A DNA stretch of 64,000 nucleotides from Leptolyngbya sp. FACHB-8. GTDB taxonomy: Bacteria; Cyanobacteriota; Cyanobacteriia; Elainellales; Elainellaceae. Made by a program: the position numbers and the translations under genes. This document shows, in pieces, positions 1-64,000 of the stretch. The number at the start of each line of letters is the position of its first letter. Within the stretch, counting starts at the first letter, position 1. The DNA is taken from NCBI RefSeq assembly GCF_014695575.1, contig NZ_JACJOO010000095.1:62001-126000 (forward strand). Reading direction: 5' to 3'. A model generated the notes under the pieces. The model was not told the origin of the DNA, did not search any database, and saw only the letters and a program-made list of their open reading frames with translations.

Positions 1-563
1 GCATTGGGAACGGGGTACACAACAGTGTCATCAAATTTGACTTGGGCATGCTGTTCATAGGCATACCAGGTACTTAAACCTCGGATGTACTGCTCCTGGT
101 TATTAATGGCAAACCGAATATGGTTATTGAACTCACCCTTTGCATCTGCATAGGCATAAGAATGTAGCTCAAAGGTCATTCCTTTCGTAGCTTTATACAT
201 TTCCTCTTCAGCGAGTTCAGAAGATGCTACGGGCCGGCGCTTCAGTATCGTATCCTGAGTGATTTCCAATATCTGCGCAGCCGTTTGTTCTTCCATGGGA
301 TAAACGACTTGCCCATCAAATTCAACCTCGGCAAATCGGTTGAAAATAAACCAGGTGTTAAACCCTTTAAGGTTTCCGTCTTTGAGTGTGAATTTGATGT
401 GTTCGTCGAAATCACCGAAGGAGTCGGCATAAGCATACGATTGAATTTCGTATTGGGTAAGTTGGTTAATCGGGAATTTATCCGCCTCGGGAAGTTCACC
501 AACATAGACAGGACGGCGCTTGAGAACAGCGCGCTGGTCGGTAATCTTCAGGATGTGTGCCAT
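1..563 (-). CDS. Tandem-repeat protein, partial (C-terminal end outside window)
   Basis: On the minus strand an open frame without stops runs from an ATG at 563 to the first base of the window, 187 codons, so the protein is cut off at its C-terminal side. It contains two imperfect repeats of about 90 residues. Each has a segment like LKRRP (residues about 14 and 108), then a block with SYAYAD, then HI(K/R)F, then a tryptophan-containing segment (FNTWF / LSTWY), and closes with VVYP. The conserved order in both copies, and the lack of stops, make this frame far more convincing than the short overlapping plus-strand frames. I do not recognise the family. The repeats look like small beta-rich domains, possibly carbohydrate or cell-wall binding, but that is a guess. 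No gene lies immediately upstream. Confidence 0.72.
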   Translation of the reverse strand, partial: MAHILKITDQRAVLKRRPVYVGELPEADKFPINQLTQYEIQSYAYADSFGDFDEHIKFTLKDGNLKGFNTWFIFNRFAEVEFDGQVVYPMEEQTAAQILEITQDTILKRRPVASSELAEEEMYKATKGMTFELHSYAYADAKGEFNNHIRFAINNQEQYIRGLSTWYAYEQHAQVKFDDTVVYPVPN

Positions 564-759
564 GGAGAGATGCTCCGTGATTGAACGAGATAGTTGTTTA
601 TTGAATCAAGAGTCGAACTTAGAATTCCCTGAAGCAAAGGAAGTTCATGTGCCGACCTTGACGTTTAGATTTGCAACACTCCGGCTTGCTAAAAACCTTT
701 TAGGTAATGTCAGTTTGAAAAGACCTTTATGTAAGTTTGAGTTGTACTCAAAAATGGTT

Positions 760-886
760 TTTTCGAGGGCTACCTATACCCCTTTCCAATCTGATGAGCT
801 ACGAGAAGGATGTGGGATTTTATCCCAGTCGCTCTCTCGTACCTCGCCAAATTGGAGACCGTCATACGATACATGGCCCTCGAAAA
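760..886. repeat. Nested inverted repeat (outer stem plus inner hairpins)
   Basis: Outer arms TTTTCGAGGGC (760-770) and GCCCTCGAAAA (876-886) are exact reverse complements. Inside, GAGCTACGAGA (796-806) faces TCTCGTACCTC (835-845) with one mismatch, and the core TGGGAT-TTT-ATCCCA (813-827) is a perfect hairpin with a 3-base loop. The inner arm GAGGTACGAGA recurs in the hairpins at 11250 and 42199. Confidence 0.75.
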
Positions 887-1078
887 GACCCTGATTTGAA
901 CCCAGGTTTAACAAACGCCAGAGCATGAAACTTTTGGCTAAGAATGAATATCGTTCAGCGTACCTCTGCCAAAAGAAAGAATCCAGTGAAAAATAATAAT
1001 CTTACAAATCTGTAACCGTTCCTAAGTCTGGTGATGTATGCGGGATCGGCGTGTGACAGAGCCCTGTATAGCTTTTGT

Positions 1079-1138
1079 CGCGTTAGTTAGGACATTCGGA
1101 GCGAGTGGGAGCCCGCTCTGGATGTCCTAACTAACGCG
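1079..1138. repeat. 16-bp-arm inverted repeat
   Basis: Perfect 16-base arms (1079-1094 and 1123-1138) separated by 28 bases. It lies three bases before repeat B1. No coding sequence overlaps. Confidence 0.75.
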
Positions 1139-1141
1139 GCA

Positions 1142-1242
1142 CTAGTAGGCTGCGGCCTAAGTTCGCAACCTATGTTTTTGTGTAGGGTGCGAAGCACCCT
1201 ACACAAAAACATAGGTGATGGATTTCCGCCTCAGCGTACTAG
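1142..1242. repeat. Repeat family B, copy 1 (101 bp)
   Basis: The ends CTAGTAGGCTGCGGC (1142-1156) and GCCTCAGCGTACTAG (1228-1242) pair with two mismatches and enclose a perfect hairpin (1169-1215) with 22-base arms and loop GAA. A second copy at 33204-33304 is the same length and differs at only two positions, 1171 and 1213. These two bases pair with each other in the hairpin (T-A here, C-G there), so the change is compensatory. Confidence 0.9.
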
Positions 1243-1269
1243 CAATCGTAACCGCTTGTTAGCAAAGCC

Positions 1270-1305
1270 AAAAAAAGAGAGCGTGGGGATATGTCCCCAC
1301 GCTCT
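1270..1305 (-). terminator. Intrinsic terminator of secG
   Basis: A 12-bp perfect stem (1278-1289 with 1294-1305) is followed, on the minus strand, by a run of seven thymines a few bases further on. It begins 22 bases after the secG stop codon, the position expected of a Rho-independent terminator. Confidence 0.8.
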
Positions 1306-1326
1306 TCTCATAGCACTGTCAAAACT

Positions 1327-1641
1327 CTACTGAGCAGGATTTGCCGGAGCATCAGGAGCCGGAGCTGTTAGAGGCGCGGAAGTTGCCGGAGCGCCGGGTG
1401 CCGCTTCTACCGGGGACAACCACTGGGCACTCAGCACCACGGTTAGGGCCAAAAACAGAGCTGTCAGAGTCCAGGTCATACGGTTCAGGGTTAACTCAGC
1501 ACTCTTCGTGCTAGTAAACAGTTGAGCTTGGCCGCCCAATCCGCCTAGACCATCACCCTTGGGGCTGTGTAGCAATACCAGGACGATCAGACCAAAGGCG
1601 GTAAGACCCCAGAGAATATGAGCGATCGTTTCGAGTGTCAT
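1327..1641 (-). CDS. secG: Preprotein translocase subunit SecG
   Basis: SecG is the small accessory subunit of the SecYEG channel that moves unfolded proteins across the cytoplasmic and thylakoid membranes. The 104-residue product has a hydrophobic segment near residues 5-24, the conserved cytoplasmic loop with LHSPKGDGLGGLGG and a second membrane segment near 54-73, followed by an Ala/Pro-rich tail. The length is slightly above the usual 75-80 residues because of that tail. It is downstream of gpmI on the same strand, an arrangement I recall in other cyanobacteria. A hairpin lies between the two genes and a good terminator follows the stop. Confidence 0.93.
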   Translation of the reverse strand: MTLETIAHILWGLTAFGLIVLVLLHSPKGDGLGGLGGQAQLFTSTKSAELTLNRMTWTLTALFLALTVVLSAQWLSPVEAAPGAPATSAPLTAPAPDAPANPAQ

Positions 1642-1717
1642 AGATAAACCAGCGGAGATGTCATGGGAGCGGCGAACGTCCCTTAATTATTGTACTAAAA
1701 GGCTTTGTCCCAAGAGG

Positions 1718-1750
1718 GTTGTTTTTGTGCGCATTGCGCACAAAAACAAC
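1718..1750. repeat. Perfect hairpin after gpmI (15-3-15)
   Basis: GTTGTTTTTGTGCGC and its exact complement flank the 3-base loop ATT. The hairpin begins one base after the gpmI stop codon and lies between gpmI and secG. It could attenuate readthrough from gpmI into secG. Confidence 0.8.
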
Positions 1751-1751
1751 T

Positions 1752-3350
1752 TTATAGGGAAACTCGTACCGGCGTGCGGTTTGCTCGGGTTTCGATTTCA
1801 GCGGTATCGATCAGGGAGGTACCCGTCATTTCAGTGGGTTGGGAAATTTGCAGAATTTGCAAAATAGTTGGTGCGATATCGGCTAGGGTACCGCCTGCCC
1901 GTAAACGAACCTCGGCCCCATGGCCGGGGATCTTACGCTTTTCTCCTTCTACCAGAATGAATGGCACGGGATTGGTGGTGTGGGCTGTCCAAGGGTTGCC
2001 TTGGTCATCCCACATCATTTCAGCATTGCCGTGATCAGCGGTGATCAGGGTGGTGCCTCCGGCCTTAACGATACTTTCGAGGAGACGACCAACGCAGCGA
2101 TCGACGGTTTCAATAGCCTTTACCGTGGCCTCAATTTTGCCCGTATGGCCAACCATATCCGGGTTAGCGTAGTTGATCACGATCAGGGAATAGATGCCCT
2201 TTTCGACAGCGGCGATCGCCACTTCCGTTACCTTATCGGCTGACATCGGTGGGGTGCGATCGTAAGTCGCCACCATAGGGCTGGGAACCAGTTCTCGATC
2301 TTCTCCTGCAAAAGGCTCTTCAATACCGCCATTGAAGAAGTAGGTGACGTGAGCATACTTCTCGGTTTCTGCCAGACGCAGTTGCCGCAGCCCCTGTTGA
2401 GAAACAATTTCACCCAAAATGTTGGTGAGATCTTGGGGCTCGAAGGCTACCAGCACCGGAAATTCGGGATCGTATTGAGTAAAGGTCGCAAAGGCAAGGG
2501 GCGTGATGAATTCTCGCTCAAAGCCGTTGAAATTGCGATCGACGAACACTTGGGTCAGTTGGCGAGCGCGGTCGGGACGGAAATTGAAGAAAATAACACC
2601 ATCACCAGCGCTAACAGCACCCGGAGCAACCCGAGTGGGTTCAACAAACTCGTCAGTAATCTCTGCCTCATAGGAGGCCTTAAGAATTTCCAGGGCAGAA
2701 CGACCATCGCCGTCACCGTCCTGGGTGATCACTTTGTAGGCTTTCTCTGTACGATCCCAGCGGCGATCGCGATCCATGGTGTAATAACGACCGCTGATTG
2801 TCACAATGCGACCAATGCCGATTTTGACAATCATGTCCTCAATCTGCTGTACCGCCGCCAAGCCATCTGTGGGCTTCGTATCGCGCCCATCCGTGATGAC
2901 GTGGAGGCACACATCGTTAATCTGCTGTTCTTTCGCCAGTTTGAGCAAACCTGCCAAGTGGCTCAGGTGGGAGTGTACCCCCCCATCGGAGCAAAGGCCA
3001 ACGAAGTGGAGCTTTCCGCCACTTTGCCGGACTTCCTGGCACACCTTTAATAAGGCTGAATTGCCCAAAATTGAGCCATCTTCAACAGCATCGGAGATCC
3101 GCACCAACTCCTGGGGCACAATACGGCCTGCACCAATATTTAGGTGGCCCACCTCAGAATTGCCCATTTGCCCATCGGGTAGCCCAACATTCTTCCCGGA
3201 GGTATGAATCAGCGTACTGGGATAGGCTTCCCACAGGCTATTCATTACTGGCGTGTTAGCGGCGGCGATCGCATTGCCGTCCGTTTCTTCGCGGTATCCC
3301 CACCCGTCTAGAATTATCAGAACAACTGGAGAGACAGGCATCTGTGCCAT
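1752..3350 (-). CDS. gpmI: 2,3-bisphosphoglycerate-independent phosphoglycerate mutase
   Basis: This glycolytic/gluconeogenic enzyme interconverts 3- and 2-phosphoglycerate using two Mn ions and a phosphoserine intermediate. The 532-residue product belongs to the alkaline-phosphatase-like superfamily. Visible hallmarks are the N-terminal LIILDGWGYR with metal-binding Asp15, the catalytic serine in MGNSEVGHLNIGAGR (Ser65), ITDGRDT, the NYANPDMVGHTG segment and TADHGNAEMM near the C terminus. The length is normal for the family (510-550). Upstream lies a hairpin-rich gap; downstream on the same strand is secG. Confidence 0.97.
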   Translation of the reverse strand: MAQMPVSPVVLIILDGWGYREETDGNAIAAANTPVMNSLWEAYPSTLIHTSGKNVGLPDGQMGNSEVGHLNIGAGRIVPQELVRISDAVEDGSILGNSALLKVCQEVRQSGGKLHFVGLCSDGGVHSHLSHLAGLLKLAKEQQINDVCLHVITDGRDTKPTDGLAAVQQIEDMIVKIGIGRIVTISGRYYTMDRDRRWDRTEKAYKVITQDGDGDGRSALEILKASYEAEITDEFVEPTRVAPGAVSAGDGVIFFNFRPDRARQLTQVFVDRNFNGFEREFITPLAFATFTQYDPEFPVLVAFEPQDLTNILGEIVSQQGLRQLRLAETEKYAHVTYFFNGGIEEPFAGEDRELVPSPMVATYDRTPPMSADKVTEVAIAAVEKGIYSLIVINYANPDMVGHTGKIEATVKAIETVDRCVGRLLESIVKAGGTTLITADHGNAEMMWDDQGNPWTAHTTNPVPFILVEGEKRKIPGHGAEVRLRAGGTLADIAPTILQILQISQPTEMTGTSLIDTAEIETRANRTPVRVSL

Positions 3351-3550
3351 CTAGATAGCCCTTGGTTTATCGGTAAGAATTTTCTCAGCAATCATATCAT
3401 CCACTTTCGCACTTCCGCCTGGGTCGTCATGCCTATGACAACCGCCTTTTCCGAAAGATTTAAGAATTTCGGGTAAATCTTGCCAAATCTTGTTTTGGGA
3501 AAAGGAGACCGATAGCTTGAGTTGCTGTAGATATATCAGCATGTCCTATT

Positions 3551-3603
3551 TTGAAAGGCTTGATTTTGGTCATGCTATATGCATGCAAAATTAAGCCTTT
3601 CAA
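3551..3603. repeat. 18-bp-arm inverted repeat
   Basis: TTGAAAGGCTTGATTTTG (3551-3568) faces CAAAATTAAGCCTTTCAA (3586-3603), with one G-T pair. The spacer contains a small palindromic segment around CATGC. Confidence 0.7.
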
Positions 3604-3698
3604 GAAAACGCCAGATGATTCAGTGGTGTCACAAGCTAAAAGGACCCATGAAAACGCCATGCTAGCGCATCAAAATCCTTTTTGTGGACTAGCATGTC

Positions 3699-3739
3699 AA
3701 GAAGTTTTTGAGGGGTTTATAGCCCCTTAAAAACTTCTT
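3699..3739. repeat. 17-bp-arm inverted repeat
   Basis: AAGAAGTTTTTGAGGGG (3699-3715) faces CCCCTTAAAAACTTCTT (3723-3739) with one mismatch. It is preceded by a weaker repeat at 3658-3696 whose ends are CATGCTAG and CTAGCATG. Confidence 0.7.
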
Positions 3740-3745
3740 AAATTT

Positions 3746-3782
3746 AATGTTTAAGTGCGGGATTACCCCACACTTAAACATT
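3746..3782. repeat. Inverted repeat
   Basis: AATGTTTAAGTG (3746-3757) faces CACTTAAACATT (3771-3782), and the pairing continues inward with GGG/CCC after one base. It is the last of a run of hairpins upstream of the DnaJ-type gene. Confidence 0.7.
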
Positions 3783-4124
3783 GACGGACCACAAGTAACT
3801 CACGAAAAGGATTTTGACACCAGGTTTTAGTTTTTCTGTATAAATACATCCTGGTAATACTCTGCATACTGTGAAATGTATAAATATTGCAGCAGAGGAG
3901 GGTAGGCCCTAACAATTGCTTCCCCTCTCTTTGCCCTAGCGAAAGTGACTGTAGATCGCTCAGGTAGGGAAATCTCTCCCTTTTGAGTCTTGTAACCGTA
4001 CTTCGTAGGTCATTCACCTTTGGTAGGGTTGAATGAAAGGGCATGCACTAGACTTAAGAGATAACGGGCTTTACAGGCTGCGGCCCAGGCAGCCTGAGCG
4101 ACTGTGCAGGAGGAGATGAACTCG

Positions 4125-5096
4125 ATGGCCGCAACGGATTTTAGGGATTATTACGGGATTTTAGGCGTGAGTAAAGGTGCCAGCGCCGATGAAATCAAGC
4201 GGGCTTATCGAAAGCTGGCCCGTCAGTATCACCCCGATATGAATCCTGGGAATAAAACCGCCGAGGCCCGGTTCAAGGAGGTCAGCGAAGCCTACGAGGT
4301 ACTATCTGACACTGAAAAACGCCAGAAGTACGACCAGTTCGGCCAATATTGGAAGCAGGCTGGCAGTTGGCCGGGTGGCGGTGGAGCCGGGCAACCAGAT
4401 TTTGGTGGGTTTGATTTTGGTCAATACCGCAACTTCGACGACTTTATTAATGAACTGCTGGGGCGCTTTTCTACAACACCAGGGGGAGGGCGTAGTTATG
4501 GTCCAGGCCCTGGTGGATTTGGGGTAGATGATGCCTTCGGTGGCCGCACCAGTACGAGTGGAGCTGACCTGGAATCCAATTTTGCCTTATCCCTTTCAGA
4601 AGCCTTTCATGGCGTCCAGAAACGCCTGAGTGTTGGCAATGAGGTGATCGATGTACGAATTCCTGCTGGGGCAAAACCGGGGAGCAAAATTCGTATTCGT
4701 GGCAAAGGGCAACCCAGCCCCTACGGCGGGTCACGGGGTGACCTGTATCTAAAAATCGAAATTCGACCCCACGCCTTTTTTAAGTTTGATGGGGATAACC
4801 TGACGTGTGATGTGCCGATCGCCCCGGATGAAGCCGTGCTTGGGGCTGCTATCGAAGTTCCGACTCCCGATGGTATGGTCACCGTGAATGTGCCATCGGG
4901 AGTTCGTTCAGGTCAGTCTCTGCGGCTGCGTGGGAAGGGCTGGGTGACCCCGAAGGGCGATCGCAGCGACCTACTCGCCAAGGTCGTCATTATCCCTCCC
5001 AAAGATATCAGCGCTACGGAACGGGAGCTTTACGAAAAGATTCGCGCTAACCGCACCACTGATCCCCGCCAGGACCTACGGCAAGTCAAGCTTTAA
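4125..5096 (+). CDS. DnaJ-type co-chaperone without zinc finger (type II Hsp40)
   Basis: J-domain proteins deliver substrates to DnaK and stimulate its ATPase. Residues 1-75 form the J domain with the HPD motif at 36-38 (in RQYHPDMN). A Gly/Phe-rich linker covers about 85-150 (many GG and FGG repeats). The two beta-sandwich substrate domains fill the C-terminal half ([20 protein letters not shown] and later [19 protein letters not shown]). The CxxCxGxG zinc region of classical DnaJ is absent, so it resembles CbpA or DnaJ2. I chose ATG 4125 because AGGAGG ends 10 bases before it; the frame is open back to a GTG at 4104, but starts there or at 4116 place the Shine-Dalgarno inside or against the start. 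It converges on folK. Confidence 0.92.
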
Positions 5097-5248
5097 TTCC
5101 TATACGGATTTTGGGTGATTTCTGTAGAGGCGAGTTTTGACGTTACCTTAACGACCTATTCAGGAACTTCCACGCAAACCCGCTGTGGCGATCGCTATCA
5201 ATCGCCACAGCAGGTTTCGCTATTCAGCCAACAGCATGACCGTGAGTT

Positions 5249-5372
5249 AACCTCAGTTCGGGTTAAGGGTTTTTTCGAGTGCCGCGCTTCGCGCGGCACT
5301 CGAAAAAACCCATTATTGCGTGCGCGTCGCGCACGCAATAATGGGCGGTTCGGCTTATCCCGAACTGACGTT
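5249..5372 (+). repeat. Repeat family A, copy 1 (124 bp, Y-shaped)
   Basis: Terminal inverted repeats (AACCTCAGTTCGGGTTAAG at the left; the right end reads CTTATCCCGAACTGACGTT) enclose two perfect hairpins whose loops are TTC and GTC. The flanks carry the direct repeat GAGTT (5244-5248 and 5373-5377), as expected of a target-site duplication. Relative to copies A2-A4, both hairpin stems have changed sequence while keeping their pairing, for example TTATTGCG/CGCAATAA here against TTTTGGCG/CGCCAAAA elsewhere. Confidence 0.92.
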
Positions 5373-5486
5373 GAGTTAGTTGCTAAACCTGTCCTATTGA
5401 AACATGGGTAATAATTTTGTGGGGTGTGCAAGGTACAGCAGGCTTGTGTAAGTCTTGTACCTCAGTACGGAACAAACAATAAAACT

Positions 5487-5557
5487 ACCTCTAAAACTCA
5501 GAGTTCTTTGTTGTGAGGGTGTCGCCCCCACAACAAAGAACTCTGAGTTTTAGAGGT
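5487..5557. repeat. 29-bp perfect inverted repeat, probable terminator of folK
   Basis: Arms at 5487-5515 and 5529-5557 are exact complements and the pairing extends further into flanking A and T runs. It starts 30 bases past the folK stop on the minus strand. A bidirectional terminator for the convergent pair is likely. Confidence 0.8.
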
Positions 5558-5586
5558 TTTGATCTGTACTATCAAAAACGGATAAA

Positions 5587-6126
5587 TTAATGCTCAGCAA
5601 TGGGTTCGAGTAGCCGAACTCCACCAGGGTCTACAGCTTGTAGCAACTCGTTAACGGTTCTTTCCCATACGGGCACGATCCAATCCGAGGCAATTTCTGC
5701 TAGCGGTACGAGAACAAAAGCCCGCTCGTGCATTCGAGGGTGGGGAATTTGCAGGTCAGGGCTATCTACAACCGAACCGTCGTAGAGCAACAAATCCAGG
5801 TCGAGCAACCGGGGACCCCAACGCTCATGACGTACTCGGCCAAATTGTGCTTCGATTTCTAGCAGGGTTTCCAGTAGAGCTTCCGGGGAAAGATACGTGG
5901 AGACGAGCACACAGGCATTGAGGTAATCGGGTTGTGGCGGCCCCAGGGGGGCGGTGCGATAGAAACTAGATATTTGATTGACCTGGATACCGGGGATCTC
6001 ATCAAGAACAGCGATCGCGCTTTGCAGGATAGTGTGGGAATCACCCAAATTACTGCCGAGGGCGATCGCAGCCCGGTGAAGGGAAACGGGCGATCGCCCC
6101 ACCGACGGGGGGTCAAGCTCTAGCAT
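5587..6126 (-). CDS. folK: 2-amino-4-hydroxy-6-hydroxymethyldihydropteridine pyrophosphokinase (HPPK)
   Basis: FolK transfers pyrophosphate from ATP to the pterin, the step before dihydropteroate synthase in folate synthesis. The 179-residue product has the family start AAIALGSNLGDS (from about residue 19), FYRTAPLG, the signature RWGPRLLDLDLLLY and the C-terminal IPHPRMHERAFVLVPL. The length is typical (150-180), with an N-terminal extension of about 17 residues. It follows the ferredoxin gene on the same strand, 96 bases apart, with a hairpin between. folE, the entry step of the pathway, lies elsewhere in the window at 53.6-54.3 kb. Confidence 0.96.
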   Translation of the reverse strand: MLELDPPSVGRSPVSLHRAAIALGSNLGDSHTILQSAIAVLDEIPGIQVNQISSFYRTAPLGPPQPDYLNACVLVSTYLSPEALLETLLEIEAQFGRVRHERWGPRLLDLDLLLYDGSVVDSPDLQIPHPRMHERAFVLVPLAEIASDWIVPVWERTVNELLQAVDPGGVRLLEPIAEH

Positions 6127-6152
6127 AAGGTTTCCTGTATCTATTCCACTTA

Positions 6153-6207
6153 AAGAACCGTGATGAGGAGTGCATCACGTCGCGCTGCACTCCTCATCAC
6201 GGTTCTT
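6153..6207. repeat. 22-bp perfect inverted repeat between ferredoxin and folK
   Basis: Arms 6153-6174 and 6186-6207 are exact complements with an 11-base spacer. It lies just after the ferredoxin stop codon and just before the folK start, so it may terminate or attenuate ferredoxin transcripts. Confidence 0.78.
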
Positions 6208-6222
6208 CGACTGCATTCTATG

Positions 6223-6462
6223 TTACCAGGTCGGATCTACAAACAAATTGATGGCTAATTCACTTTCGCTGGGAGGTACTGCACTGATGCACGAGCAGAT
6301 GATCTGGCCATCGGGCAGTTCTACCTCGCAGGCATGGCAAGAACCCATCAGGCAACCCGTTGGGATGGAGATCCCGGCACGACTGGCCACCTGTAGAAGG
6401 GGTTCGCCTACTTCAGCCTCGACAACCACATTATCGGGAAGAAAACGAATATGAACACTCAT
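6223..6462 (-). CDS. Small plant-type [2Fe-2S] ferredoxin
   Basis: An electron carrier of 79 residues. Cys37, Cys42 and Cys45 form the C-x4-C-x2-C part of the plant-type cluster motif (TGCLMGSCHAC), and the fourth ligand is Cys56 or Cys58 in IICSC. The protein is shorter than photosynthetic PetF (about 97 residues) and has a fifth cysteine, so it is a specialised ferredoxin, not the main photosystem I acceptor. ATG 6462 begins the family-like sequence MSVHIRFLPD. The frame is open further upstream, but that extension (rich in W and hydrophobic residues) does not look like ferredoxin. The partner enzyme is unknown. Confidence 0.85.
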   Translation of the reverse strand: MSVHIRFLPDNVVVEAEVGEPLLQVASRAGISIPTGCLMGSCHACEVELPDGQIICSCISAVPPSESELAINLFVDPTW

Positions 6463-6858
6463 AACGAAAATCTGAAAAATTCCTAAATCAAGAAATAACG
6501 GAATTGCCGTTTGCTGAGCGGCCCAAAGCCAGTCAACAACCCCCCAATAGGCTACTTTCACCCGTGCCAATAGGGGGAATCTACCTCTCTACTCAATGCT
6601 ACGATGCAAAGCGAGATACAGCAAAACACACTAAATTCAATACCTGGGCAAAAGATAGTGCTTTAATGTCCAAATAATTTTTTGAATTCAGCGTGTTTGT
6701 ATGACTCAAGGATAAACGGGTACGTTGCACCGAAAGGGTTAGGGATATTAAGCGCACGTTCAAGTGCGCTTATTTTGTTTCTAGAGGTTGTAAAGCCCCG
6801 TTGTGAGGCAGTGGCGCTTAGCACGACTCGCTCACAACGGGGCTTTACGTCGCAGTGA
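6463..6858. other. Gap between cobQ and the ferredoxin gene
   Basis: No gene was seen. It contains a small hairpin at 6750-6771 (AAGCGCAC and GTGCGCTT) and a strong 18-bp hairpin (6790-6848) next to the cobQ stop. The part near 6463-6600 should carry the ferredoxin promoter. Confidence 0.55.
6790..6848 (-). terminator. Inverted repeat following cobQ
   Basis: Arms 6790-6807 and 6831-6848 (18 bases, exact) begin 10 bases after the cobQ stop on the minus strand. There is no strong thymine run, so the terminator role rests on position and stem strength. Confidence 0.6.
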
Positions 6859-8352
6859 TTAGGAGTTGAGCCAACTTGTAATCACTGCAGGATTAATGTA
6901 GGCTTCGACCACATCTGCCAAAGAATCGAGCATCATTTCTCGCTGTTCACGGTAGTTGGAGATCCCCGTGGGCAGGGACTTTAAGCCACGCTGCTGACGA
7001 AGTCGATTCAGCCAGGCCCGACGCCAAGCCCCGTTGTCAAAAATGCCATGCAGGTAAGTGCCCCAAAGAGATTGGGTGGAATCGACGGTGCCTAGAGGTT
7101 TGTCATCAAATAGAGGGAAGTATTGCGTTCCTTCTGCTCCTTCCTCTTCTGCCAGGTGGCTGCGGCCCTGATGAATTTCGTAGCCTGCTACAGGAAGCCC
7201 GGTTTGAGGATAGTTGGAGGTAACCTGCCGTTGTCGGGAAACCTTTTGCCCTGTAATCACGGTCTTTAGGGGGAATAAATCCAACCCCTTGTAACGACCC
7301 TCATGGCCTTCAACCCCTTCGGGATCGGCCAGCACTTTGCCCATCATCTGGAAGCCACCACAGATACCCATGACGGTCCCACCTGAGGCCGCATAGCTTT
7401 GAATTTCTTCGGCCATGCCGGTTTTCTGGAGGGCTAACAGGTCGGCAATCGTGGTCTTCGATCCCGGTAAGATGACCGCATCGGGATAACCCAGAGATTC
7501 TTTTAAGCCGACATAGCGCACATTGACGCTAGGTTCGGAATCCAGGGGGTCAAAATCTGTGAAGTTGGAAATTCGAGGGAGGCGGACAACGGCAATGTTG
7601 ATTTCTCCAGTGCTCTTAGACGATGGGCGATCGAGCAGGGATAGGGAATCTTCTGCTGGAAACACGGTATCCATCCACGGAATGACACCGATGACAGGAA
7701 TACCTGTGCGGTTCTCCAGCCATTCGATACCGGGTTGGAGGAGCGATCGCTGCCCCCTAAATTTATTGATCACAATCCCCTTCACCAGTGCCCGCTCCTC
7801 GGGCTCCAGCAGTTCCAGGGTGCCTACTATTTGGGCGAAAGCTCCCCCCCGGTCAATATCCACTACCAGGATGGTGGGTGCATTCAAGTAACGAGCGATC
7901 CGCATATTAGTCAGGTCGCGGTGCTTGATGTTGACCTCTACTGGGCTACCGGCCCCCTCACAGACCAGCAGGTCAAACTCTTCGCTTAGTCGTTTGAGCG
8001 ATTCTTCAATGGCTTGCCATCCCGGTTCAAAAAGCTGCTCGTAGTACTCAGCGGCTCCAATGCGGCCCACAGGTTTGCCCTTGAGAATCACCTGGGACGT
8101 CATATCGCCTTGAGGCTTTAACAGAATTGGGTTCATCTCAACCCGGGGCGTGATCCCTGCCGCCCAAGCTTGCACCGCTTGAGCATGACCAATTTCGCCA
8201 CCATTGTTGGTCACGTAGGCATTCAGGGCCATGTTTTGCCCCTTAAAGGGGGCCACTTGCCAGCCCTGCCGGCTCAAAATGCGGCATAGAGCCGTTGTTA
8301 CCATGGACTTCCCGGCATGGGATGTCGTCCCAACGACCATGATGGCTTTCAT
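6859..8352 (-). CDS. cobQ: Adenosylcobyric acid synthase (glutamine-hydrolysing)
   Basis: CobQ/CbiP amidates four carboxyl groups of adenosylcobyrinic acid diamide in cobalamin synthesis, drawing ammonia from glutamine. The N-terminal half is a dethiobiotin-synthetase-like ATPase with the P-loop VGTTSHAGKS (about residues 7-16) and DIDRGGAFAQIVGTLELL. The C-terminal half is a type I glutamine amidotransferase with the nucleophile in MGICGGFQMMG and the histidine in GTYLHGIFDN. I chose ATG 8352 because GGAGG lies 8 bases upstream; seven extra codons are open before it. A conserved protein precedes it on the same strand, and cobH-cbiET lie beyond on the other strand. Confidence 0.96.
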   Translation of the reverse strand: MKAIMVVGTTSHAGKSMVTTALCRILSRQGWQVAPFKGQNMALNAYVTNNGGEIGHAQAVQAWAAGITPRVEMNPILLKPQGDMTSQVILKGKPVGRIGAAEYYEQLFEPGWQAIEESLKRLSEEFDLLVCEGAGSPVEVNIKHRDLTNMRIARYLNAPTILVVDIDRGGAFAQIVGTLELLEPEERALVKGIVINKFRGQRSLLQPGIEWLENRTGIPVIGVIPWMDTVFPAEDSLSLLDRPSSKSTGEINIAVVRLPRISNFTDFDPLDSEPSVNVRYVGLKESLGYPDAVILPGSKTTIADLLALQKTGMAEEIQSYAASGGTVMGICGGFQMMGKVLADPEGVEGHEGRYKGLDLFPLKTVITGQKVSRQRQVTSNYPQTGLPVAGYEIHQGRSHLAEEEGAEGTQYFPLFDDKPLGTVDSTQSLWGTYLHGIFDNGAWRRAWLNRLRQQRGLKSLPTGISNYREQREMMLDSLADVVEAYINPAVITSWLNS

Positions 8353-8431
8353 CCAAAACCTCCAGAAACCCAAGAATAATCAGCCACGGTAGATGGAATC
8401 ACAAAGCAAGAACTCTTTGGCTGGCGCTGCT

Positions 8432-8842
8432 TCATTGTATTCCAGGTATTGGCACCCAACGCAGGATGAAATTCCGCAGCCGCATCAACCAGGACGGCGG
8501 GCGTGGAAACCCATCCCTTTCCCACTGACGCAACAATGCGCGCCCCAAAGGGGTTAGGCGAAAGCTATCTGTTAGCCCCTGCCCGTCTACTTCCCGCCGC
8601 AAAACCCCGACTTGAATCAGCCAGAGCAAATCATTCTCGACGGCTAACTCGGAGATAGCGCGACGGGTAAATTGATGGTTTACTCCGGCTGAACCAGCGA
8701 TCGCTTTCAAAGAAACCCCTTCCTGCCCCATCGCCTCATACAACAGCGGGCGAAATGGAGCACAACGAACAGCCTGCTCGGCCCGTTGAAGGGTTCGAGG
8801 CAGATAGGTAATCGATGAGTGTGAGGACTGAGCAGCGGACAT
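8432..8842 (-). CDS. Conserved cyanobacterial protein, winged-helix-like (Npun_F0494 type?)
   Basis: A 136-residue basic protein that I associate tentatively with the cyanobacterial family named after Npun_F0494; its function is unknown. The segment YLPRTLQRAEQAVRCAPFRP resembles the family's start. The middle (VSLKAIAGSAGVNHQFTRRAISEL) could be a helix-turn-helix or winged helix, and LTPLGRALLRQWERDG fits the end of such a fold. ATG 8842 was taken; the frame stays open to a GTG at 8881. It is 79 bases upstream of cobQ on the same strand and may be cotranscribed with it. Confidence 0.72.
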   Translation of the reverse strand: MSAAQSSHSSITYLPRTLQRAEQAVRCAPFRPLLYEAMGQEGVSLKAIAGSAGVNHQFTRRAISELAVENDLLWLIQVGVLRREVDGQGLTDSFRLTPLGRALLRQWERDGFPRPPSWLMRLRNFILRWVPIPGIQ

Positions 8843-9205
8843 AATGATTCCGAATAAAGAGAACAATCCCGTAAGAACCAATACAAATATAAGGATGACG
8901 GTGTTTTCCTCTACGGTCTATGGTAGTGGATTGTTTCTCAATTCTTCACAAATCGTACGGGTTCATCCTGATGCAGAATTTGTCAAAATTCAAACGAAGG
9001 TGCGTAAACAGATGCTAGGCCCGTCAAGCAGGAAAGCCAACGCTAACCTGCTGCTATTGGCTTTAGATTACCCATGTCAACCGCAAAGCTCACAATAATT
9101 CCATACGAAATGGAGCTACTTTTGAGGCAAGAGCATTAACTTTACCGTTGCACGCTCTAAAAATGCCAGGCTGACCCAATCTGCACTCACGATATAGTCT
9201 TGATT
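8843..9205. other. Divergent promoter region
   Basis: The 363-bp gap separates the minus-strand cobQ group from cobH-cbiET. No coding frame and no cobalamin riboswitch consensus were recognised. It should hold two outward promoters. Confidence 0.5.
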
Positions 9206-9850
9206 ATGTCCTCGCTGGATCACCCTATTGTGCTGCAAAGCTTTGCGATGATTGATCGCGAGGTTGGTACCCACAATTTGTCCCCTGAAGCTTATGCGAT
9301 CGCACGACGCGTTATTCATAGCACTGCAGATTTTGACTTTCTGCAATTACTAAAGGTCAGTCCCGGAGCGATTGAGGGGGCGATCGCCGCGATCCGCCAG
9401 GGAACACCCATTATCACCGACGTCAGCATGGTGCGCCAGGGCATTGCGACTAAGGTAGCCCAAACCTTTCAAAATCCCATCTGGGTTGCTATTGAGCAAG
9501 CCCCTCGCGAGGTACCCTCTCACAAAACCCGCACCGAAGCCGGAATGGATCAGTGCTGGCAGAAAGTACCCCATGGAATTTATGCCATTGGCAATGCCCC
9601 CACTGCTCTACTGACCCTTTGCAACCATTCTCGGCAAGCTAAAAATGCAGGAAACCCGGCTCCTGCCCTGATCATTGGAGCCCCCGTTGGTTTTGTCTCA
9701 GTGTTGGAATCGAAGGCGGCTCTATCCGAAACTCCCGTCCCACAAATTCGGGTGGAGGGGCGCAAAGGCGGTTCAGCCGTGGCAGCAGCTATTTTAAATG
9801 CATTGTTGCTCTTGGCCTGGGAGAGCCCCGAAGGAGAGAATTTCCTGTGA
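9206..9850 (+). CDS. cobH: Precorrin-8X methylmutase
   Basis: CobH/CbiC moves a methyl group from C-11 to C-12 of the corrin ring, making hydrogenobyrinic acid or its cobalt form. The product (214 residues) shows FAMIDREVGTHNL, the conserved catalytic-histidine region ARRVIHSTADFDF, DVSMVRQGI, the NAPTALL segment and GAPVGFVSVLESK, all typical of the family. ATG 9206 is preferred over the in-frame TTG at 9200. The stop overlaps the start of cbiET by four bases, so the two genes should be translationally coupled. Confidence 0.95.
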   Translation: MSSLDHPIVLQSFAMIDREVGTHNLSPEAYAIARRVIHSTADFDFLQLLKVSPGAIEGAIAAIRQGTPIITDVSMVRQGIATKVAQTFQNPIWVAIEQAPREVPSHKTRTEAGMDQCWQKVPHGIYAIGNAPTALLTLCNHSRQAKNAGNPAPALIIGAPVGFVSVLESKAALSETPVPQIRVEGRKGGSAVAAAILNALLLLAWESPEGENFL

Positions 9851-11160
9851 TCCCCCCATATTTAAAGGAGAACCCCACACCTATTCAGGTCGTTGGGGTC
9901 GGCATGGATGGGCCTGTAGGCCTGTCTCAAACCACTCAACAGATGGTTCAGCAAGCTGCCTTGCTGGTCGGAAGCGATCGCCATCTCAGTTATTTTCCCG
10001 ATCACCCGGCCCCGCAGCTGCGGTTGGGAGACTTTCAATCTACCTTTGATAAAATTCGCTCTTATCTCAGCTCGGCTGAAGCCAAAACTCCGGTCGTCAT
10101 TTTGGTGTCTGGTGATCCTCTCTTTTTTGGGTTAGGGCGCTTACTGCTGCAACAGTTTTCTGCAGAGCAATTGACGTTTCACCCCCACCTCTGCTCAATT
10201 CAACTGGCCTTTAATCGCATTAAAGTACCCTGGCAGGATGCTTGTTTGGTGAGCGTCCACGGGCGATCCCCCGATACCCTAATTCGGGCTCTTCAACAGG
10301 GCGTCGAAAAAATTGCCGTATTGACAGATGAGGTCCATACGCCAGGAGCGATCGCCACTCTCCTACAAGAGTTAGAACTGCCCGTCACCTACCGGGTCTG
10401 GGTTTGCGAAAATTTGGGCAGTGTTCAGGAGCAGATCCGAGAGTTTGCCCCCGAGGATCTGGTCAACCATCGCTTTACGACCCTCAATGTCCTGGTATTG
10501 CTGCGCCAGGCTCACCAGACTGGGTTTCAAAATATATCTGAGTTGCCGATGTTAGGAGTTCCTGATTCGGCCTTTGCAAGCTTTAGCGATCGCCCTGGTC
10601 TCTTAACTAAACGGGAAATACGAGTGCTGGCTCTGGGGGAATTGGCCCTGCGTCCAGGGCAGGTCGTGTGGGATGTGGGAGCTGGAACGGGTTCCGTCTC
10701 TGTAGAGATTGCTCGTCTCTGTCCGACGTCCCAAGTCTTTGCTATTGAGCAGACGGCTGTGGGAATTAGCTTGATTCAAGACAATGTGCAGCGATTCCAG
10801 ACGCCTTCGGTCATACCTTGCCAGTTCAAAGCTCCCGAAGGCCTGGATACTCTCCCCGCCCCTGATCGGGTTTATTTAGGGGGAAGCGGAGGGCAATTGG
10901 AGGAGATTTTGGAGGCGATCGCCCCTGTACTGAAACCTGATGGGGTCATTGTGGCAGCATTCGCCACGTTGGAACACTTCAGTACTTTAATTCACTGGTT
11001 AAAAGCTTCTAACCATGCCGACCAATGGCATGCTCATACCCTTCAAACTCAACTGGCTCGCTCGGTTCCTGTTGGCTCTCTCACTCGGTTGCAACCCCTA
11101 AATCCAGTCACGTTGGTGCGTTTAGAACGCATCTCCCGCGCAGAATCATGCATTGAATAA
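9847..11160 (+). CDS. cbiET: Precorrin-6Y C5,15-methyltransferase (decarboxylating), CbiE-CbiT fusion
   Basis: This enzyme methylates C-5 and C-15 and removes the acetate side chain at C-12 of the corrin precursor. Residues 1 to about 215 are the CbiE tetrapyrrole methylase domain (VVGVGMDGPVGLS at the start, VILVSGDPLFFGLG in the middle). About 230 to the end is the CbiT domain (DRPGLLTKREIRVLAL, VWDVGAGTGSVSVEIA as the SAM-binding motif, VYLGGSGG). The length of 437 fits a complete CobL/CbiET. It starts at GTG 9847, overlapping cobH by four bases. A 24-bp hairpin covers its stop codon. Confidence 0.95.
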   Translation: MIPPYLKENPTPIQVVGVGMDGPVGLSQTTQQMVQQAALLVGSDRHLSYFPDHPAPQLRLGDFQSTFDKIRSYLSSAEAKTPVVILVSGDPLFFGLGRLLLQQFSAEQLTFHPHLCSIQLAFNRIKVPWQDACLVSVHGRSPDTLIRALQQGVEKIAVLTDEVHTPGAIATLLQELELPVTYRVWVCENLGSVQEQIREFAPEDLVNHRFTTLNVLVLLRQAHQTGFQNISELPMLGVPDSAFASFSDRPGLLTKREIRVLALGELALRPGQVVWDVGAGTGSVSVEIARLCPTSQVFAIEQTAVGISLIQDNVQRFQTPSVIPCQFKAPEGLDTLPAPDRVYLGGSGGQLEEILEAIAPVLKPDGVIVAAFATLEHFSTLIHWLKASNHADQWHAHTLQTQLARSVPVGSLTRLQPLNPVTLVRLERISRAESCIE

Positions 11161-11222
11161 CCTGTAATTCTTTGTATAAAAGAGGACGGTTTTACCCCCT
11201 TTTATACAAAGAATTACAGGTT
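11159..11222. terminator. 24-bp-arm inverted repeat overlapping the cbiET stop
   Basis: AACCTGTAATTC and further bases (11159-11182) face their complement at 11199-11222 with essentially perfect pairing. The last two bases of the TAA stop are inside the left arm. It is placed as a terminator would be, but without a thymine run. Confidence 0.7.
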
Positions 11223-11249
11223 GTTTTATTTGTGATTCTAAGGAGCTCA

Positions 11250-11312
11250 GCGATTGGGTGAGGTACGAGAGATGGATAGGGTCACACTATCCCTCGTACC
11301 TCGCCCAATCGC
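11250..11312. repeat. 20-bp-arm hairpin with GAGGTACGAG core arm
   Basis: Arms 11250-11269 and 11293-11312 pair throughout with one G-T pair. The arm segment GAGGTACGAG is shared with hairpins at 760-886 and 42199-42263, defining a small family (here family C). Confidence 0.8.
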
Positions 11313-11394
11313 AAAATGCTGTATCACCAGACTCGTTAATACAAAGCCCAAGGGATAAAGTGCATTACGCTACGCTTTTGTATTAACAAGCAAA

Positions 11395-11441
11395 GACCAG
11401 GGAAAAGGGTGAGCATTTTGCGCTCACCCTTTTCCCTGGTC
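11395..11441. repeat. 20-bp perfect inverted repeat
   Basis: Arms 11395-11414 and 11422-11441 are exact complements with a 7-base spacer. A shorter repeat (GTTAATACAAA and its complement, 11335-11387) precedes it. Confidence 0.78.
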
Positions 11442-11495
11442 TTCATGAAAATACTGCGCGTGTAAGATTCGGCGTTTCAGTCCAGTGATTTGCCG

Positions 11496-11523
11496 AAAGG
11501 GATGTTTCTTCAAACATCCCTTT
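11496..11523 (+). terminator. Terminator-like hairpin
   Basis: AAAGGGATGTTT, loop CTTC, AAACATCCCTTT, followed by two more thymines. It is symmetrical in its A and T flanks and could work in either direction between the convergent genes. Confidence 0.6.
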
Positions 11524-11567
11524 TTGGAAAAATCAAACTGCTCTTAGTGCTGTTTGAAATAGTTTGC

Positions 11568-11609
11568 GAAGAATTGACTTTTCGTAAGAGCACGAAAAGT
11601 CAATTCTTC
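11568..11609. repeat. 18-bp perfect inverted repeat
   Basis: Arms 11568-11585 and 11592-11609 are exact complements with a 6-base spacer. It lies about 150 bases past the cyAbrB stop. Confidence 0.78.
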
Positions 11610-11755
11610 AAATGATTTTTACCTATGGGATAGGCTGGACGATGACCTAAACACAGTCTCACAAAGCCCGTCGCACTTGTTAGCTAGCTATAGAAGAAAT
11701 AAAAGGACTTTGAAGGCTCAGCGCTCTGAGTCGCAACCACAAAAGGTTCAAAGGC

Positions 11756-12187
11756 TTACTCCTCATCATCCTCATCTTCGTCTTCATCCTCATCAATGAA
11801 ATCAATACTACCGTTCCGGTCGCGATCAATTTGAATTAGATGAATATGCTTGTAACCGAGCTTAATCTCAAATTCGTCTCCCGGTTGCAAGCCCATCTTT
11901 TCGGTGTAAGTAGAACCGATTACAATTTGGCCATTCTTATGGACACTCACCCGATAGGTCGGTTCACGGCCACGGCCATCTTTGTCACCTTCTTTACCAA
12001 GAGAAATACCCCGAGCTGCCAACAGTGCTTCGTAAAAAGCCGACAGATTTACCCGGGACTGACCATTTTTCCCAACGGTTTCATAGCCACAACGACGGGC
12101 TTTTTCCCGTGGAGTTAGGTCGGAAAGCTCCTTGACTTTTTGCAATAATGCTTTCCCTGTCAGTGGTGCGCTTGCAGTATCCGTCAT
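11756..12187 (-). CDS. AbrB-like transcriptional regulator (cyAbrB)
   Basis: cyAbrB proteins are abundant cyanobacterial DNA-binding regulators that affect carbon and nitrogen gene expression. The 143-residue product has the family N-terminal part (LTGKALLQKVKELSDLTPRE and ARRCGYET). The AbrB-like DNA-binding domain is in the C-terminal half, with YRVSVHKNGQIVIGSTYTEKMGL and PGDEFEIKLGYKHIHLIQ. An acidic tail of mixed D and E closes it. In other cyanobacteria two paralogues exist (cyAbrB1 and cyAbrB2); I cannot say which this is with confidence. It is monocistronic, converging on cbiET, with a 1.5-kb gap upstream. Confidence 0.92.
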   Translation of the reverse strand: MTDTASAPLTGKALLQKVKELSDLTPREKARRCGYETVGKNGQSRVNLSAFYEALLAARGISLGKEGDKDGRGREPTYRVSVHKNGQIVIGSTYTEKMGLQPGDEFEIKLGYKHIHLIQIDRDRNGSIDFIDEDEDEDEDDEE

Positions 12188-12939
12188 TGCCCTAAAAATT
12201 CCCCTGCTTGCAAATGGATTTCTGAGTGTTGGTGATCAACCTGATGACATCCATACCTTGAAATATAGCTCCTAATTATAGAACTGAAATCAGAAAAAAA
12301 AATCGCAAAGTTGAGCGTAAATATTCGAGGTAAGCTCCTCTGCGTTGGTGAAGAATCCAGAATCTTCACACTATCTAGTATGGGGGCAGTATAGGGATTT
12401 CGAGTTCTTTGTTTATTTTTGTCTGTACTACTTATCGGTTAATCGCTACTCCCAATTGGGTCTGAAATCTATTCTTTCAATCGATGGGTAGAAATTGTAA
12501 AACCGTTTTTGGATTTTGGGAAAAATATAGCCCTCCAGGAAGAGCTTATGCTTCCATACTCGTCAATCTATATACTCTCAAGAAACTCACCGTTTCTTTT
12601 GTATATAGGAGAGTTGAGAGTGGTTCCTCTCAACTCCCTCACGGACGCCTAACAAACACACCTGTTATATTTCACCGGGCAAAACTACGGGATAGTTCTT
12701 CCCAGTGATGCGCTTATATTGTGCACTTATTCAAAACTAAAACCCAGAATCTTGATTCTGCTGTTACTTTGAATGGCAAAATCAAGATCTAAGGTTTGGG
12801 CGTAAGACGTGAGTAGGGCCACGCTCAGTTTCGTTGTGAGAGGAGAGTTCGGACCTGGTCTCTCCTCCTTCCTGCCACAATGCAATTGAACGGTCTAATT
12901 GATAGGACAAGCGCAGCAAATGATGGATGGATTTTGGGG

Positions 12940-12995
12940 CTGACGCATTTTTGTTGTGTATGGTGTACGAAGCACACCATACACAACAAAAATGC
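12940..12995. repeat. Repeat family D, copy 1
   Basis: A 51-base hairpin (12945-12995) with arms of 24 bases, one A-C mismatch and a GAA loop. Its left side, (T)GACGCATTTTTGTTGTGT, aligns with the left side of copies near 38512 and 39728 (TTACGCATTCTTGTTGTGT and a near variant). Confidence 0.8.
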
Positions 12996-13313
12996 ACCAA
13001 ATATAGAGAGCTTGCATAGGCCTAACCTCCTCCCTGGACCTGTCGAAGGTAGACATCATTACAGAAGTAGAATGGCAAAAATGGTTCGTTACAAAGGAGG
13101 GTTCTATTGTAAGTTTCTCTTCATAGACCGAGACCGAGACCCGAGTTGTTTATTTTTATACCTCGTACTTTATTCAGGTAAATCATTGTAATTAGGGATG
13201 TTGCTGTGCAATGAGCTGTATTGTCCCTGATTGCAATGATTCACTGGCTATCATAAATGGCGTTATGCACAAGGTTAATGTTGTGTATGCTGTGTTTATC
13301 AGGAGGTGGGCAT

Positions 13314-13388
13314 AATGAAAGATAAAACTGAAAATGCTGTGCTGCTCATGAAACGGACGGCACAGCATTTTCAGTTTTATCTTTCATT
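13314..13388. repeat. 28-bp perfect inverted repeat
   Basis: Arms 13314-13341 and 13361-13388 are exact complements with a 19-base spacer. The start of the left arm reads AATGAAAGATAAAACTG, and GGAGG lies just upstream, but no long frame follows. Confidence 0.8.
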
Positions 13389-13417
13389 ACAGCGCTTTGC
13401 GCTTGAATCAGCCACGA

Positions 13418-13462
13418 TTGTTTTTGTGAGAGCCACGCTCCGCGCGGCTCTCACAAAAACAA
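13418..13462. repeat. 17-bp perfect inverted repeat
   Basis: TTGTTTTTGTGAGAGCC (13418-13434) faces its exact complement at 13446-13462. The sequences on both sides (GCGCTT and AAGCGC) can extend it as an outer stem. Confidence 0.75.
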
Positions 13463-13653
13463 CCAGATTTTAAGCGCTTAAAAAGCGTTGCAAGTTGAGT
13501 TCCTTAGCAACAATAAATCTCCTGCTACGTATGAAATGAAATTCGCAAAATGGTTTAAAAACCTTATCTTTTTCAGCACATGCGTTTGGGATCGCCTGTA
13601 ATAATGAGATATAGGGTTTTCTGGCTTTTATATCTCCTAGAAAGACCAATCTG

Positions 13654-14667
13654 ATGCAACTTCAATTTAAGATTGTTCGGCAAACCGCTGGTTCAGCTCC
13701 TCATATACAAGAGTATCTCTTGGATGCTGACCCCGGTAATACCATTCTGGATTGTCTCAATCGCATCAAGTGGGAACAGGATGGCACTCTAGCCTTTCGT
13801 AAGAACTGTCGAAACACCATTTGCGGTAGCTGTTCTATGCGAATCAATGGCCGCTCCACTTTAGCGTGTAAAGAAAAGGTAGCGGACGAGGTAGCTCGCT
13901 TGGAGGCGATCGCCGCGACTACTCCTGATGGCACCCTTTCAGACATTCCCACTATCACTATTGCCCCTATGGGCAACATGCCCGTAGTCAAAGATCTCGT
14001 TGTCAACATGAAAAGCTTCTGGGACAACCTGGAAGCTGTGGATCCCTACGTCAGCACTCAGTCACGCCAAGTGCCCGAGCGGGAGTTTTTGCAGACCCCT
14101 GAGGAGCGCGATCGCCTCAATCAGATGGGCAACTGCATCCTGTGTGGAGCCTGCTACTCAGAATGTAATGCCCGCGAAACGAATCCTGATTTTGTCGGTC
14201 CCCATGCTCTAGCGAAAGCCTACCGCATGGTGGCTGATTCACGGGATGCTCGCACCGAAGACCGCCTGGAAAAATATAACGAAGGTACGGCTGGTGCTTG
14301 GGGATGTACCCGTTGCTACTACTGCAACTCCGTGTGCCCTATGGATGTTGCGCCGATGGATCAGATTAGCAAAATTAAGCAAGAAATCCTCGATCGCAAG
14401 GAAGCCACGGCTAGCCGTTCTATCCGTCACCGCAAGACCCTGGTGGAATTGGTGAAGGAAGGCGGTTGGGTGGACGAACGCAAGTTTGGTCTACGGGTTG
14501 TAGGCAACAACTTCCGGGATTTGCGGGGTCTTGCTAGCCTGGGGCCTTTAGGTGTGCGGATGCTGGTGCATGGCAAGTTCCCCCTCACCTTCGAGCCGTC
14601 GGAGGGGGCGGCGGAAGTGCGATCGCTCATCGAATCCGTGAAAGCGATAAAATTAGATACGCAATAA
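13654..14667 (+). CDS. sdhB: Succinate dehydrogenase/fumarate reductase iron-sulfur subunit
   Basis: SdhB carries electrons from the flavin subunit to quinone in the membrane. The 337-residue product has the N-terminal [2Fe-2S] domain (CRNTICGSCSMRING and a fourth Cys in TLACKEK) and the C-terminal domain with two cysteine groups, CILCGACYSEC and CTRCYYCNSVCP, for the remaining clusters. It is about 90 residues longer than E. coli SdhB, mainly at the C terminus. No sdhA is adjacent, as is usual in cyanobacteria, where the subunits are scattered. A HLIP gene follows 12 bases later and may be cotranscribed. Confidence 0.93.
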   Translation: MQLQFKIVRQTAGSAPHIQEYLLDADPGNTILDCLNRIKWEQDGTLAFRKNCRNTICGSCSMRINGRSTLACKEKVADEVARLEAIAATTPDGTLSDIPTITIAPMGNMPVVKDLVVNMKSFWDNLEAVDPYVSTQSRQVPEREFLQTPEERDRLNQMGNCILCGACYSECNARETNPDFVGPHALAKAYRMVADSRDARTEDRLEKYNEGTAGAWGCTRCYYCNSVCPMDVAPMDQISKIKQEILDRKEATASRSIRHRKTLVELVKEGGWVDERKFGLRVVGNNFRDLRGLASLGPLGVRMLVHGKFPLTFEPSEGAAEVRSLIESVKAIKLDTQ

Positions 14668-14679
14668 CGCGAATTTGCT

Positions 14680-14913
14680 ATGCCTTCAGATTCTCCAGAT
14701 ACCGCCCCCCAATCCTCGCCTGAAGCCAAGGCTCCTACCCCAACGGCAACTCCTGTGGGGACGCCCTCAGTCCCCGAAGCAGAACCTGCTTTTGGCTGGA
14801 CACGGTACGCAGAAATTATCAACGGGCGCTTCGCCATGATCGGCTTTGTGGCCCTGCTACTGTTGGAATTATTTTCAGGTCAAGACTTCTTTACCTGGTT
14901 GGGTTTGCGCTAA
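14680..14913 (+). CDS. High-light-inducible protein (HLIP / small CAB-like protein)
   Basis: HLIPs are single-helix thylakoid proteins that bind chlorophyll and carotenoid and protect photosystem assembly under stress. The 77-residue product has a Pro/Ala/Thr-rich N-terminal part (1-38), then [20 protein letters not shown], which includes the chlorophyll-binding ExxNGRxAM motif, and a hydrophobic helix to the end. It is 12 bases downstream of sdhB on the same strand. Two hairpins follow before the convergent DUF58 gene. Confidence 0.93.
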
Positions 14914-14934
14914 TCCGTTTTCCTGAATAGGTCT

Positions 14935-14968
14935 AAATCCCCGGTTTTTCCTAAAAAACTGGGGATTT
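14935..14968 (+). terminator. Hairpin after the HLIP gene
   Basis: AAATCCCCGGTTTTT and AAAAACTGGGGATTT pair around a short loop (one mismatch), 21 bases after the stop. A plausible terminator without a strict thymine tail. Confidence 0.6.
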
Positions 14969-14995
14969 CGTGTTACGGAGCGATCGCCGAAATTT

Positions 14996-15028
14996 AGACA
15001 CCTGGTGTTTTGAAAACACCGGGTGTCT
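14996..15028. terminator. 16-1-16 hairpin between convergent HLIP and DUF58 genes
   Basis: AGACACCTGGTGTTTT (14996-15011) faces AAAACACCGGGTGTCT (15013-15028) with one G-T pair. It begins 29 bases after the DUF58 stop on the minus strand and could serve both genes. Confidence 0.65.
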
Positions 15029-15057
15029 CGCATCCCACAATTTAAGCATTCGCCCGA

Positions 15058-16386
15058 TTACAGCAAATTGCGAGCTTTCACTTGAAGGTAGCGTTCCACT
15101 AGAGCTTCGCTGATTTGGTTGGCAGGAGCATCCAGTACTAGGACACCCCGTTGCTTGAGTTTGGCAAGGGCTACTTTGCGTTGATTCATCAGATCCAACG
15201 CAACCGCGCGGTTATAGGTTTCGGAAATGTCAGTGCTGGGGGTGTGGGCGATCGCATCCACCGCTGGATCGCGCAACACGACGCAGAATGGCAAATAACG
15301 CGGAGTGAGCCGCTGCATTGCCAAAAGCAGTTCCCCTGAGGCGGTTTCATCCACTAAATCTGTCAACATCACCACTAGGGCACGACGGTGTTGCTGAGTT
15401 GTCGCTGTTGTGATGGCTCCTAAGTAATCCGGTTCCAGAAGAGCGGGTTGTAGAGGGGTAAGCCGTTCAATGAGCTTGGTCAGGTGATGCTGACCACGTT
15501 CCGGGGGAATCCATACTTGCATATCGCGATCGAAGACGCCAACCCCCACGCGATCGCCCCGATTCAACCCCGCCAATGCGAGAGAAAGCGTTGCATTTAA
15601 TCCCCAGTTAAAACGGCTGATGCCTGCTACCTGAGCGGTCATCAACCGTCCCCGATCAAGCAGCACAATCACCGTTTGTTCTTGCTCTGGCTCCAGCACA
15701 CGCACCAGAAGACGGCTGCGGCGAGCGGTTGCTTTCCAATCAATCAGCCGTGGATCATCACCTGTATAGTATTCGCGCAATTCGGTAAACTCAGTTCCCA
15801 TGCCAGCGCGACGGGTTTTACGAATATTGCCCGTAGTTTGTACGGCCAGCCGAATCGAAAGTTCCTGCAACCCCATCAAATCAGGATAGACAGAAACTTT
15901 TGTGGATTGGGGAACGCGCCATTCCTGCCAGGCCAAACCCCATGGTCCCAACTGTCTAATATATAAGTCACCCCATGGATACTCTCCACGCTCAGCCGGG
16001 AAGACCGTGTAGTTGACTGTTTCTTCTGTATCTGGTGGCAATGACAACTTGAGCAGGGGCGAGCTGGCCTGAAATTGAGCTGGAAAATGATCCCGAATTT
16101 GGACTCGAAGAGGCTGTTTTGTATGGGTGGTTTGCAGATGCAGGTTTACAGGGTTATGCCGCCCAATAGATAACTTCTGGGCCACATCTCGTGTGATCTG
16201 AAGGCGCTGCGATCGCCCCCGTCGAACATCCACCAATCCCAACCCCAGGAGTATCAGATCGAAGAATAGGGTGAAGGCGATCGCCCCCTGCAACAGTAGT
16301 AGGTTGTCGGTGTTGTAGAGGGCGATCGCCATCCCCAACGCCGTACCCAGTAACACCAATTGATAAAGCCGAGCTGCAGGTACCAT
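15058..16386 (-). CDS. DUF58 domain protein
   Basis: DUF58 proteins accompany MoxR ATPases in a widespread operon; they have a von Willebrand factor A-like fold and their substrate is unknown. Two membrane segments occupy about residues 6-55. The DUF58 hallmark GTEFTELREYYTGDDPRLIDW with following ATARRSRLLVR is near residue 200. A vWA-like region follows (VIVLLDRGRLM, VVMLTDL). It is the last gene of the minus-strand operon DUF4129-DUF4350-MoxR-DUF58, 14 bases after MoxR. Confidence 0.9.
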   Translation of the reverse strand: MVPAARLYQLVLLGTALGMAIALYNTDNLLLLQGAIAFTLFFDLILLGLGLVDVRRGRSQRLQITRDVAQKLSIGRHNPVNLHLQTTHTKQPLRVQIRDHFPAQFQASSPLLKLSLPPDTEETVNYTVFPAERGEYPWGDLYIRQLGPWGLAWQEWRVPQSTKVSVYPDLMGLQELSIRLAVQTTGNIRKTRRAGMGTEFTELREYYTGDDPRLIDWKATARRSRLLVRVLEPEQEQTVIVLLDRGRLMTAQVAGISRFNWGLNATLSLALAGLNRGDRVGVGVFDRDMQVWIPPERGQHHLTKLIERLTPLQPALLEPDYLGAITTATTQQHRRALVVMLTDLVDETASGELLLAMQRLTPRYLPFCVVLRDPAVDAIAHTPSTDISETYNRAVALDLMNQRKVALAKLKQRGVLVLDAPANQISEALVERYLQVKARNLL

Positions 16387-16400
16387 AATCTCTATTTCCC

Positions 16401-17351
16401 TTACCTGGGCACTGCCACCTGTCCCAGCAATCCGGTAATCACGCCATCAATTTTCATACCGTCTAATTGGGCTTCGGGGCGAAGAATGAGGCGATGACGC
16501 AACAGAGGTGAAGCAACCGTTTTAATATCGTCAGGGGTGACATAGTCGCGATCGCTCAACCAGGCATGTGCCTTACTGGCGTGCATCCAGGCCACTGCAG
16601 AACGAGGAGATGCCCCCAGATCCAGATCAGGATGCTGGCGCGTGCGGTGAACCAAACTCAGCAGGTAATCTAGTAGCGCATCGGTCATCTTTACCTGGCG
16701 GGCTTCTTGGCGGGCGGCGAGAACCTGGGCCACCGTGAGAATGGGCTTGAGATGGGCGAGATCTTGCCGCCGAGTTTGTAGGCCAGATTGCGCATTCAGC
16801 AACATTTGCCGCTCTGCCTTACTGTCGGGATAATCGACCACCAGCTTGAACAAAAACCGATCCAACTGAGCTTCAGGCAGGGGATAGGTGCCTTCGAACT
16901 CCAGTGGGTTTTGCGTGGCGATCGCCCAAAACAGCTCTGGTAATGGCAAGCTATCTCCGTCAATCGTCACCTGTTGTTCCTCCATCGCCTCTAGCAAAGC
17001 CGCCTGCGTTTTAGAAGGGGTGCGGTTGATTTCATCTGCGAGCAGAATTTCGGTGAAGATGGGGCCTTTGCGGAGGGTGAAATTGCGGCTGTTGAGGTCA
17101 AAAATATTAGTGCCCAGGATGTCTGAGGGGAGAATATCAGGCGTCAGTTGAATCCGGCGAAAGTCGGCTTGCATCAACTGAGCCATGACCTTGACCAGCA
17201 AGGTTTTTCCCGTCCCCGGCACTCCTTCCAGAATGACGTGTCCACCGCTGAGTAAGGCCACCAGCAATTGCCGCACCAGGGTTGTCTGCCCCACAATGAC
17301 AGTACCAAGAGCCTGGGCCAAATCCACAAATGCAGCTTTAGAGGAAGTCAT
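16401..17351 (-). CDS. MoxR-family AAA+ ATPase
   Basis: MoxR ATPases are thought to act as chaperones that mature or activate partner complexes, usually with vWA/DUF58 proteins. The 316-residue product has Walker A GVPGTGKT (residues 43-50), Walker B LLADEINRT, sensor 1 in AIATQNP and sensor 2 in the lid region ASPRSAVAW. The length is normal. It lies between DUF4350 and DUF58 in a tightly packed operon, 21 bases after the former. Confidence 0.93.
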   Translation of the reverse strand: MTSSKAAFVDLAQALGTVIVGQTTLVRQLLVALLSGGHVILEGVPGTGKTLLVKVMAQLMQADFRRIQLTPDILPSDILGTNIFDLNSRNFTLRKGPIFTEILLADEINRTPSKTQAALLEAMEEQQVTIDGDSLPLPELFWAIATQNPLEFEGTYPLPEAQLDRFLFKLVVDYPDSKAERQMLLNAQSGLQTRRQDLAHLKPILTVAQVLAARQEARQVKMTDALLDYLLSLVHRTRQHPDLDLGASPRSAVAWMHASKAHAWLSDRDYVTPDDIKTVASPLLRHRLILRPEAQLDGMKIDGVITGLLGQVAVPR

Positions 17352-17372
17352 AAGAGGGGAGACGATAGGGCA

Positions 17373-18482
17373 TCAGGGTAGATGACGGCGCACCTGGCGC
17401 AAGTTCTCCAACCAGAGTAGCAACTCTCGTTCGCGGAGACGACGTTTTTGTACAACAGGCGCCAGGAGGGATTGCAATTCAGTGGCGGGTTGTCCGGTCT
17501 GCTGAGTCCAGGCTTCTAGCAGTTGATCCGGTTCAACTGGGTCAACACCCAGGCCGAGCGATCGCTGAATCTGCTCCTGCTCATGACGCCCCACCGTTTC
17601 CATCACAAACTCACTGCTCTTGGCTTTGTTGAGTACACTTCCCAACGCACCAATATAAGTGGCGTTGCTGTCCGTCTTAGCAGGTTCTACTCGGAGGGGA
17701 GGGCCAAGGCGGCGATCGCCCCAAACGGCCAATAACAGCAATACCAAGGCTTGAATCGCCACAAGCAGCACCGGCGTGCGCACCAAATAGGCGAAGGCAT
17801 TTCCCCGTTTCTCCTCGGCGAGAATGTCGGGGTCACGGTAACCATGCAGATATTCGTCTACCCAAACGGGATGGCCGGGCTCTGCTACCAGAGCTGCCAG
17901 GAATGGAATATTCCCCGCTTCATCCTGGTAGGCATTGGCAGCAAAGTAAGGGGTATTAATGTAGATGACTTGCCCTTTTCCAACCGCTTGTTCCCAGACC
18001 ACACTGCCCTCGTCATCCCCTAAGCGGCTTTTATCTGCACCTCCCGCTTCGGGATAGCGGCGACGGGTTTCAATCCGCACCTTACCCTGAGGGCTATCCA
18101 GTACCGAGGAAAAAGGGGCTGCTGTGACCGGAGTTTGAATTCCCACCAGCACAACCGTATGCCCAACCCTGGCCCATTCCTGCTCGATTGGGGAAGGAGA
18201 CCTGGGGACAGGGTTAATCTGCACAAAGGTGATGGATCGCGTTACAGGTGCCGTTGCATCCGTTGGGTCTTCGGTTGCCAGCCCTAACTCCTCGACCGGA
18301 CGTTGCCATCGACGGACTGGAATCCCTTGTTCTTCCAGGTAGGCATACCAGGCTCCGTATCCATTGGGGGCACGATTGTAGGTAGAACCCTGCTGCTGTA
18401 AGGCATTGCGGGGAGCTAATAAGGTCAGGCCGATGAGACTCGCCAGAACGATAGCGACAATCCAATTGCGCCGCTTTTTCAT
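17373..18482 (-). CDS. DUF4350 domain membrane protein
   Basis: A 369-residue membrane protein of unknown function. It has an N-terminal membrane anchor (WIVAIVLASLIGLTLLAP), an exported-looking domain (about 30-250) including the DUF4350-like part YGAWYAYLEEQGIPVRRW, and a second membrane segment (VLLVAIQALVLLLLAVWG) near residue 265. The C-terminal cytoplasmic tail contains WLENLRQVRRHLP. The start was set at ATG 18482 because it overlaps the DUF4129 stop as ATGA. In the operon it links the membrane protein DUF4129 with MoxR. Confidence 0.85.
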   Translation of the reverse strand: MKKRRNWIVAIVLASLIGLTLLAPRNALQQQGSTYNRAPNGYGAWYAYLEEQGIPVRRWQRPVEELGLATEDPTDATAPVTRSITFVQINPVPRSPSPIEQEWARVGHTVVLVGIQTPVTAAPFSSVLDSPQGKVRIETRRRYPEAGGADKSRLGDDEGSVVWEQAVGKGQVIYINTPYFAANAYQDEAGNIPFLAALVAEPGHPVWVDEYLHGYRDPDILAEEKRGNAFAYLVRTPVLLVAIQALVLLLLAVWGDRRLGPPLRVEPAKTDSNATYIGALGSVLNKAKSSEFVMETVGRHEQEQIQRSLGLGVDPVEPDQLLEAWTQQTGQPATELQSLLAPVVQKRRLRERELLLWLENLRQVRRHLP

Positions 18483-19102
18483 GCACTGATCTCCTGAAAT
18501 GCCCGCTGGCAGCGCTGGTAGGTTTCGGCAGTGATGGGGCGATCGCCAAAACACAACAGCTCATGCACCCGCACCAGTTCCTCATAGGGCTGGGGCTGGG
18601 GTAGCTCCGATAAGAGCGATAGGTATTCGCCATCGGTACGGCTGGATTGCTGGCGGATCAGGTCGGCATCGCTGAGTTTTTGCAGAGCGGCCATGTAGAG
18701 GGTACGGCAGGCTTCCCGATAGTTGCCCTGCTGTTGGGCGGCGTGCGATCGCCGCAACCACTCCTCGACAGGCGTTCCGACCTCCGGTGCTGTAGCTCCT
18801 ACAACGACATAATCCGTACGGGCTAATCGCAATTCATTAATATAGGGAGCCAATAAGCGATAGAGCTGCCAACCTGCCCAGGTCGCCAACGTTACCGTGA
18901 AGGTCCAGAAGATGGTTCGTAGAAGCCATTCTGGGATTGCCCAGTTGGGAATATAGTCATTCGGGTTGCGATCGCCCCCAAACAAGATCAAATTCAGCCA
19001 TTCACTCACCCGTCGCGTTTCTCGTTGGATCACCCACCCGGGGTTGATGCGTTGAAATTCGGTCGCCAGGGAGATCGGAAGCATTGCGATTGGGGAGAAC
19101 AT
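18479..19102 (-). CDS. DUF4129 domain membrane protein
   Basis: First gene of the MoxR operon; its function is unknown. One membrane segment is visible (FWTFTVTLATWAGWQLYRLL). The C-terminal DUF4129 part contains AAQQQGNYREACRTLYMAAL, LSDADLI and EYLSLL, with a helical end (CFGDRPITAETYQRCQRAF). It overlaps the next gene by four bases. The upstream gap of 188 bases to the divergent glycosyltransferase gene must contain both promoters. Confidence 0.82.
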   Translation of the reverse strand: MFSPIAMLPISLATEFQRINPGWVIQRETRRVSEWLNLILFGGDRNPNDYIPNWAIPEWLLRTIFWTFTVTLATWAGWQLYRLLAPYINELRLARTDYVVVGATAPEVGTPVEEWLRRSHAAQQQGNYREACRTLYMAALQKLSDADLIRQQSSRTDGEYLSLLSELPQPQPYEELVRVHELLCFGDRPITAETYQRCQRAFQEISA

Positions 19103-19290
19103 GGGCGATCGGACAGATCAAAGGGAGGTGCGTTCTGACAGAGCACTGTGCCCATCAAAGCATAACTATTTGGGTATATCCAAGCGCAGTGCACATAACA
19201 GAATACGGAACTTCGCACTTCACGGTAGAGTGTTACACAGTATTCCCCGGCTAGCCACTGGCTGGGCTCGATCAACCCTGCCCTTTCCCT

Positions 19291-20244
19291 ATGACAAAGC
19301 TCATCATCCAAATTCCCTGTTACAACGAGGAACAAACTCTGGGAATTACCCTATCAGCACTGCCCCGCCATGTACCGGGTGTGGATAAGGTGGAATGGCT
19401 TGTCATTGATGATGGAAGCCGCGATCGCACCGTCGAAGTGGCCAAGACTTATGGTGTCGACCATATTGTTCGTTTCTCAACGAACCAGGGGTTAGCACGA
19501 GGCTTCATGGCAGGGCTCGAAGCTTGTCTCAAGGCTGGGGCCGATATCATCGTCAACACGGATGCCGATAACCAGTATTGTGCCGATGATATTCCCACCC
19601 TCATTCAACCCATTCTGCGTAAGCAGGCAGACATTGTCATCGGGGAACGTCCCATCTGGGATACTCAGCACTTTTCCTTTATTAAAAAGCTGCTCCAAAA
19701 CCTCGGTAGCTGGATGGTTCAACTTGCCAGCAACACAAAAATTCCCGATGCTCCCAGCGGCTTCCGCGCTCTTAGTCGGGAAGCTGCCATTCAGGTAAAC
19801 GTTTTCAACAATTACACCTATACCCTGGAAACCATCATCCAGGCTGGACGGCGAGGGATGGCTGTGGTTTCCGTGCCCATTCGAACCAATAGTCAGTTAC
19901 GGAAATCCCGTCTCGTTCGCAGCATCCCCTCCTACGTCTTCCGCTCCGCCGTCACAATTCTGCGGATCTTTATGCTCTACAAGCCCCTCCGGTTCTTTAC
20001 CTGGTTGGGCACCGTACCCCTCTTTCTAGGGGGTGCTCTGGGGTTACGCTGGTTGCTCTTATTCTTTTTAGTAGACCCAACCCGTTCCCGTGCACCTAGC
20101 TTGATTCTGGCTGCCGTTCTGATTCTGATAGGCTTTCAGCTCTGGATGTTTGGCCTGATCGCAGACTTGCTCTCAGCCAACCGCCGACTGCTTGAAGAGA
20201 CTCAGCTACGGCTCCGTCGTCGCGACCTCGATCAGCACGAGTAA
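19291..20244 (+). CDS. Family 2 glycosyltransferase (membrane-associated)
   Basis: Likely transfers a sugar to a lipid carrier or membrane acceptor, similar to DPM1/GtrB-type enzymes. The 317-residue product begins with the GT2 start LIIQIPCYNEEQTL, followed by WLVIDDGSRDRT and IVNTDADNQY, the nucleotide-sugar-binding acidic motif. The catalytic domain ends around 230. Two C-terminal membrane segments follow (LFLGGALGLRWLLLFFLV and LILAAVLILIGFQLWMFGLI). The next gene, of unknown function, starts 89 bases downstream on the same strand and probably works in the same glycan pathway. Confidence 0.88.
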   Translation: MTKLIIQIPCYNEEQTLGITLSALPRHVPGVDKVEWLVIDDGSRDRTVEVAKTYGVDHIVRFSTNQGLARGFMAGLEACLKAGADIIVNTDADNQYCADDIPTLIQPILRKQADIVIGERPIWDTQHFSFIKKLLQNLGSWMVQLASNTKIPDAPSGFRALSREAAIQVNVFNNYTYTLETIIQAGRRGMAVVSVPIRTNSQLRKSRLVRSIPSYVFRSAVTILRIFMLYKPLRFFTWLGTVPLFLGGALGLRWLLLFFLVDPTRSRAPSLILAAVLILIGFQLWMFGLIADLLSANRRLLEETQLRLRRRDLDQHE

Positions 20245-20333
20245 GCCCCCTTGCGTGGGTTGAGCTTCCCGAAACGGGTTTTCGATGATGCTTTAAGATA
20301 AAGTCTGAATTTTTGGTAACGATAATAAACGCC

Positions 20334-21926
20334 ATGTTGCGAGACCTTTTTGCCCGCGAAGCCCTGGCTCAGATCCCGATTATTTTGACCTTGTGCGATC
20401 GCAACCCCCACAGCCCCACTTACGGCTGTTTTGATCGCAACTTCTGGCATTACAAAATCATCGACTTCCCCAGTGGCATGGCGCAGGAGTTCGTCCTTCC
20501 CCTGACCCTGGCTTATCAGACCGATTTACCCAGCAACCCCTTCTACCAACAAGATGTTATTCGCGACTGGGTAGAAGCTGGAATCCTCTTTGCTGCTCGC
20601 AGTGCTCATTCTGATGGTTCCTGCGACGACTACTTCCCCTTCGAACGGGCCGGTGGAGCTGCTGCTTTCTCGTTGCTGGCCTGTCTAGAGAGTTATCGCC
20701 GCTTGGGCCTGCAAGACGATCGCATGCTCCGCTTCTTTACGCGCCGTGCCGACTGGCTTGCCCACCACCAGGAAAGCGGCCAACTGACCAATCACCAGGC
20801 ATTAATCGTACTGTGTCTGGAAATCCTATCGCCCATGCTCAACACCAACCAATGGGATCGTGCCAAGGCCCAGCGGTTAGAGCAGGTACTCTCCTGGCAA
20901 AATCCTGAAGGTTGGTTTCAGGAATACGAAGGTTGCGACCCCGGCTACCATACACTGACAATTTCTTGTCTGGCGTGGATTTACGAACTAAATCCAGACC
21001 CCCGCATCAAAGAAGCCTTAATCAAAGCTGTCAACCTGGCAGCCCAGTTTGTCCATCCCGATGGCTCCTTTGGCGGCGAATACACCAGCCGCAACACTTA
21101 CAACTTCTTCCCCGACGGCTTTGAGCGCGTTGGTAAGTGGATGCCCGAAGCCCTTTCCATCAACGATCGCTTCCTCCAAGGCTTAGCTACAGGTAAAGCT
21201 CCCTGCTACGCCGACGACCACATCATCGGCCACCACACCTGGAACTATCTGCTAGCCTGGCAAGACTTTATCGAACAACGCCCCCCCGTCTGGCCTCATC
21301 CGGATGGTCGGGTCTGGCTAGAAAATGCGCAAATTCTCATCGATCGTCGTGAAGGAACTGAACTATATCTGGCCCTCAATAAAGGCGGTGTGTTCAAACT
21401 CTTCCGCAACAACCAGCTTGTTGTCTCTGACACCCAATTCTCCCTTCAGGCCCGTCAGGGGAAGAAGCTAAAAAATGCTGTCGGCCACCTCGTTGGCGGC
21501 TATATTGTCGAGGTCGAACCGAACACAATTACGATTCGTGGCAACCTCGGCTGGGCCAAACAAAAACAAATGACCCCTCTCAACCTGATGATTCTGCGAA
21601 TCGTCATGCTGACAGTCGGTCGCTTCTTCCCCAACCTGATCCGATCGCTTCTCCAAAAAATCCTCATCGTCGGCAAAAAGCCCGCTCCCTTCCGCTTCGT
21701 TCGCCGCCTCCACTGGTTCAACGGCCACTGGAATGTCTCCGACGAACTCAAAGCCGAATCTTGGGACAACGTCCTTACTGCTGGTATCGGAGCCGACCAG
21801 ACCTCCATCTACGTCGTCATGAGTCGAACCTTCCAATCTGGCCAACTCCAACCCTGGCTCGATCTCACCGATGAAGTCCGCCAACTCTCCCCCAATCAAT
21901 CTCTCAAACTAGAACGCCAGCTCTAA
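20334..21926 (+). CDS. Large protein, predicted alpha/alpha-toroid (heparinase- or cyclase-like)
   Basis: A 530-residue cytoplasmic protein that I do not recognise to a named family. The central part has spaced helical repeats with motifs such as AHSDGSCDDYFPFERAGGA, LSWQNPEGWFQEYEG, GYHTLTISCLAWIYE and HPDGSFGGEYTSRNTYNF, similar to the alpha/alpha-barrel region of heparinase II/III-like and terpene-cyclase-like proteins. The C-terminal part is beta-rich. I set the start at ATG 20334; the frame is also open seven codons upstream. Pairing with a GT2 glycosyltransferase suggests a role in polysaccharide modification. That is inference. Confidence 0.8.
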   Translation: MLRDLFAREALAQIPIILTLCDRNPHSPTYGCFDRNFWHYKIIDFPSGMAQEFVLPLTLAYQTDLPSNPFYQQDVIRDWVEAGILFAARSAHSDGSCDDYFPFERAGGAAAFSLLACLESYRRLGLQDDRMLRFFTRRADWLAHHQESGQLTNHQALIVLCLEILSPMLNTNQWDRAKAQRLEQVLSWQNPEGWFQEYEGCDPGYHTLTISCLAWIYELNPDPRIKEALIKAVNLAAQFVHPDGSFGGEYTSRNTYNFFPDGFERVGKWMPEALSINDRFLQGLATGKAPCYADDHIIGHHTWNYLLAWQDFIEQRPPVWPHPDGRVWLENAQILIDRREGTELYLALNKGGVFKLFRNNQLVVSDTQFSLQARQGKKLKNAVGHLVGGYIVEVEPNTITIRGNLGWAKQKQMTPLNLMILRIVMLTVGRFFPNLIRSLLQKILIVGKKPAPFRFVRRLHWFNGHWNVSDELKAESWDNVLTAGIGADQTSIYVVMSRTFQSGQLQPWLDLTDEVRQLSPNQSLKLERQL

Positions 21927-21955
21927 CAAAAAAGACAGAGCTCTATCAACATGCT

Positions 21956-22026
21956 CGCCATTCTTCTCAAGTCCTTGATTTTGTGCGCGACGCTCACGCA
22001 AAATCAAGGGCTTGAGAAGAATGGCG
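21956..22026. repeat. 28-bp-arm inverted repeat
   Basis: Arms 21956-21983 and 21999-22026 pair with a single G-T wobble and a 15-base spacer. It lies 30 bases after the upstream stop codon and may terminate that transcript. Confidence 0.8.
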
Positions 22027-22270
22027 AAGGTACTGTCTATCCTAAAGATTTGTTTTCTTTGGCGCGTAAATCTAATTCAAACCCTCCGATGCGAAGCGCC
22101 ACACTCATCATTCACCGATTGCCCTTTGCTTGAGGGGGTTTAAGGACGGTGCTCCGTCCTCCAGGCTAGGGATTTGAGGCGCGATGCGTCCCCAAGCCAG
22201 GTTTTGAATACCTACCATACCCACAGCTCATTCCAAAAAGCTATTGCAAAGAGCTCCTATCAACGTAAAA

Positions 22271-22348
22271 AACTGAGTTCGGATTAGGGCATTTTCGAGT
22301 ACCACACGTTGCGCGGCACTCGAAAACGCCCTAATCCGAACTGAGGTT
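22271..22348 (+). repeat. Repeat family A, shortened copy (A5, 78 bp)
   Basis: It has the family A ends (AACTGAGTTCGG and CCGAACTGAGGTT) and the first inner hairpin (TTTTCGAGT and GCACTCGAAAA) but no second hairpin; the whole becomes one long stem. Flanking runs TAAAA (22266-22270) and AAAA after 22348 could be a target duplication, though such A-rich repeats are weak evidence. It suggests loss of the second arm from a full element. Confidence 0.8.
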
Positions 22349-22437
22349 AAAAAACAATTTAGTTCAAAGCCTAGAAAAACATCGAACCATCTATTTTTTC
22401 CAAAATCTACTCTGATGAAGTTTCTCTAAACCTGAAA

Positions 22438-22477
22438 AGGGAACTTATACAGTGCGCAGTTACCTGATAAGTTCCCT
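22438..22477. repeat. 11-bp inverted repeat
   Basis: AGGGAACTTAT (22438-22448) faces ATAAGTTCCCT (22467-22477) exactly, with an 18-base spacer. Confidence 0.6.
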
Positions 22478-22822
22478 GCTGTCGCTTTGCAAAGGGATTT
22501 GATAGAAAATCCCTCCACAAACGAAGTCCACAACTTCGGATTTACCATCCTGATTCCCATTCCATAACCGTGTCATAGCTTTCATAAAAGCTTCACAAAA
22601 GCCTCCTATCTCTTTAAGAGGGATTTCGGGAATTCTCCGGTAACCCCCTGTATATCAATGAAGATTCGGGGCTCTTGCATCTCATCTCGTAAACAGGTCA
22701 AAAAACGTGGAACTTCAAGATTCTCCTACAGTCTTGATGACTTAGCCCTGATTTGCGGGAACACTAACCGTAGCGAACTCGAACGCCCCCTTGCCAACTC
22801 TGGAGCCACTGAGACGATCACT

Positions 22823-24085
22823 ATGCCAGCAAAAACATTCTTTGCCGATGCTGAATATGAGGATTCGATGAATACACTTGATTCATCGAATAACGGTCCC
22901 GACCTGTTGCCCTCAGATTTAGAGAGTCAGATTGACAACGACCTGGCAACCCTAGACGTTGAGTATGGCAAATCTGACCCCCGAGGCCAGGCAGCAGGGC
23001 GACGCACCACCGACCTGGTACGCCTCTACCTACAAGAAATTGGCCGCGTACGGTTGCTCGGGCGTGACGAGGAAGTTTCAGAAGCACAGCGAGTGCAGCG
23101 CCACATGGCTGCTCTTGAGCAGTGCCGCAAAGCTGCCGAAGAAGGGGATGCCGTCCTACAACGCTATTTGACTCTGATAGAAGCGCACGATCGCCTGACC
23201 TCTATCCTGGGTCACCGCCCTTCTCTGGAACGCTGGGCCGCGGAAGCCAATATTGTTGTGACTGACCTCAAACCCACCCTGTCGGAAGGCAAGCGACAGT
23301 GGGCTGAGTTGATTGGCAAAACCCTGGAAGAACTGGAAACTATGCAGGCCGAAGGCATCGCTGCCAAGGATCATATGATCCGAGCCAATTTGCGTCTGGT
23401 AGTATCCGTGGCGAAGAAATACCAGAATCGGGGTCTGGAGCTATTGGATTTGATCCAGGAAGGTACCTTAGGCCTGGAGCGGGCCGTCGAGAAGTTTGAC
23501 CCCACCAAGGGGTACCGCTTCAGCACCTACGCTTACTGGTGGATTCGCCAGGGGATTACACGGGCGATCGCCACCCAAAGCCGCACCATTCGCCTCCCGG
23601 TGCACATCACCGAGAAGCTCAACAAAATCAAAAAGGCCCAGCGCAAGATCGCTCAGGAAAAAGGCCGTACCGCCACGGTGGAAGACATCGCCAAAGAACT
23701 GGACATGACCCCACCCCAGGTACGCGAAGTGCTGCTGCGCGTTCCCCGTTCCGTTTCTCTAGAAACCAAAGTGGGCAAAGAGCGTGACACCGAGCTGGGT
23801 GACCTGCTCCCCGAAGAAGGCATTTCCCCTGAAGAGTTGCTGATGCGCGAGTCGTTGCAGAAAGACCTGCAACAACTCCTCACCGACCTCACTAGTCGTG
23901 AGCGTGACGTTATCCAAATGCGGTTTGGTCTGGGTGATGGTCAGCCTTACTCCCTGGCTGAAATCGGTCGCGCCCTCGACCTCTCACGGGAACGGGTACG
24001 CCAGATTGAAGCGAAAGCTCTGCAAAAGCTGCGTCAACCCAAGCGACGCAACCGTGTACGCGACTATCTAGAATCCCTCACTTAA
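22823..24085 (+). CDS. sigC: Group 2 RNA polymerase sigma factor SigC
   Basis: A non-essential sigma-70 factor that redirects RNA polymerase in response to carbon, nitrogen or stress conditions. The 420-residue product starts [12 protein letters not shown], close to what I recall of SigC in Nostoc, and has region 1.2 ([17 protein letters not shown]), region 2 ([52 protein letters not shown]), region 3 ([20 protein letters not shown]) and region 4 ([32 protein letters not shown]). The 1.2-2 spacer of about 110 residues with [10 protein letters not shown] also fits SigC rather than SigA. ATG 22823 was chosen on this homology. A terminator and repeat A2 follow. Confidence 0.92.
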
Positions 24086-24182
24086 TAGGTTAGTTCGTCT
24101 TGATTGAAAAACAAGACGCGACGGTTTAACTTATGAGGCTTTCCTCTGAGCCGTATAAAACCGTTTGGATAGAACAGAACTA

Positions 24183-24208
24183 GGGGTCCCTTTGGGAACC
24201 CCTTTTTT
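24183..24208 (+). terminator. Intrinsic terminator of sigC
   Basis: GGGGTCCC, loop TTT, GGGAACCCC (one bulged base) is directly followed by six thymines. It is about 97 bases after the sigC stop and five bases before repeat A2. Confidence 0.85.
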
Positions 24209-24212
24209 ATTC

Positions 24213-24336
24213 AACCTGAGTTCGGGTTAAGTGTGTTTTCGAGTGCCGCGCAACGCGCGGCACTCGAAAACGCTCATTTTGGCGTGCGCTTTGCGCACGC
24301 CAAAATGAGCACTTCAGCTTATCCCGAACTGAGGTT
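24213..24336 (+). repeat. Repeat family A, copy 2 (124 bp, Y-shaped)
   Basis: Terminal inverted repeats AACCTGAGTTCGGGTTAAG and CTTATCCCGAACTGAGGTT enclose two hairpins (loops AAC and TTT). The direct repeat ATTC flanks it (24209-24212 and 24337-24340). It lies between the sigC terminator and the stop of the TonB-like gene, which is 16 bases past its right end. Confidence 0.93.
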
Positions 24337-24352
24337 ATTCAGTAGCGACATA

Positions 24353-25444
24353 CTAAGGCACAGCCTGGATGCTCAGGGTAACGAGTAGATTGCTCTGCTG
24401 GGGAATGCCACTTGTTGTAGCAGGGGTAAATGTCCAATTACGAAGCACTAGACAGCGAGCCAAGTCTGTGTAAACAGGATTAGGGGACGCGCCTTCTTCA
24501 AAAGCATCGATCACACGTCCATCCGTATCGATTACCAGTCGTAGCGAGATCTGTTCTCCAAAGGAGACTTGGCTCTCCGGTGTTATCACACAGGAGTTTG
24601 GGTCTGTGGGGTCAGACGTGAAGTCGAGGGATGTTTGGACAGGTTGAGCCGGGACTTCAGGAATATCAGCCGTTGCATCCAAAGGTAATGCACTCCCAGG
24701 CGTGAGGCTTGCTAACCCGCGGCTAGGCGATACCTGTTGTGGCGTTCCAACATCTGGTAAACCATCCGAAGTACCCTCTGCTCCACCGGACGTAACGCTG
24801 TCATTTTCTCCAGGTAACCCAGCTCCCTCAGCGGAATCAGATGGATTAGGCACTGGCCCAGGCGAAGGAAGTGGGTTACCTGATACGACCGGAGGTCCGG
24901 TTTCTGGAGGACTGGATGGTAAATCCTGGTTCGGCTGAGGCTGCTCTGTAGCAGGGTCTTGAGTGGGTAAGGGCTCCTGAGGAAGGGGAGACGGATCTGG
25001 CACGTCAGAAAAATCGGCCGGGGGTTGGGGAGAAGCAGGTGTAGTATCCGTAAAAACTGGATTCGGTTGAGGTGTGAGGGGTTGTGGAACTGGTTGAGGA
25101 GCAACAGTGGGTGAAGGTTGAGGGGCTGCGGCCGGAGCAGTAGCGGCAGGTGCTCCAGCAGCAGATGCACCCGCAAGTGCTGGGTCTGCTGGGGTGGTAG
25201 CATCATTCAACGCAACCCCTCCCAACTGAGAAGCGTCAACCAGTTCAATGGGTGTTGGCTCCGTGCCTGTGCCTGTAGATTGAGGGGAGAGCGATCGCCA
25301 CCATACTGGCGCTAACCATAACGCTGCCAAGTGCAACCCCATAGAACCGGCAAATAATCCTAACCAAAATCGCTTCGGTTGCTGGTAACGAAAGCGTTCG
25401 GATGAAAGCCGGGGGGATATATCCATGTTAAGGAGGGGGGGCAT
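24353..25444 (-). CDS. TonB-like energy transducer / C-terminal TonB-fold protein
   Basis: A 363-residue protein with one N-terminal membrane anchor (FWLGLFAGSMGLHLAALWLA), a very long Pro/Ser/Gly-rich periplasmic linker (about 60-275) and a C-terminal domain with VSFGEQISLRLVIDTDGRVI and CLVLRNWTFTPA, resembling the TonB C-terminal fold. It could transmit energy to outer-membrane receptors, but no ExbB, ExbD or receptor gene is near, and a generic periplasm-spanning role is possible. ATG 25444 was chosen because GGAGG lies 10 bases upstream; MDIS at 25426 is the alternative. It is divergent from the Rubisco operon. Confidence 0.75.
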   Translation of the reverse strand: MPPLLNMDISPRLSSERFRYQQPKRFWLGLFAGSMGLHLAALWLAPVWWRSLSPQSTGTGTEPTPIELVDASQLGGVALNDATTPADPALAGASAAGAPAATAPAAAPQPSPTVAPQPVPQPLTPQPNPVFTDTTPASPQPPADFSDVPDPSPLPQEPLPTQDPATEQPQPNQDLPSSPPETGPPVVSGNPLPSPGPVPNPSDSAEGAGLPGENDSVTSGGAEGTSDGLPDVGTPQQVSPSRGLASLTPGSALPLDATADIPEVPAQPVQTSLDFTSDPTDPNSCVITPESQVSFGEQISLRLVIDTDGRVIDAFEEGASPNPVYTDLARCLVLRNWTFTPATTSGIPQQSNLLVTLSIQAVP

Positions 25445-25647
25445 AGTCTCAAACACCTCCTGCGCCGAGGACGACACTGGCAGTGTTGACGAATTGCACA
25501 ACAATATTTTCAGGCAAATTAATAATGCGGGACAGCCAGACCTGAAACGATGAAGTGTGACGTTCGTTTGTACCCTCCCTAGAGGAATTACGTCGTCCGT
25601 CCATCACGGCAACCCCGACAGAAACATAACAAAAACGTTACAAACAA

Positions 25648-25665
25648 TGATAGTAAATACTATCA
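25648..25665. promoter_or_regulatory. 18-bp perfect palindrome, candidate operator
   Basis: TGATAGTAAATACTATCA is a perfect palindrome 204 bases upstream of the TonB-like start and 20 bases before a TATAAT hexamer at 25686. Its size and symmetry suit a dimeric regulator, and the position suits control of either divergent gene. The regulator is unknown. Confidence 0.5.
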
Positions 25666-25953
25666 ATTTCTCCGTGGCCTGGTTTTATAATAGCGACCTC
25701 TGAAAGGCAATGATTCTAACTAGAGTATTTTCACAAGCTCTGCTCAAGAAATTGATAGATAGTTCTATCTCCTGCAGGGCTTTGAAAGTGTTTCACTGCT
25801 GCTGCACAAAGTGTTTCCAAAATCAATCCTTTTTACTGAAAATAGCGCACGTTTATGCCGTCAATGACGTTCTCAAAACTCTAGAGTTCCGATTCACAAA
25901 GCTTTTACAAGCTTTGAAAAAGACGTGCTATTTTGTGATATAGACGGGTCTGG

Positions 25954-25959
25954 TATAAT
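25954..25959 (+). promoter_or_regulatory. Candidate -10 hexamer of the rbc operon
   Basis: TATAAT, with no well-spaced -35 (TTGTGA is 15 bases upstream, ATTTTG 18). It is 327 bases upstream of rbcL. A similar hexamer at 25686 is the alternative. Confidence 0.4.
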
Positions 25960-26286
25960 CTCAGAACTTAATTTTTTAGTCATATTTTTTGCCTTACCAC
26001 AGGTGTGTCTCATTCACATACCTTAAGAAAGATAAATCCTTATTATAGAGAGTCAAAGAAGATTCAACGTTGGGTGAATTCATTCCCTGATATAGTTTGT
26101 GTTGAGCTCAGATCAGGGCAAAACGAACAGGTTCTACAGCTCGTTGCCGTCTGGGGAGAGCCTGATAAAAAAGACTTGGCTGATTTTTATCAGTTTTAGT
26201 TCGCCGTTAAGGCAGCCGATGTACATTGCAGCGCAGTGTACAGTGGTTTAGGCACGTTTATTGCAAGTTCACAGGAAGGGAAACTG

Positions 26287-27717
26287 ATGTCTTACTCGCA
26301 AACGAAAACCCAGGCTGGTGCTGGGTTTCAGGCCGGTGTAAAAGATTACCGCCTGACATATTACACGCCTGATTACACTCCAAAAGATACCGATATTCTG
26401 GCTGCCTTCCGGATGACACCCCAACCCGGTGTTCCCCCCGAAGAAGCAGGCGCGGCTGTTGCGGCAGAATCCTCCACCGGTACCTGGACCACGGTGTGGA
26501 CTGACCTTCTCACCGACCTGGATCGCTACAAAGGCCGTTGCTACGACATCGAGCCCGTACGTGGTGAAGACAACCAGTACATCTGCTACATCGCTTATCC
26601 TCTCGACCTGTTCGAAGAAGGCTCTGTAACCAACATGCTGACCTCCATCGTGGGGAACGTGTTCGGTTTCAAAGCTCTGAAAGCTCTGCGTCTAGAAGAC
26701 CTCCGGATTCCCATTGCTTACCTGAAGACCTTCCAAGGTCCTCCTCACGGGATTACCGTTGAGCGTGACAAACTGAACAAGTACGGTCGTCCTCTGCTGG
26801 GTTGCACCATCAAGCCTAAGCTCGGTCTGTCTGCTAAGAACTATGGCCGCGCGGTTTACGAGTGTCTGCGTGGTGGTCTGGACTTCACCAAAGACGACGA
26901 AAACATCAACTCCCAGCCCTTCCAGCGTTGGCGCGATCGCTTCACCTTCGTTGCTGAAGCCATCCACAAAGCCCAGGCTGAAACTGGTGAGATCAAAGGT
27001 CACTACCTGAACGTGACCGCTGCTACCTGCGAAGAAATGCTGAAGCGTGCTGAGTATGCGAAAGAACTCAACATGCCCATCGTTATGCATGACTTCTTGA
27101 CCGCAGGTTTTACCGCGAACACCACCCTGTCTCACTGGTGCCGCGACAACGGCGTTCTGCTGCACATCCACCGTGCGATGCACGCGGTAATCGACCGTCA
27201 GAAGAATCACGGTATGCACTTCCGCGTACTCTCAAAGTGTCTGCGTCTGTCGGGTGGTGACCACATCCACACCGGTACCGTTGTGGGCAAACTGGAAGGT
27301 GACAAGGCTGTTACCCTCGGTTTCATCGATCTGCTCCGCGAAAACTACATCGAGCGTGACCCCTCCCGTGGTGTGTACTTCACCCAGGACTGGGCTTCTA
27401 TGCCCGGTGTAATGGCAGTGGCTTCCGGTGGTATCCACGTATGGCACATGCCTGCTTTGGTTGACATCTTCGGTGATGAGTCTGTTCTACAGTTCGGTGG
27501 TGGTACGCTGGGTCACCCCTGGGGTAATGCGCCGGGTGCAACCGCTAACCGGGTTGCTCTGGAAGCTGTGGTTCAAGCTCGGAACGAAGGCCGCGACCTG
27601 ATGCGTGAAGGTGGCGACATCATTCGTGAAGCCGCTCGTTGGTCTCCTGAACTGGCTGCTGCTTGCGAACTGTGGAAGGAAATCAAGTTCGAGTTTGAAG
27701 CGGTTGATACCGTCTGA
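26287..27717 (+). CDS. rbcL: Ribulose bisphosphate carboxylase large subunit (form IB)
   Basis: Catalytic subunit of Rubisco, which fixes CO2 onto ribulose bisphosphate in carboxysomes. The 476-residue product is full length. It contains [17 protein letters not shown] with the carbamylated lysine at 202, the [15 protein letters not shown] active-site segment (Lys176), loop 6 ([10 protein letters not shown]) and TAGFTANTT. The ATG at 26287 is preceded by GGAAGGG and begins the family sequence MSYSQTKTQ; the longer frame upstream is not used. rbcX and rbcS follow, so the cluster has the usual chaperone gene between the two subunits. Confidence 0.99.
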
Positions 27718-27793
27718 TGCTGATGGATGGGGGATTCTGAGGTCGGAATGGGCCTCTCTACTCCAGCTTCAGATCCCTATCCAGAGTGAGGTT

Positions 27794-28192
27794 ATGAATC
27801 TCAATCAGATTGCAAAGGATACGGCAAAGACAGTCATTAGTTATTTGACCTACCAGGCTGTTCGGACAGTTATCGCTCAGTTGAGTGAAACAGATCCTCC
27901 CAGAGCAATCTGGTTGCAACAATTTTCCTCACGCGAAAAGGTTCAGGATGGCGAAGCCTATTTGCAGGCCCTTTTCCGGGAACAGGCGACTCTCGGCTTT
28001 CGAATTTTGACTGTACGAGAGCACTTGGCTGCAGAAGTCTGCGATTTCCTGCCGGAAATGGTGCAAACAGGCATTCAGCAATCTAACTTGCAACTCCGCT
28101 GTGAGCAATTGGAACGGATGACGCAGGTGGATGAAGGGGCGATCGCCCGGCCTCCTGATGAACCCTCCTCTGAATCTGAGGGCAATGCATAG
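27794..28192 (+). CDS. rbcX: Rubisco assembly chaperone RbcX
   Basis: RbcX dimers clamp the C-terminal tail of RbcL and help form the RbcL8 core. The 132-residue product is entirely helical in appearance, with [18 protein letters not shown] near the start, [17 protein letters not shown] and [19 protein letters not shown], typical of the family. ATG 27794 follows GTGAGG by a few bases; the frame upstream overlaps the end of rbcL and is not coding. It lies 76 bases after rbcL and 68 before rbcS, so a single operon is likely. Confidence 0.97.
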
Positions 28193-28260
28193 AGGGTTTC
28201 ACGAACCTGTTGCATTCAAACTCAAACCCGTTTTTCCTCTATCACGACATTGAGAGAACC

Positions 28261-28623
28261 ATGAAGACTTTACCCAAAGAGATTCGTTACGAAACCTTTT
28301 CTTACCTGCCTCCCCTGACGGATGCCCAAATCAACCGTCAGATCCAGTACATGCTTGACCAGGGTTACATCCCCTGCGTTGAGTTCAACGAAACCTCTGA
28401 CCCCGAGGTTCACTACTGGACCATGTGGAAGCTGCCCCTGTTCAATGCCAAGAGCCCTCAAGAAGTACTGTCTGAAGTTCAGCAGTGCCGCTCTGAGTAC
28501 TCCAACTGCTATGTGCGTGTTGTAGGTTTCGACAACATCAAGCAGTGCCAGGTAATGTTCTTCATCGTGCACAAGCCCGGTGCTAACTCCAACTACGGCG
28601 GCGGCAGCGGCTACCGCTACTAG
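28261..28623 (+). CDS. rbcS: Ribulose bisphosphate carboxylase small subunit
   Basis: The small subunit caps the RbcL8 core and is needed for full activity. The 120-residue product has [38 protein letters not shown] and [10 protein letters not shown], all conserved in cyanobacterial RbcS. It ends in a tail rich in Gly, Asn, Ser and Tyr (from GANSNYGGG), so it is about 10 residues longer than many homologues. The start ATG 28261 gives the family N terminus MKTLPKE. A terminator-like hairpin follows at 28680. Confidence 0.98.
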
Positions 28624-28679
28624 AGAGATCGGTTACTTATTTTGCGTTTCAAAACCATAAATAAGTAAAATCTCACATC

Positions 28680-28716
28680 AGAGGTTGCTGAACTACACAG
28701 TGCTCAGCAACCTCTT
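28680..28716 (+). terminator. Terminator-like hairpin of the rbc operon
   Basis: AGAGGTTGCTGA faces TCAGCAACCTCTT with a 12-base loop, 57 bases after the rbcS stop. It has three thymines and not a long run. Confidence 0.65.
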
Positions 28717-28778
28717 TGAAGCAATTATTTCCAAGATGAAAGCTTGGTTTTGAGAGAGTTTATCTCTATAGCGCTGTG

Positions 28779-28861
28779 CACGTTGGTTAAGTATGGTGAT
28801 GTGGGGCACGAAGTGCCCCACATCACCGTTGCTGTGCTTAACGCACTTGCACATTGCTATA
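28779..28861. repeat. Nested inverted repeat with GAA loop
   Basis: The inner perfect hairpin (GGTGATGTGGGGCAC, loop GAA, complement; 28795-28827) is enclosed by looser outer pairing: GTTAAG with CTTAAC, and ATAGCGCTGTGCA with TGCACATTGCTAT. Core GGCAC-GAA-GTGCC follows the loop rule seen in families B and D. Confidence 0.7.
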
Positions 28862-28986
28862 AAGTCAATTTTCTGGAGTTTTAGCCTTTCATTCTGTACT
28901 TGCCAGGGTTGCTTGGAAGGGAACGTGAGGTAAAGTGCGGCATGAAAGACTAGAACTTTATTCCTAATCATGATTCCGTGTTGACG

Positions 28987-29013
28987 GAGGGAAGCTATCT
29001 TCCCTCTTTTTTT
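28987..29013 (+). terminator. Intrinsic terminator without an obvious gene
   Basis: GAGGGAAG, loop CTAT, CTTCCCTC, then seven thymines: a strong plus-strand terminator. It may end a readthrough rbc transcript or an unannotated small RNA starting somewhere between 28720 and 28960. Confidence 0.8.
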
Positions 29014-29213
29014 AGTTAAAAATCGACGCTATGCCAGTACTCACGTTGACTAAGCAGTGCCATAATGTGCAGCACGAAGTGCTACAGCAGCGGCCACAAC
29101 GCTTGTATAGTGCTGCTTCTAATTAAATTGCGTAAAGTTATATCAAAAGGAAAGTAGCGGGGCGAAATCCCGCCTCTCTCCTTTTGGTACAAGCCTTCCG
29201 GCGATAGCTAAAT

Positions 29214-29306
29214 AACTCTGGGCAGTTTTTCTGAAACCCTTAATTTTGCGTGTGCTTCGCGCACGCAAAATTAAGGGTTTCAGAAAAACTGCCCGAACTC
29301 ATGGTT
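29214..29306. repeat. Long hairpin, possible relative of family A
   Basis: The inner part 29220-29294 is a perfect hairpin with arms of about 35 bases around the 3-base loop TTC. The flanks (AACTCTG at the left, CGAACTCATGGTT at the right) resemble the family A ends, so this may be a diverged or rearranged member. It lies 15 bases past the stop of the pentapeptide gene. Confidence 0.7.
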
Positions 29307-29320
29307 GGGAGAAAGGCCCT

Positions 29321-30265
29321 TTAAACTTCTTCCAGAAGTGGATGCATAATCAGCGTTGTTGCCGTCATACGCGTAGCATCAAGCAGTGTATCCGTCATAA
29401 TGGCCTGTCGCATATCAGCACCATCCAAATTGCTGCCACACAGGTTCGTGCGCGTTAAATTTGCTTCTCCTAGTCGTGCTCCTGCAAGATCGGTACGTCG
29501 TAAATCTGCATCTTGCAAATTTGCACCTCGCAGATCTGCCCCCACTAACGTGCAATCCACCAGGTGAGCTCCAGCTAGTGAAATATCATGCAGATCTCCC
29601 AGACTGAAAACGGCCTGCTGTGCATCGACGCCATCCAGAATTGCGTTACAAAGGGTAGCCAGATTTAGGTTGGCTCCGCGCATAATTGCATAGCTGCTGT
29701 TGGCGTAACTCAAATTGGCCCAGCGCAGATTCGCATCACATAAACTGGCGCGTACCAAATTTGCGCCTGTCAATATGGCCAGTGTTAAATCAGCCTGATC
29801 TAATCGGGCTTCATTCAGAACTGCATCGGAAAAATTTGCTTCTCCAAGAGCGGCTTCAGTGAGGTTAGCCAGGCTCAGTATCGCGTTGCAGAGGCGCGAT
29901 CGCCGCAAATCTGCCCCTTGCAAGTCAGCCTCGCTCAAAATGGCCTCGCATAGATCCGTGTCACTCAGCTCGGCTCCCTGCAACATGACTTCGCTTAAGT
30001 AGGCCTGCCGTAGGGAAGCTCGTTGTAACTTAGTCTGGCAAAGATTCCCCCCCACCAGAATGGCAGACTCCAAATTGGCTTCCTGCAAGTTCGCCCCTTG
30101 CAAATCAACCCCACTCAAGTCGGCATAGCTTAAATTGGCCCTTCTTAGATCTAGACCGCTCAGGGCCGCGCCGCTTAGATCCGGAGACTCGTCACTTCTC
30201 TGACGCCAGCAATTCCACTGTTCAACATTCTCTTGCAATAACGTTAAATGATTCGAATTTGCCAT
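29321..30265 (-). CDS. Pentapeptide-repeat protein
   Basis: A 314-residue protein built almost entirely from tandem five-residue repeats of the A(D/N)Lxx type, which fold into a right-handed square beta helix. Examples are LSGLDLRRANLSYADLSGVD and GANLVRASLCDANLRWANLS. Residues 1-40 form a short non-repeat head with a helix (LTLLQENVEQWNCW). Many Cys residues sit within the repeats (e.g. DLCEAILSEADLQGADLRR). No catalytic domain is attached. ATG 30265 begins MANSNHLT; a TTG start at 30301 is also possible. Function unknown. It converges on the rbc operon. Confidence 0.9.
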   Translation of the reverse strand: MANSNHLTLLQENVEQWNCWRQRSDESPDLSGAALSGLDLRRANLSYADLSGVDLQGANLQEANLESAILVGGNLCQTKLQRASLRQAYLSEVMLQGAELSDTDLCEAILSEADLQGADLRRSRLCNAILSLANLTEAALGEANFSDAVLNEARLDQADLTLAILTGANLVRASLCDANLRWANLSYANSSYAIMRGANLNLATLCNAILDGVDAQQAVFSLGDLHDISLAGAHLVDCTLVGADLRGANLQDADLRRTDLAGARLGEANLTRTNLCGSNLDGADMRQAIMTDTLLDATRMTATTLIMHPLLEEV

Positions 30266-30436
30266 GATAACGTCTCTTCGTCGGGAAACAGAATCGGCCA
30301 AATTCCCGATGGGGACTTATCGGATAGCCTACTGCTATCTTCGGTTACGTAGAGGAATATCCGGAAGGGCAATCTTTCGGATACTTCAAATCAGGTTCAA
30401 CATTATTCAAGAAGTGCTATACTATTTAATCGGTAC

Positions 30437-30508
30437 GCCGATGTGGCTCAGTGGTAGAGCACTCGATTCGTAATCGAGCGGTCGCGGGTTCAAATCCCGC
30501 CATCGGCT
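30437..30508 (+). tRNA. tRNA-Thr(CGT)
   Basis: A 72-base cloverleaf: acceptor GCCGATG with CATCGGC, D arm GCTC-AGTGGTAGA-GC, anticodon stem CTCGA/TCGAG with loop TTCGTAA (anticodon CGT at 30469-30471), and T arm GCGGG-TTCAAAT-CCCGC. The discriminator is T and CCA is not encoded. It is transcribed alone. Confidence 0.97.
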
Positions 30509-30963
30509 TATTTAGACAGAAAAACGTAGTTAGGGCTTAGCAAAGAAATAAAATCTCTGAGGAGAGTGCAAGCTTTGTTCATATCCTCCTTCTCCGAGGT
30601 TTTGTTTGACAGCAGTTCTTTATTTGTTTGTGGCGATATGTTTGTCGAGGTAAAACTTGTTCAGGCAGTGTGCGTTCAAGATAAATAATCTGTGACTCTA
30701 GATTATGTTTCACATCTGTAAATGAGATATGGAGAAAAGAGTAATACGTGCTCTTTTCTCCATATCCTGTCTATAACTCTCGGGGGTGCTTTAAAGCTGT
30801 CTCAAGGGTTGCTTTTCTATCCGCCTTGTGATCCCCAAAAACACTCTTCAAAGCGAGCCCTAGTCTTTATTCTGGAACATTGTTCTATATCTCACAACAT
30901 GCGGTATGTTGTAAAACGTTCGCGTGCTAGGGCTTCTGCTGACTTAAGGGTTGTAAATTAAAA
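30509..30963. other. Gap between the two tRNA genes
   Basis: No gene was seen in these 455 bases. A hairpin lies at about 30727-30769 (ATATGGAGAAAAGAG and CTCTTTTCTCCATAT). Further on, AGCCCTAG (near 30858) and CTAGGGCT (near 30926) enclose a smaller palindrome ACAACATGCGGTATGTTGT. The latter pair could be the closing stem of a structured RNA. Confidence 0.5.
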
Positions 30964-31037
<74 letters not shown>

Positions 31038-31339
31038 ACGGACGATGAGAAAGCAGCAATGCTAACAGAGAAACTATTCTATGACATCTTACGAGGAATC
31101 GTTGCATTCCCCGATAGGATGGGAAGACTAAAAGTCAGCATAGACGGTTGACTCTCAATATATTACAAGGTATCGGATGGGAACGGTAAATCCAGACCGT
31201 ACCTCCCGGCAAAAACCGAGATACACTGACTGTGTTAGTCCGGGTGTCTTCTTAGTTGAGTCAGGCTACCTGAACCTTGCGATCGCCTTTGGGCTGTGCT
31301 CTAGCCCTTCGCCCCAGACAGGAGTAGTTTGCCAGCGTC
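31038..31339. other. Gap between tRNA-Arg and the next gene
   Basis: About 300 bases with no recognised feature. It should carry the promoters of the divergent tRNA-Arg and of the conserved gene at 31340. Confidence 0.45.
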
Positions 31340-32011
31340 ATGTTTATCCTCAAGCGGCAAGATGTAGAAATAACCAGCATTCCGCACCCAAAGAAGGATC
31401 AACAGATCCCAATCTTGCAATACCAGGGGCAACATTTCCGCTTGATCAGCGTGTTCAATGCCGCTCAAGAAGAAGATGCCAAAGCCTTTTGGCGGGATTT
31501 AACAGATAACCGTGGCAAAGCCTGCGTCTTGTTAGAAGAGCCTGATCGCTATAGCGTTTGGGGGAAAGTGCGTCTGGATCAGCTTGGGGGCGAGGGAAAC
31601 GATGCAGCAGAAGGTGATACTGCAGCTTCCTCGTTCATTCAGGCGTGTTTGTTACTCTTACAAGCTGTTTATATTGACATTGAGGATTTGTTGGGAGCGC
31701 GGCAGGCCAGCCTGTTTCAGAAGGAAGTCGTCACCATGTTTCAGCAGTGGCGTTTTCCTCATACCGATACGCCAGAAGCTATTAATCAGCTGCTGACGGT
31801 TGATCCGCTGGCTTCCCTACAAATGCCTCCGTGGCAAGAACACCACCTCAATACCTTGCTTCAGGAGCTATATCGGCTAGGGAAGCAGCACTTCGGCAAT
31901 GCTAACTTTACAGGCCGAGTGTTGGATGCCCTTCAGGATATGTCCAGCAATGATCGCAAGCAGTTTATGCACTGGTTGCAGCAATCTCCGACAGGTCAAA
32001 GCTGGAAGTAA
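31340..32011 (+). CDS. Conserved cyanobacterial protein (Npun_F0813 type?)
   Basis: A soluble protein of 223 residues, starting MFILKRQDVEITSIPHP, which I recall from a conserved cyanobacterial family named after Npun_F0813; this is a memory match only. The N-terminal 85 residues look beta-rich (ILQYQGQHFRLISVF, SVWGKVRLDQLGG), and the remainder is helical (AASSFIQACLLLLQAVYIDIEDLLG, LNTLLQELYRLGKQHFGNANF). There are no membrane segments or catalytic motifs. It has its own promoter region after tRNA-Arg and is followed by a membrane protein on the same strand, 188 bases on. Confidence 0.82.
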   Translation: MFILKRQDVEITSIPHPKKDQQIPILQYQGQHFRLISVFNAAQEEDAKAFWRDLTDNRGKACVLLEEPDRYSVWGKVRLDQLGGEGNDAAEGDTAASSFIQACLLLLQAVYIDIEDLLGARQASLFQKEVVTMFQQWRFPHTDTPEAINQLLTVDPLASLQMPPWQEHHLNTLLQELYRLGKQHFGNANFTGRVLDALQDMSSNDRKQFMHWLQQSPTGQSWK

Positions 32012-32199
32012 GACAGAGTTGGTAATCGGCCAGAACGTTACCACCATGCTAACTTTGTCAAAAACTTGAAACGCTTTGCCAGATTTTGAGATAAGGTTTA
32101 TTGTCTACATTCATTGGTGTGAGAGTCCTTTGAGGCTGTTCATTACACTTTTTCTCTATACTTCAAAAAACAATCCTACGTCTGCCGAGGTTCCGTGTT

Positions 32200-33207
32200 G
32201 TGACTAAGAAAGCCTCTGCTTCCCTCTCTATTCAAGCCATTCTAATTGTGGCGATCGCATGGGCCGTCATCTCCCTGATGTTTTTTCTGCTCTTCAGCGT
32301 TCCTCTACCGGGGCAGGGGCGGCCCATCTGGTACAACGTCACGACCTACATCCTGGAAAACCTGGCGTTTTTAGGGGCAGGGTTGCTCTGTTTTCGTAAC
32401 TGGCGGAGTTCCCAAATTGTCAGCGGACGGGTTGTATGGTTGCTCATTGGGTTGGGCATGATTTCCTTTTTCATTGGCAACCTGATTCTGTTTTGGTGGG
32501 AAGTTGTGTGGGGTAAATCTCCCGATGTTTCCCCTGGAGACTTCTTCTTCCTGCTCATGTATGTATTAGTAGGAATCGGGATGTGGTTGGCGATTACCTC
32601 TCGGAAACTGAACCTGACCCTTTTGCAGTGGTTGCTTGTGCTTGGGATTGCCGTTGCAGGGGCTGGTTTGTCCTATGTGATTTACAACGGTGTGGGAAGT
32701 ACAGCAGCATTACTGGAGGCTCCAGCGATCGCCCAGGAAGTGCCAGCAACGACCTCATCTCCAGCTCCCTTTACTGCACCGCCTAACCCATCGGTAGCTC
32801 CCACGCCTGCTCCAATCGCTCCCGCCGCTGACGCTCCCCAAGAGGAAAACAGCAATATTCCTGGTTGGGCAAACGCTATGACGGAGCAACTAGAACCTTT
32901 CAGTGATGCAATCAGCGTGGCCTACGTAGCTGGAGATTTGTTATTGCTAATGGCAGCCAGTTCATTGCTACTGGCCTTTTGGGGAGGGCGGTTCTCCTTA
33001 TCCTGGCGGTTTATCGCTGCTGGAGCCTTGTGTTTCTACATTGCAGATACCTGGTTCCTTTACGCAACTACTTACATTACGGATTACCAGACTGGTGCAT
33101 TGCCCGAGGTATTCTGGATTTTCAGTGCCTGCTTGTTTGCAATGGGGGCAGCGCTAGAGTATGACCTGTCAGGTCGCTCCCGACGTACCAGCCGGAGACG
33201 GGGCTAG
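32200..33207 (+). CDS. Multispanning membrane protein, function unknown
   Basis: A 335-residue protein with about eight predicted membrane segments: about five in the first 165 residues (e.g. ILIVAIAWAVISLMFFLLF) and three near the C terminus (e.g. LLLLMAASSLLLAFWGGRF). Between them lies a Pro/Ala/Ser-rich, probably non-cytoplasmic linker (about 180-225). The N-terminal part contains repeated Trp-Trp patterns and FFFLLMYVLVGIGMWL, reminiscent of 7TM sensor-type regions, but no output domain follows. It starts at GTG 32200 with CGAGG upstream. Its stop codon TAG lies inside repeat B2, so the last residues may have been altered by the insertion. Confidence 0.75.
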   Translation: MTKKASASLSIQAILIVAIAWAVISLMFFLLFSVPLPGQGRPIWYNVTTYILENLAFLGAGLLCFRNWRSSQIVSGRVVWLLIGLGMISFFIGNLILFWWEVVWGKSPDVSPGDFFFLLMYVLVGIGMWLAITSRKLNLTLLQWLLVLGIAVAGAGLSYVIYNGVGSTAALLEAPAIAQEVPATTSSPAPFTAPPNPSVAPTPAPIAPAADAPQEENSNIPGWANAMTEQLEPFSDAISVAYVAGDLLLLMAASSLLLAFWGGRFSLSWRFIAAGALCFYIADTWFLYATTYITDYQTGALPEVFWIFSACLFAMGAALEYDLSGRSRRTSRRRG

Positions 33208-33304
33208 TAGGCTGCGGCCTAAGTTCGCAACCCATGTTTTTGTGTAGGGTGCGAAGCACCCTACACAAAAACATGGGTGATGGATTTCCGCCTCAGCGTA
33301 CTAG
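33204..33304. repeat. Repeat family B, copy 2 (101 bp)
   Basis: Same length and sequence as 1142-1242 apart from 33233 (C for T) and 33275 (G for A), which pair with each other. The left end CTAGTAGG contains the stop codon (33205-33207) of the preceding membrane protein gene. Confidence 0.9.
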
Positions 33305-33629
33305 TTCAATAGAGATAGCGACACGGCATCGGTCGTTATCGCGATGGCTAGAGAATAGGGCGGAATTCTTGCTCCCTTTAAAGACAACTGATTGGTGATC
33401 TATAGTCAGTTCAACCAGGCATGAAAGGATGGAATCCTATCCTTTTGCGCCTGATTGAACGGATAGTTGCTAGAAGGAATTGCAGTCAGACTATATTTGT
33501 TTGCGATTGTAAGCAGGGTTTAACCAAGTTGTGCGTTAAGATTGATCGGTTGAGAATGATGCAGCTTTCCACCGTGAAAGCTACCATCAGTAATGGATTG
33601 GGCGATCGCAACCAGGCGGACTAAGACCT
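33305..33629. other. Gap upstream of the HTH/acidic protein gene
   Basis: A hairpin at 33409-33460 has outer arms GTTCAACCAGGC and GCCTGATTGAAC (one mismatch) and an inner stem AAGGAT/ATCCTT. No gene was seen; the promoter of the gene at 33630 should be here. Confidence 0.5.
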
Positions 33630-34733
33630 ATGGCTCCTCAAAAGTTAACTGAGGCGGACAAGCAGGAAATTTTGGCACTTTACCGCACCACCGATGAAAC
33701 GACATCATCGTTGGCGGGGCGTTTTAGTGTTAGTACGTCGACGGTTAGCCGCATACTGAAACAGAGCTTGTCAGAGGACGAGTACGATGCCCTGATTCAA
33801 AGCAAGCGCGCTGCTGGCAAAGGTTTGAGCCTTGCATCGTCGGACGATGAACCCGATGACAATAACGATGATGTGGAAGCAGAGCAACTTTCGGTTCTTG
33901 CAAATGACGAACCTGAGGTTGTTTCCCCTCCTCCCCCTTCTATCCGTCCAAAGCCAGCTAAGCCAGTTCTTGTGAAGGAATCAGCTTCCGCAGAGGATGG
34001 CAATGGTGCTGATACAACGGCTGGCCGTTCCCGTCGCCGCCGTTCCTCTGCCGCCGGAGCCGCGCCTGTCGATGAAAATCCTGTCTTGATTGAATTGGAA
34101 GAGCTAGAGAAGGAAATTCAGCAAGAGATTCGCCATTCTGTTTACGAAAACATTGACGAACCCTCTGCCGGTCACAAAGATCCTCTAGTTCACGTGGTTG
34201 AAACCGTTGCGAAAGACCTCACTATTGAGAACTTAAACAAGCCCGTAGATGTGGTTTTGGCGGAAGAGGAAGACCTCGATGAAGAGGAAGACCTCGACGA
34301 GGAAGACCTCGACGATTTGGATGATGACATCCAGGATGACGATGATGATGACTTAGGGGAAGAAGGGGAAGCAGATTATTCTTCAATTCACCTGAAGTCT
34401 GGACGGGAGGTCGAAATTCTGCCCCTGGCTCAGGCCACATTGCCACGGACTTGCTACCTGGTGGTGGATCGATCCGCTGAACTCATTACCCGTCCTTTGA
34501 GTGATTTTGCTGATCTGGGGCAAATCCCTGAAATCGAGGCTCAGGCCCGTACTCTACCCGTGTTTGATAACCATCGGGTCGCCAAGCGCTTTATGCGGCG
34601 AATGCAGCGGATTGTGAAGATCCCCGATACGCAAATGTTCTTTAAGGCCAGCCCCTATCTCCAGGCTAAGGGCATTACACGGTTACTGGTAGATGGTCAG
34701 ATCTATGGGTTAGATCTGATGGATGAAGACTAA
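33630..34733 (+). CDS. Helix-turn-helix protein with acidic tandem repeat
   Basis: A 367-residue protein. Residues 1-48 are a homeodomain-like helix-turn-helix (LTEADKQEILALYRTT, SSLAGRFSVSTSTVSRILK) similar to the N-terminal part of transposases and DNA-binding recruiters. A disordered region follows, with a basic patch (RSRRRRSS, 133-140) and a strongly acidic stretch (212-248) made of repeats such as EEDLDEEEDLDEEDLDD. The C-terminal domain (250-367) has VEILPLAQATLPRTCYLVV and AKRFMRRMQRIVKIPDTQMF and is conserved-looking. Its function is unknown; regulation of chromosome or transcription is possible. It overlaps the next gene by one base (TAATG). Confidence 0.85.
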   Translation: MAPQKLTEADKQEILALYRTTDETTSSLAGRFSVSTSTVSRILKQSLSEDEYDALIQSKRAAGKGLSLASSDDEPDDNNDDVEAEQLSVLANDEPEVVSPPPPSIRPKPAKPVLVKESASAEDGNGADTTAGRSRRRRSSAAGAAPVDENPVLIELEELEKEIQQEIRHSVYENIDEPSAGHKDPLVHVVETVAKDLTIENLNKPVDVVLAEEEDLDEEEDLDEEDLDDLDDDIQDDDDDDLGEEGEADYSSIHLKSGREVEILPLAQATLPRTCYLVVDRSAELITRPLSDFADLGQIPEIEAQARTLPVFDNHRVAKRFMRRMQRIVKIPDTQMFFKASPYLQAKGITRLLVDGQIYGLDLMDED

Positions 34734-34927
34734 TGGAGGGATCCTCATCCTTCACCCCAGAAGAATTGGCAGCCTGGCAACAAACTTTGGAGGCTGCCAA
34801 CTGGGCTAACATTCTCTGTCATTGCCGACGGTGCGATCGCGAATGGGTCGCCTCCACTGAGGAACCCTGTTCCTGCGGTAGTCGCTCTGTACAGTATCTT
34901 GCTTGCTGGCAATTTCCTGATGACTGA
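34733..34927 (+). CDS. Small zinc-ribbon-like protein
   Basis: A 64-residue protein with six cysteines: ILCHCRRC (Cys29, 31, 34), CSC (Cys46, 48) and Cys58. The CxC-xx-C and CxC pairs can form a zinc knuckle or ribbon. The N-terminal 25 residues are helical (TPEELAAWQQTLEAANWA). Its ATG overlaps the stop of the upstream gene by one base, so it is translationally coupled to the HTH/acidic protein and may bind it. The function is unknown. Confidence 0.78.
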   Translation: MEGSSSFTPEELAAWQQTLEAANWANILCHCRRCDREWVASTEEPCSCGSRSVQYLACWQFPDD

Positions 34928-34973
34928 TCCGCGGGCCGACGGTTTCGGTCGCTCTCTTCGATAGGTTTGACCC

Positions 34974-36182
34974 ATGGTAAAGGAATCTGTGCCTGCGATC
35001 GCCCTTAAACCGGGGCGAGAGAAGTCTCTGCGGCGGCGCCATCCCTGGATTTTTGAAGGGGCGATCGCCCGTGTCAGTGGCGACCCTCAGTTTGGAGAGA
35101 CGGTGGCGGTAACAGCTCAGGATGGAAGTCCTTTAGGCTGGGGCAGCTATTCCCCCCGCTCCCAGATTCGCGTGCGCATGTGGACGTTTGATCCGTCGGA
35201 AACGGTGGATGCTGAGTGGATGGCTCATCGGTTGAAGCGGGCGATCGCTTACCGCACGACTCGCCTGTTGAATGAAAGCCATACTGCTTGCCGCCTGGTT
35301 GCCGCTGAAAGTGATGGGTTACCTGGGGTTATTGTGGATCGTTATGGCGATACACTCGTCTGTCAATTTCTGGCAACCGGAGCAGAATATTGGCGTTCAA
35401 CTCTAGTGGAGCAGTTGCAAACTCTCCTACCAGGATTGGATATTTACGAGCGCTCGGATGTAGATGTTCGCGGTAAGGAGCGTTTGCCTTTGCGCTCAGG
35501 ATTGCTGGCCGGAAAAGAACCGTCTGAATTGCTAGCGATCCAGGAGGGCAATGGGCAGTATTGGGTAGATGTCCGACAGGGGCACAAAACCGGGTTTTAT
35601 CTTGACCAGCGAGAGAACCGGGCGATCGCCATGCAATCCGCAGCGGGCTGTAACGTCTTAAATTGCTTTTCTTACACAGGGGGGTTCTCCGTTGCAGCCC
35701 TGGCCGGAGGAGCATCCCATGTGTTGAATCTTGATGCATCGGCGGCAGCTCTGGCTTTGTCAGAGAAGAACCATGAGTTGAATGGGATTGAGCGCGATCG
35801 CTACACCCATCAGGAAGGGGATGTGTTTCAGGTGTTGCGCCAGTTTCACCAGGAGCGGCGGCAATTTGACATGATTATCCTCGACCCCCCAAAATTCGTA
35901 GAATCTCAGGCCAGCCTCAACCGCGCAGCCCGGGGGTATAAGGACATTAACCGTCTGGCATTTTTGCTGCTGCGACCCGGCGGTTTGCTATTCACGTTTT
36001 CCTGCTCTGGGCTAATGCCCATTGACTTGTTTCAGAAAATCGTTGCAGATGCGGCATTGGATGCTCATCGAGAAGCCCAAATTATTCGACGCTTGGCCCA
36101 GGCAGCAGACCATCCTATCCTGCTGTCTTTCCCCGAAAGTTTTTACTTGAAAGGATTTGTTTGCCAGGTGCTGGAAGCTTAG
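34974..36182 (+). CDS. Class I SAM-dependent rRNA methyltransferase (RlmI family)
   Basis: Enzymes of this family methylate a cytosine (C5) in 23S rRNA. The 402-residue product starts with a PUA-type RNA-binding domain (LKPGREKSLRRRHPWIFEGAI, then WGSYSPRSQIRVRMW), followed by the linker domain (AESDGLPGVIVDRYGD) and the Rossmann methyltransferase with the SAM motif VLNCFSYTGGFSVAA, LNLDASAAAL and the catalytic-site IILDPPKFV. The end CFSCSGLMPIDLF is conserved with RlmI (FSCS contains the nucleophile cysteine region). The length fits. Repeat A3 lies 21 bases beyond its stop. Confidence 0.92.
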   Translation: MVKESVPAIALKPGREKSLRRRHPWIFEGAIARVSGDPQFGETVAVTAQDGSPLGWGSYSPRSQIRVRMWTFDPSETVDAEWMAHRLKRAIAYRTTRLLNESHTACRLVAAESDGLPGVIVDRYGDTLVCQFLATGAEYWRSTLVEQLQTLLPGLDIYERSDVDVRGKERLPLRSGLLAGKEPSELLAIQEGNGQYWVDVRQGHKTGFYLDQRENRAIAMQSAAGCNVLNCFSYTGGFSVAALAGGASHVLNLDASAAALALSEKNHELNGIERDRYTHQEGDVFQVLRQFHQERRQFDMIILDPPKFVESQASLNRAARGYKDINRLAFLLLRPGGLLFTFSCSGLMPIDLFQKIVADAALDAHREAQIIRRLAQAADHPILLSFPESFYLKGFVCQVLEA

Positions 36183-36203
36183 AACCCTGGTACAGTCTTG
36201 AAT

Positions 36204-36327
36204 AACCTGAGTTCGGGTTAAGGGCGTTTTCGAGTGCCGCGCGTTGCGCGGCACTCGAAAACGCTCATTTTGGCGTGCACATAGTGCACGCCAAAATGAG
36301 CACTGCAGCTTATCCCAAACTGAGGTT
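36204..36327 (+). repeat. Repeat family A, copy 3 (124 bp, Y-shaped)
   Basis: Terminal inverted repeats as in A2, with one change (CCCAAACTGAGGTT at the right). Hairpin loops are GTT and ATA. GTT is the reverse complement of the AAC loop in A2 and A4. Hairpin 2 has GCAC/GTGC in place of GCGC/GCGC near the loop, a compensatory change. The direct repeat GAAT flanks it (36200-36203 and 36328-36331). A further short hairpin (TAGTTTT... AAAACTA) follows at about 36359-36402. Confidence 0.93.
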
Positions 36328-36411
36328 GAATACAACGACATCAATTAAGCTTGATTCTTAGTTTTTGGAAAGCCGCGCTCCGTATGGCTTTTCAAAACTA
36401 AACGTCCTGCT

Positions 36412-37152
36412 TCATCGTTCCGACCACTCTCCAAAAGCCAAGGCTGGTAACTTTCCGGCTTTGGACTGCACGGTAACAGCTGCTTGTAATTGGGAGGAGA
36501 TGTTGAAGCTCCAGAGAGGCCAGTGAGAAGGACGTTGACCATCTGGCAATTGGTGGAATTTGGGTAGCTTATTCGGAGTTAATTCCACATCAATTTGGTT
36601 GAGTGGGAGAGTCAGTCCATGTCCCGTTGCCTTAAGGTAGGCTTCTTTGCATGTCCAGGCTCGGAAGAAGGCAAGGGCTTGATCCCGCTCAGGAAGGGCT
36701 GAAAATGTTTTTTGCTCTTGGGGCGAAAAATAGCGTTGTACGATGCTTTCCATTTGAGGCACCGGGCGCATCGCTTCCAGGTCGATGCCGACGGGGATGA
36801 GGGCGATCGCATACAACGCCCAATCCTCGGAGTGGGTCAGATTGAACTGGATACCTGAGGCATTGACTAAACTGGGTTTGCCATATTTGCCGTAGTCAAA
36901 TTGCAGACTTTCAGGAGGTCGGTTCAGGTAGGCCCCGAGAATCTGTCTCAGAAAGCCTCGTCCGGTGATGAAGCGATCGCGATCTCTCTCAAACCGAAAC
37001 CGGGCTGCCCGTTGTAGCTCATCAGCGGAGAGCCATAATTTGGTCTGGTTTAGAAACTCGGGCGATCGCACACAATAGGCCCGCCAAATATGAACCTGCC
37101 CCTCCGCCAGGGTTTGAGGATCAAGGGGGTGGCTCCAATCGGGTTGCATCAT
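36412..37152 (-). CDS. 4'-phosphopantetheinyl transferase (Sfp/HetI type)
   Basis: Transfers phosphopantetheine from CoA to acyl carrier proteins. In cyanobacteria this Sfp-type enzyme serves fatty acid as well as polyketide or peptide synthesis. The 246-residue product has RFERDRDRFITGRGFLRQIL in the N-terminal half, FNLTHSEDWALYAI, GIDLEAMRPVP (metal-binding acidic residues) and the signature FFRAWTCKEAYLKATGHGL. The length fits Sfp and HetI. Its ATG overlaps the stop of the upstream glycosyltransferase gene by four bases (ATGA), so the pair is an operon; an ATG three bases later is equally possible as start. Confidence 0.93.
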   Translation of the reverse strand: MMQPDWSHPLDPQTLAEGQVHIWRAYCVRSPEFLNQTKLWLSADELQRAARFRFERDRDRFITGRGFLRQILGAYLNRPPESLQFDYGKYGKPSLVNASGIQFNLTHSEDWALYAIALIPVGIDLEAMRPVPQMESIVQRYFSPQEQKTFSALPERDQALAFFRAWTCKEAYLKATGHGLTLPLNQIDVELTPNKLPKFHQLPDGQRPSHWPLWSFNISSQLQAAVTVQSKAGKLPALAFGEWSER

Positions 37153-38396
37153 GGTCGAGAAGTTGCGTAGGCGTCAATACGGCTTTGCCAAAACTGTACC
37201 AGGGCATCCACCGCACGATCCCAGTTCAGCTCGTTGGCATAGTGCCGTCCCTGCTGCCCGAGAGCATGACGGAGTGCTGGATCGTCTGCTAAGCGCTGAA
37301 GCTTAGTCAAGAAATTCTTGGAATTTTCTGGTTCGAAAAGCAATCCCGTCTTTTCATCCTGCACACTGTCAATAAAGCCACCTGCTCGGGGAGCCAGTAC
37401 GGGAATGCCAGCGGCGGAGGCTTCTAAGGCGGTTAGCCCCCAGGTTTCTTTGCGGGAAGCACTGACATGGATATCACTATGGGCTAATAAGGCCGGTACC
37501 TGTTCTGGGGGAACCCGTCCCAGAAAATAGACGGCGATTCCTGATTGTTGAAGGCGATCGCCAATCTTCTGCTTTAATTCTCCATCCCCAGCAATAATAA
37601 CGGCCAGCTTCCGCGTTGATGCTCCTTGCGGCTCCCAACCTGACAGTGCCTTCAACAAAAAGCCCCAGCCCTTGTCGGGAGTCAACCGGCCCAAAAATAA
37701 AAGCTTGAGGGAGTTGGATAGATCTGGTAGACCATAGTGGGTCTGCCAAAAGTTACTTTCCTGCATCACTTTGCCGAAGGCTACCGGGTCTACGCCCAGA
37801 AATGGCCCATACACGGCATTATGCAATCCCCAGTGCTGGACCTTATGCAAGGTTGTCGGGCTTGCTACCAGAGTAGCGTCGTAGGCGTTATAAACTCGGC
37901 GGGTAATGAAGTGTTTGGCAAGCCAGCGGAGGGGATCGATCGCCCCTGTGGGCAATGGCAAAAAATCCTCCATGTACTCTAGAAAATTCGTGTGGTAAAA
38001 ACTCACACAGGGAATGCGATCGCGCTTCGCCAACTTCACGGCTGGAATGCTGCCCAATCCCAAAAAGATACGATCGGGTTCATCGACATGAATAATATCG
38101 GGCTGAAAAGATTGGATAGCTGCCTCAAGGGCCGAACCTGCCTTCCCACTAATGTTACGCTCAAACTCCACCCCCATAAAGGGTTCGCTCGGAAGGCTAA
38201 CCACCTGTACTCCGGGCAATAGATTTCCTACATAGTCTTGCCAGTTGGGGTATACGGTGGCGATCGCCTGATAATCAGGACATAACACTTGTACTGAATG
38301 TCCGAGAGTACTCAGGCGCTTGATGCGTTCAGCCACCGTGACAGTTACCCCATCAATGACGGGAAGAAATCCTGAGGTCACAATCGAAATTTTCAT
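37149..38396 (-). CDS. GT4-family glycosyltransferase
   Basis: A retaining GT-B glycosyltransferase of 415 residues. The N-terminal domain begins KISIVTSGFLPVIDGVTVTV and contains DIIHVDEPDRIF, FYHTNFLEYM and a conserved region around DATLVASPTT. The C-terminal domain has LLFLGRLTPDKG, VIIAGDGELKQKIG, HVSASRKETWGLTALEA and an EASAAGIPVLAP acidic-pair motif, all typical of GT4. It may make a glycolipid, as the cyanobacterial SqdX-like enzymes do, but the acceptor is not evident. Start at ATG 38396; the longer frame to 38483 is unlike the family. It is followed by the phosphopantetheinyl transferase. Confidence 0.9.
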   Translation of the reverse strand: MKISIVTSGFLPVIDGVTVTVAERIKRLSTLGHSVQVLCPDYQAIATVYPNWQDYVGNLLPGVQVVSLPSEPFMGVEFERNISGKAGSALEAAIQSFQPDIIHVDEPDRIFLGLGSIPAVKLAKRDRIPCVSFYHTNFLEYMEDFLPLPTGAIDPLRWLAKHFITRRVYNAYDATLVASPTTLHKVQHWGLHNAVYGPFLGVDPVAFGKVMQESNFWQTHYGLPDLSNSLKLLFLGRLTPDKGWGFLLKALSGWEPQGASTRKLAVIIAGDGELKQKIGDRLQQSGIAVYFLGRVPPEQVPALLAHSDIHVSASRKETWGLTALEASAAGIPVLAPRAGGFIDSVQDEKTGLLFEPENSKNFLTKLQRLADDPALRHALGQQGRHYANELNWDRAVDALVQFWQSRIDAYATSRP

Positions 38397-38511
38397 GACC
38401 GCCCCCCTAGAAGTGAACAGATGAAACGGCTCATCGTCATTCATCCTACCGGACGAAGTCCTAACTCGCGTTTTTATTGTCACAGCTAAAATTTTAAGAG
38501 CTACGATATTC

Positions 38512-38578
38512 AGGACTTACGCATTCTTGTTGTGTGGGGTGTACGAAGCACACCCCATAGTGGACTTGCGTCAGTCCT
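38512..38578. repeat. Repeat family D, copy 2
   Basis: Outer arms AGGACTTACGC and GCGTCAGTCCT (one mismatch) enclose a hairpin with TGGGGTGT and ACACCCCA around ACGAAGC. The segment CTTACGCATTCTTGTTGTGT aligns with copies 1 and 3. Confidence 0.75.
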
Positions 38579-38610
38579 AATATTTTCAATTTGAAAATGT
38601 TCCTGGTTTA

Positions 38611-38673
38611 AGTTCACCTATGTTTGGTGGTGTGGAGTGCGAAGCACTCCACACCACCAAACATAGGTGAACT
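38611..38673. repeat. Perfect 30-3-30 hairpin
   Basis: Thirty-base arms (38611-38640 and 38644-38673) are exact complements around GAA. The stem includes the GTGC-GAA-GCAC core also found in family B. It is 30 bases beyond the stop codon of the response regulator gene and may terminate it. Confidence 0.85.
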
Positions 38674-38703
38674 CAAGTCATCAAGCACTCAATACGTAAA
38701 TCA

Positions 38704-39486
38704 CTAACGCCGTGGTCCTATCTGAGAATAGGAACGCGTTGCTGAACCATTATTGCGCTCATGACTGCCGTTACTGGATGGTGTTGAGCTCGATGAAGCA
38801 CTCGTAAGATCCATATTGAAGCGATACCCAACATTACGCACCGTCTGAATCAGATTCGGCTGCCGGGGATCGACCTCAATTTTTTTGCGAAGCGAGAGGA
38901 TATGGGTATCCACCGTGCGGTGGTTATCAATTTCGTCTGGCCAAGCTTTCCGCAGTAGCTCCGAGCGGCTGAGCGGTGACCCAGATGCCTGTGCCAATAC
39001 ATAGAGCAGGCTAAATTCTTGAGGAGTCAGATCGACTGTGTTCTCCTTCAGCAATACCCGCCGCTGGATCAGATCGATCTTGAGATCCCCATAATCTAAA
39101 CAGACCGGAATAGCCGCAGCACGGCTCCGGCGAGTCAGAGCTTCGATGCGGGCAAGAAACTCCTGCATTCCAAACGGTTTCGTTAAGTAATCGTCTGCCC
39201 CAGCTCGTAACCCGGCTACAACATCTGCCTCTGACACCCGAGCCGACAAAATCAGCACCAGGGGTTGATAGTGCTGGTGCAGCCAGCGGCAAAACTCCAG
39301 CCCATCCCCATCGGGCAAATCCAGGTCAAGCACAACCAATCGGGGTTGGCGTACCTGAAAAATGTCCCGCGCCTGCTGTAAATTGGCCGCCTGATGCACT
39401 GTGCAACCGACCTGCTGCAAATGCCAGCCTAGGAGCGATCGCAAATGCGGATTTCCTTCAACAATTTGAATTGCAAATGAAGTCAC
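38704..39486 (-). CDS. OmpR/PhoB-type response regulator with atypical acidic pocket
   Basis: A two-component transcription factor of 260 residues. The receiver domain (1-120) has the phospho-acceptor Asp54 in VVLDLDLPDGDG and the conserved lysine in YLTKPF. However, the acidic pair that normally reads ED or DD is Glu10-Gly11 (IVEGNPHLRSLL), so one metal-binding acid is missing. The C-terminal winged helix (about 128-225) has LTPQEFSLLYVLA, RTVDTHILSLRKKIE and IQTVRNVGYRF. A Ser/Asn-rich tail of about 30 residues follows. The start is GTG 39486. No histidine kinase is adjacent. Confidence 0.9.
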   Translation of the reverse strand: MTSFAIQIVEGNPHLRSLLGWHLQQVGCTVHQAANLQQARDIFQVRQPRLVVLDLDLPDGDGLEFCRWLHQHYQPLVLILSARVSEADVVAGLRAGADDYLTKPFGMQEFLARIEALTRRSRAAAIPVCLDYGDLKIDLIQRRVLLKENTVDLTPQEFSLLYVLAQASGSPLSRSELLRKAWPDEIDNHRTVDTHILSLRKKIEVDPRQPNLIQTVRNVGYRFNMDLTSASSSSTPSSNGSHERNNGSATRSYSQIGPRR

Positions 39487-40092
39487 AGTACCCGATTCCT
39501 GTTCGAATCAGTATGGTTAACTTAACAGAGCACTTGTCAAGGTTTTGTAACTAGCGTTACCCACCCTGGATTCGCTGAAGGGTATACCTCAAGAAAATGT
39601 GGGAATCCCAGTTCAAAATCCTGTAGAGATCCACGCTTTAACTGTAGACCGATAAATATTTTATTAGGGCGAAAGATGGGGGAAGATTCTTAGCGCCTCC
39701 CTCATCCTTCCCCCAAAATATTGGTTTAAGGCTTACGCATTCATGCTGTGTGTAGTGTATGAAGTACCCCACACACAGCATGAATGCCTTTGAATAGGCA
39801 CTGCTGGAGAAGCTACAGGGCCACAACCCTCGAAATAGCTGCAATATTCTGCACTTGTAAAAACGAATACGGCTCAGACTCCCCGATCCGTAATTCTGAG
39901 GGATTTATTTAATTTTGAACACCTCCCCCGGAGAGACAAGCTGTACCGGTGGGTTAAGGGTAGAATAGGAATAGCAAATCATCGTAGCCCAATATTTTGT
40001 TACAGGTTCTCTGTTCAAAGAATTGCGTGAGATGCTTGCTAATGAAAGATAACTGCACGTTTCGTAGCTAAGGTCCACGTTTAACTAAGTCT
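39487..40092. other. Divergent gap with a family D repeat
   Basis: A 606-bp gap between the response regulator and the DUF6761-like gene. It contains family D copy 3 (39728-39790). No coding frame was accepted. Promoters for both flanking genes are expected but not identified. Confidence 0.55.
39728..39790. repeat. Repeat family D, copy 3
   Basis: GCATTCATGCTGTGTGT (39737-39753) faces its exact complement at 39771-39787. The centre GTATGAAGTAC resembles the GTGCGAAGCAC core. The left side TTACGCATTCATGCTGTGT aligns with copies 1 and 2. Confidence 0.75.
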
Positions 40093-40341
40093 ATGCTGCA
40101 AGACGCCCAGACAATCCGTTACTACCAGCGGATTACCGATGCTCTCCATGAGCAGTGGAACCGGGGATACCGGTTTGATGACCTGAGGCTTTATCTAGAA
40201 GGGTATCTAGCGGCCCTCCGCCATGCCAACACGATCGAGCCTTACCTGATCCATCGTCTAGAAGAAGAAACGCTCCGATACCTTTACGACCCCTCGAACT
40301 TCGAGATGGTTCAAACCCAGTCTGAGCCTGATTACTACTAA
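40093..40341 (+). CDS. Conserved small cyanobacterial protein (DUF6761-like)
   Basis: An 82-residue helical protein that I associate with the cyanobacterial family DUF6761 (memory match). It starts MLQDAQTIRYYQRITDA and contains WNRGYRFDDLRLYLEGYL, IEPYLIHRLEEET and RYLYDPSNFEM. It has no membrane segment, and its function is unknown. The gene stands alone, with a terminator-like hairpin behind it and grxD converging. Confidence 0.88.
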   Translation: MLQDAQTIRYYQRITDALHEQWNRGYRFDDLRLYLEGYLAALRHANTIEPYLIHRLEEETLRYLYDPSNFEMVQTQSEPDYY

Positions 40342-40442
40342 CATATTCCCCCGAGGGACGTTACTTGTTGGGGGTCGGCCTCCAACCCAGATCAGAGTGA
40401 TTGTTTCCGAAATATTTCGATGAATATTGCTGTGGCATGTTA

Positions 40443-40480
40443 AAGGGGCACTTCCCGTTTCCAAAGAAGTGACCCCTTTT
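40443..40480 (+). terminator. Hairpin with thymine tail after the DUF6761-like gene
   Basis: AAAGGGGCACTT faces AAGTGACCCCTTTT (one bulge), ending in thymines. It lies about 100 bases after the stop. A further small hairpin (GTTAAATACTT and AAGTATTTAAC) follows at about 40506. Confidence 0.7.
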
Positions 40481-40593
40481 GTTGTATTCAGTTTTTATCA
40501 TGTCGGGTTAAATACTTTTCATCATAAGTATTTAACTTGACTTGCTATTAGAGGTAGGGGCAAAAACCCTTACATCCTGAAAATTGACAAACT

Positions 40594-40630
40594 AAAGGGG
40601 GGCGTAGCACATTGTGCCACGCCCCCCTTT
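40594..40630. terminator. Bidirectional terminator next to grxD
   Basis: AAAGGGGGGCGTAGCAC and GTGCCACGCCCCCCTTT pair around the 3-base loop ATT, with one A-C mismatch and flanking A and T runs. It lies just beyond the grxD stop on the minus strand. Confidence 0.75.
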
Positions 40631-40637
40631 ATGGGTA

Positions 40638-40961
40638 TCAGGAGGCTAATGCCACTTCTACCATTTGTTGAAGTTCGCCCTTCTGATACAACTCGATCAG
40701 AATGTCAGAACCTCCAATAAATTCTCCATTAACGTATACCTGAGGAATGGTAGGCCAACTGGAGTACTCTTTAATGCTCTGACGGATGCTCTCGTCATCC
40801 AACACGTTTACGGTCTCATAGGGCACACCCAAAACGTTTAGGATCTGCACCACATTATTGGAGAACCCGCACATAGGCATCAGGCGAGTTCCCTTCATAA
40901 ACACAACGATCTTGTTGCTACTAACGATCTCGTCAATCTTTTGCTTTATTTCTGGAGTCAT
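40638..40961 (-). CDS. grxD: Monothiol glutaredoxin (CGFS type, Grx4/GrxD)
   Basis: CGFS glutaredoxins bind a bridging [2Fe-2S] cluster with glutathione and take part in iron-sulfur trafficking. The 107-residue product has the active-site CGFS (Cys31) in PMCGFSNNVVQIL, VVFMKGT before it, then SSWPTIPQVYVNGEFIGGSDIL, all conserved in Grx4. Start at ATG 40961; a seven-residue longer frame exists. gshB, which makes the glutathione used by the cluster, lies about 1.5 kb away. Confidence 0.96.
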   Translation of the reverse strand: MTPEIKQKIDEIVSSNKIVVFMKGTRLMPMCGFSNNVVQILNVLGVPYETVNVLDDESIRQSIKEYSSWPTIPQVYVNGEFIGGSDILIELYQKGELQQMVEVALAS

Positions 40962-41088
40962 AGTCTTTCCGATCGCTCTCACTGTAATAGAATAGCGTCT
41001 TTAATCAAGCCCTCTGCACAAGTTTAATTCTTCTGTAATCTCTGAGTGGATGACCCAAGCCATTTACTTTTACTGGTTGTCTTGTGCC

Positions 41089-42129
41089 TTACCGTCCATG
41101 CCGGGCTAACTGCGCTATGAAAAACTGCGTTGCCAGGGTTGGATCCGGTGCTTCCATGATAGCCCGCACGACTGATACTCGTTGGGCTCCGGCTCCAATT
41201 ACGGCGGTTACGTTCTCAGTGTTAATGCCGCCGATCGCAAACCATGGTACTGGAGAATTCTCGGCAGCGTAGCGGATATAGTCTAACCCTGCGGCAGCTT
41301 TCCCCGCTTTAGTTGGAGTTTCATAGACGGGGCCAACGCCGATATAGTCGGCCCCTTCGTCAAGGGCACGGTGCATTTCGTCAGGGTTCGTGGTCGAACG
41401 GCCCAAAATCCGTTCTGGCCCCAGGAGTCTGCGGGCAAAGGCAACGGGCATATCCTGTTGGCCCAAATGTACACCATCGGCATCCACAGCCAGAGCGAGA
41501 TCTACCCGGTCGTTCACAATGAACAGGGCGTTGTATTGATGGCAGATCTGGCAGAGCTTGCTGGCAACATGGTAGCGGCTCTCGTCGTCCCGTTCTTTGT
41601 CACGATACTGCACCAATGTCAGGCCGCCCCGAAGTGCGGCCTCTACGGTAGCGAAAATATTTTCGACGGGGGAGGTGACGAGGTAGAGGGGCGATCGCCG
41701 CAATTTCTGCAACCGCTGTTGCCCCACCAACTGCGATTCCAACGTATAGGTGCGGTAGCGCAACTGCTTAGCGGAACTTGCTAATTCTCCATGCCCTACT
41801 TTCCCGTACTCCTCCAACACCCGCAGTGCTTCCTGAACTCGGCTGAAGTTGACCACCAGCACCTGGGTGAGACCGCTGCGATGTTCTTCTTGAGGATGGC
41901 TCAGCTCTGTTCCAGGATCACCAGGTGTATCCCGGGCAGCACGAATTTCGGGGGTATGCCAGCGACCCAGCTCCTGCCGGATTTGCTTGCACTCCTCCGT
42001 CAACTGGGCGTCATTCAGCCCAAAGCGGCACCATTCCTCGATGATGCGAACACCCTCGCGGGCGCGGTCGAGATTGGCATCCAAAATACGGAGAATAGCG
42101 GATGAAGTAAAATCCGGGACAGTTTCCAT
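41089..42129 (-). CDS. thiE: Thiamine phosphate synthase, cyanobacterial two-domain form
   Basis: ThiE joins hydroxymethylpyrimidine pyrophosphate with thiazole phosphate to form thiamine phosphate. The C-terminal 210 residues are the TIM-barrel enzyme (LYLVTSP, LRGGLTLVQYRDKERDD, FIVNDRVDLALAVDADGVHLGQQDMP, DYIGVGPVYETPTKAG, PWFAIGGI). The N-terminal 130 residues (ILDANLDRAREGVRIIEEW, LRVLEEYGKVG) form a helical domain that I recall in cyanobacterial ThiE proteins but not in E. coli ThiE. Its role is uncertain. The gene is divergent from gshB, with a 31-bp hairpin in the shared upstream region. Confidence 0.95.
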   Translation of the reverse strand: METVPDFTSSAILRILDANLDRAREGVRIIEEWCRFGLNDAQLTEECKQIRQELGRWHTPEIRAARDTPGDPGTELSHPQEEHRSGLTQVLVVNFSRVQEALRVLEEYGKVGHGELASSAKQLRYRTYTLESQLVGQQRLQKLRRSPLYLVTSPVENIFATVEAALRGGLTLVQYRDKERDDESRYHVASKLCQICHQYNALFIVNDRVDLALAVDADGVHLGQQDMPVAFARRLLGPERILGRSTTNPDEMHRALDEGADYIGVGPVYETPTKAGKAAAGLDYIRYAAENSPVPWFAIGGINTENVTAVIGAGAQRVSVVRAIMEAPDPTLATQFFIAQLARHGR

Positions 42130-42198
42130 GATCGATTGATGAACGTTGATATTTCGCAGATACCCATCTTAATACTCATAGAACTTACAGCCTTTTCG

Positions 42199-42263
42199 GA
42201 TCGAATGAGGTACGAGAGGAGGGTGGGACTTTGTCCCACCCTCCTCTCGTACCTCATTCGATC
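42199..42263. repeat. Perfect 31-3-31 hairpin between thiE and gshB
   Basis: Arms 42199-42229 and 42233-42263 are exact complements around the loop TTT, the longest perfect stem in a divergent promoter region here. It includes the family C arm GAGGTACGAGAG. As both flanking genes are transcribed away from it, it cannot be an ordinary terminator for either. Confidence 0.88.
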
Positions 42264-42438
42264 TCGAAGGGGGATATGCATTTTTGTTAGTTGTGAGAAA
42301 TTTTACTCGCGGCAACCGGCAAAAATGCATCAAGCTCTGACGTTGATCTTGCGTGGGCATCCTTCTGCAAGATCAACATATGCTAGGTGATGCGCGGTAT
42401 TTTGGAAAAGGCTTAGCAGACGTATCGGAGACGATGCC

Positions 42439-43419
42439 ATGAAGTTCCTATTCATCATTGACCCCATCCAGAAATTGGACCCGGGGCATGATACGAGCGT
42501 CGCTCTGATGGAAGCGGCTCAACAATTGGGCCATGAAATTTGGATTACCGAGATTGGGCGGTTGAGTGTACTGGATGGACGGGCAGCAGCTTCGATGCAG
42601 CCCGTCCAGTTGGTGCCGGTGGATTTGGTAGAGGGACGTTGGGTGGCGGCGAACCCCTGGTTTGAAGTGGGCGATCGCCATTTTCGCTACCTCGACGAGA
42701 TGGATGCCATCTTCATGCGCACCGATCCGCCCGTGAATGTGCCCTACCTCTATGCCACCTACATTCTTGACTACGTTGATCCCACAAAAACTTTGGTGGT
42801 CAATAGCCCTAATGGTTTGCGGCTGGCCAACGAGAAGATGTACGCGTTGCAATTTACCGAGGCGATTCCCACCACTATCGTCGCGACAGAAAAAGCCGTA
42901 ATTCGTGAGTTTATAGAGAAACATGGGGCCGCTGTGCTGAAACCTTTAGGAGGTAAAGGCGGCGAAGGGATTTTGTTTGTAGAGGCGAGCGATCGCAACT
43001 TCAACTCCCTGGTCGAAATTAGCACCCAGCAGGGTCAATATCCCATCATGGTGCAAACCTATTTACCTGCCGCTAAAGATGGCGACAAGCGAGTGATTTT
43101 ATTAGACGGGGAACCCCTGGGTGCAGTGAACCGTATTCCTTCGGGGGGTGACTTTCGGGGCAACATGGCCGTGGGGGGCCGCGTGGCAGGAGTGGACGTG
43201 ACAGAGCGCGATCGCGACATCTGTAACCAGCTCGCTCCTACTCTCAAGCGAGACGGCCTCTTTTTTGTGGGTATCGACATCATTGGTGGCTACCTCACTG
43301 AAGTCAATGTCACAAGCCCCACAGGGATTCGCGAGATTGATCGCCTCAGCGGGTTACGGCTAGGTCATCAAGTCATGGAGTGGGTTGTGGGCCGCTGCAA
43401 CAAACCTGAGATGAAGTGA
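42439..43419 (+). CDS. gshB: Glutathione synthetase
   Basis: Joins gamma-glutamylcysteine and glycine with ATP to make glutathione. The 326-residue ATP-grasp product has the N-terminal FIIDPIQKLDPGHDTSVALM, IFMRTDPPVNVPYLYAT, PLGGKGGEGILFV (ATP-binding loop), GDKRVILLDGEPLGAVNRIP, and the metal-site DIIGGYLTEVNVTSPTGIRE. The length is as in E. coli (316). The start ATG 42439 begins MKFLFIIDP. The gene appears monocistronic. Confidence 0.97.
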   Translation: MKFLFIIDPIQKLDPGHDTSVALMEAAQQLGHEIWITEIGRLSVLDGRAAASMQPVQLVPVDLVEGRWVAANPWFEVGDRHFRYLDEMDAIFMRTDPPVNVPYLYATYILDYVDPTKTLVVNSPNGLRLANEKMYALQFTEAIPTTIVATEKAVIREFIEKHGAAVLKPLGGKGGEGILFVEASDRNFNSLVEISTQQGQYPIMVQTYLPAAKDGDKRVILLDGEPLGAVNRIPSGGDFRGNMAVGGRVAGVDVTERDRDICNQLAPTLKRDGLFFVGIDIIGGYLTEVNVTSPTGIREIDRLSGLRLGHQVMEWVVGRCNKPEMK

Positions 43420-43770
43420 AGCAGAGGTAGGAGAAAGACGGATCAAAGGCTAAGTGAAGGACCGCGAAAATCAGAAGAATCACGGAAAATACGAAGTCAT
43501 TCAGTGTACCTGCCTCGGCCGCCTGTTCTAATTCCCCTCAAGTTCCGTATCCTCTCCGACAATATTTTTTGAACTGCATATCACAATACGGGATAGTCGT
43601 CTTCAAACCTTGTTTGAACTCTAGATTTCGTTCTTCAAGGCACGAAATCGTTAGTCTTTTCAAAGACTTCTTGAACAGGGTCTAATAAAATTACGGCGGC
43701 AAGTGTGACCCATTTTTTGAGCGGCTCATTATCAATTGTTTAGCTATAGAGGGATTCAGGAGAATCAACC
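43420..43770. other. Upstream region of the ABC importer operon
   Basis: A 351-bp gap. A small hairpin GATTTCGT/ACGAAATC is seen at about 43626-43650. No TPP riboswitch consensus was recognised and no gene was found. Confidence 0.45.
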
Positions 43771-44868
43771 ATGGGCGATCAACGCCATTTTCAGCAGGGA
43801 TTAGGAAGCATCAAACGCCGTCGCTTCTTACAGTATGGTGCCATGACTCTAGGAACGGGTCTGGTGACGGCCTGTACCTCATCACGTACTCCTACAGATC
43901 CAGCAGCGTCACCGTCGGGTAGTGCTTCACCGGCTGCTTCCTCCGGATTAACCAAGGTCGTTTATGGCACCAACTGGTACGCTCAAGCTGAACACGGTGG
44001 CTTCTATCAAGCCGTGGCAACGGGCATTTATAAAGATTCCGGTTTGGATGTGACAATTCAAATGGGCGGCCCTCAGGTGAATGGTGTGCAATTGTTGACG
44101 GGAGGAGCTATTGATTTTTTCATGGGATACGCATCCCAGGCGATCAAATCTGTGGAAGAAAATATTCCTACCGTCACCGTAGCCGCTCTATTCCAGAAGG
44201 ATCCTCAAGTCCTGATGGTGCATCCTGGTAGCGCCAGTACCCTGGAGGATTTGAAAGGGCGACCCATCTTTATTTCTGCTGCAGCCAATGCAACCTACTG
44301 GCCCTTCCTGAGAGCTAAATTTGGCTTTACAGATGACATGAAACGGCCCTACAACTTCAATTCTGGACCTTTTCTGGCTGATAAGAACTCGGCTCAGCAG
44401 GGCTATCTCAGTTCTGAACCTCTCAAGATTTCGAAGGAAGGTGGGTTTGAGCCCGTTGTCTTTTTGCTGGCTGATGCTGGATATAGTCCCTACTCCACGA
44501 CCATTGAGTGTAAGCGGGAATTGACGGAGCAAAACCCTGATCTGGTGCAGCGGTTTGTGGATGCGTCGATTAAAGGGTGGTACAGCTACTTGTATGGTGA
44601 TCCGGCCCCGGCAAATGCTCTGATTAAACGGGATAACCCCGAGATGACTGACGAGCAGCTTGCCTACGGCATTGAGAAGATAAAGGAGTATGGCATTGTA
44701 GATTCTGGCGATGCGCAATCTATGGGTATTGGTGCCATGACAGATGCCCGATGGAAAGACTTTTTCGATACCATGTCGTCAGAAGGGCTCTTTAAGGCAG
44801 ATACCGATTACACCAAGGCTTACACGCTGGAATTTGTGAATAAAGGTGCTGACTACTATAAAAGTTAG
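43771..44868 (+). CDS. ABC importer substrate-binding lipoprotein (NMT1/THI5-like)
   Basis: Periplasmic ligand-binding protein of a small-molecule importer. The 365-residue product starts with a twin-arginine signal (SIKRRRFLQYG) and a lipobox LVTAC (Cys35), so it is probably Tat-exported and lipid-anchored. After a Ser/Ala/Pro linker the NMT1/SsuA-type fold begins with KVVYGTNWYAQAEHGGFYQA and has GGPQVNGVQLLTGGAIDFFMGY. This family includes transporters of pyrimidines (ThiY), sulfonates and taurine. The downstream cytosine-deaminase-like gene favours a nitrogenous ring compound as ligand. The ATPase gene starts 50 bases after the stop. Confidence 0.9.
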   Translation: MGDQRHFQQGLGSIKRRRFLQYGAMTLGTGLVTACTSSRTPTDPAASPSGSASPAASSGLTKVVYGTNWYAQAEHGGFYQAVATGIYKDSGLDVTIQMGGPQVNGVQLLTGGAIDFFMGYASQAIKSVEENIPTVTVAALFQKDPQVLMVHPGSASTLEDLKGRPIFISAAANATYWPFLRAKFGFTDDMKRPYNFNSGPFLADKNSAQQGYLSSEPLKISKEGGFEPVVFLLADAGYSPYSTTIECKRELTEQNPDLVQRFVDASIKGWYSYLYGDPAPANALIKRDNPEMTDEQLAYGIEKIKEYGIVDSGDAQSMGIGAMTDARWKDFFDTMSSEGLFKADTDYTKAYTLEFVNKGADYYKS

Positions 44869-44918
44869 GGAACGTTAGGATTGTCTGTGCCTGGCTCAGC
44901 CATCGGAGTATTGACGTT

Positions 44919-45728
44919 ATGAGTTCCGAATCTGCATTTACCCTGGCGGATGTCAGTAAGGTGTATTCCAATGGGACAGTTGCCCTTCAGAACTTGAACT
45001 TGGCAGTTCGGAATGGTGAATTTGTCAGTTTATTGGGGCCGTCGGGGTGTGGTAAAAGCACAGTACTCCGTCTGATTGCGGGGCTAGGTCAGATGAATAC
45101 GGGGCGTCTGGATTGGGGAGAGTCCTCCAAACGCAAACTCGCTTATGTCTTTCAAGAAGCCGCATTGATGCCCTGGGCTACTGTGCAGGATAATGTGCGG
45201 TTGCCTTTGAAGTTGGCCAAGGTTCCTAAAGCTGTCGCGCAGGCAGCAGTGGCAGAGGCGATCGCCCTCGTTGACCTTCAAGGCTTCGAACATGCCTATC
45301 CCCGAGAGCTCTCGGGGGGTATGAGAATGCGAGTCTCCATCGCCCGTGCCCTTGTAACCCACCCCGATCTGTTGTTGATGGACGAGCCCTTCGGGGCTCT
45401 GGACGAGATGACGCGCAGCCGCCTTAATACAGACCTGCTTAACCTTTGGCATCAGAAGCGGTGGACGGTGGTGTTTGTGACTCACAACATCTACGAAGCG
45501 GTTTACCTCTCAAATCGAGTTGTTGTGATGGCATCTCGTCCGGGGCGGGTGGTTGCGGAAGTACCCATTGATGCACCGCATCCCCGTACTGAGGCGTTTC
45601 GCATGTCACCAATGTTCAACGACTACTGTCGCCAAATCTCGGGCTATCTCTCCCAGGCGGCTCAGTCTACTGGAGGGGCGTCCCTCCCAGGCTCTCACTA
45701 TGCGAATTTGATAGATTTAAGACCTTAA
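44919..45728 (+). CDS. ABC importer ATP-binding protein (SsuB/TauB-like)
   Basis: Energises the importer encoded around it. The 269-residue product has Walker A LGPSGCGKST, the Q-loop in AYVFQEAALMPW, the signature LSGGMRMRVSIARAL, Walker B LLLMDEPFGALD and the switch histidine in VFVTHN. This fits the nitrate/sulfonate/taurine group. It lies 50 bases after the binding-protein gene, with the permease 142 bases downstream. Confidence 0.94.
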   Translation: MSSESAFTLADVSKVYSNGTVALQNLNLAVRNGEFVSLLGPSGCGKSTVLRLIAGLGQMNTGRLDWGESSKRKLAYVFQEAALMPWATVQDNVRLPLKLAKVPKAVAQAAVAEAIALVDLQGFEHAYPRELSGGMRMRVSIARALVTHPDLLLMDEPFGALDEMTRSRLNTDLLNLWHQKRWTVVFVTHNIYEAVYLSNRVVVMASRPGRVVAEVPIDAPHPRTEAFRMSPMFNDYCRQISGYLSQAAQSTGGASLPGSHYANLIDLRP

Positions 45729-45870
45729 CAGATTGGCAAAGAATTTTTTGAGGCGTCTTCGACGTTTCAAAAAGCGATCTTTAAGAGCTTGATATCCAAT
45801 ACTTAAAATTGCAGCTTTTTGGCGTTGGATACCTGTTTGTTGCCTGTATTTTTGTTGTTTGGCCGCCCCT

Positions 45871-46755
45871 ATGACGAACTACTTCAGCAAGCTCTGGCCT
45901 GAACCTGATTCCTCTGAGGGTTCTCAACCCTCAGGTAAGTTCTCGTTGCGAGCGCTGGTTTCATCCGATGTCGTGCCACCCTTGATTGTTGGAGTTGCAA
46001 TTCTCCTGCTTTGGGAAATTGGGGTACAGGTGACCAAAACACCGCCTTATATTTTGCCAGGCCCTTCCCTGGTACTGAAATCCCTGGTGCAAGATTGGGG
46101 CACGTTGTTCCCGGCCCTGTTGATTACGCTTCAGGTCACTGTTGTAGCATTTCTTCTGGCAGTCGTATCGGGGTTGGCGATCGCTATCCTATTTACTCAG
46201 AGTAAGTGGATTGAGCGCAGCTTTTTTCCCTATGCGGTGATTCTGCAGACGACGCCGATCGCGGCGATCGCTCCTCTGATCATTCTCTGGGTCCGGCAGA
46301 TTGTGCAGGGCGAGCAGGCCACCTTTGTGTCTTTAGTCATTTGTGCCTGGATTGTTGCGTTTTTCCCCATCCTTTCAAATACGACTTTGGGGCTCAACAG
46401 TGCCGATCACAACTTGTTGAACTTGTTTCAGTTATACAATGCCAATCGCTGGCAGACCCTGCTTTATCTGCGATTGCCGAATGCGTTACCTTACTTCCTG
46501 GGTGGTTTGCGTATTAGTGGTGGATTGGCTCTTATTGGGGCGGTTGTCGCTGAGTTTGTGGCTGGAACAGGGGGAACACGCTCCGGCATCGCTTACCAGA
46601 TTTTGATGGCCAGCTTTAACTTGCAAATTCCTAAAATGTTCGCGGCTTTGCTTCTCACAACTGTCCTGGGTGTTTTGATCTTTGTAGTACTAACTCTGCT
46701 ATCGGATTACTGGTTGCAGCACTGGCATGAGAGCGCTATTAAACGCGAAAACTAA
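45871..46755 (+). CDS. ABC importer permease (SsuC-like)
   Basis: The membrane channel of the importer, with about six membrane segments (e.g. PPLIVGVAILLLWEIGVQV, LLITLQVTVVAFLLAVV and MFAALLLTTVLGVLIFVV). The BPD-transporter loop lies in LYLRLPNALPYFLGGLRI, which contacts the ATPase. ATG 45871 was chosen over a TTG 12 bases upstream; no clear Shine-Dalgarno helps. It forms one unit with the binding protein, ATPase and deaminase genes, with an 18-bp inverted repeat (46775-46827) between it and the deaminase. Confidence 0.9.
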   Translation: MTNYFSKLWPEPDSSEGSQPSGKFSLRALVSSDVVPPLIVGVAILLLWEIGVQVTKTPPYILPGPSLVLKSLVQDWGTLFPALLITLQVTVVAFLLAVVSGLAIAILFTQSKWIERSFFPYAVILQTTPIAAIAPLIILWVRQIVQGEQATFVSLVICAWIVAFFPILSNTTLGLNSADHNLLNLFQLYNANRWQTLLYLRLPNALPYFLGGLRISGGLALIGAVVAEFVAGTGGTRSGIAYQILMASFNLQIPKMFAALLLTTVLGVLIFVVLTLLSDYWLQHWHESAIKREN

Positions 46756-46774
46756 GGACTTGTTGATTTTTCTG

Positions 46775-46827
46775 TAAACGGGTTAATTTTGCTGAGGTGT
46801 CGTTTTCCTGCAAAATTAACCCGTTTA
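46775..46827. repeat. 18-bp inverted repeat between permease and deaminase genes
   Basis: TAAACGGGTTAATTTTGC (46775-46792) faces its exact complement at 46810-46827. It starts 20 bases after the permease stop and could attenuate transcription into the deaminase gene. Confidence 0.75.
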
Positions 46828-46861
46828 TAAAGCTGTTCGTTGACCGAAGTGAGGATGCGAG

Positions 46862-48235
46862 ATGATCGAAATTCCTGAGACTGGCCACTACTGGCTGCAC
46901 CGTGCCCATGTGCCTGTAGCACTACTAGTGCAGTCTCTGAGTTCCCAAACCCAGGAGGGGTTGGCCCTGGTGGATTTGGAAATTCGAAATGGGTGCATTC
47001 AGCAAATTCAACCATCCAGTGTAGAGCTTCCGACAGAGGGTACTATTATCGATTTGCAGCACCGTCTGGTGTTTCCTTGTTTTGCAGATTTACATACTCA
47101 TCTAGACAAGGGCCATACCTGGGAGCGATCGCCCAATCCCACGGGGCACTTCGATGATGCATTAACGACGATCCAGAGCGATCGCTTAGCCCACTGGAAT
47201 TTTGAGGATCTCTATCAGCGTATGGAGTTTGGGCTACGGTGTGCCTATGCGCACGGTACTCGCGCTCTGCGTACCCATTTGGATGCGATTGCCCCCCAAG
47301 GTGAGGTTAGCTTTGCGGTGTTTCGGCAATTGCAGAAGGAGTGGAGCGATCGTATTCATCTCCAAGCAGCATCTTTGGTGACTCTGGATTACTTCCTCAC
47401 ACCGGATGGCGAAGCACTAGCGGATTTAGTGGCCGAATCCGGTGGGGTTTTGGCCGGGGTTGCTTTTCCCAATCCAGATTTAGAAGCTCAAGTTGAGCGG
47501 GTCTTTGATTTGGCTCATGAGCGTGGCTTGGACCTGGATTTTCATGTGGATGAAAGTCCCGATCCGGCTTCAGATGCCCTCCATGAAGTGGCTAAAGTGG
47601 CTCAGCGTCATGCTTTTTCGGGGCAGATTGTATGTGGGCATTGCTGTAGTTTGTCTCTCCAAACTTCAGAAAAAGCAGAGGCGGTAATTGCGGATGTTAA
47701 AGGGGCAAACATTGGGGTAGTGAGTTTGCCGATGTGCAATATATTTCTGCAGGATCGCAATCAGGAAGCCTCAAAGCAATTACTTCAGAATCTATCAGGC
47801 AATTTCCTGGCTTATTTTCGCGATATGCCGTCACGTACGCCTCGTTGGCGCGGGGTGACGCTACTGCATGAGCTGAAGCAGGCAGGGGTACCGGTGGCGG
47901 TGGCAAATGATAATTGCCGTGATGCGTTCCATGCCTATGGCGATCACGACATGGTGGAAGTGTTTCGAGAGTCGAGCCGTATTGCTCACTTTGACATGCC
48001 CTATGGGGATTGGTGCCGGACGGTGACGATGACGCCTGCTGATTTAATGGGGCTGCCAGAGGTGGGGCGAATTGGTGTAGGGTTGCCGGCAGATTTGGTT
48101 GTGTTTAAGGCTCGGTATTTTAGTGAGTTGTTGTCGAGGCCGCAGAGCGATCGCATAGTTCTGCGCAATGGTATTTCCATCGATACAACTTTGCCGGATT
48201 ATGCTGAGCTAGATCACCTTATTTTTAAGTCTTGA
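46862..48235 (+). CDS. Cytosine-deaminase-like amidohydrolase
   Basis: A metal-dependent amidohydrolase of 457 residues, best compared with cytosine deaminases. Metal-binding signatures are DLHTHLDKGHTW near residue 78, HVDES near 228, VCGHCCSLS near 255, and ANDNCRDAFHAYGDHDM in the C-terminal part. The last of these corresponds to the metal/catalytic Asp. The NDN-(x)-D variant is what I recall in cytosine deaminases of several proteobacteria and cyanobacteria. Isoguanine or another aminopyrimidine are alternative substrates. It is the last gene of the importer operon, so it probably deaminates the imported compound. Start ATG 46862 has GTGAGGA upstream. Confidence 0.85.
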   Translation: MIEIPETGHYWLHRAHVPVALLVQSLSSQTQEGLALVDLEIRNGCIQQIQPSSVELPTEGTIIDLQHRLVFPCFADLHTHLDKGHTWERSPNPTGHFDDALTTIQSDRLAHWNFEDLYQRMEFGLRCAYAHGTRALRTHLDAIAPQGEVSFAVFRQLQKEWSDRIHLQAASLVTLDYFLTPDGEALADLVAESGGVLAGVAFPNPDLEAQVERVFDLAHERGLDLDFHVDESPDPASDALHEVAKVAQRHAFSGQIVCGHCCSLSLQTSEKAEAVIADVKGANIGVVSLPMCNIFLQDRNQEASKQLLQNLSGNFLAYFRDMPSRTPRWRGVTLLHELKQAGVPVAVANDNCRDAFHAYGDHDMVEVFRESSRIAHFDMPYGDWCRTVTMTPADLMGLPEVGRIGVGLPADLVVFKARYFSELLSRPQSDRIVLRNGISIDTTLPDYAELDHLIFKS

Positions 48236-48240
48236 GTATT

Positions 48241-48275
48241 GATTGTTTTGGGTATTTTGTGTACAAAAAACAATC
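48241..48275 (+). terminator. Hairpin after the deaminase gene
   Basis: GATTGTTTTG and CAAAAAACAATC pair around a short AT-rich loop, ending in CTTTTC. It starts five bases after the stop. Confidence 0.6.
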
Positions 48276-48321
48276 TTTTCAGCCAGTTTAGGAGTGTTAA
48301 GACTAACGTATTTTGTTAGGT

Positions 48322-48445
48322 AACCTGAGTTCGGGTTAAGGGCGTTTTCGAGTGCCGCGCAACGCGCAGCACTCGAAAACGCTCATTTTGGCGTGCGCTT
48401 TGCGCACACCAAAATGGGCACTTCAGCTTATCCCGAACTGAGGTT
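48322..48445 (+). repeat. Repeat family A, copy 4 (124 bp, Y-shaped)
   Basis: Same ends and length as the other copies. Loops are AAC and TTT, as in A2. It has a few unpaired changes (GCGCAGCACT for GCGCGGCACT; GCACACCAAAATGGG for GCACGCCAAAATGAG), so pairing is slightly eroded. No direct repeat flanks it. It lies between the deaminase and chlD genes, which converge. Confidence 0.9.
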
Positions 48446-48532
48446 TCATAGGGCAGGTTGTTCTATGAATCTACGCCTTCTACCGAGTGCTTTGCTTACC
48501 TAACAGGGCGCTGTTTGAAAGGGGTAACCCAA

Positions 48533-50611
48533 TCAGCGTCCTTTCGCATCTTGTAGTGCACCCATGGTCATGGCGGCGATCGCCTGATCGGTTGCTTTTG
48601 GCAAATGGTAGTATTTGCCACCTGCGTTCTTTGCCAATTCTTTCGCGAAGCCTGTGGACACAAATTTGCTTTCGGTATCGATTACCAGCAGTTGAATATC
48701 CTGGGCGCGGATTTTGGCAGCGATGTCTAGCAGTTCGGCTTTGATGTCGGGCTTTTTGTCGTCGAGGACGGGTTCACCCAGCGATCGCGACAATGGCACA
48801 TTCCCTCGACCATCGGTGATTGCGACGACGACGACTTGTCCCACGTCTCCAGATTGGCGAGCATTCACTCCCACTCGTACGGCCTGGGTCAAACCGTGAG
48901 CTAGAGGCGAACCGCCTCCGCAGGGCATCCGTTCTAATCGCCGTCGAGCGGCGGCAATGGAGCGAGTGGGCGGCAAGAGGACCTCAGCCTGCTCACCCCG
49001 GAAGGGAATGAGGGCGACCTGGTCACGATTCTGGTACGCCTCTGTGAGAAGGCGCAACACTGCCCCTTTTGCAGATTGCATCCGGTTCAACGCCATAGAG
49101 CCAGAAGCATCCACCACGAAGACAATCAGGGAACCTGCTTTACGAGCCAGTCGCTTAGCGCGAATATCGGGTTCTTCGATGAAAACGCGCTTGGCAGGGG
49201 CGTTGTTGGCAGCATTGCTCTGCTCATAACGGAGACGGCGCGATCGCTGGTAGGGCGCTGCCGATCGCATTGTCGCGTCCACTGCAATTCGGCGTACTTG
49301 ACCACGCGGCAAAATTGGTTTGATGTAGCGGCCCCGGTCTTCTGAGAAGATGAGCCCTTGAGAACCCGTCTTACCTCGTTTTTGCGCCATCTGAGCAAAG
49401 TACAGCACCGATGGGTCAAGGATTACCCCTTCTGGGTCAAAAACAAACTCTTCCGGCAGGTTAGGTGGCTCTTGCGGGGTATCGTCTTCTTCGTTCTCGT
49501 CCTCCTCTTCCTGCTCATCCTCGTCGGAGTCTTCAGGTTGTTGATCTTGAGGCGGCGGCGGCGGTGGTGGCGGTTGTTGCTGATTTTGTTCGTCGGGCGG
49601 CGGTTGGATGACGGTGGCGCGAGGCACAATCACAAGTTCTACTGCACAACGCAGGTCATCTGCATTGACTTCAGTACGACCTTCCAGTGCCGCGTGAGCC
49701 TTAGCAACGCGTACCGCAAAAATTTCCGCCCGATGTCCCTGAACTTCGCCGCGCACGGCTTCCTGCACCAAATACTCGATCTGTGCGGGAGAAATGGTAA
49801 CGTCTTTCAGCCATTCTCGTGCCAGGATGATTTGAGTTTTGAGGTTGTCTAGTTCTTCCGCGTAAAGCTCCAGAAATGCCTTGGGCGACTCAGCGTATCC
49901 CGTTGCCCGTTCTACGGCAGTAACCCGCTGGTCAAGTCCTAAGACGGCGTCGGCAGAGAGGGCGATCGCAATTCGATCGAGCAGGTGCGATCGCAAATCT
50001 CCTTCTTCGGGGTTGAAGGTGGCGATCAGCAGAGGCCGGCAGGGGTGCTGAAAGCTAATGCCTTCCCGTTCAATACGGTTGCGGCCATCGGTCAGATTCG
50101 TCAACAGTAAGTTGGCAATCTGATCGTCTAAAAGATTGATTTCGTCTACATACAGCACTCCCCGGTGAGCTTCCGCCAGCAGACCCGGTTGGAAGACGGT
50201 CTCTCCTTTTTTGATGGATTGCGCCACATCCACCGAACCCAACAGACGATCTTCTGTTACCCCGAGAGGAATCTGAATGAAGGGAGCTGGGATGACCTCC
50301 GTTGGCACCGGTAAACCATCGGGTGAATCTAGATCAACCTCAGCAAAACGGGCTGTTGTCTCGTCGTCCCAATCTCCGGGACGCTGCGGGTCGCAGTTGC
50401 AGCATGACCCCTGGACCACCTCAATGGGCGGCAGCAGAGCATGAAGCGCACGGGCCATGACGGATTTGGCGGTTCCCCGCCGCCCTGCAATGACGACGCC
50501 ACCTAAGGCTGGATCGATAGCCGCCAGCAAAAGAGCCAGCTTAATGGCATCCTGGCCGATGACGGCGGTTAATGGAAAGCTGAGGGGTGTTACGGAGGCG
50601 ATCGCAGACAT
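48533..50611 (-). CDS. chlD: Magnesium chelatase subunit D
   Basis: ChlD works with ChlI and ChlH to insert Mg into protoporphyrin IX at the branch to chlorophyll. The 692-residue product has an N-terminal AAA+ domain (P-loop [10 protein letters not shown], then [13 protein letters not shown]), a proline-rich then acidic linker around residues 345-400, and a C-terminal integrin-I-like vWA domain ([17 protein letters not shown], which is the MIDAS-type DxSxS). The length fits cyanobacterial ChlD (about 670). Like other ChlD it may have reduced ATPase function. It is expressed alone, on the minus strand. Confidence 0.96.
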
Positions 50612-50708
50612 CGTTCAAATTCAGGGGTTTCCAGTCTCTCAGGATAACAGGTTGACGGCGGCTTCCGATAGCTCAACCACACATTCACAGCAATTCTCAT
50701 TTTGGAAT

Positions 50709-50809
50709 CCAATCCGAAAATAGCCCGCCGAAGGCGGGCTATTTTCGGGCTTCAAAGCATTAGCGACGAATGGTATAGGCATTCGTCGCTAATGCTTGTT
50801 TCGGATTAG
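50709..50809. repeat. Two hairpins enclosed by an outer stem
   Basis: Outer arms AATCCGAAA (50711-50719) and TTTCGGATT (50799-50807) are exact complements. Inside are hairpins 50715-50747 (CGAAAATAGCCCGCC, loop GAA, complement) and 50757-50795 (GCATTAGCGACGAAT and its complement). The stop codon of the M50 protease gene (50806-50808) is in the right arm. The sequence before it, CAGCAATTCTCATTTT (50688-50703), is the reverse complement of the right outer arm of the element at 56781-56909. Confidence 0.82.
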
Positions 50810-52014
50810 GATGCTTCTTCTAAAAGGGATTGAGCGATCGCCTGTAACGGTAACCCTGGCGGAAACTTGCCCTCCTCCTTGATGCGCTGAATCATGGCAT
50901 CGGGTACAGGAAGCTTGAGTTGCTCAGCCAAGGCTCGTACGACATCCCCCCGATCAATAACTCCAGCAACCGCTCCGGCGGGAGTTAACACCGTGATACG
51001 GGAAAGCTGCAAGCGCTCCAACTTATCGATGGCTTCGGTCAGAGGCGTCATTTCTGATACGGAAGGCACTTCAGGCAGGGGATGGGCGATTTGGTGGAGG
51101 ATTTTAGTACGCCACTCGCTCCGCTCAATCTGCTGCAGGTCATCCGGATATACCTGACCCCGGTAACGTCCGTCAGAAGCGGCGAAGAAGGCAGGATATT
51201 GACCTTCTTCCTTGAGCAGATAGTCATCTGTGAAACGTTGTAGCGATAAATCCGCATCGACCACACGAAAGTCACGGGTCATCGCATTACTGGCATTCAG
51301 ACCCGCAACTGCTTCTTGCAAATCTGCAACTCGGGTGTAGTTGGTGGCATTACTCACCACAAACCAACCAATCAAACCAATCCACAGCCCGCCAAAAGAT
51401 CCCTGGAAGTAGAGCAGCAGGCCAAAGGCGATCGCAGCCCAACCCAACGCTTTGCCCGTATTCGCGGCCCAGCGCAATCCCTTTAAGCGGCTGCCGGTTA
51501 CTTTCCAGACCAAGGCTTTGAGCACCTGCCCACCATCCAGGGGCAGGCCAGGAATCATGTTGAAAATGGCCAGTACGATGTTGATCTGGGCTAATTCTCG
51601 AACGATGGTGCCGGTTGGTATGCCCAGAGGAATGAGTCGATCAAGGGTGGCCAGGAGAATAAATAAACCCAGGCTGACGGCTGGCCCAGCGATCGCTACC
51701 TGAAACGCCTGTCCTGGTGTTTTCGATTCCCGATCGATTGCGGCAACACCACCAAATAGAAACAGGGTGATGGAATTGACTTTAATGCCCTGGGAAAGCG
51801 CTGCCAAGCTATGCCCTAATTCATGTAGTAATACCGAGCCGAACAAGGACAGAGACAAGGCTAAACCAGCAACCCAGGCGGTCGTTGTGGATAAGTTTTC
51901 AGCGGAGAAACGGGTCGCGTTTGAAAAGGTAAACAGAGCCAGAATGATAAACCAGGAAGAATCAATCAGCAACGGGATGCCAAAGATAGAGCCAACCTGC
52001 CAGCCTGGTTTCAT
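50806..52014 (-). CDS. Site-2-type (M50) metalloprotease with CBS domains
   Basis: An intramembrane zinc protease of about 402 residues. The active site HELGH is at 64-68 (VLLHELGHSLAAL), and the second metal-binding motif is PGLPLDGGQVLKAL near 155, within about five membrane segments. The C-terminal third contains two CBS domains (MTRDFRVVDADLSLQRFTDD and VSEMTPLTEAIDKLERLQLS, then VAGVIDRGDVVRAL), which usually sense adenylates. This architecture is the M50/CBS group and not RseP (no PDZ). Substrate unknown. It is upstream of chlD on the same strand but separated by about 195 bases with the two-hairpin element. Confidence 0.92.
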   Translation of the reverse strand: MKPGWQVGSIFGIPLLIDSSWFIILALFTFSNATRFSAENLSTTTAWVAGLALSLSLFGSVLLHELGHSLAALSQGIKVNSITLFLFGGVAAIDRESKTPGQAFQVAIAGPAVSLGLFILLATLDRLIPLGIPTGTIVRELAQINIVLAIFNMIPGLPLDGGQVLKALVWKVTGSRLKGLRWAANTGKALGWAAIAFGLLLYFQGSFGGLWIGLIGWFVVSNATNYTRVADLQEAVAGLNASNAMTRDFRVVDADLSLQRFTDDYLLKEEGQYPAFFAASDGRYRGQVYPDDLQQIERSEWRTKILHQIAHPLPEVPSVSEMTPLTEAIDKLERLQLSRITVLTPAGAVAGVIDRGDVVRALAEQLKLPVPDAMIQRIKEEGKFPPGLPLQAIAQSLLEEAS

Positions 52015-52232
52015 AGAGAGTGCTCAAACTTTGTATGGCTAAGGGAGAATTCCTCGCAGTCAGCAGCAGGGATATAGACAAGCTCTGCGACGCCTACACA
52101 GCGGGATATTCAACGATTCTACTGTGTTTTCACGGAAACCGCCTGCCTCAAACGAAGGGGAGGAATACAATATTCCTCCCCCCCGAGTAATCTATTGCCA
52201 AGTTCGTCGTGGGATTTTATCCCAGAGAACGA

Positions 52233-52493
52233 TTAAAGTACGCCAGCGTTCGACAGGCCCAGAATCAAGCCGGTGCCAATGATATGCCCAAAGCTCATGG
52301 TTGCCAGCAATTCAGGAACGCCAAACCCCGTAAACATCGCGGGCATGTCAGCGGGCAGCTTAGGCCCAACTCCACGCTTTTGAATGGCGTAGTAGCCAAT
52401 GGCGATCGCGAACAGGTTTGCTCCGATCATCACAAGAGCCGTATTGAACGACCAGGGGCTAGTGGTGGCCATTGCGCCTAATAATGCGGTCAT
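52233..52493 (-). CDS. psaK: Photosystem I reaction centre subunit PsaK
   Basis: A small two-helix subunit at the edge of photosystem I that helps bind antenna pigments. The 86-residue product starts MTALLGAMATTSPWSF, contains VMIGANLFAIAIGYYAIQKR and ends in GFGVPELLATMSFGHIIGTG, which matches PsaK. The length is typical. The start ATG 52493 was chosen; the open frame extends upstream but is not PsaK-like. It is monocistronic, with about 380 bases upstream to the divergent trpF start. Confidence 0.96.
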   Translation of the reverse strand: MTALLGAMATTSPWSFNTALVMIGANLFAIAIGYYAIQKRGVGPKLPADMPAMFTGFGVPELLATMSFGHIIGTGLILGLSNAGVL

Positions 52494-52877
52494 GTTAAAC
52501 AACTTTATCCTCCTAAATTCCGAACCAGACACAGCAGAAACCTGTTGTTGCGCCCTGTAAATGAGCCAGGAATCCTGATTTTTCAGGATGCAAGAGGGGA
52601 TGCTTGTAATCAAGGGTTTGTTTGAAGAGTTAACACGAAACACCCAGATTGAAATAAAACGTAATATTCGATTAACAAGACTTTGAATATTTCTTCCCTA
52701 AGAGTGTTGGTTTTATGCGTAGATTTTGATGAAAGGTTATTCTTCGTGCAACAAAACTGAATGCGTACAGAATGAATGTCTTAACGCTGAATGTGCTGGG
52801 TTCACTCGCTCACCCAACATCAAGGCACCATAACTGGCCCTTGCATCAGCCCCGACCCTATAGAGTAATGTTGTGTA
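52494..52877. promoter_or_regulatory. Divergent upstream region of psaK and trpF
   Basis: A 384-bp gap with a small hairpin (ATCCTG/CAGGAT) near 52570-52590. Light-regulated control of psaK is expected from the family, but I could not place a promoter or an HLR-type motif with confidence. Confidence 0.45.
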
Positions 52878-53522
52878 ATGATTCAAATTAAGATTTGTGG
52901 TATTACACAACCCGAACAAGGGCAGGCGATCGCCCAGCAGGGCGCAACAGCGCTTGGCTTTATTTGCGCACGTCAGTCCCCCCGTTATGTGGCTCCTGCG
53001 CAAATTAAAGCCGTCGCGGTTACTCTCCCCGAATCGTTAGAACGGGTTGGAGTCTTCGTAAATGCCAGTATTCCGGAAATTCTTTCGGTGGTTGAAGTAG
53101 CTGCTCTCACGGCGGTACAACTGCATGGTGAAGAATCTCCCGAGTTTTGTGAGCAGCTTCGAAAACAAATACCCTCGCTAAAGGTCATGAAAGCCTTTCG
53201 AGTCCGGCAACCGGAGGTTCTTAACCAGGTTGAAACTTATACCTGCGTTGTGGATAGTGTGCTGCTGGATGCCTATCACCCAACCCAGCATGGCGGAACA
53301 GGGCGATCGATCGACTGGTCCACCCTCCAGGGGTTTCGTCCGCTAGTGCCCTGGTATCTCGCCGGTGGGCTTACTCCCGATAACGTGGTGGAGGCGATCG
53401 CCGTGGCGCGTCCTGATGGCGTTGATCTCTCCAGTGGTGTCGAATACTCCCCAGGCCAGAAGGATCTCGAAAAAGTGAATCAACTGTTTACCCGCTTGCG
53501 GTGTGAGGGGTTGATTTCATAA
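52878..53522 (+). CDS. trpF: Phosphoribosylanthranilate isomerase
   Basis: TrpF performs an Amadori rearrangement in tryptophan synthesis. The 214-residue (beta/alpha)8 product has the start IKICGITQPEQGQAIA (catalytic Cys in KICGI), GFICARQSPRYV, VQLHGEE, the second catalytic residue in VDSVLLDAY and, near the end, WYLAGGLTPDNV and GVDLSSGVEYSPGQKD, all typical. It stands alone, with no other trp gene nearby. A 21-bp hairpin covers its stop. Confidence 0.96.
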   Translation: MIQIKICGITQPEQGQAIAQQGATALGFICARQSPRYVAPAQIKAVAVTLPESLERVGVFVNASIPEILSVVEVAALTAVQLHGEESPEFCEQLRKQIPSLKVMKAFRVRQPEVLNQVETYTCVVDSVLLDAYHPTQHGGTGRSIDWSTLQGFRPLVPWYLAGGLTPDNVVEAIAVARPDGVDLSSGVEYSPGQKDLEKVNQLFTRLRCEGLIS

Positions 53523-53562
53523 AAAATGTGCACAGTGCTTTGCACTGTGCACATTTTTTATG
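53518..53562. terminator. Perfect 21-3-21 bidirectional terminator
   Basis: Arms 53518-53538 and 53542-53562 are exact complements around TTT. Runs of six A and six T flank the GC-rich core, so it can terminate in both directions. It contains the trpF stop codon and lies 18 bases from the folE stop. Confidence 0.88.
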
Positions 53563-53580
53563 AAGATTGAAACAAGCTGT

Positions 53581-54297
53581 TTAGAAGAAAGCAGGCTGAT
53601 GGCGGATCAGGCTGAGGAACTCTTCGCGAGTGCGCTGATCTTCCTGGAAGGCTCCGATCATGGCACTGGTAACGGTCCAGGAACCTGGCTTTTGAACTCC
53701 ACGCATGACCATGCACATGTGAGTAGCTTCTAGCACGACAGCAACACCCTGGGGTTCCAGAATGGTTTGAATGGCTTCCGCAATCTGGCGGGTTAGGCGC
53801 TCTTGCACTTGAAGACGACGGGAATACATCTCAACGATGCGAGCAAGCTTGCTCAGACCCACAACCTTCTGATTGGGGATGTAAGCCACGTGGGCACGCC
53901 CCATAAACGGCAGCATGTGGTGCTCGCACTGGCTGAAGAAGTTAATATCGCGCACCAACACCATCTCGTTGTGCCCTTCGTCGAAGATGGCACCATTCAC
54001 CAATTCTTCTAGAGATTGGTTATAGCCACTGGTGAGGAAACGCATTGCTTCCGCGACCCGTTTGGGAGTTTTTAGCAAGCCTTCCCGCTCAGGGTCTTCA
54101 CCCACAGCCAGCAGCATTGTCCGAACCGCATCCATCATTTCTTCCATACCCACTTCTGGCTTAGGCGCGGTAGTGTCGTGCTCGGTATGCTCCCGGTCAG
54201 GACGCACATCTAAGTTAACGGTGGGTGAGGATTTGGTTTTCCCTTCAGCCGATGAGGGGGAGAGTTTGCCATTCGAACCACTAGAAGCAATAGTCAT
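53581..54297 (-). CDS. folE: GTP cyclohydrolase I
   Basis: FolE converts GTP to dihydroneopterin triphosphate, the first step of folate and pterin synthesis. The 238-residue product has the metal-site [22 protein letters not shown], then [34 protein letters not shown] (second metal Cys) and FLSLIRHQ. The N-terminal 50 residues are a low-complexity extension. Start ATG 54297 was taken; the frame also continues upstream to 54333. It follows an SDR gene by 42 bases on the same strand. Confidence 0.96.
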
Positions 54298-54339
54298 AGT
54301 AAGCCTTCGATAAATTGCAAAGGAGATAGACACAACCCC

Positions 54340-55062
54340 TTAAAGGGCACCCGCGCTGGGCATCACCGTTAACTCTTCAATCACCGCTTGGGGCGGCAGC
54401 AGAGCGGTATGCACAATCGAGCTAGCCACAATCTCGGGAGTCAACATTTTCGAGCGGTCAAAATCAGCGTGGACGGTGTCGGTATCCCAGATGGGAGTGT
54501 TCACCGCACCGGGGCAAACTGTTACCACACGAATGCCGTTGGAGCGCTCTTCAGCAGCCAGGGTTTTGGAGAGAGAAATTAACCCAGCCTTGCTAACGTT
54601 GTACGCTCCCCAACCAGGGAACGCTTGATATCCTGCAACCGAGGACACATTGATGATGGTGCCCCGTTTGCGATCGCGCATCCCAGGCACAATGGCCTGA
54701 ATGCACTGCAACACACTCGTGACATTCAGGTTCATCACCGCTTGCCAGTCTTCCAGAGGAGTATCTAGCAAATTTCCGGTATAACCGAGCCCTGCGTTGT
54801 TGACCAGGATATCGATGGGAAATTGATCGGCGATCGCCGCCATCTGGGGTTTTACTTGCTCCAATTGAGCCAGATCAATGGCTGCAATAGAAGCCTCTAC
54901 TCCAGTGGCACGAACAGCCCCAGCGGTTTGTTCTAAGCGATCTTTAGAACGACCTACCAGGACTACGGGAACTCCGGCTTGACCAAAGGCGATCGCCGTT
55001 GCTTGACCAATGCCGCTACTAGCTCCAGTAATTAAGGCATAACCGTGGGAGAAAGCAGTCAT
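54340..55062 (-). CDS. Short-chain dehydrogenase/reductase
   Basis: An NAD(P)-dependent oxidoreductase of 240 residues. The Rossmann glycine motif is ALITGASSGIGQATA, the cofactor-specificity region is VVLVGRSKDRLEQT (a basic residue suggesting NADPH), and the catalytic set is NNAG, Ser in INVSSVAGY, and YNVSK. The end (PEIVASSIVHTALLPPQAVIEELTVMPSAG) is shared with cytosolic SDRs of the YdfG type. Its substrate is unknown. It precedes folE by 42 bases, and a pteridine-reductase-like role is conceivable but unproven. Confidence 0.88.
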   Translation of the reverse strand: MTAFSHGYALITGASSGIGQATAIAFGQAGVPVVLVGRSKDRLEQTAGAVRATGVEASIAAIDLAQLEQVKPQMAAIADQFPIDILVNNAGLGYTGNLLDTPLEDWQAVMNLNVTSVLQCIQAIVPGMRDRKRGTIINVSSVAGYQAFPGWGAYNVSKAGLISLSKTLAAEERSNGIRVVTVCPGAVNTPIWDTDTVHADFDRSKMLTPEIVASSIVHTALLPPQAVIEELTVMPSAGAL

Positions 55063-55539
55063 GAATGCTCTTTAAACCTCAGAATGCACACGGACAGCAG
55101 ACATTACGAACACGGAAGAGATTGTGGATGCAAGTTCCATCACATAGTTCTGGGATAGCTCTACATTGATGAAGAGCTAGAAGAACTATTCAATTCAACA
55201 GGTATGAATATTTTGGCGATGTACTTTGTAACATGCCCATATTCAAATCACTATCATCAACAGATATTGCTGCGGATAGTGCCGTCATCATTGAAAAACA
55301 ATATTCAAGAACGGTGAATCAATCACTTCACGGTCAATGTGGCGGGGAGACGAGGGCAAACAAAACCGTTCTCATGTGACCGAGCTCAATAGACAAACGG
55401 AAATACTTAAATCTCGAAAAGATAAACTCCAAAAAAATATCCTGAGAGCTGTTTTAAGAATTGTTAACCAAATTATATCACTATTTGCCAATGCCCCAGC
55501 CAGGATAGTTCACTTCGGCACATTTTGATGCCATTCAAA
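55063..55539. other. Gap between accA and the SDR gene
   Basis: A 477-bp AT-rich gap. It holds one 63-codon frame, 55337-55528, which I rejected. I see no hairpin of the size found elsewhere, which makes it exceptional in this window. Confidence 0.5.
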
Positions 55540-56574
55540 TCACACTGTACTTTCCAGGAAGACACCAATCTTACGGAATTTTTGGTAGCGTAGTTCCCGC
55601 CGTTCGTTGGGGGTCAAGGCGTCCAGCTCAGCCAGACTGCTTAAGATACTTTGCTTAAGGGTCGCGGTGGCAGCGAGAGGATCAGAATGAGCACCCCCCA
55701 CGGGTTCAGGCAGGATCTGGTCAATCACTCCTAAGCTTCGTAAATCCGTCGCAGTGATACGCAGTGCTTCAGCCGCTTGAGGTGCCTTGGCTGCATCTCT
55801 CCAAAGGATGGCGCTACAAGCTTCGGGGCTGGCCACGTAATAAACTGAGTGCTCGAACATATTCAGGCGATCGCCCACCCCAATGGCCAGTGCTCCGCCA
55901 GAACCCCCTTCCCCAATGACCGTGCAGATAATCGGCACCTCCAACCGGAACATTTCTCGCAGGTTGTAGGCGATCGCTTCCCCCTGTCCTAAACGCTCCG
56001 CTTCAGCCCCAGGATTGGCCCCTGGTGTGTCAATAAAGGTAATAATTGGCATGTTGAAGCGGTTGGCATGCTCCATCACGCGCATTGCCTTACGGTAGCC
56101 CCCGGGAGAAGCCATGCCAAAGTTGCGGGCCACGTTATCCTTCGTGTCCCGGCCTTTCTGGTGACCCAGCATCACCACTGGGCGACCATCCAGGCGGGCA
56201 ATGCCCCCTACGAGGGCTTTATCATCGGTACCCGTAGAGCGATCGCCGTGCAGCTCAATCCACTCATCCGTCATGGTTTGGATGTAGTCAAGGGTGCTGG
56301 GGCGGCGGGGATGACGAGCGACCTGGAGCCGCTGGGCCGGAGTCAAACTATGAAAAATTTCCTGCCGTAGTTGAACGGCGCGGTCTTCAAGCTGCCGAAT
56401 CTGGTCGGACACATCGACATCGTTATCCTCTGCCAGCTCGCGGATTTGGAAAATGCGAGCCTCCAGTTCAGCGAGGGGCTTCTCAAAATCCAGCAGTAAG
56501 GTGCGACGTTCGGCGGTGCTCATAGACCCGGGGGTAGAAACGACATCCTGGCTAGAACCAGGTTTAGAAATCAT
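55540..56574 (-). CDS. accA: Acetyl-CoA carboxylase carboxyltransferase subunit alpha
   Basis: AccA with AccD transfers the carboxyl group from biotin to acetyl-CoA, forming malonyl-CoA for fatty acids. The product has [16 protein letters not shown] near the N terminus, [60 protein letters not shown] and the end [15 protein letters not shown], all typical. Starting at ATG 56574 gives 344 residues; ATG 56523 ([11 protein letters not shown]) gives 327, closer to the family. Neither has a clear Shine-Dalgarno. It appears to be monocistronic. Confidence 0.96.
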
Positions 56575-56780
56575 AAAGTTTCGTAAAAGATTCTAGCAAT
56601 CGCTGACCCCCTGTAGCGCATTAAAACCTGAGGGATTTCCCCTGAGGAAGGGGCGGATATCCCTAATCTGTTTGATTCGCATCCCAGCGAATGAAGGGAG
56701 AGCAAGCGTGAAATTAACTAAAACCTCCCAAACACCATATCACTGGCGCGTCTCCCGCTCATACTTCATCTATCTTTTTT

Positions 56781-56909
56781 CAGCAATTCTCAGTATGGGC
56801 ATCAAAGCCAAGAGTTCACGCCCTACGGGCGTGAACTCTTGGCTTTGATCCCGAAAACCGCGCGCCTTTAGCGCGGTTTTCGGGCCTGATTTCAAAATGA
56901 GAATTGCTG
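56781..56909. repeat. Y-shaped element: two hairpins in an outer stem
   Basis: Outer arms CAGCAATTCTCA (56781-56792) and TGAGAATTGCTG (56898-56909) are exact complements. Inside are a perfect 23-3-23 hairpin (56801-56849, loop TAC) and, directly after it, a 14-7-14 hairpin (56850-56884). The architecture is the same as in family A, yet the sequence is unrelated. The outer-arm sequence recurs at 50688-50703. Confidence 0.9.
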
Positions 56910-56976
56910 ATCTTTTTTAGGGTGCGGTTGGGGGAGAACGACATTGTAGTTCCCCTTCAACCGGCTCTATGGATTA

Positions 56977-57025
56977 CTTAAAAGTTGTTCTTCGTGCATG
57001 AAGTGCACGAAGAACAACTTTTAAG
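56977..57025 (-). terminator. 22-bp perfect hairpin after the gene at 57059
   Basis: Arms 56977-56998 and 57004-57025 are exact complements with a 5-base loop. It begins 34 bases past the stop of the minus-strand membrane protein gene. Confidence 0.7.
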
Positions 57026-57058
57026 CAGCTTCTAGAAGATGAGGCTCCATGAGGCACA

Positions 57059-57445
57059 TTAGTCTAATGACTGCCCATCACGGCGACCCAACTCGTAAAC
57101 GCCTGCTCCGATACAGGAGAGAATGCCCATACTCACGGCCCAACTGCGGCCTAAACCCAACTCAACGCCATAATTCACGACCCCGCCCACAATAAGAAAA
57201 GGAACAATACTGAAGATAGAGGCGTAGAAGGCATTCTGAGATTCTCGTGCGAGCCGAGTACGCTCGAACTCCTCCTCGGAGGTGTAGAGCGATCGCTCCG
57301 CAAAGTTGAACCAGCGCTGCAGCTGTTCCATGACCCAATCACTCACGGGGGAGAACGCCAGGTACAGAGCTAATGACCATAACCCAAGTCCAGCCAGCGT
57401 TACCTTGTCAACCGATAGGTCAAAGGGGAGAAACTCGCGGAACAT
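57059..57445 (-). CDS. Conserved membrane protein, function unknown
   Basis: A 128-residue protein with three or four membrane segments: VTLAGLGLWSLALYLAF near residue 15, IFSIVPFLIVGGVVNYGV near 80 and WAVSMGILSCIGAGVYELG near 102. Between them is an amphipathic region (WVMEQLQRWFNFAERSLYTSEEEFERTR) that lies on the cytoplasmic or lumenal side. I do not recognise a named family, although the sequence has the look of cyanobacterial conserved membrane proteins. It is flanked by hairpins on both sides and seems to be transcribed alone. Confidence 0.75.
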   Translation of the reverse strand: MFREFLPFDLSVDKVTLAGLGLWSLALYLAFSPVSDWVMEQLQRWFNFAERSLYTSEEEFERTRLARESQNAFYASIFSIVPFLIVGGVVNYGVELGLGRSWAVSMGILSCIGAGVYELGRRDGQSLD

Positions 57446-57617
57446 AGGGATGCGATCGCTTGGTAAACAACTTTTATTGATTGTAATAGTTCTTTATGCC
57501 ACCACTAGAAGTCAACCTCTGTATGGTGATATGGGTACTTCGCACTCCACACCATTAGACAGGGGCAAACTTAAATCCGCCGAGTACTAATAGCCCACCA
57601 TAAGAATTTTGACGGGT

Positions 57618-57682
57618 CACCAATTTTGCCAAGGGAAATGTGGCGGGCTTCGTTCGCTACATTTCCCTTGGCAAAATTGGTG
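57618..57682. repeat. 24-bp perfect inverted repeat
   Basis: Arms 57618-57641 and 57659-57682 are exact complements with a 17-base spacer. It lies in a divergent region, so not as a terminator for the neighbouring genes. Confidence 0.8.
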
Positions 57683-57774
57683 TGATGAAGCACGAGCTGC
57701 TAAAGGGCATCAGCAATTAGTGATGTTTTTTATGAAAGTCTGTAATCGGGAAGTGCCAAGCGGTAGTGCTTTAG

Positions 57775-57904
57775 GGGGACCGTAGCTCTATCGGTTGGGC
57801 TCGACTGGTTCATCCGTTGGCAGGACGGCGGTCCCCTTGAGGGTGTGCCACATTAATAGTGGAGTTGACACCTCCACCTCCTGCTGAATTCTTCGGAGGT
57901 TCCT
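57775..57904 (+). promoter_or_regulatory. Structured 5' leader with possible Shine-Dalgarno masking
   Basis: GGGGACCG (57775-57782) pairs with CGGTCCCC (57829-57836). Inside, AGCTC (57784-57788) can pair with GGGCT (57797-57801), and CCGT (57814-57817) with ACGG (57825-57828), giving a cloverleaf lacking an anticodon arm. Downstream, the Shine-Dalgarno GGAGG (near 57895) of the pentapeptide gene can pair with CCTCC sequences 20-30 bases before it. It resembles a cis-acting riboregulator, but I cannot match a known class. The segment GTTCATCC...GGACGG is only partly reminiscent of the glutamine riboswitch. Confidence 0.45.
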
Positions 57905-58339
57905 ATGAGAACTCAAATCTTGGCGGTTGCCCTTCTCTCTACAGGGCTGTTAATGACTGCTCAATCTGCTCGCGCCGAAGACCCCGCGGACTTGCAACAG
58001 TTATTGGAGACAGGGGCCTGTGCATCTTGCGACCTCAGTGGTGCTAATTTAAGTGGTACTCATTTGATTGGGGCCGATTTGCGGAATGCCAACCTACGGG
58101 GTGCAGATCTGTCGGATGCGAATTTAGAAGGAGCCGATCTTACGGGGGCAAACCTGCAAGGGGCTACGATGACAGGGACATTCGCCAGCAATGCGGTCTT
58201 CAATCGAGCAAACTTGGCTAATGTCGATATGACCGATGCGGTCGCTTATAACGCTCAGACCGAAGGTACTATCCTGACTAACGTCAATCTGGCCGGAGCC
58301 GAGGTTGGTGGTAGTGGTATCAGCATCGGTAGCGACTGA
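57905..58339 (+). CDS. Exported pentapeptide-repeat protein
   Basis: A 144-residue protein with a Sec-type signal peptide (residues 1-24, ending SARA, cleavage about ARAED). The mature part has a CASCDLSGANLSG start and then consecutive pentapeptide repeats (ADLRNANLRGADLSDANLEG and ADLTGANLQGATM) to about residue 130. The two cysteines close to the N terminus could form a disulfide. It is likely periplasmic or in the thylakoid lumen; the function is unknown. GGAGG lies 7 bases before the ATG within a structured leader. Two hairpins follow the stop. Confidence 0.88.
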   Translation: MRTQILAVALLSTGLLMTAQSARAEDPADLQQLLETGACASCDLSGANLSGTHLIGADLRNANLRGADLSDANLEGADLTGANLQGATMTGTFASNAVFNRANLANVDMTDAVAYNAQTEGTILTNVNLAGAEVGGSGISIGSD

Positions 58340-58361
58340 TCGGCATTGATTTCATCACTTT

Positions 58362-58404
58362 AATAAGAGAAAACGCGGTGCAAAGCGCCGCGTTTTCTCT
58401 TATT
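58362..58404 (+). terminator. 17-bp hairpin after the exported pentapeptide gene
   Basis: AATAAGAGAAAACGCGG faces its exact complement at 58388-58404, 22 bases after the stop. A second inverted repeat follows at once (58408-58477). Confidence 0.7.
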
Positions 58405-58407
58405 AGG

Positions 58408-58477
58408 CTGTCTTTTAGAAGTGCCTTTAAGCTCTGCTTGTAGGAGTAGACAGGGCTTCAAGGCACTTTTAAGACAG
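58408..58477. repeat. Long inverted repeat
   Basis: CTGTCTTTTAGAAGTGCCTT (58408-58427) and its complement around 58458-58477 pair with one or two mismatches and a long spacer that contains CTACTCC-like sequence. It is the second of two tandem hairpins. Confidence 0.65.
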
Positions 58478-58686
58478 AACCTAGAGCTGTGCAGGAGCAA
58501 TGAAGCGATCGCAAAAACAACCCCAAGAAAAACACATTAATATCTATAAGATCTTAATACACTAAAAACCATATATTGGACATCCTTCAGAAGCTCGTCT
58601 ACTGTGATTAGCATGGGTTATACCCGATCGCACCTATCGATTGGCTGAGACCCCATCCGAATCCTTGAGACACTGGCACCACGGTT
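58478..58686. other. Gap upstream of leuC
   Basis: About 210 bases with no gene recognised; should hold the leuC promoter. No leucine-rich leader peptide or T-box was seen. Confidence 0.4.
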
Positions 58687-60090
58687 ATGAGCAAAGGTAC
58701 ATTATTCGATAAAGTTTGGGATTTGCATACCGTTGGCACCCTTTCCTCCGGGCAGACGCAACTCTTCATTGGTCTGCACCTGATCCACGAAGTCACCAGC
58801 CCGCAAGCGTTTGCCATGCTGCGGGAGCGGGGGCTGAAGGTGATGTTTCCGGAGCGTACCGTTGCCACCGTTGACCACATTGTTCCAACTGAAAATCAGG
58901 CCCGCCCTTTTGTAGACAGTCTGGCAGAAGAAATGATGCTGGAACTGGAGCGTAATGCAAAAGATAATGGCATCCGCTTCTACAACATTGGCTCGGGAAA
59001 TCAGGGTATTGTTCACGTCATTGCACCGGAGCAGGGGTTGACCCAGCCAGGCATGACCATTGCCTGTGGAGATAGCCATACGTCTACTCATGGCGCGTTT
59101 GGGGCGATCGCCTTCGGTATCGGTACCAGTCAGGTCCGCGACGTATTGGCGTCCCAAACTCTAGCTCTGGCGAAGCTGAAAGTTCGTAAGGTAGAAGTGA
59201 ACGGGACGCTGCGTCCTGGTGTTTATGCGAAGGATGTTGTGCTGCATATCATCCGTACGCTGGGTGTAAAAGGTGGCGTGGGTTATGCCTACGAGTTTGC
59301 TGGCACCACCTTTGAGTCGATGACCATGGAAGAGCGGATGACCGTGTGCAACATGGCGATCGAAGGCGGCGCTCGTTGCGGCTACGTCAACCCCGACGAC
59401 ACGACTTTTGAATACCTGAAAGGCCGTGACTTTGCACCTAAGGGCGCTGATTGGGATCAGGCTGTCGAATGGTGGCGCAGTATCGCTAGCGATGCCAATG
59501 CTGAATATGACGATGTTGTCGTCTTTGATGCCGCTGAGATTGAACCGACTGTCACCTGGGGCATCACCCCCGGCCAGGGTATTGGCGTGAGCGAAACCAT
59601 TCCCGCTGCTGCTTCGTTGCCCGAAGAGGATCGGTTTGTTGCCGAGGAAGCCTATCAGTACATGGATCTGGCACCGGGTGTCGCGATTAAAGGTACGAAA
59701 GTGGATGTCTGCTTCATTGGCAGTTGCACCAATGGCCGCATCAGCGATCTGAGGGAAGCCGCTAAGGTTGCCAAAGGCCGAACCGTAGCTGAAGGGATCA
59801 AAGCCTTTGTCGTACCTGGCTCTGAGCGTGTGAAGAAGGAAGCCGAAGCGGAAGGTTTAGACAAAATTTTTGAAGCGGCCGGTTTTGAATGGCGAGAAGC
59901 TGGTTGTTCGATGTGTCTGGCTATGAATCCTGACAAGCTGGTTGGGCGGCAAATCAGTGCGTCGTCCTCAAACCGCAACTTTAAGGGGCGGCAGGGTTCT
60001 TCCTCGGGGCGGACATTGTTGATGAGCCCGGCGATGGTGGCAGCAGCGGCGATCGCAGGTCAAGTCACAGATGTCCGTGAACTGCTGTAG
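58687..60090 (+). CDS. leuC: 3-isopropylmalate dehydratase large subunit
   Basis: LeuC, with LeuD, isomerises 2-isopropylmalate to 3-isopropylmalate in leucine synthesis. The 467-residue product has the aconitase-like [4Fe-4S] ligands in [16 protein letters not shown] (first Cys) and [13 protein letters not shown] (two more), [12 protein letters not shown] in the N-terminal third, and the active-site region [11 protein letters not shown]. The length is that of the bacterial two-subunit enzyme. The SDR gene follows 14 bases later, and leuD is third in the group. Confidence 0.98.
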
Positions 60091-60104
60091 CCTGAGCCCG
60101 CTCC

Positions 60105-60917
60105 ATGCCTAAAACGGTTCTGATTACAGGAGCTTCCTCGGGAATTGGATTAGCGACAGCTAAGTTGTTTCAGCAAAACGGCTGGAATGTGGCGGCGACC
60201 ATGCGATCGCCTGACAAAGCCACCAACTTAGCTGTCCTGGAGCGGGTGGTCTGCCTGCCCCTGGACGTCACCCAACCGGAGTCTGTGGAAGGGGCGATCG
60301 CCACTGCCCTGGAGAAATTTCAGCACATTGATGTGCTCATCAATAATGCTGGATACGGTCTATTGGGGCCATTTGAGGCCACATCTCCAGAACAAATTCA
60401 ACGGCAATTCGACACGAATGTATTTGGGTTGATGAATGTGACACGGGCGGTATTACCCCACTGGCGCGATCGCCAGTCAGGTCTACTGATCAATGTCTCG
60501 TCTATTGGTGGTCGTCTTGCCTTTCCGCTCTATAGCCTTTACCACGGCACCAAGTGGGCTGTAGAAGGCTTCTCGGAAGCGTTGCAGTACGAGTTGGCAC
60601 CGTTCAACATACGCGTCAAGCTAATTGAGCCTGGACCAATCAAAACGGATTTTTACGATCGCTCAGCAGACATCGCTCATCAGCCGGGGCTATCCGCCTA
60701 TGACCAATTTGTCGAACGGGTCATGCCCAACCTGCGTCGTTCAGGGGAGCAGGGATCACTGCCAGAGGTTACGGCTCGGGTAATTTATCGGGCTGCAACG
60801 GATGGGAGCGATCGCCTCCGCTATCCTGCTGGGGGTAATGCGGGGGCTCTCCTACTGACACGCTTGTTGCCGGATAGTTTACGTCGGTGGCTTGTGCGTC
60901 AAATTATGACGAGGTAG
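60105..60917 (+). CDS. Short-chain dehydrogenase/reductase between leuC and leuD
   Basis: An oxidoreductase of 270 residues. The cofactor motif is LITGASSGIGLATA, the loop ATMRSPDK follows strand 2, NNAGYGLLGPFE is the NNAG region, and the catalytic set is Ser in NVSSIGGRLA and YHGTK. The end, with a hydrophobic RLLPDSLRRWLVRQIM helix, suggests membrane association. It is like the retinol-dehydrogenase/SDR group sometimes annotated as YbbO-like. It starts 14 bases after leuC; its role in leucine synthesis is not evident. Confidence 0.88.
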   Translation: MPKTVLITGASSGIGLATAKLFQQNGWNVAATMRSPDKATNLAVLERVVCLPLDVTQPESVEGAIATALEKFQHIDVLINNAGYGLLGPFEATSPEQIQRQFDTNVFGLMNVTRAVLPHWRDRQSGLLINVSSIGGRLAFPLYSLYHGTKWAVEGFSEALQYELAPFNIRVKLIEPGPIKTDFYDRSADIAHQPGLSAYDQFVERVMPNLRRSGEQGSLPEVTARVIYRAATDGSDRLRYPAGGNAGALLLTRLLPDSLRRWLVRQIMTR

Positions 60918-61112
60918 GGGCAGGATTTGATCGGGTGAGGGGCGATCGCGATTGCGCTTCCTGCGCTCTTTATCTGCTGATTCCCCTTCCTGGTCAGCTT
61001 GCTGGGTGTATTGCCCTGCTTGCTGCTGTCTCGACTCGACTATCTCAAAGCACTCCGTAAAAATCCCGACTTCATCAAAAAAACTAAACTTTTCCTCCTT
61101 ACAAGTAAGACC

Positions 61113-62198
61113 ATGAGTGCGTCTAGTGAAGCATCTGTACCGACGGTCAAAGGTAAAGAACCTTGGCTTGCGGTTCTTTTGTCCCATGCTCTACCAGGGA
61201 TTGGACAGTTCTATGCTGGAGCCAGGGTACGGGGTCTTGTGTTTTTACTGGCCTATATACTTTCGATAGGAATTTTCCTCTGGGCTTTAATCAGTGATGC
61301 TGGCAATGGTTTGACGATTTTAGTTGGGATAGGGGCCGCCCTTCTTCTATGGTTCGTTAACCTGTTTGACGCCCACGCCAGCGCAAAACGGGCCAATGCA
61401 ACTGCATTCGAACAACAACGAAAAGGTGTTAAAGATCCCTGGCTAGGAGTCTTTCTATCGAACCTGATTCCTGGCTTAGGACACCTTTATTTCCGCAAGA
61501 TTCTAATTGGGTTGGGATTATTTATTCTGTCGATCATCATTATTGCTATCTCTGAATTGGTCAATCCAGTCCTGACTCCTTTATGGTTTGCGGTCATTGC
61601 ATACATTACTTATACGGCTGCTCCTGCTCGTCGAGAACGTTCTAAAAAAACAATTGCGTTGATTTGTTTGTTTGTAGTTTTGACAGGTCTATTACCTTTT
61701 GCCTCGGCCTCTAAACTTCAAAGAAATATTGCAGAAGCACGTTATATCCCATCGGAAGCGATGCTTCCAACGTTGGCTGTTAACGATCGCCTAGTTGTTG
61801 AAAAAGTTACCTATCAAACTCAATCTCCACAACGCGGTGATGTTGTCGTTTTCTCACCGCCAGAAGGGCTCAAGCAAGCCAATCCTGCTGTAACGGATGA
61901 CCTCATTAAACGGATTGTTGGCTTGCCCCGTGAGCAGGTTCAAGTGAAAGACCAAAAAGTCTATATCAATGGCCAGCCCCTTGAAGAGAATTATATTCCT
62001 GCTGACTATGCACCAACCTATGAATGGGGGCCAGAAGTTGTTCCAGAAAATTCTTATTTTGTTTTAGGTGACAATCGCAATAACAGCTACGATAGTCACT
62101 TTTGGGGATATGTTCCGCGCGAGAACATTATAGGTCGAGCCAGCAAAATTTTCTGGCCTTTACATCGATCACGGAGCCTAAAATCCAGTTTGGAATAA
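61113..62198 (+). CDS. Signal-peptidase-I-like protein lacking the catalytic serine
   Basis: A 361-residue membrane protein. The C-terminal half (about 205-361) has the SPase I fold: box B with RYIPSEAMLPTLAVNDRL, box D with DDLIKRIVGLPRE (general-base Lys266 in place), and VLGDNRNNSYDSHFWG (box E). In active enzymes box B reads SxSM; here it is Ser214-Glu-Ala216-Met, Ala216 being encoded by GCG at 61758-61760, so the nucleophile is absent. The N-terminal half holds two copies of a membrane module, KEPWLAVLLSHALPGIGQFY (15-34) and KDPWLGVFLSNLIPGLGHLY (107-126), each followed by a hydrophobic helix. I recall other cyanobacterial proteins with the SEAM variant but cannot confirm it here. Start ATG 61113; it sits between an SDR gene and leuD. 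Confidence 0.88.
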   Translation: MSASSEASVPTVKGKEPWLAVLLSHALPGIGQFYAGARVRGLVFLLAYILSIGIFLWALISDAGNGLTILVGIGAALLLWFVNLFDAHASAKRANATAFEQQRKGVKDPWLGVFLSNLIPGLGHLYFRKILIGLGLFILSIIIIAISELVNPVLTPLWFAVIAYITYTAAPARRERSKKTIALICLFVVLTGLLPFASASKLQRNIAEARYIPSEAMLPTLAVNDRLVVEKVTYQTQSPQRGDVVVFSPPEGLKQANPAVTDDLIKRIVGLPREQVQVKDQKVYINGQPLEENYIPADYAPTYEWGPEVVPENSYFVLGDNRNNSYDSHFWGYVPRENIIGRASKIFWPLHRSRSLKSSLE

Positions 62199-62261
62199 TG
62201 CCAAATTCGGGCTGGATATTCAGAGATTTCATCTTATTTTGTTGAATTGGAGAATTGAACG

Positions 62262-62861
62262 ATGAGCCAAGTTGTTACCGTATCTGGTCGTGCCATTCCT
62301 TTAGTTGGAGACGATATCGACACCGATCGCATCATTCCTGCTCGCTTTCTCAAATGCGTGACGTTTGACGGCCTGGGTGAGCATGCTTTTGAAGACGATC
62401 GCGCCCAGCTTCAGGGCGAACACCCCTTCGATCAACCCCAATATCAGGGAGCCGAACTTCTGGTTGTGAATCGTAACTTCGGCTGTGGTTCGTCCCGGGA
62501 GCACGCTCCTCAAGCGATCGCCAAATGGGGCATCAAAGCCCTAATCGGCGAAAGTTTCGCTGAAATTTTCTTTGGCAACTGCGTAGCGATGGGAATTCCC
62601 TGCGTTACTGCCAATGCTGAAGGGGTGAAAGCATTACAGGGGGCGATCGCTGCCAATCCCCAAGCACCCGTCACTTTAAACCTGGACACTATGCAAGCCA
62701 CCTGTGGCGACCTCACCGTCGCAGTAGAAATGGGTGCTGGCCCCCGGCAAATGTTCCTATCTGGAAGCTGGGATGCTACCGGCCAACTGATAGCCCAGGG
62801 CGAACAAATTAAGGCCACCGCAGCACACCTACCCTACATGACCTGGAAGGCAACTGCCTAA
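62262..62861 (+). CDS. leuD: 3-isopropylmalate dehydratase small subunit
   Basis: Partner of LeuC. The 199-residue product has the swivel-domain pattern [28 protein letters not shown] and [13 protein letters not shown], all conserved. It lies 63 bases after the signal-peptidase-like gene and on the same strand as leuC, so the four genes may be one unit. A terminator-like hairpin follows at 62937. Confidence 0.96.
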
Positions 62862-62936
62862 TTTCGTTATTTTGTTCCTGTTCAGATAAAGCACCCCTTC
62901 CCAAGGGGACACCAAAATACTCCTGTAATCAAAAAT

Positions 62937-62974
62937 AAAGAGAGCGTGCGGTGAAGATACCGCATGCTCTCTTT
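62937..62974 (+). terminator. Hairpin after leuD
   Basis: AAAGAGAGCGTGCGGT (62937-62952) faces ACCGCATGCTCTCTTT (62959-62974) with one G-T pair, 75 bases past the leuD stop. It resembles the secG terminator in sequence (both contain AGAGAGCGTG). It could serve the convergent downstream gene too. Confidence 0.75.
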
Positions 62975-63218
62975 GTCTAGAAGCTAGATCTAACCGAGTG
63001 CAACTACATCACCCAGACCTGATCCAAACCCCACCGATGCGAAGCGGCCTAACACCTCCCCTGCAAAGCCTCCTTGTCTGGGGGGTCTGGGGGAGGGACA
63101 ACCCGTCCCCCAGTCGGGAGGTTTGGAGGGCGACGCGCCTCCAAGCCACACTCTTGCAACCAAACCACCCTTCCCAAAAAGCGATAGAGACTTCGTAATA
63201 TTTCCGTAGCGATCGCCC
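62975..63218. other. GC-rich interval between leuD terminator and next gene
   Basis: CCTCCCC and GGGGGTCTGGGGG-type runs around 63050-63140 resemble sequence at 22080-22200 (both contain an AACCC-CCGATGCGAAGCG-like string). These may be remnants of a dispersed repeat. No gene was seen. Confidence 0.4.
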
Positions 63219-64000
63219 CTAACACCCATTGAACTGAAAAATATCTACAGTCCCATCCCCTTCATTGGCCGTTAACACCAGACCGCGAGACGGAATAAAC
63301 AGCACCCCCTCTGGCGACTGACCCGTAGGCATAAAACCAATCAGCTGGGGAGTCCGAATATTGCTCAGGTCGTAAGCTACCAAAAAGCTCCCTCGCTCAG
63401 CTCCTATAAACGCTACAGGGCAATCGCTGTGGTTACCAACAGCCACACCTTCCATTTCAACCCCCCGGTTTTTAGAACGCTTGTCGGGATAGCGGCCCTT
63501 CTGTGCAGCCAGCAGTTCAACATCTTCGCTGTCGTAAATTACATTTCCTTGTAAGTCAAAAATGCTCCATCCCCGCCCTCCAGACCAGAGATCGTCTCCA
63601 AACGTGGCGTATTTAGTGTCCCCCTCATTTGCTGTAATTAAATAATTTCCATCGGCAGTGAAAGCGATCGCATCCGGCTCTCGACGACCTGCAAAAGCTT
63701 CCGTCAAACGAATCTTCCTATTCTCAGTTAGGTCGGCCAAATGATTGCTGATACCTGCGGAAAAAATGCGCACGACTTGTTCAGTATTAACGTCAATGAG
63801 GGCGATCGCATTATTTTCTTGGAGTGTTACCGCCACCATTTCCCCAGTAGGGCTAAATTTCACAAACTCAGGTTGCGGATCCTCCACATAATTTAAACCA
63901 GCAACCCCCGCCAGGTTGATCGAAACTGGCGTTACGTGGGAATGAGCCGGGTTGTCGTAGTCAATAGTGACAAAGTTAATGGCGCCAGGACGGTTACCTG
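63219..64000 (-). CDS. Choice-of-anchor-I-type secreted protein, partial (N-terminal part outside window)
   Basis: An open frame of 260 codons extends from the stop at 63219 past the end of the window; the frame is still open at 64000, so the protein's N-terminal part is missing. It contains the choice-of-anchor-I pattern: VKFSPTGEMVAVTLQENNAIAL, then DAIAFTADGNYLITANEGDT, then FIGAERGSFLVAYDLSN and VLTANEGDGTVDIFQ at the end, WD40-like beta-propeller blades. Members are usually exported and often linked to phytase or nuclease-like domains. The frame reaches the stop 20 residues after the last propeller motif. Function unknown. Confidence 0.82.
   Translation of the reverse strand, partial: GNRPGAINFVTIDYDNPAHSHVTPVSINLAGVAGLNYVEDPQPEFVKFSPTGEMVAVTLQENNAIALIDVNTEQVVRIFSAGISNHLADLTENRKIRLTEAFAGRREPDAIAFTADGNYLITANEGDTKYATFGDDLWSGGRGWSIFDLQGNVIYDSEDVELLAAQKGRYPDKRSKNRGVEMEGVAVGNHSDCPVAFIGAERGSFLVAYDLSNIRTPQLIGFMPTGQSPEGVLFIPSRGLVLTANEGDGTVDIFQFNGC

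Follow-up and report, generated by a model that had tools for sequence, protein, structure and literature searches.

A signal peptidase I-like protein lacking the catalytic serine in Leptolyngbya sp. FACHB-8, a probable member of a retained and recurrently inactivated cyanobacterial group

A gene contained in a stretch of 64,000 nucleotides from Leptolyngbya sp. FACHB-8, referred to as the window, encodes a protein related to type I signal peptidases (SPase I), which lacks the catalytic nucleophile and is very probably a member of a cyanobacterial group retained in spite of recurrent inactivation. The original prediction had pointed to a box B reading PSEAM and to the GCG codon at 61758-61760. 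Both were found in the open reading frame starting at the ATG at 61113, where box B is YIPSEAMLPTL and the alanine is residue 216, at the position of Ser90 of the E. coli enzyme. According to the available part of the source, Ser90 is the nucleophile of E. coli SPase I and Lys145 its base (PMC12984324). The prediction of a catalytically dead SPase-like protein is well supported, on sequence grounds, by homologues, controls and conservation; repeated inactivation at different catalytic residues was absent from it. Dead SPase homologues are already known, namely SpsA and SipA.

The protein matches the Peptidase_S26 domain (PF10502, E 2.8e-44, 151.5 bits against a curated cut-off of 22.9) and the signal peptidase I model TIGR02227 (E 2.6e-41, 141.2 bits against a cut-off of 47). 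Since both scores are far above the cut-offs, an automatic pipeline will probably annotate the protein as an active peptidase. In a phmmer comparison with solved structures, PSEAM is aligned to PSGSM and LIKR to YIKR of E. coli SPase I. The serine which active SPases carry in box B (PSxSM) is replaced by Ala216, while the general-base lysine of box D (Lys266, in LIKRIVGLP) and the GDNRNNSYDS box are unaltered. The predicted integrity of lysine and GDNR box holds for the window protein, but the lysine is not conserved in all of its group, being lost in 7 of 36 rows. The features of the gene and of its surroundings are reported in Table 1.

Table 1. Features of the SPase I-like gene and of its neighbours, in window coordinates
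Feature	Position	Strand	Basis
SPase I-like pseudoenzyme gene, 361 aa (ATG 61113, stop TAA 62196-62198)	61113..62198	+	ORF and domain matches, homologues
First PWL/PGxGQxY membrane module, residues 14-94	61152..61394	+	AF2 model; sub-cut-off DUF5683/TM2 matches
Second, homologous membrane module, residues 106-170	61428..61622	+	hhalign, AF2; sub-cut-off DUF6677 match
Presumed anchor helix into the peptidase domain, residues 178-205	61644..61727	+	AF2 model
Peptidase_S26 (SPase I) fold domain, residues 206-349	61728..62159	+	Domain match, phmmer, AF2 model, structure comparison
Ser214 (TCG), equivalent of E. coli Ser88 (oxyanion hole), kept	61752..61754	+	Alignment
Ala216 (GCG), at the nucleophile position (E. 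coli Ser90)	61758..61760	+	Alignment
Lys266 (AAA), equivalent of the general base Lys145, kept; absent from 7/36 group-A rows	61908..61910	+	Alignment
Ser325 (AGC), equivalent of Ser278 in the GDNRNNS box, kept	62085..62087	+	Alignment
SDR gene, upstream neighbour	60105-60917		Domain match
leuD, downstream neighbour; leuC lies upstream of leuD	62262-62861		leu names by reading of the sequence

An AlphaFold2 model of the full protein, based on 22 sequences (mean pLDDT 86, pTM 0.73), is laid out as two modules, followed by helix 178-205 and by the S26 domain. Each module consists of a short helix, a PGxG turn (PGIGQ in the first) and two long helices, presumed to be transmembrane. The KxPWLxVxLS motif marks the two modules at residues 15 and 107, and an hhalign comparison of their profiles shows them to be homologous (probability 99.2% over 70 columns). 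They score below the curated cut-offs for TM2 (17.6 vs 27.9 bits), DUF5683 (19.3 vs 26.7) and DUF6677 (19.7 vs 24.3). When modelled alone they reach a pLDDT of 94, and a single Foldseek search of these models against the PDB gave nothing better than E 2.3. The predicted duplication is thus real, but it is shared by catalytically intact homologues and for this reason is not a hallmark of the dead form. One locus (L282, genome G290) contains a 144-aa ORF with a strong match to the N-terminal modules (E 1.5e-50), whereas S26 is missing from the sequence fetched there; the gene may be truncated, or the module may stand alone.

Profile and pattern searches yielded 59 distinct proteins with the architecture of the window protein, two of them (L073 and L102) incomplete; proteins of identical sequence entered the count a single time even when encoded at several loci, and L085 (non-cyanobacterial) and L086 (short match) were not used. 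A tree was built leaving out columns 214-216, 266 and 326, with column 325 kept in, and including only six of the short SPases. In this tree 23 rows form group B (support 100/100), and the other 36, among them the window protein, are referred to as group A. Since the rooting is arbitrary and the six short SPases are placed within the A rows, group A is a grade and not a proven clade. The residues preceding box B are RYIP in group A and different ones in group B.

As the first profile (A1) had been built from three dead proteins, the search was repeated with a profile limited to the N-terminal part (A3), blind to the state of the S26 domain. In 388 genomes it detected 84 places, distributed in 80 genomes, of which 83 were read (30 already read and 53 newly fetched), the last being a contig-end fragment in G367. 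An S26 domain was present in 50 of the 53 new loci: 48 are intact group-B members, one is truncated (L271) and one represents a new group-A type (L241, PSGGM). The truncated locus, together with L282, L283 and L284, whose fetched sequences lack an S26 domain, was kept out of the intact count. Group B, so enlarged, comprises 72 rows (FastTree support 1.0), 71 of them complete, and L241, the sole new row outside it, sits on a long branch nearest to the A rows. Group A was found by this search in 16 of the 388 genomes; by tally, 14 of the 16 are altered and 10 are dyad-less. Such a patchy gene is dispensable for the phylum.

Group B shares with the window protein both the order of domains and the sequence of the modules, but differs in that the equivalents of Ser88, Ser90, Lys145 and Ser278 are all kept in each of its 71 complete rows. 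At least one of these four residues is changed in 32 of the 36 group-A rows (33 of 37 when L241 is added), and either the Ser or the Lys of the dyad is missing in 23 of 36 (24 of 37 with L241, from the N-terminal-only search). The residues found in group A are Ala in 15 rows, Gly in 3, Thr in 2 and Ser in 16 at the Ser90 position; Gln in 3, Ser in 2, Phe in 1, Glu in 1 and Lys in 29 at the Lys145 position; Ala in 7, Thr in 2, Gln in 1 and Ser in 26 at the Ser88 position; Ala in 2, Arg in 1 and Ser in 32, with one gap, at the Ser278 position. Beyond the 23 dyad-less rows, seven are changed, of the four residues, at Ser88 alone, and two at Ser278 alone. All four are kept in L040 (which has Ser in place of the box-B Pro), L046, L077 and L095. 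The near-invariant GDN tripeptide is altered to GDH in L241, to GDS in L094 and to GDD in L063.

As a control, 66 distinct short SPases were chosen from S26 matches, with every one of 33 group-A genomes represented at least once. All 66 carry Ser90, Lys145 and Ser278, and the Ser88 position is occupied by Ser in 62 and by Thr in 4. Short cyanobacterial SPases differ from the window protein in having the dyad (66 of the 66 sampled), in being shorter and in having no duplicated module.

In E. coli, the change of Ser88 to Ala severely slows cleavage, but there are Gram-positive SPases with a Gly at this position. In SpsB, according to the part of the report available, a water molecule lies at the position of the Ser88 hydroxyl (PMC4704075). 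The change of Ser88 to Ala may not necessarily abolish activity, and because of this uncertainty 24 of 37 is taken as the firm count of dyad losses and 33 of 37 as the wider one; the rows with Thr at the Ser90 position (L047 and L063) were counted as dead by assumption.

The expectation that SEAM variants occur in other cyanobacteria was borne out, since PSEAM is also found in L005 and L039; elsewhere PSGAM, PSSGM, PSGTM and others are observed. A sequencing error at 61758 and the presence of serine in the orthologues had been named as findings which would overturn the prediction. Neither overturns it: Ser is missing in 20 of 36 distinct group-A rows, with varied codons and replacements, for which reason the error is rejected.

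Several lines of evidence indicate that the losses were many. A topology in which the 20 Ser90-less rows form a single clade is rejected by the AU test (p-AU 4.9e-42), and a minimum of 10 changes at Ser90 and 7 at Lys145 is required, counts which cannot separate loss from regain. Sister rows may carry different losses, as L093, without the Ser, and L069, without the Lys. Within one genus, L071 differs from the near-identical, intact L095 (N-terminal dS 0) by the change of the general base from Lys to Ser (AAA to AGC), a loss which is very recent. The changes were also compared over 28 columns which do not vary among the tree's 29 intact proteins. In group A the four catalytic columns show 14, 9, 7 and 3 parsimony changes against a median of 1 for the other 24, and account for 33 of the 84 changes, a figure matched by 68 of 20475 four-column sets; the most changed non-catalytic columns are V246 (9), H329 (8) and G273 (7). 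As for the number of lesions per protein, four of the 36 have none, 26 have one and six have two, while independent shuffles, which ignore relatedness and in which Ser88 to Ala or Gln was counted as disabling, give on average 9.2 lesion-free proteins (P 0.0017) and 17.1 single-lesion proteins (P 0.002). Since a single disabling change appears to suffice, and its nature varies from member to member, selection for non-cleavage, and not free decay, may be inferred.

The main alternative is that constraint was simply relaxed: a redundant SPase paralogue would have lost its activity by drift in many lineages, the other LepB proteins being sufficient, and its members would now be disappearing. This is judged unlikely, although several observations agree with it. 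At least one intact short SPase is present in each of the 33 group-A genomes, the distribution is patchy, and the Lys to Ser change between L095 and L071 is recent. In L083 (Lyngbya aestuarii) and L104 the box B or GDNR motifs are visibly decayed in an open frame, so that some lineages may be losing the S26 domain altogether. One in-frame TAA is present in L097/L073 (G512, a Chamaesiphon MAG), where the frame ends before the GDN box, by decay or by assembly error. Finally, the S26 dN/dS of four close pairs ranges from 0.5 to 1.4 (L095/L077 0.50, L095/L071 0.66, L071/L077 0.69, L070/L101 1.4; 0.24 in a fifth pair, L042/L103), values based on few changes.

Against drift stands, besides the excess of proteins with exactly one lesion, the conservation of the rest of the domain. 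Among the 41 columns conserved in at least 95% of the 66 short-SPase controls, positions 216 and 266 are kept in 13% and 70% of the 23 dyad-less rows, but 30 of the 39 others are kept in at least 91%, including I212, P213, M217, P219, L221, D225, F247, R267, D320, R322 and D327 (91-100%). The nine less-kept columns are 346 (45%), 207 (65%), 347 (68%), 301 (70%), 323 (73%), 317 (77%), 246 and 273 (78% each) and 265 (83%), the first three being less kept than Lys266 itself. Outside the dyad, conservation is high, not perfect. The frame extends over at least 345 aa in 34 of 36 group-A rows, L073 and L102 being shorter. Over long divergence the S26 dN/dS (Nei-Gojobori) is near 0.1 (L072/L073 0.10, L044/L045 0.11, L036/L037 0.12), for pairs in which dS, being above 1, is near saturation. 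Further values are 0.08 for L037/L040 (L040 has an intact dyad), 0.24 for L093/L069 and 0.29 for L037/L039. Diverged group-A pairs are thus under purifying selection; in group B five pairs give 0.04 to 0.39 and one is saturated. In view of the column test and the controls, generic decay is unlikely to be the sole cause, while drift is kept as a rival.

As to what a retained, non-cutting protein might do, a role in binding signal peptides or pre-proteins without cleaving them is favoured, with a probability somewhat short of even. The original prediction had named the binding of signal peptides, and a chaperone or sensor, as putative roles. As in active SPases, a client would dock in the S26 cleft, either through the c-region of its signal peptide or, in the case of a membrane client, through its N-terminus; with Ser or Lys missing, the client would be held or shielded instead of cleaved. 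The duplicated membrane module would fix the complex at a membrane site, and cutting would be left to the separate, active LepB proteins. In a more specific form, put forward tentatively, the module-fused SPase could have been converted many times, by different single lesions, to a non-cutting binder of signal peptides, under convergent selection for inactivity, its members serving, at the plasma or thylakoid membrane, to retain signal peptides or to hand them over. Several points weigh against a binder. The gene is patchy, and four group-A rows have all four catalytic residues; L083 and L104 are decayed, and L073 carries an in-frame stop. Frequent changes also affect some non-catalytic columns, and S26 dN/dS reaches 0.5-1.4 in four close pairs. 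Besides the gene itself, no gene is common to more than five of the 33 clustered group-A neighbourhoods, so that no conserved neighbour names a client. In addition, a cleft-blocking mutant of SipA still works (see below); even where the cleft is kept, the protein may work through another surface, which tempers the argument drawn from cleft conservation.

Other roles are less probable than binding. A dead SPase might act as a non-catalytic subunit, pairing with or regulating an active LepB and altering its choice of substrate or its location. At least two further S26 matches occur in each of the 33 group-A genomes searched, and the S26 domain of the window protein is 66% identical to that of the short SPase L001 of its own genome; yet no short SPase gene stood out beside the group-A gene in the 33 clustered neighbourhoods, and this role is considered improbable. 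Still less probable is that the peptidase domain is only a scaffold, the function residing in the duplicated, TM2-like membrane modules. The module motifs PW and PGxGQxYxG are indeed invariant or near-invariant across the aligned rows, in intact and dead groups alike, but the S26 domain has a lower dN/dS than the N-terminal part (0.08-0.29 vs 0.16-0.46) in each of the six group-A pairs whose S26 dS exceeds 0.3. Persisting activity through an alternative nucleophile, for example Ser214 (the Ser88 position) with Lys266, would fit the presence of Ser or Thr at 214 in 19 and of Lys in 16 of the 20 Ser90-less rows, but is very improbable, as E. coli S90A is inactive despite the presence of Ser88, L005, L006, L070 and L094 have neither Ser90 nor Lys, and Ser214 is changed to Ala in members which keep Ser216.

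In bacteria SPase I is essential. The inactive homologues found in print, SpsA and SipA, are isolated cases of unclear mechanism. In the portions available of the respective reports, SipA of Streptococcus pyogenes (LepA; PDB 4n31/4k8w) is described as having an SPase I fold without the Ser-Lys dyad (Asp48 and Gly85 at these positions) and with the peptide-binding cleft retained. It is needed for pilus polymerisation, peptidase activity was not detected, and the cleft-blocking mutant V99R still worked (PMC4049620). The window protein resembles SipA in having the fold without a complete dyad. By structure comparison its model is equally close to SipA 4n31 (Z 15.9, 133 residues, 3.3 A) and to E. 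coli LepB 1t7d (Z 15.1, 136 residues, 2.2 A), a tie. SipA differs in being a Gram-positive protein of pilus assembly with Asp and Gly as replacements, in not being shown as part of a recurrently inactivated group, and in that duplicated membrane modules are not part of its solved domain. Nor does the window gene lie in a pilus operon, its neighbours being an SDR gene and leuD, then leuC.

SpsA of Staphylococcus aureus is a dispensable SPase I homologue in which two catalytic residues are missing, and coexists with the active SpsB; the text available states neither a role nor a fusion to membrane modules (PMC12445088). Like the window protein, it is a catalytically incomplete homologue beside an active SPase. 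In having an SPase I fold, a missing catalytic residue and an intact SPase in the same genome, the window protein would be classed with pseudo-SPases of the SipA/SpsA type. The S26 family also includes the cyanobacterial LepB1 and LepB2 and the plant Plsp/TPP enzymes; in Synechocystis, LepB1/LepB2 correspond to sll0716 and slr1377, according to the part of the source available (PMC3210150). The available section of PMC1560137 contains nothing on bacterial dead SPases, and no dead cyanobacterial SPases are reported among the matches listed in a search of full-text, CC-licensed PMC papers, a collection distinct from subscription journals and preprints. The many separate inactivations, the intact sisters of the same architecture and the very recent loss within one genus provide natural replicates for a non-cutting SPase fold, and might have a bearing on protein sorting between plasma membrane and thylakoid in cyanobacteria.

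The original prediction had called for a comparison with the paralogues of the same genome. Two other S26 genes were found there, L001 (PSESM) and L002 (PSDSM), both with Ser and Lys. A genome of the same genus (G035) contains a homologue, L006, identical to L074 ('Filamentous cyanobacterium LEGE 07170'). The distribution of the gene is sporadic, matches at E 1e-97 being found in one of eight genomes of genus g84 and in one of seven of g70. Searches of a plasmid and of a phage collection gave 11 and 17 matching records, none of which covers 80% of the protein. The close proteins L036-L040 and L090 are found in genomes of different families, and this, together with the lack of shared neighbours, suggests gain and loss, or transfer.

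The local context was evaluated by comparing leuD with its flanks (about 1.5 kb) at 30 loci within the family. An SDR match is found upstream of leuD in L203, L204, L209 and L212, as well as in the window genome (L202), and of all these loci only L202 shows the SPase-like gene. The content of the SDR-leuD slot varies, as seen at 60105-62261 of the window and at 575-1366 of L203: in the window genome it contains the SPase-like gene, in L203 it is occupied by an antisense ORF of 263 aa, Uma2-like by eye. Just upstream of leuC, at 57905-58339 of the window, a small protein is encoded, in which pentapeptide-like repeats can be recognized by eye after an apparent export signal.
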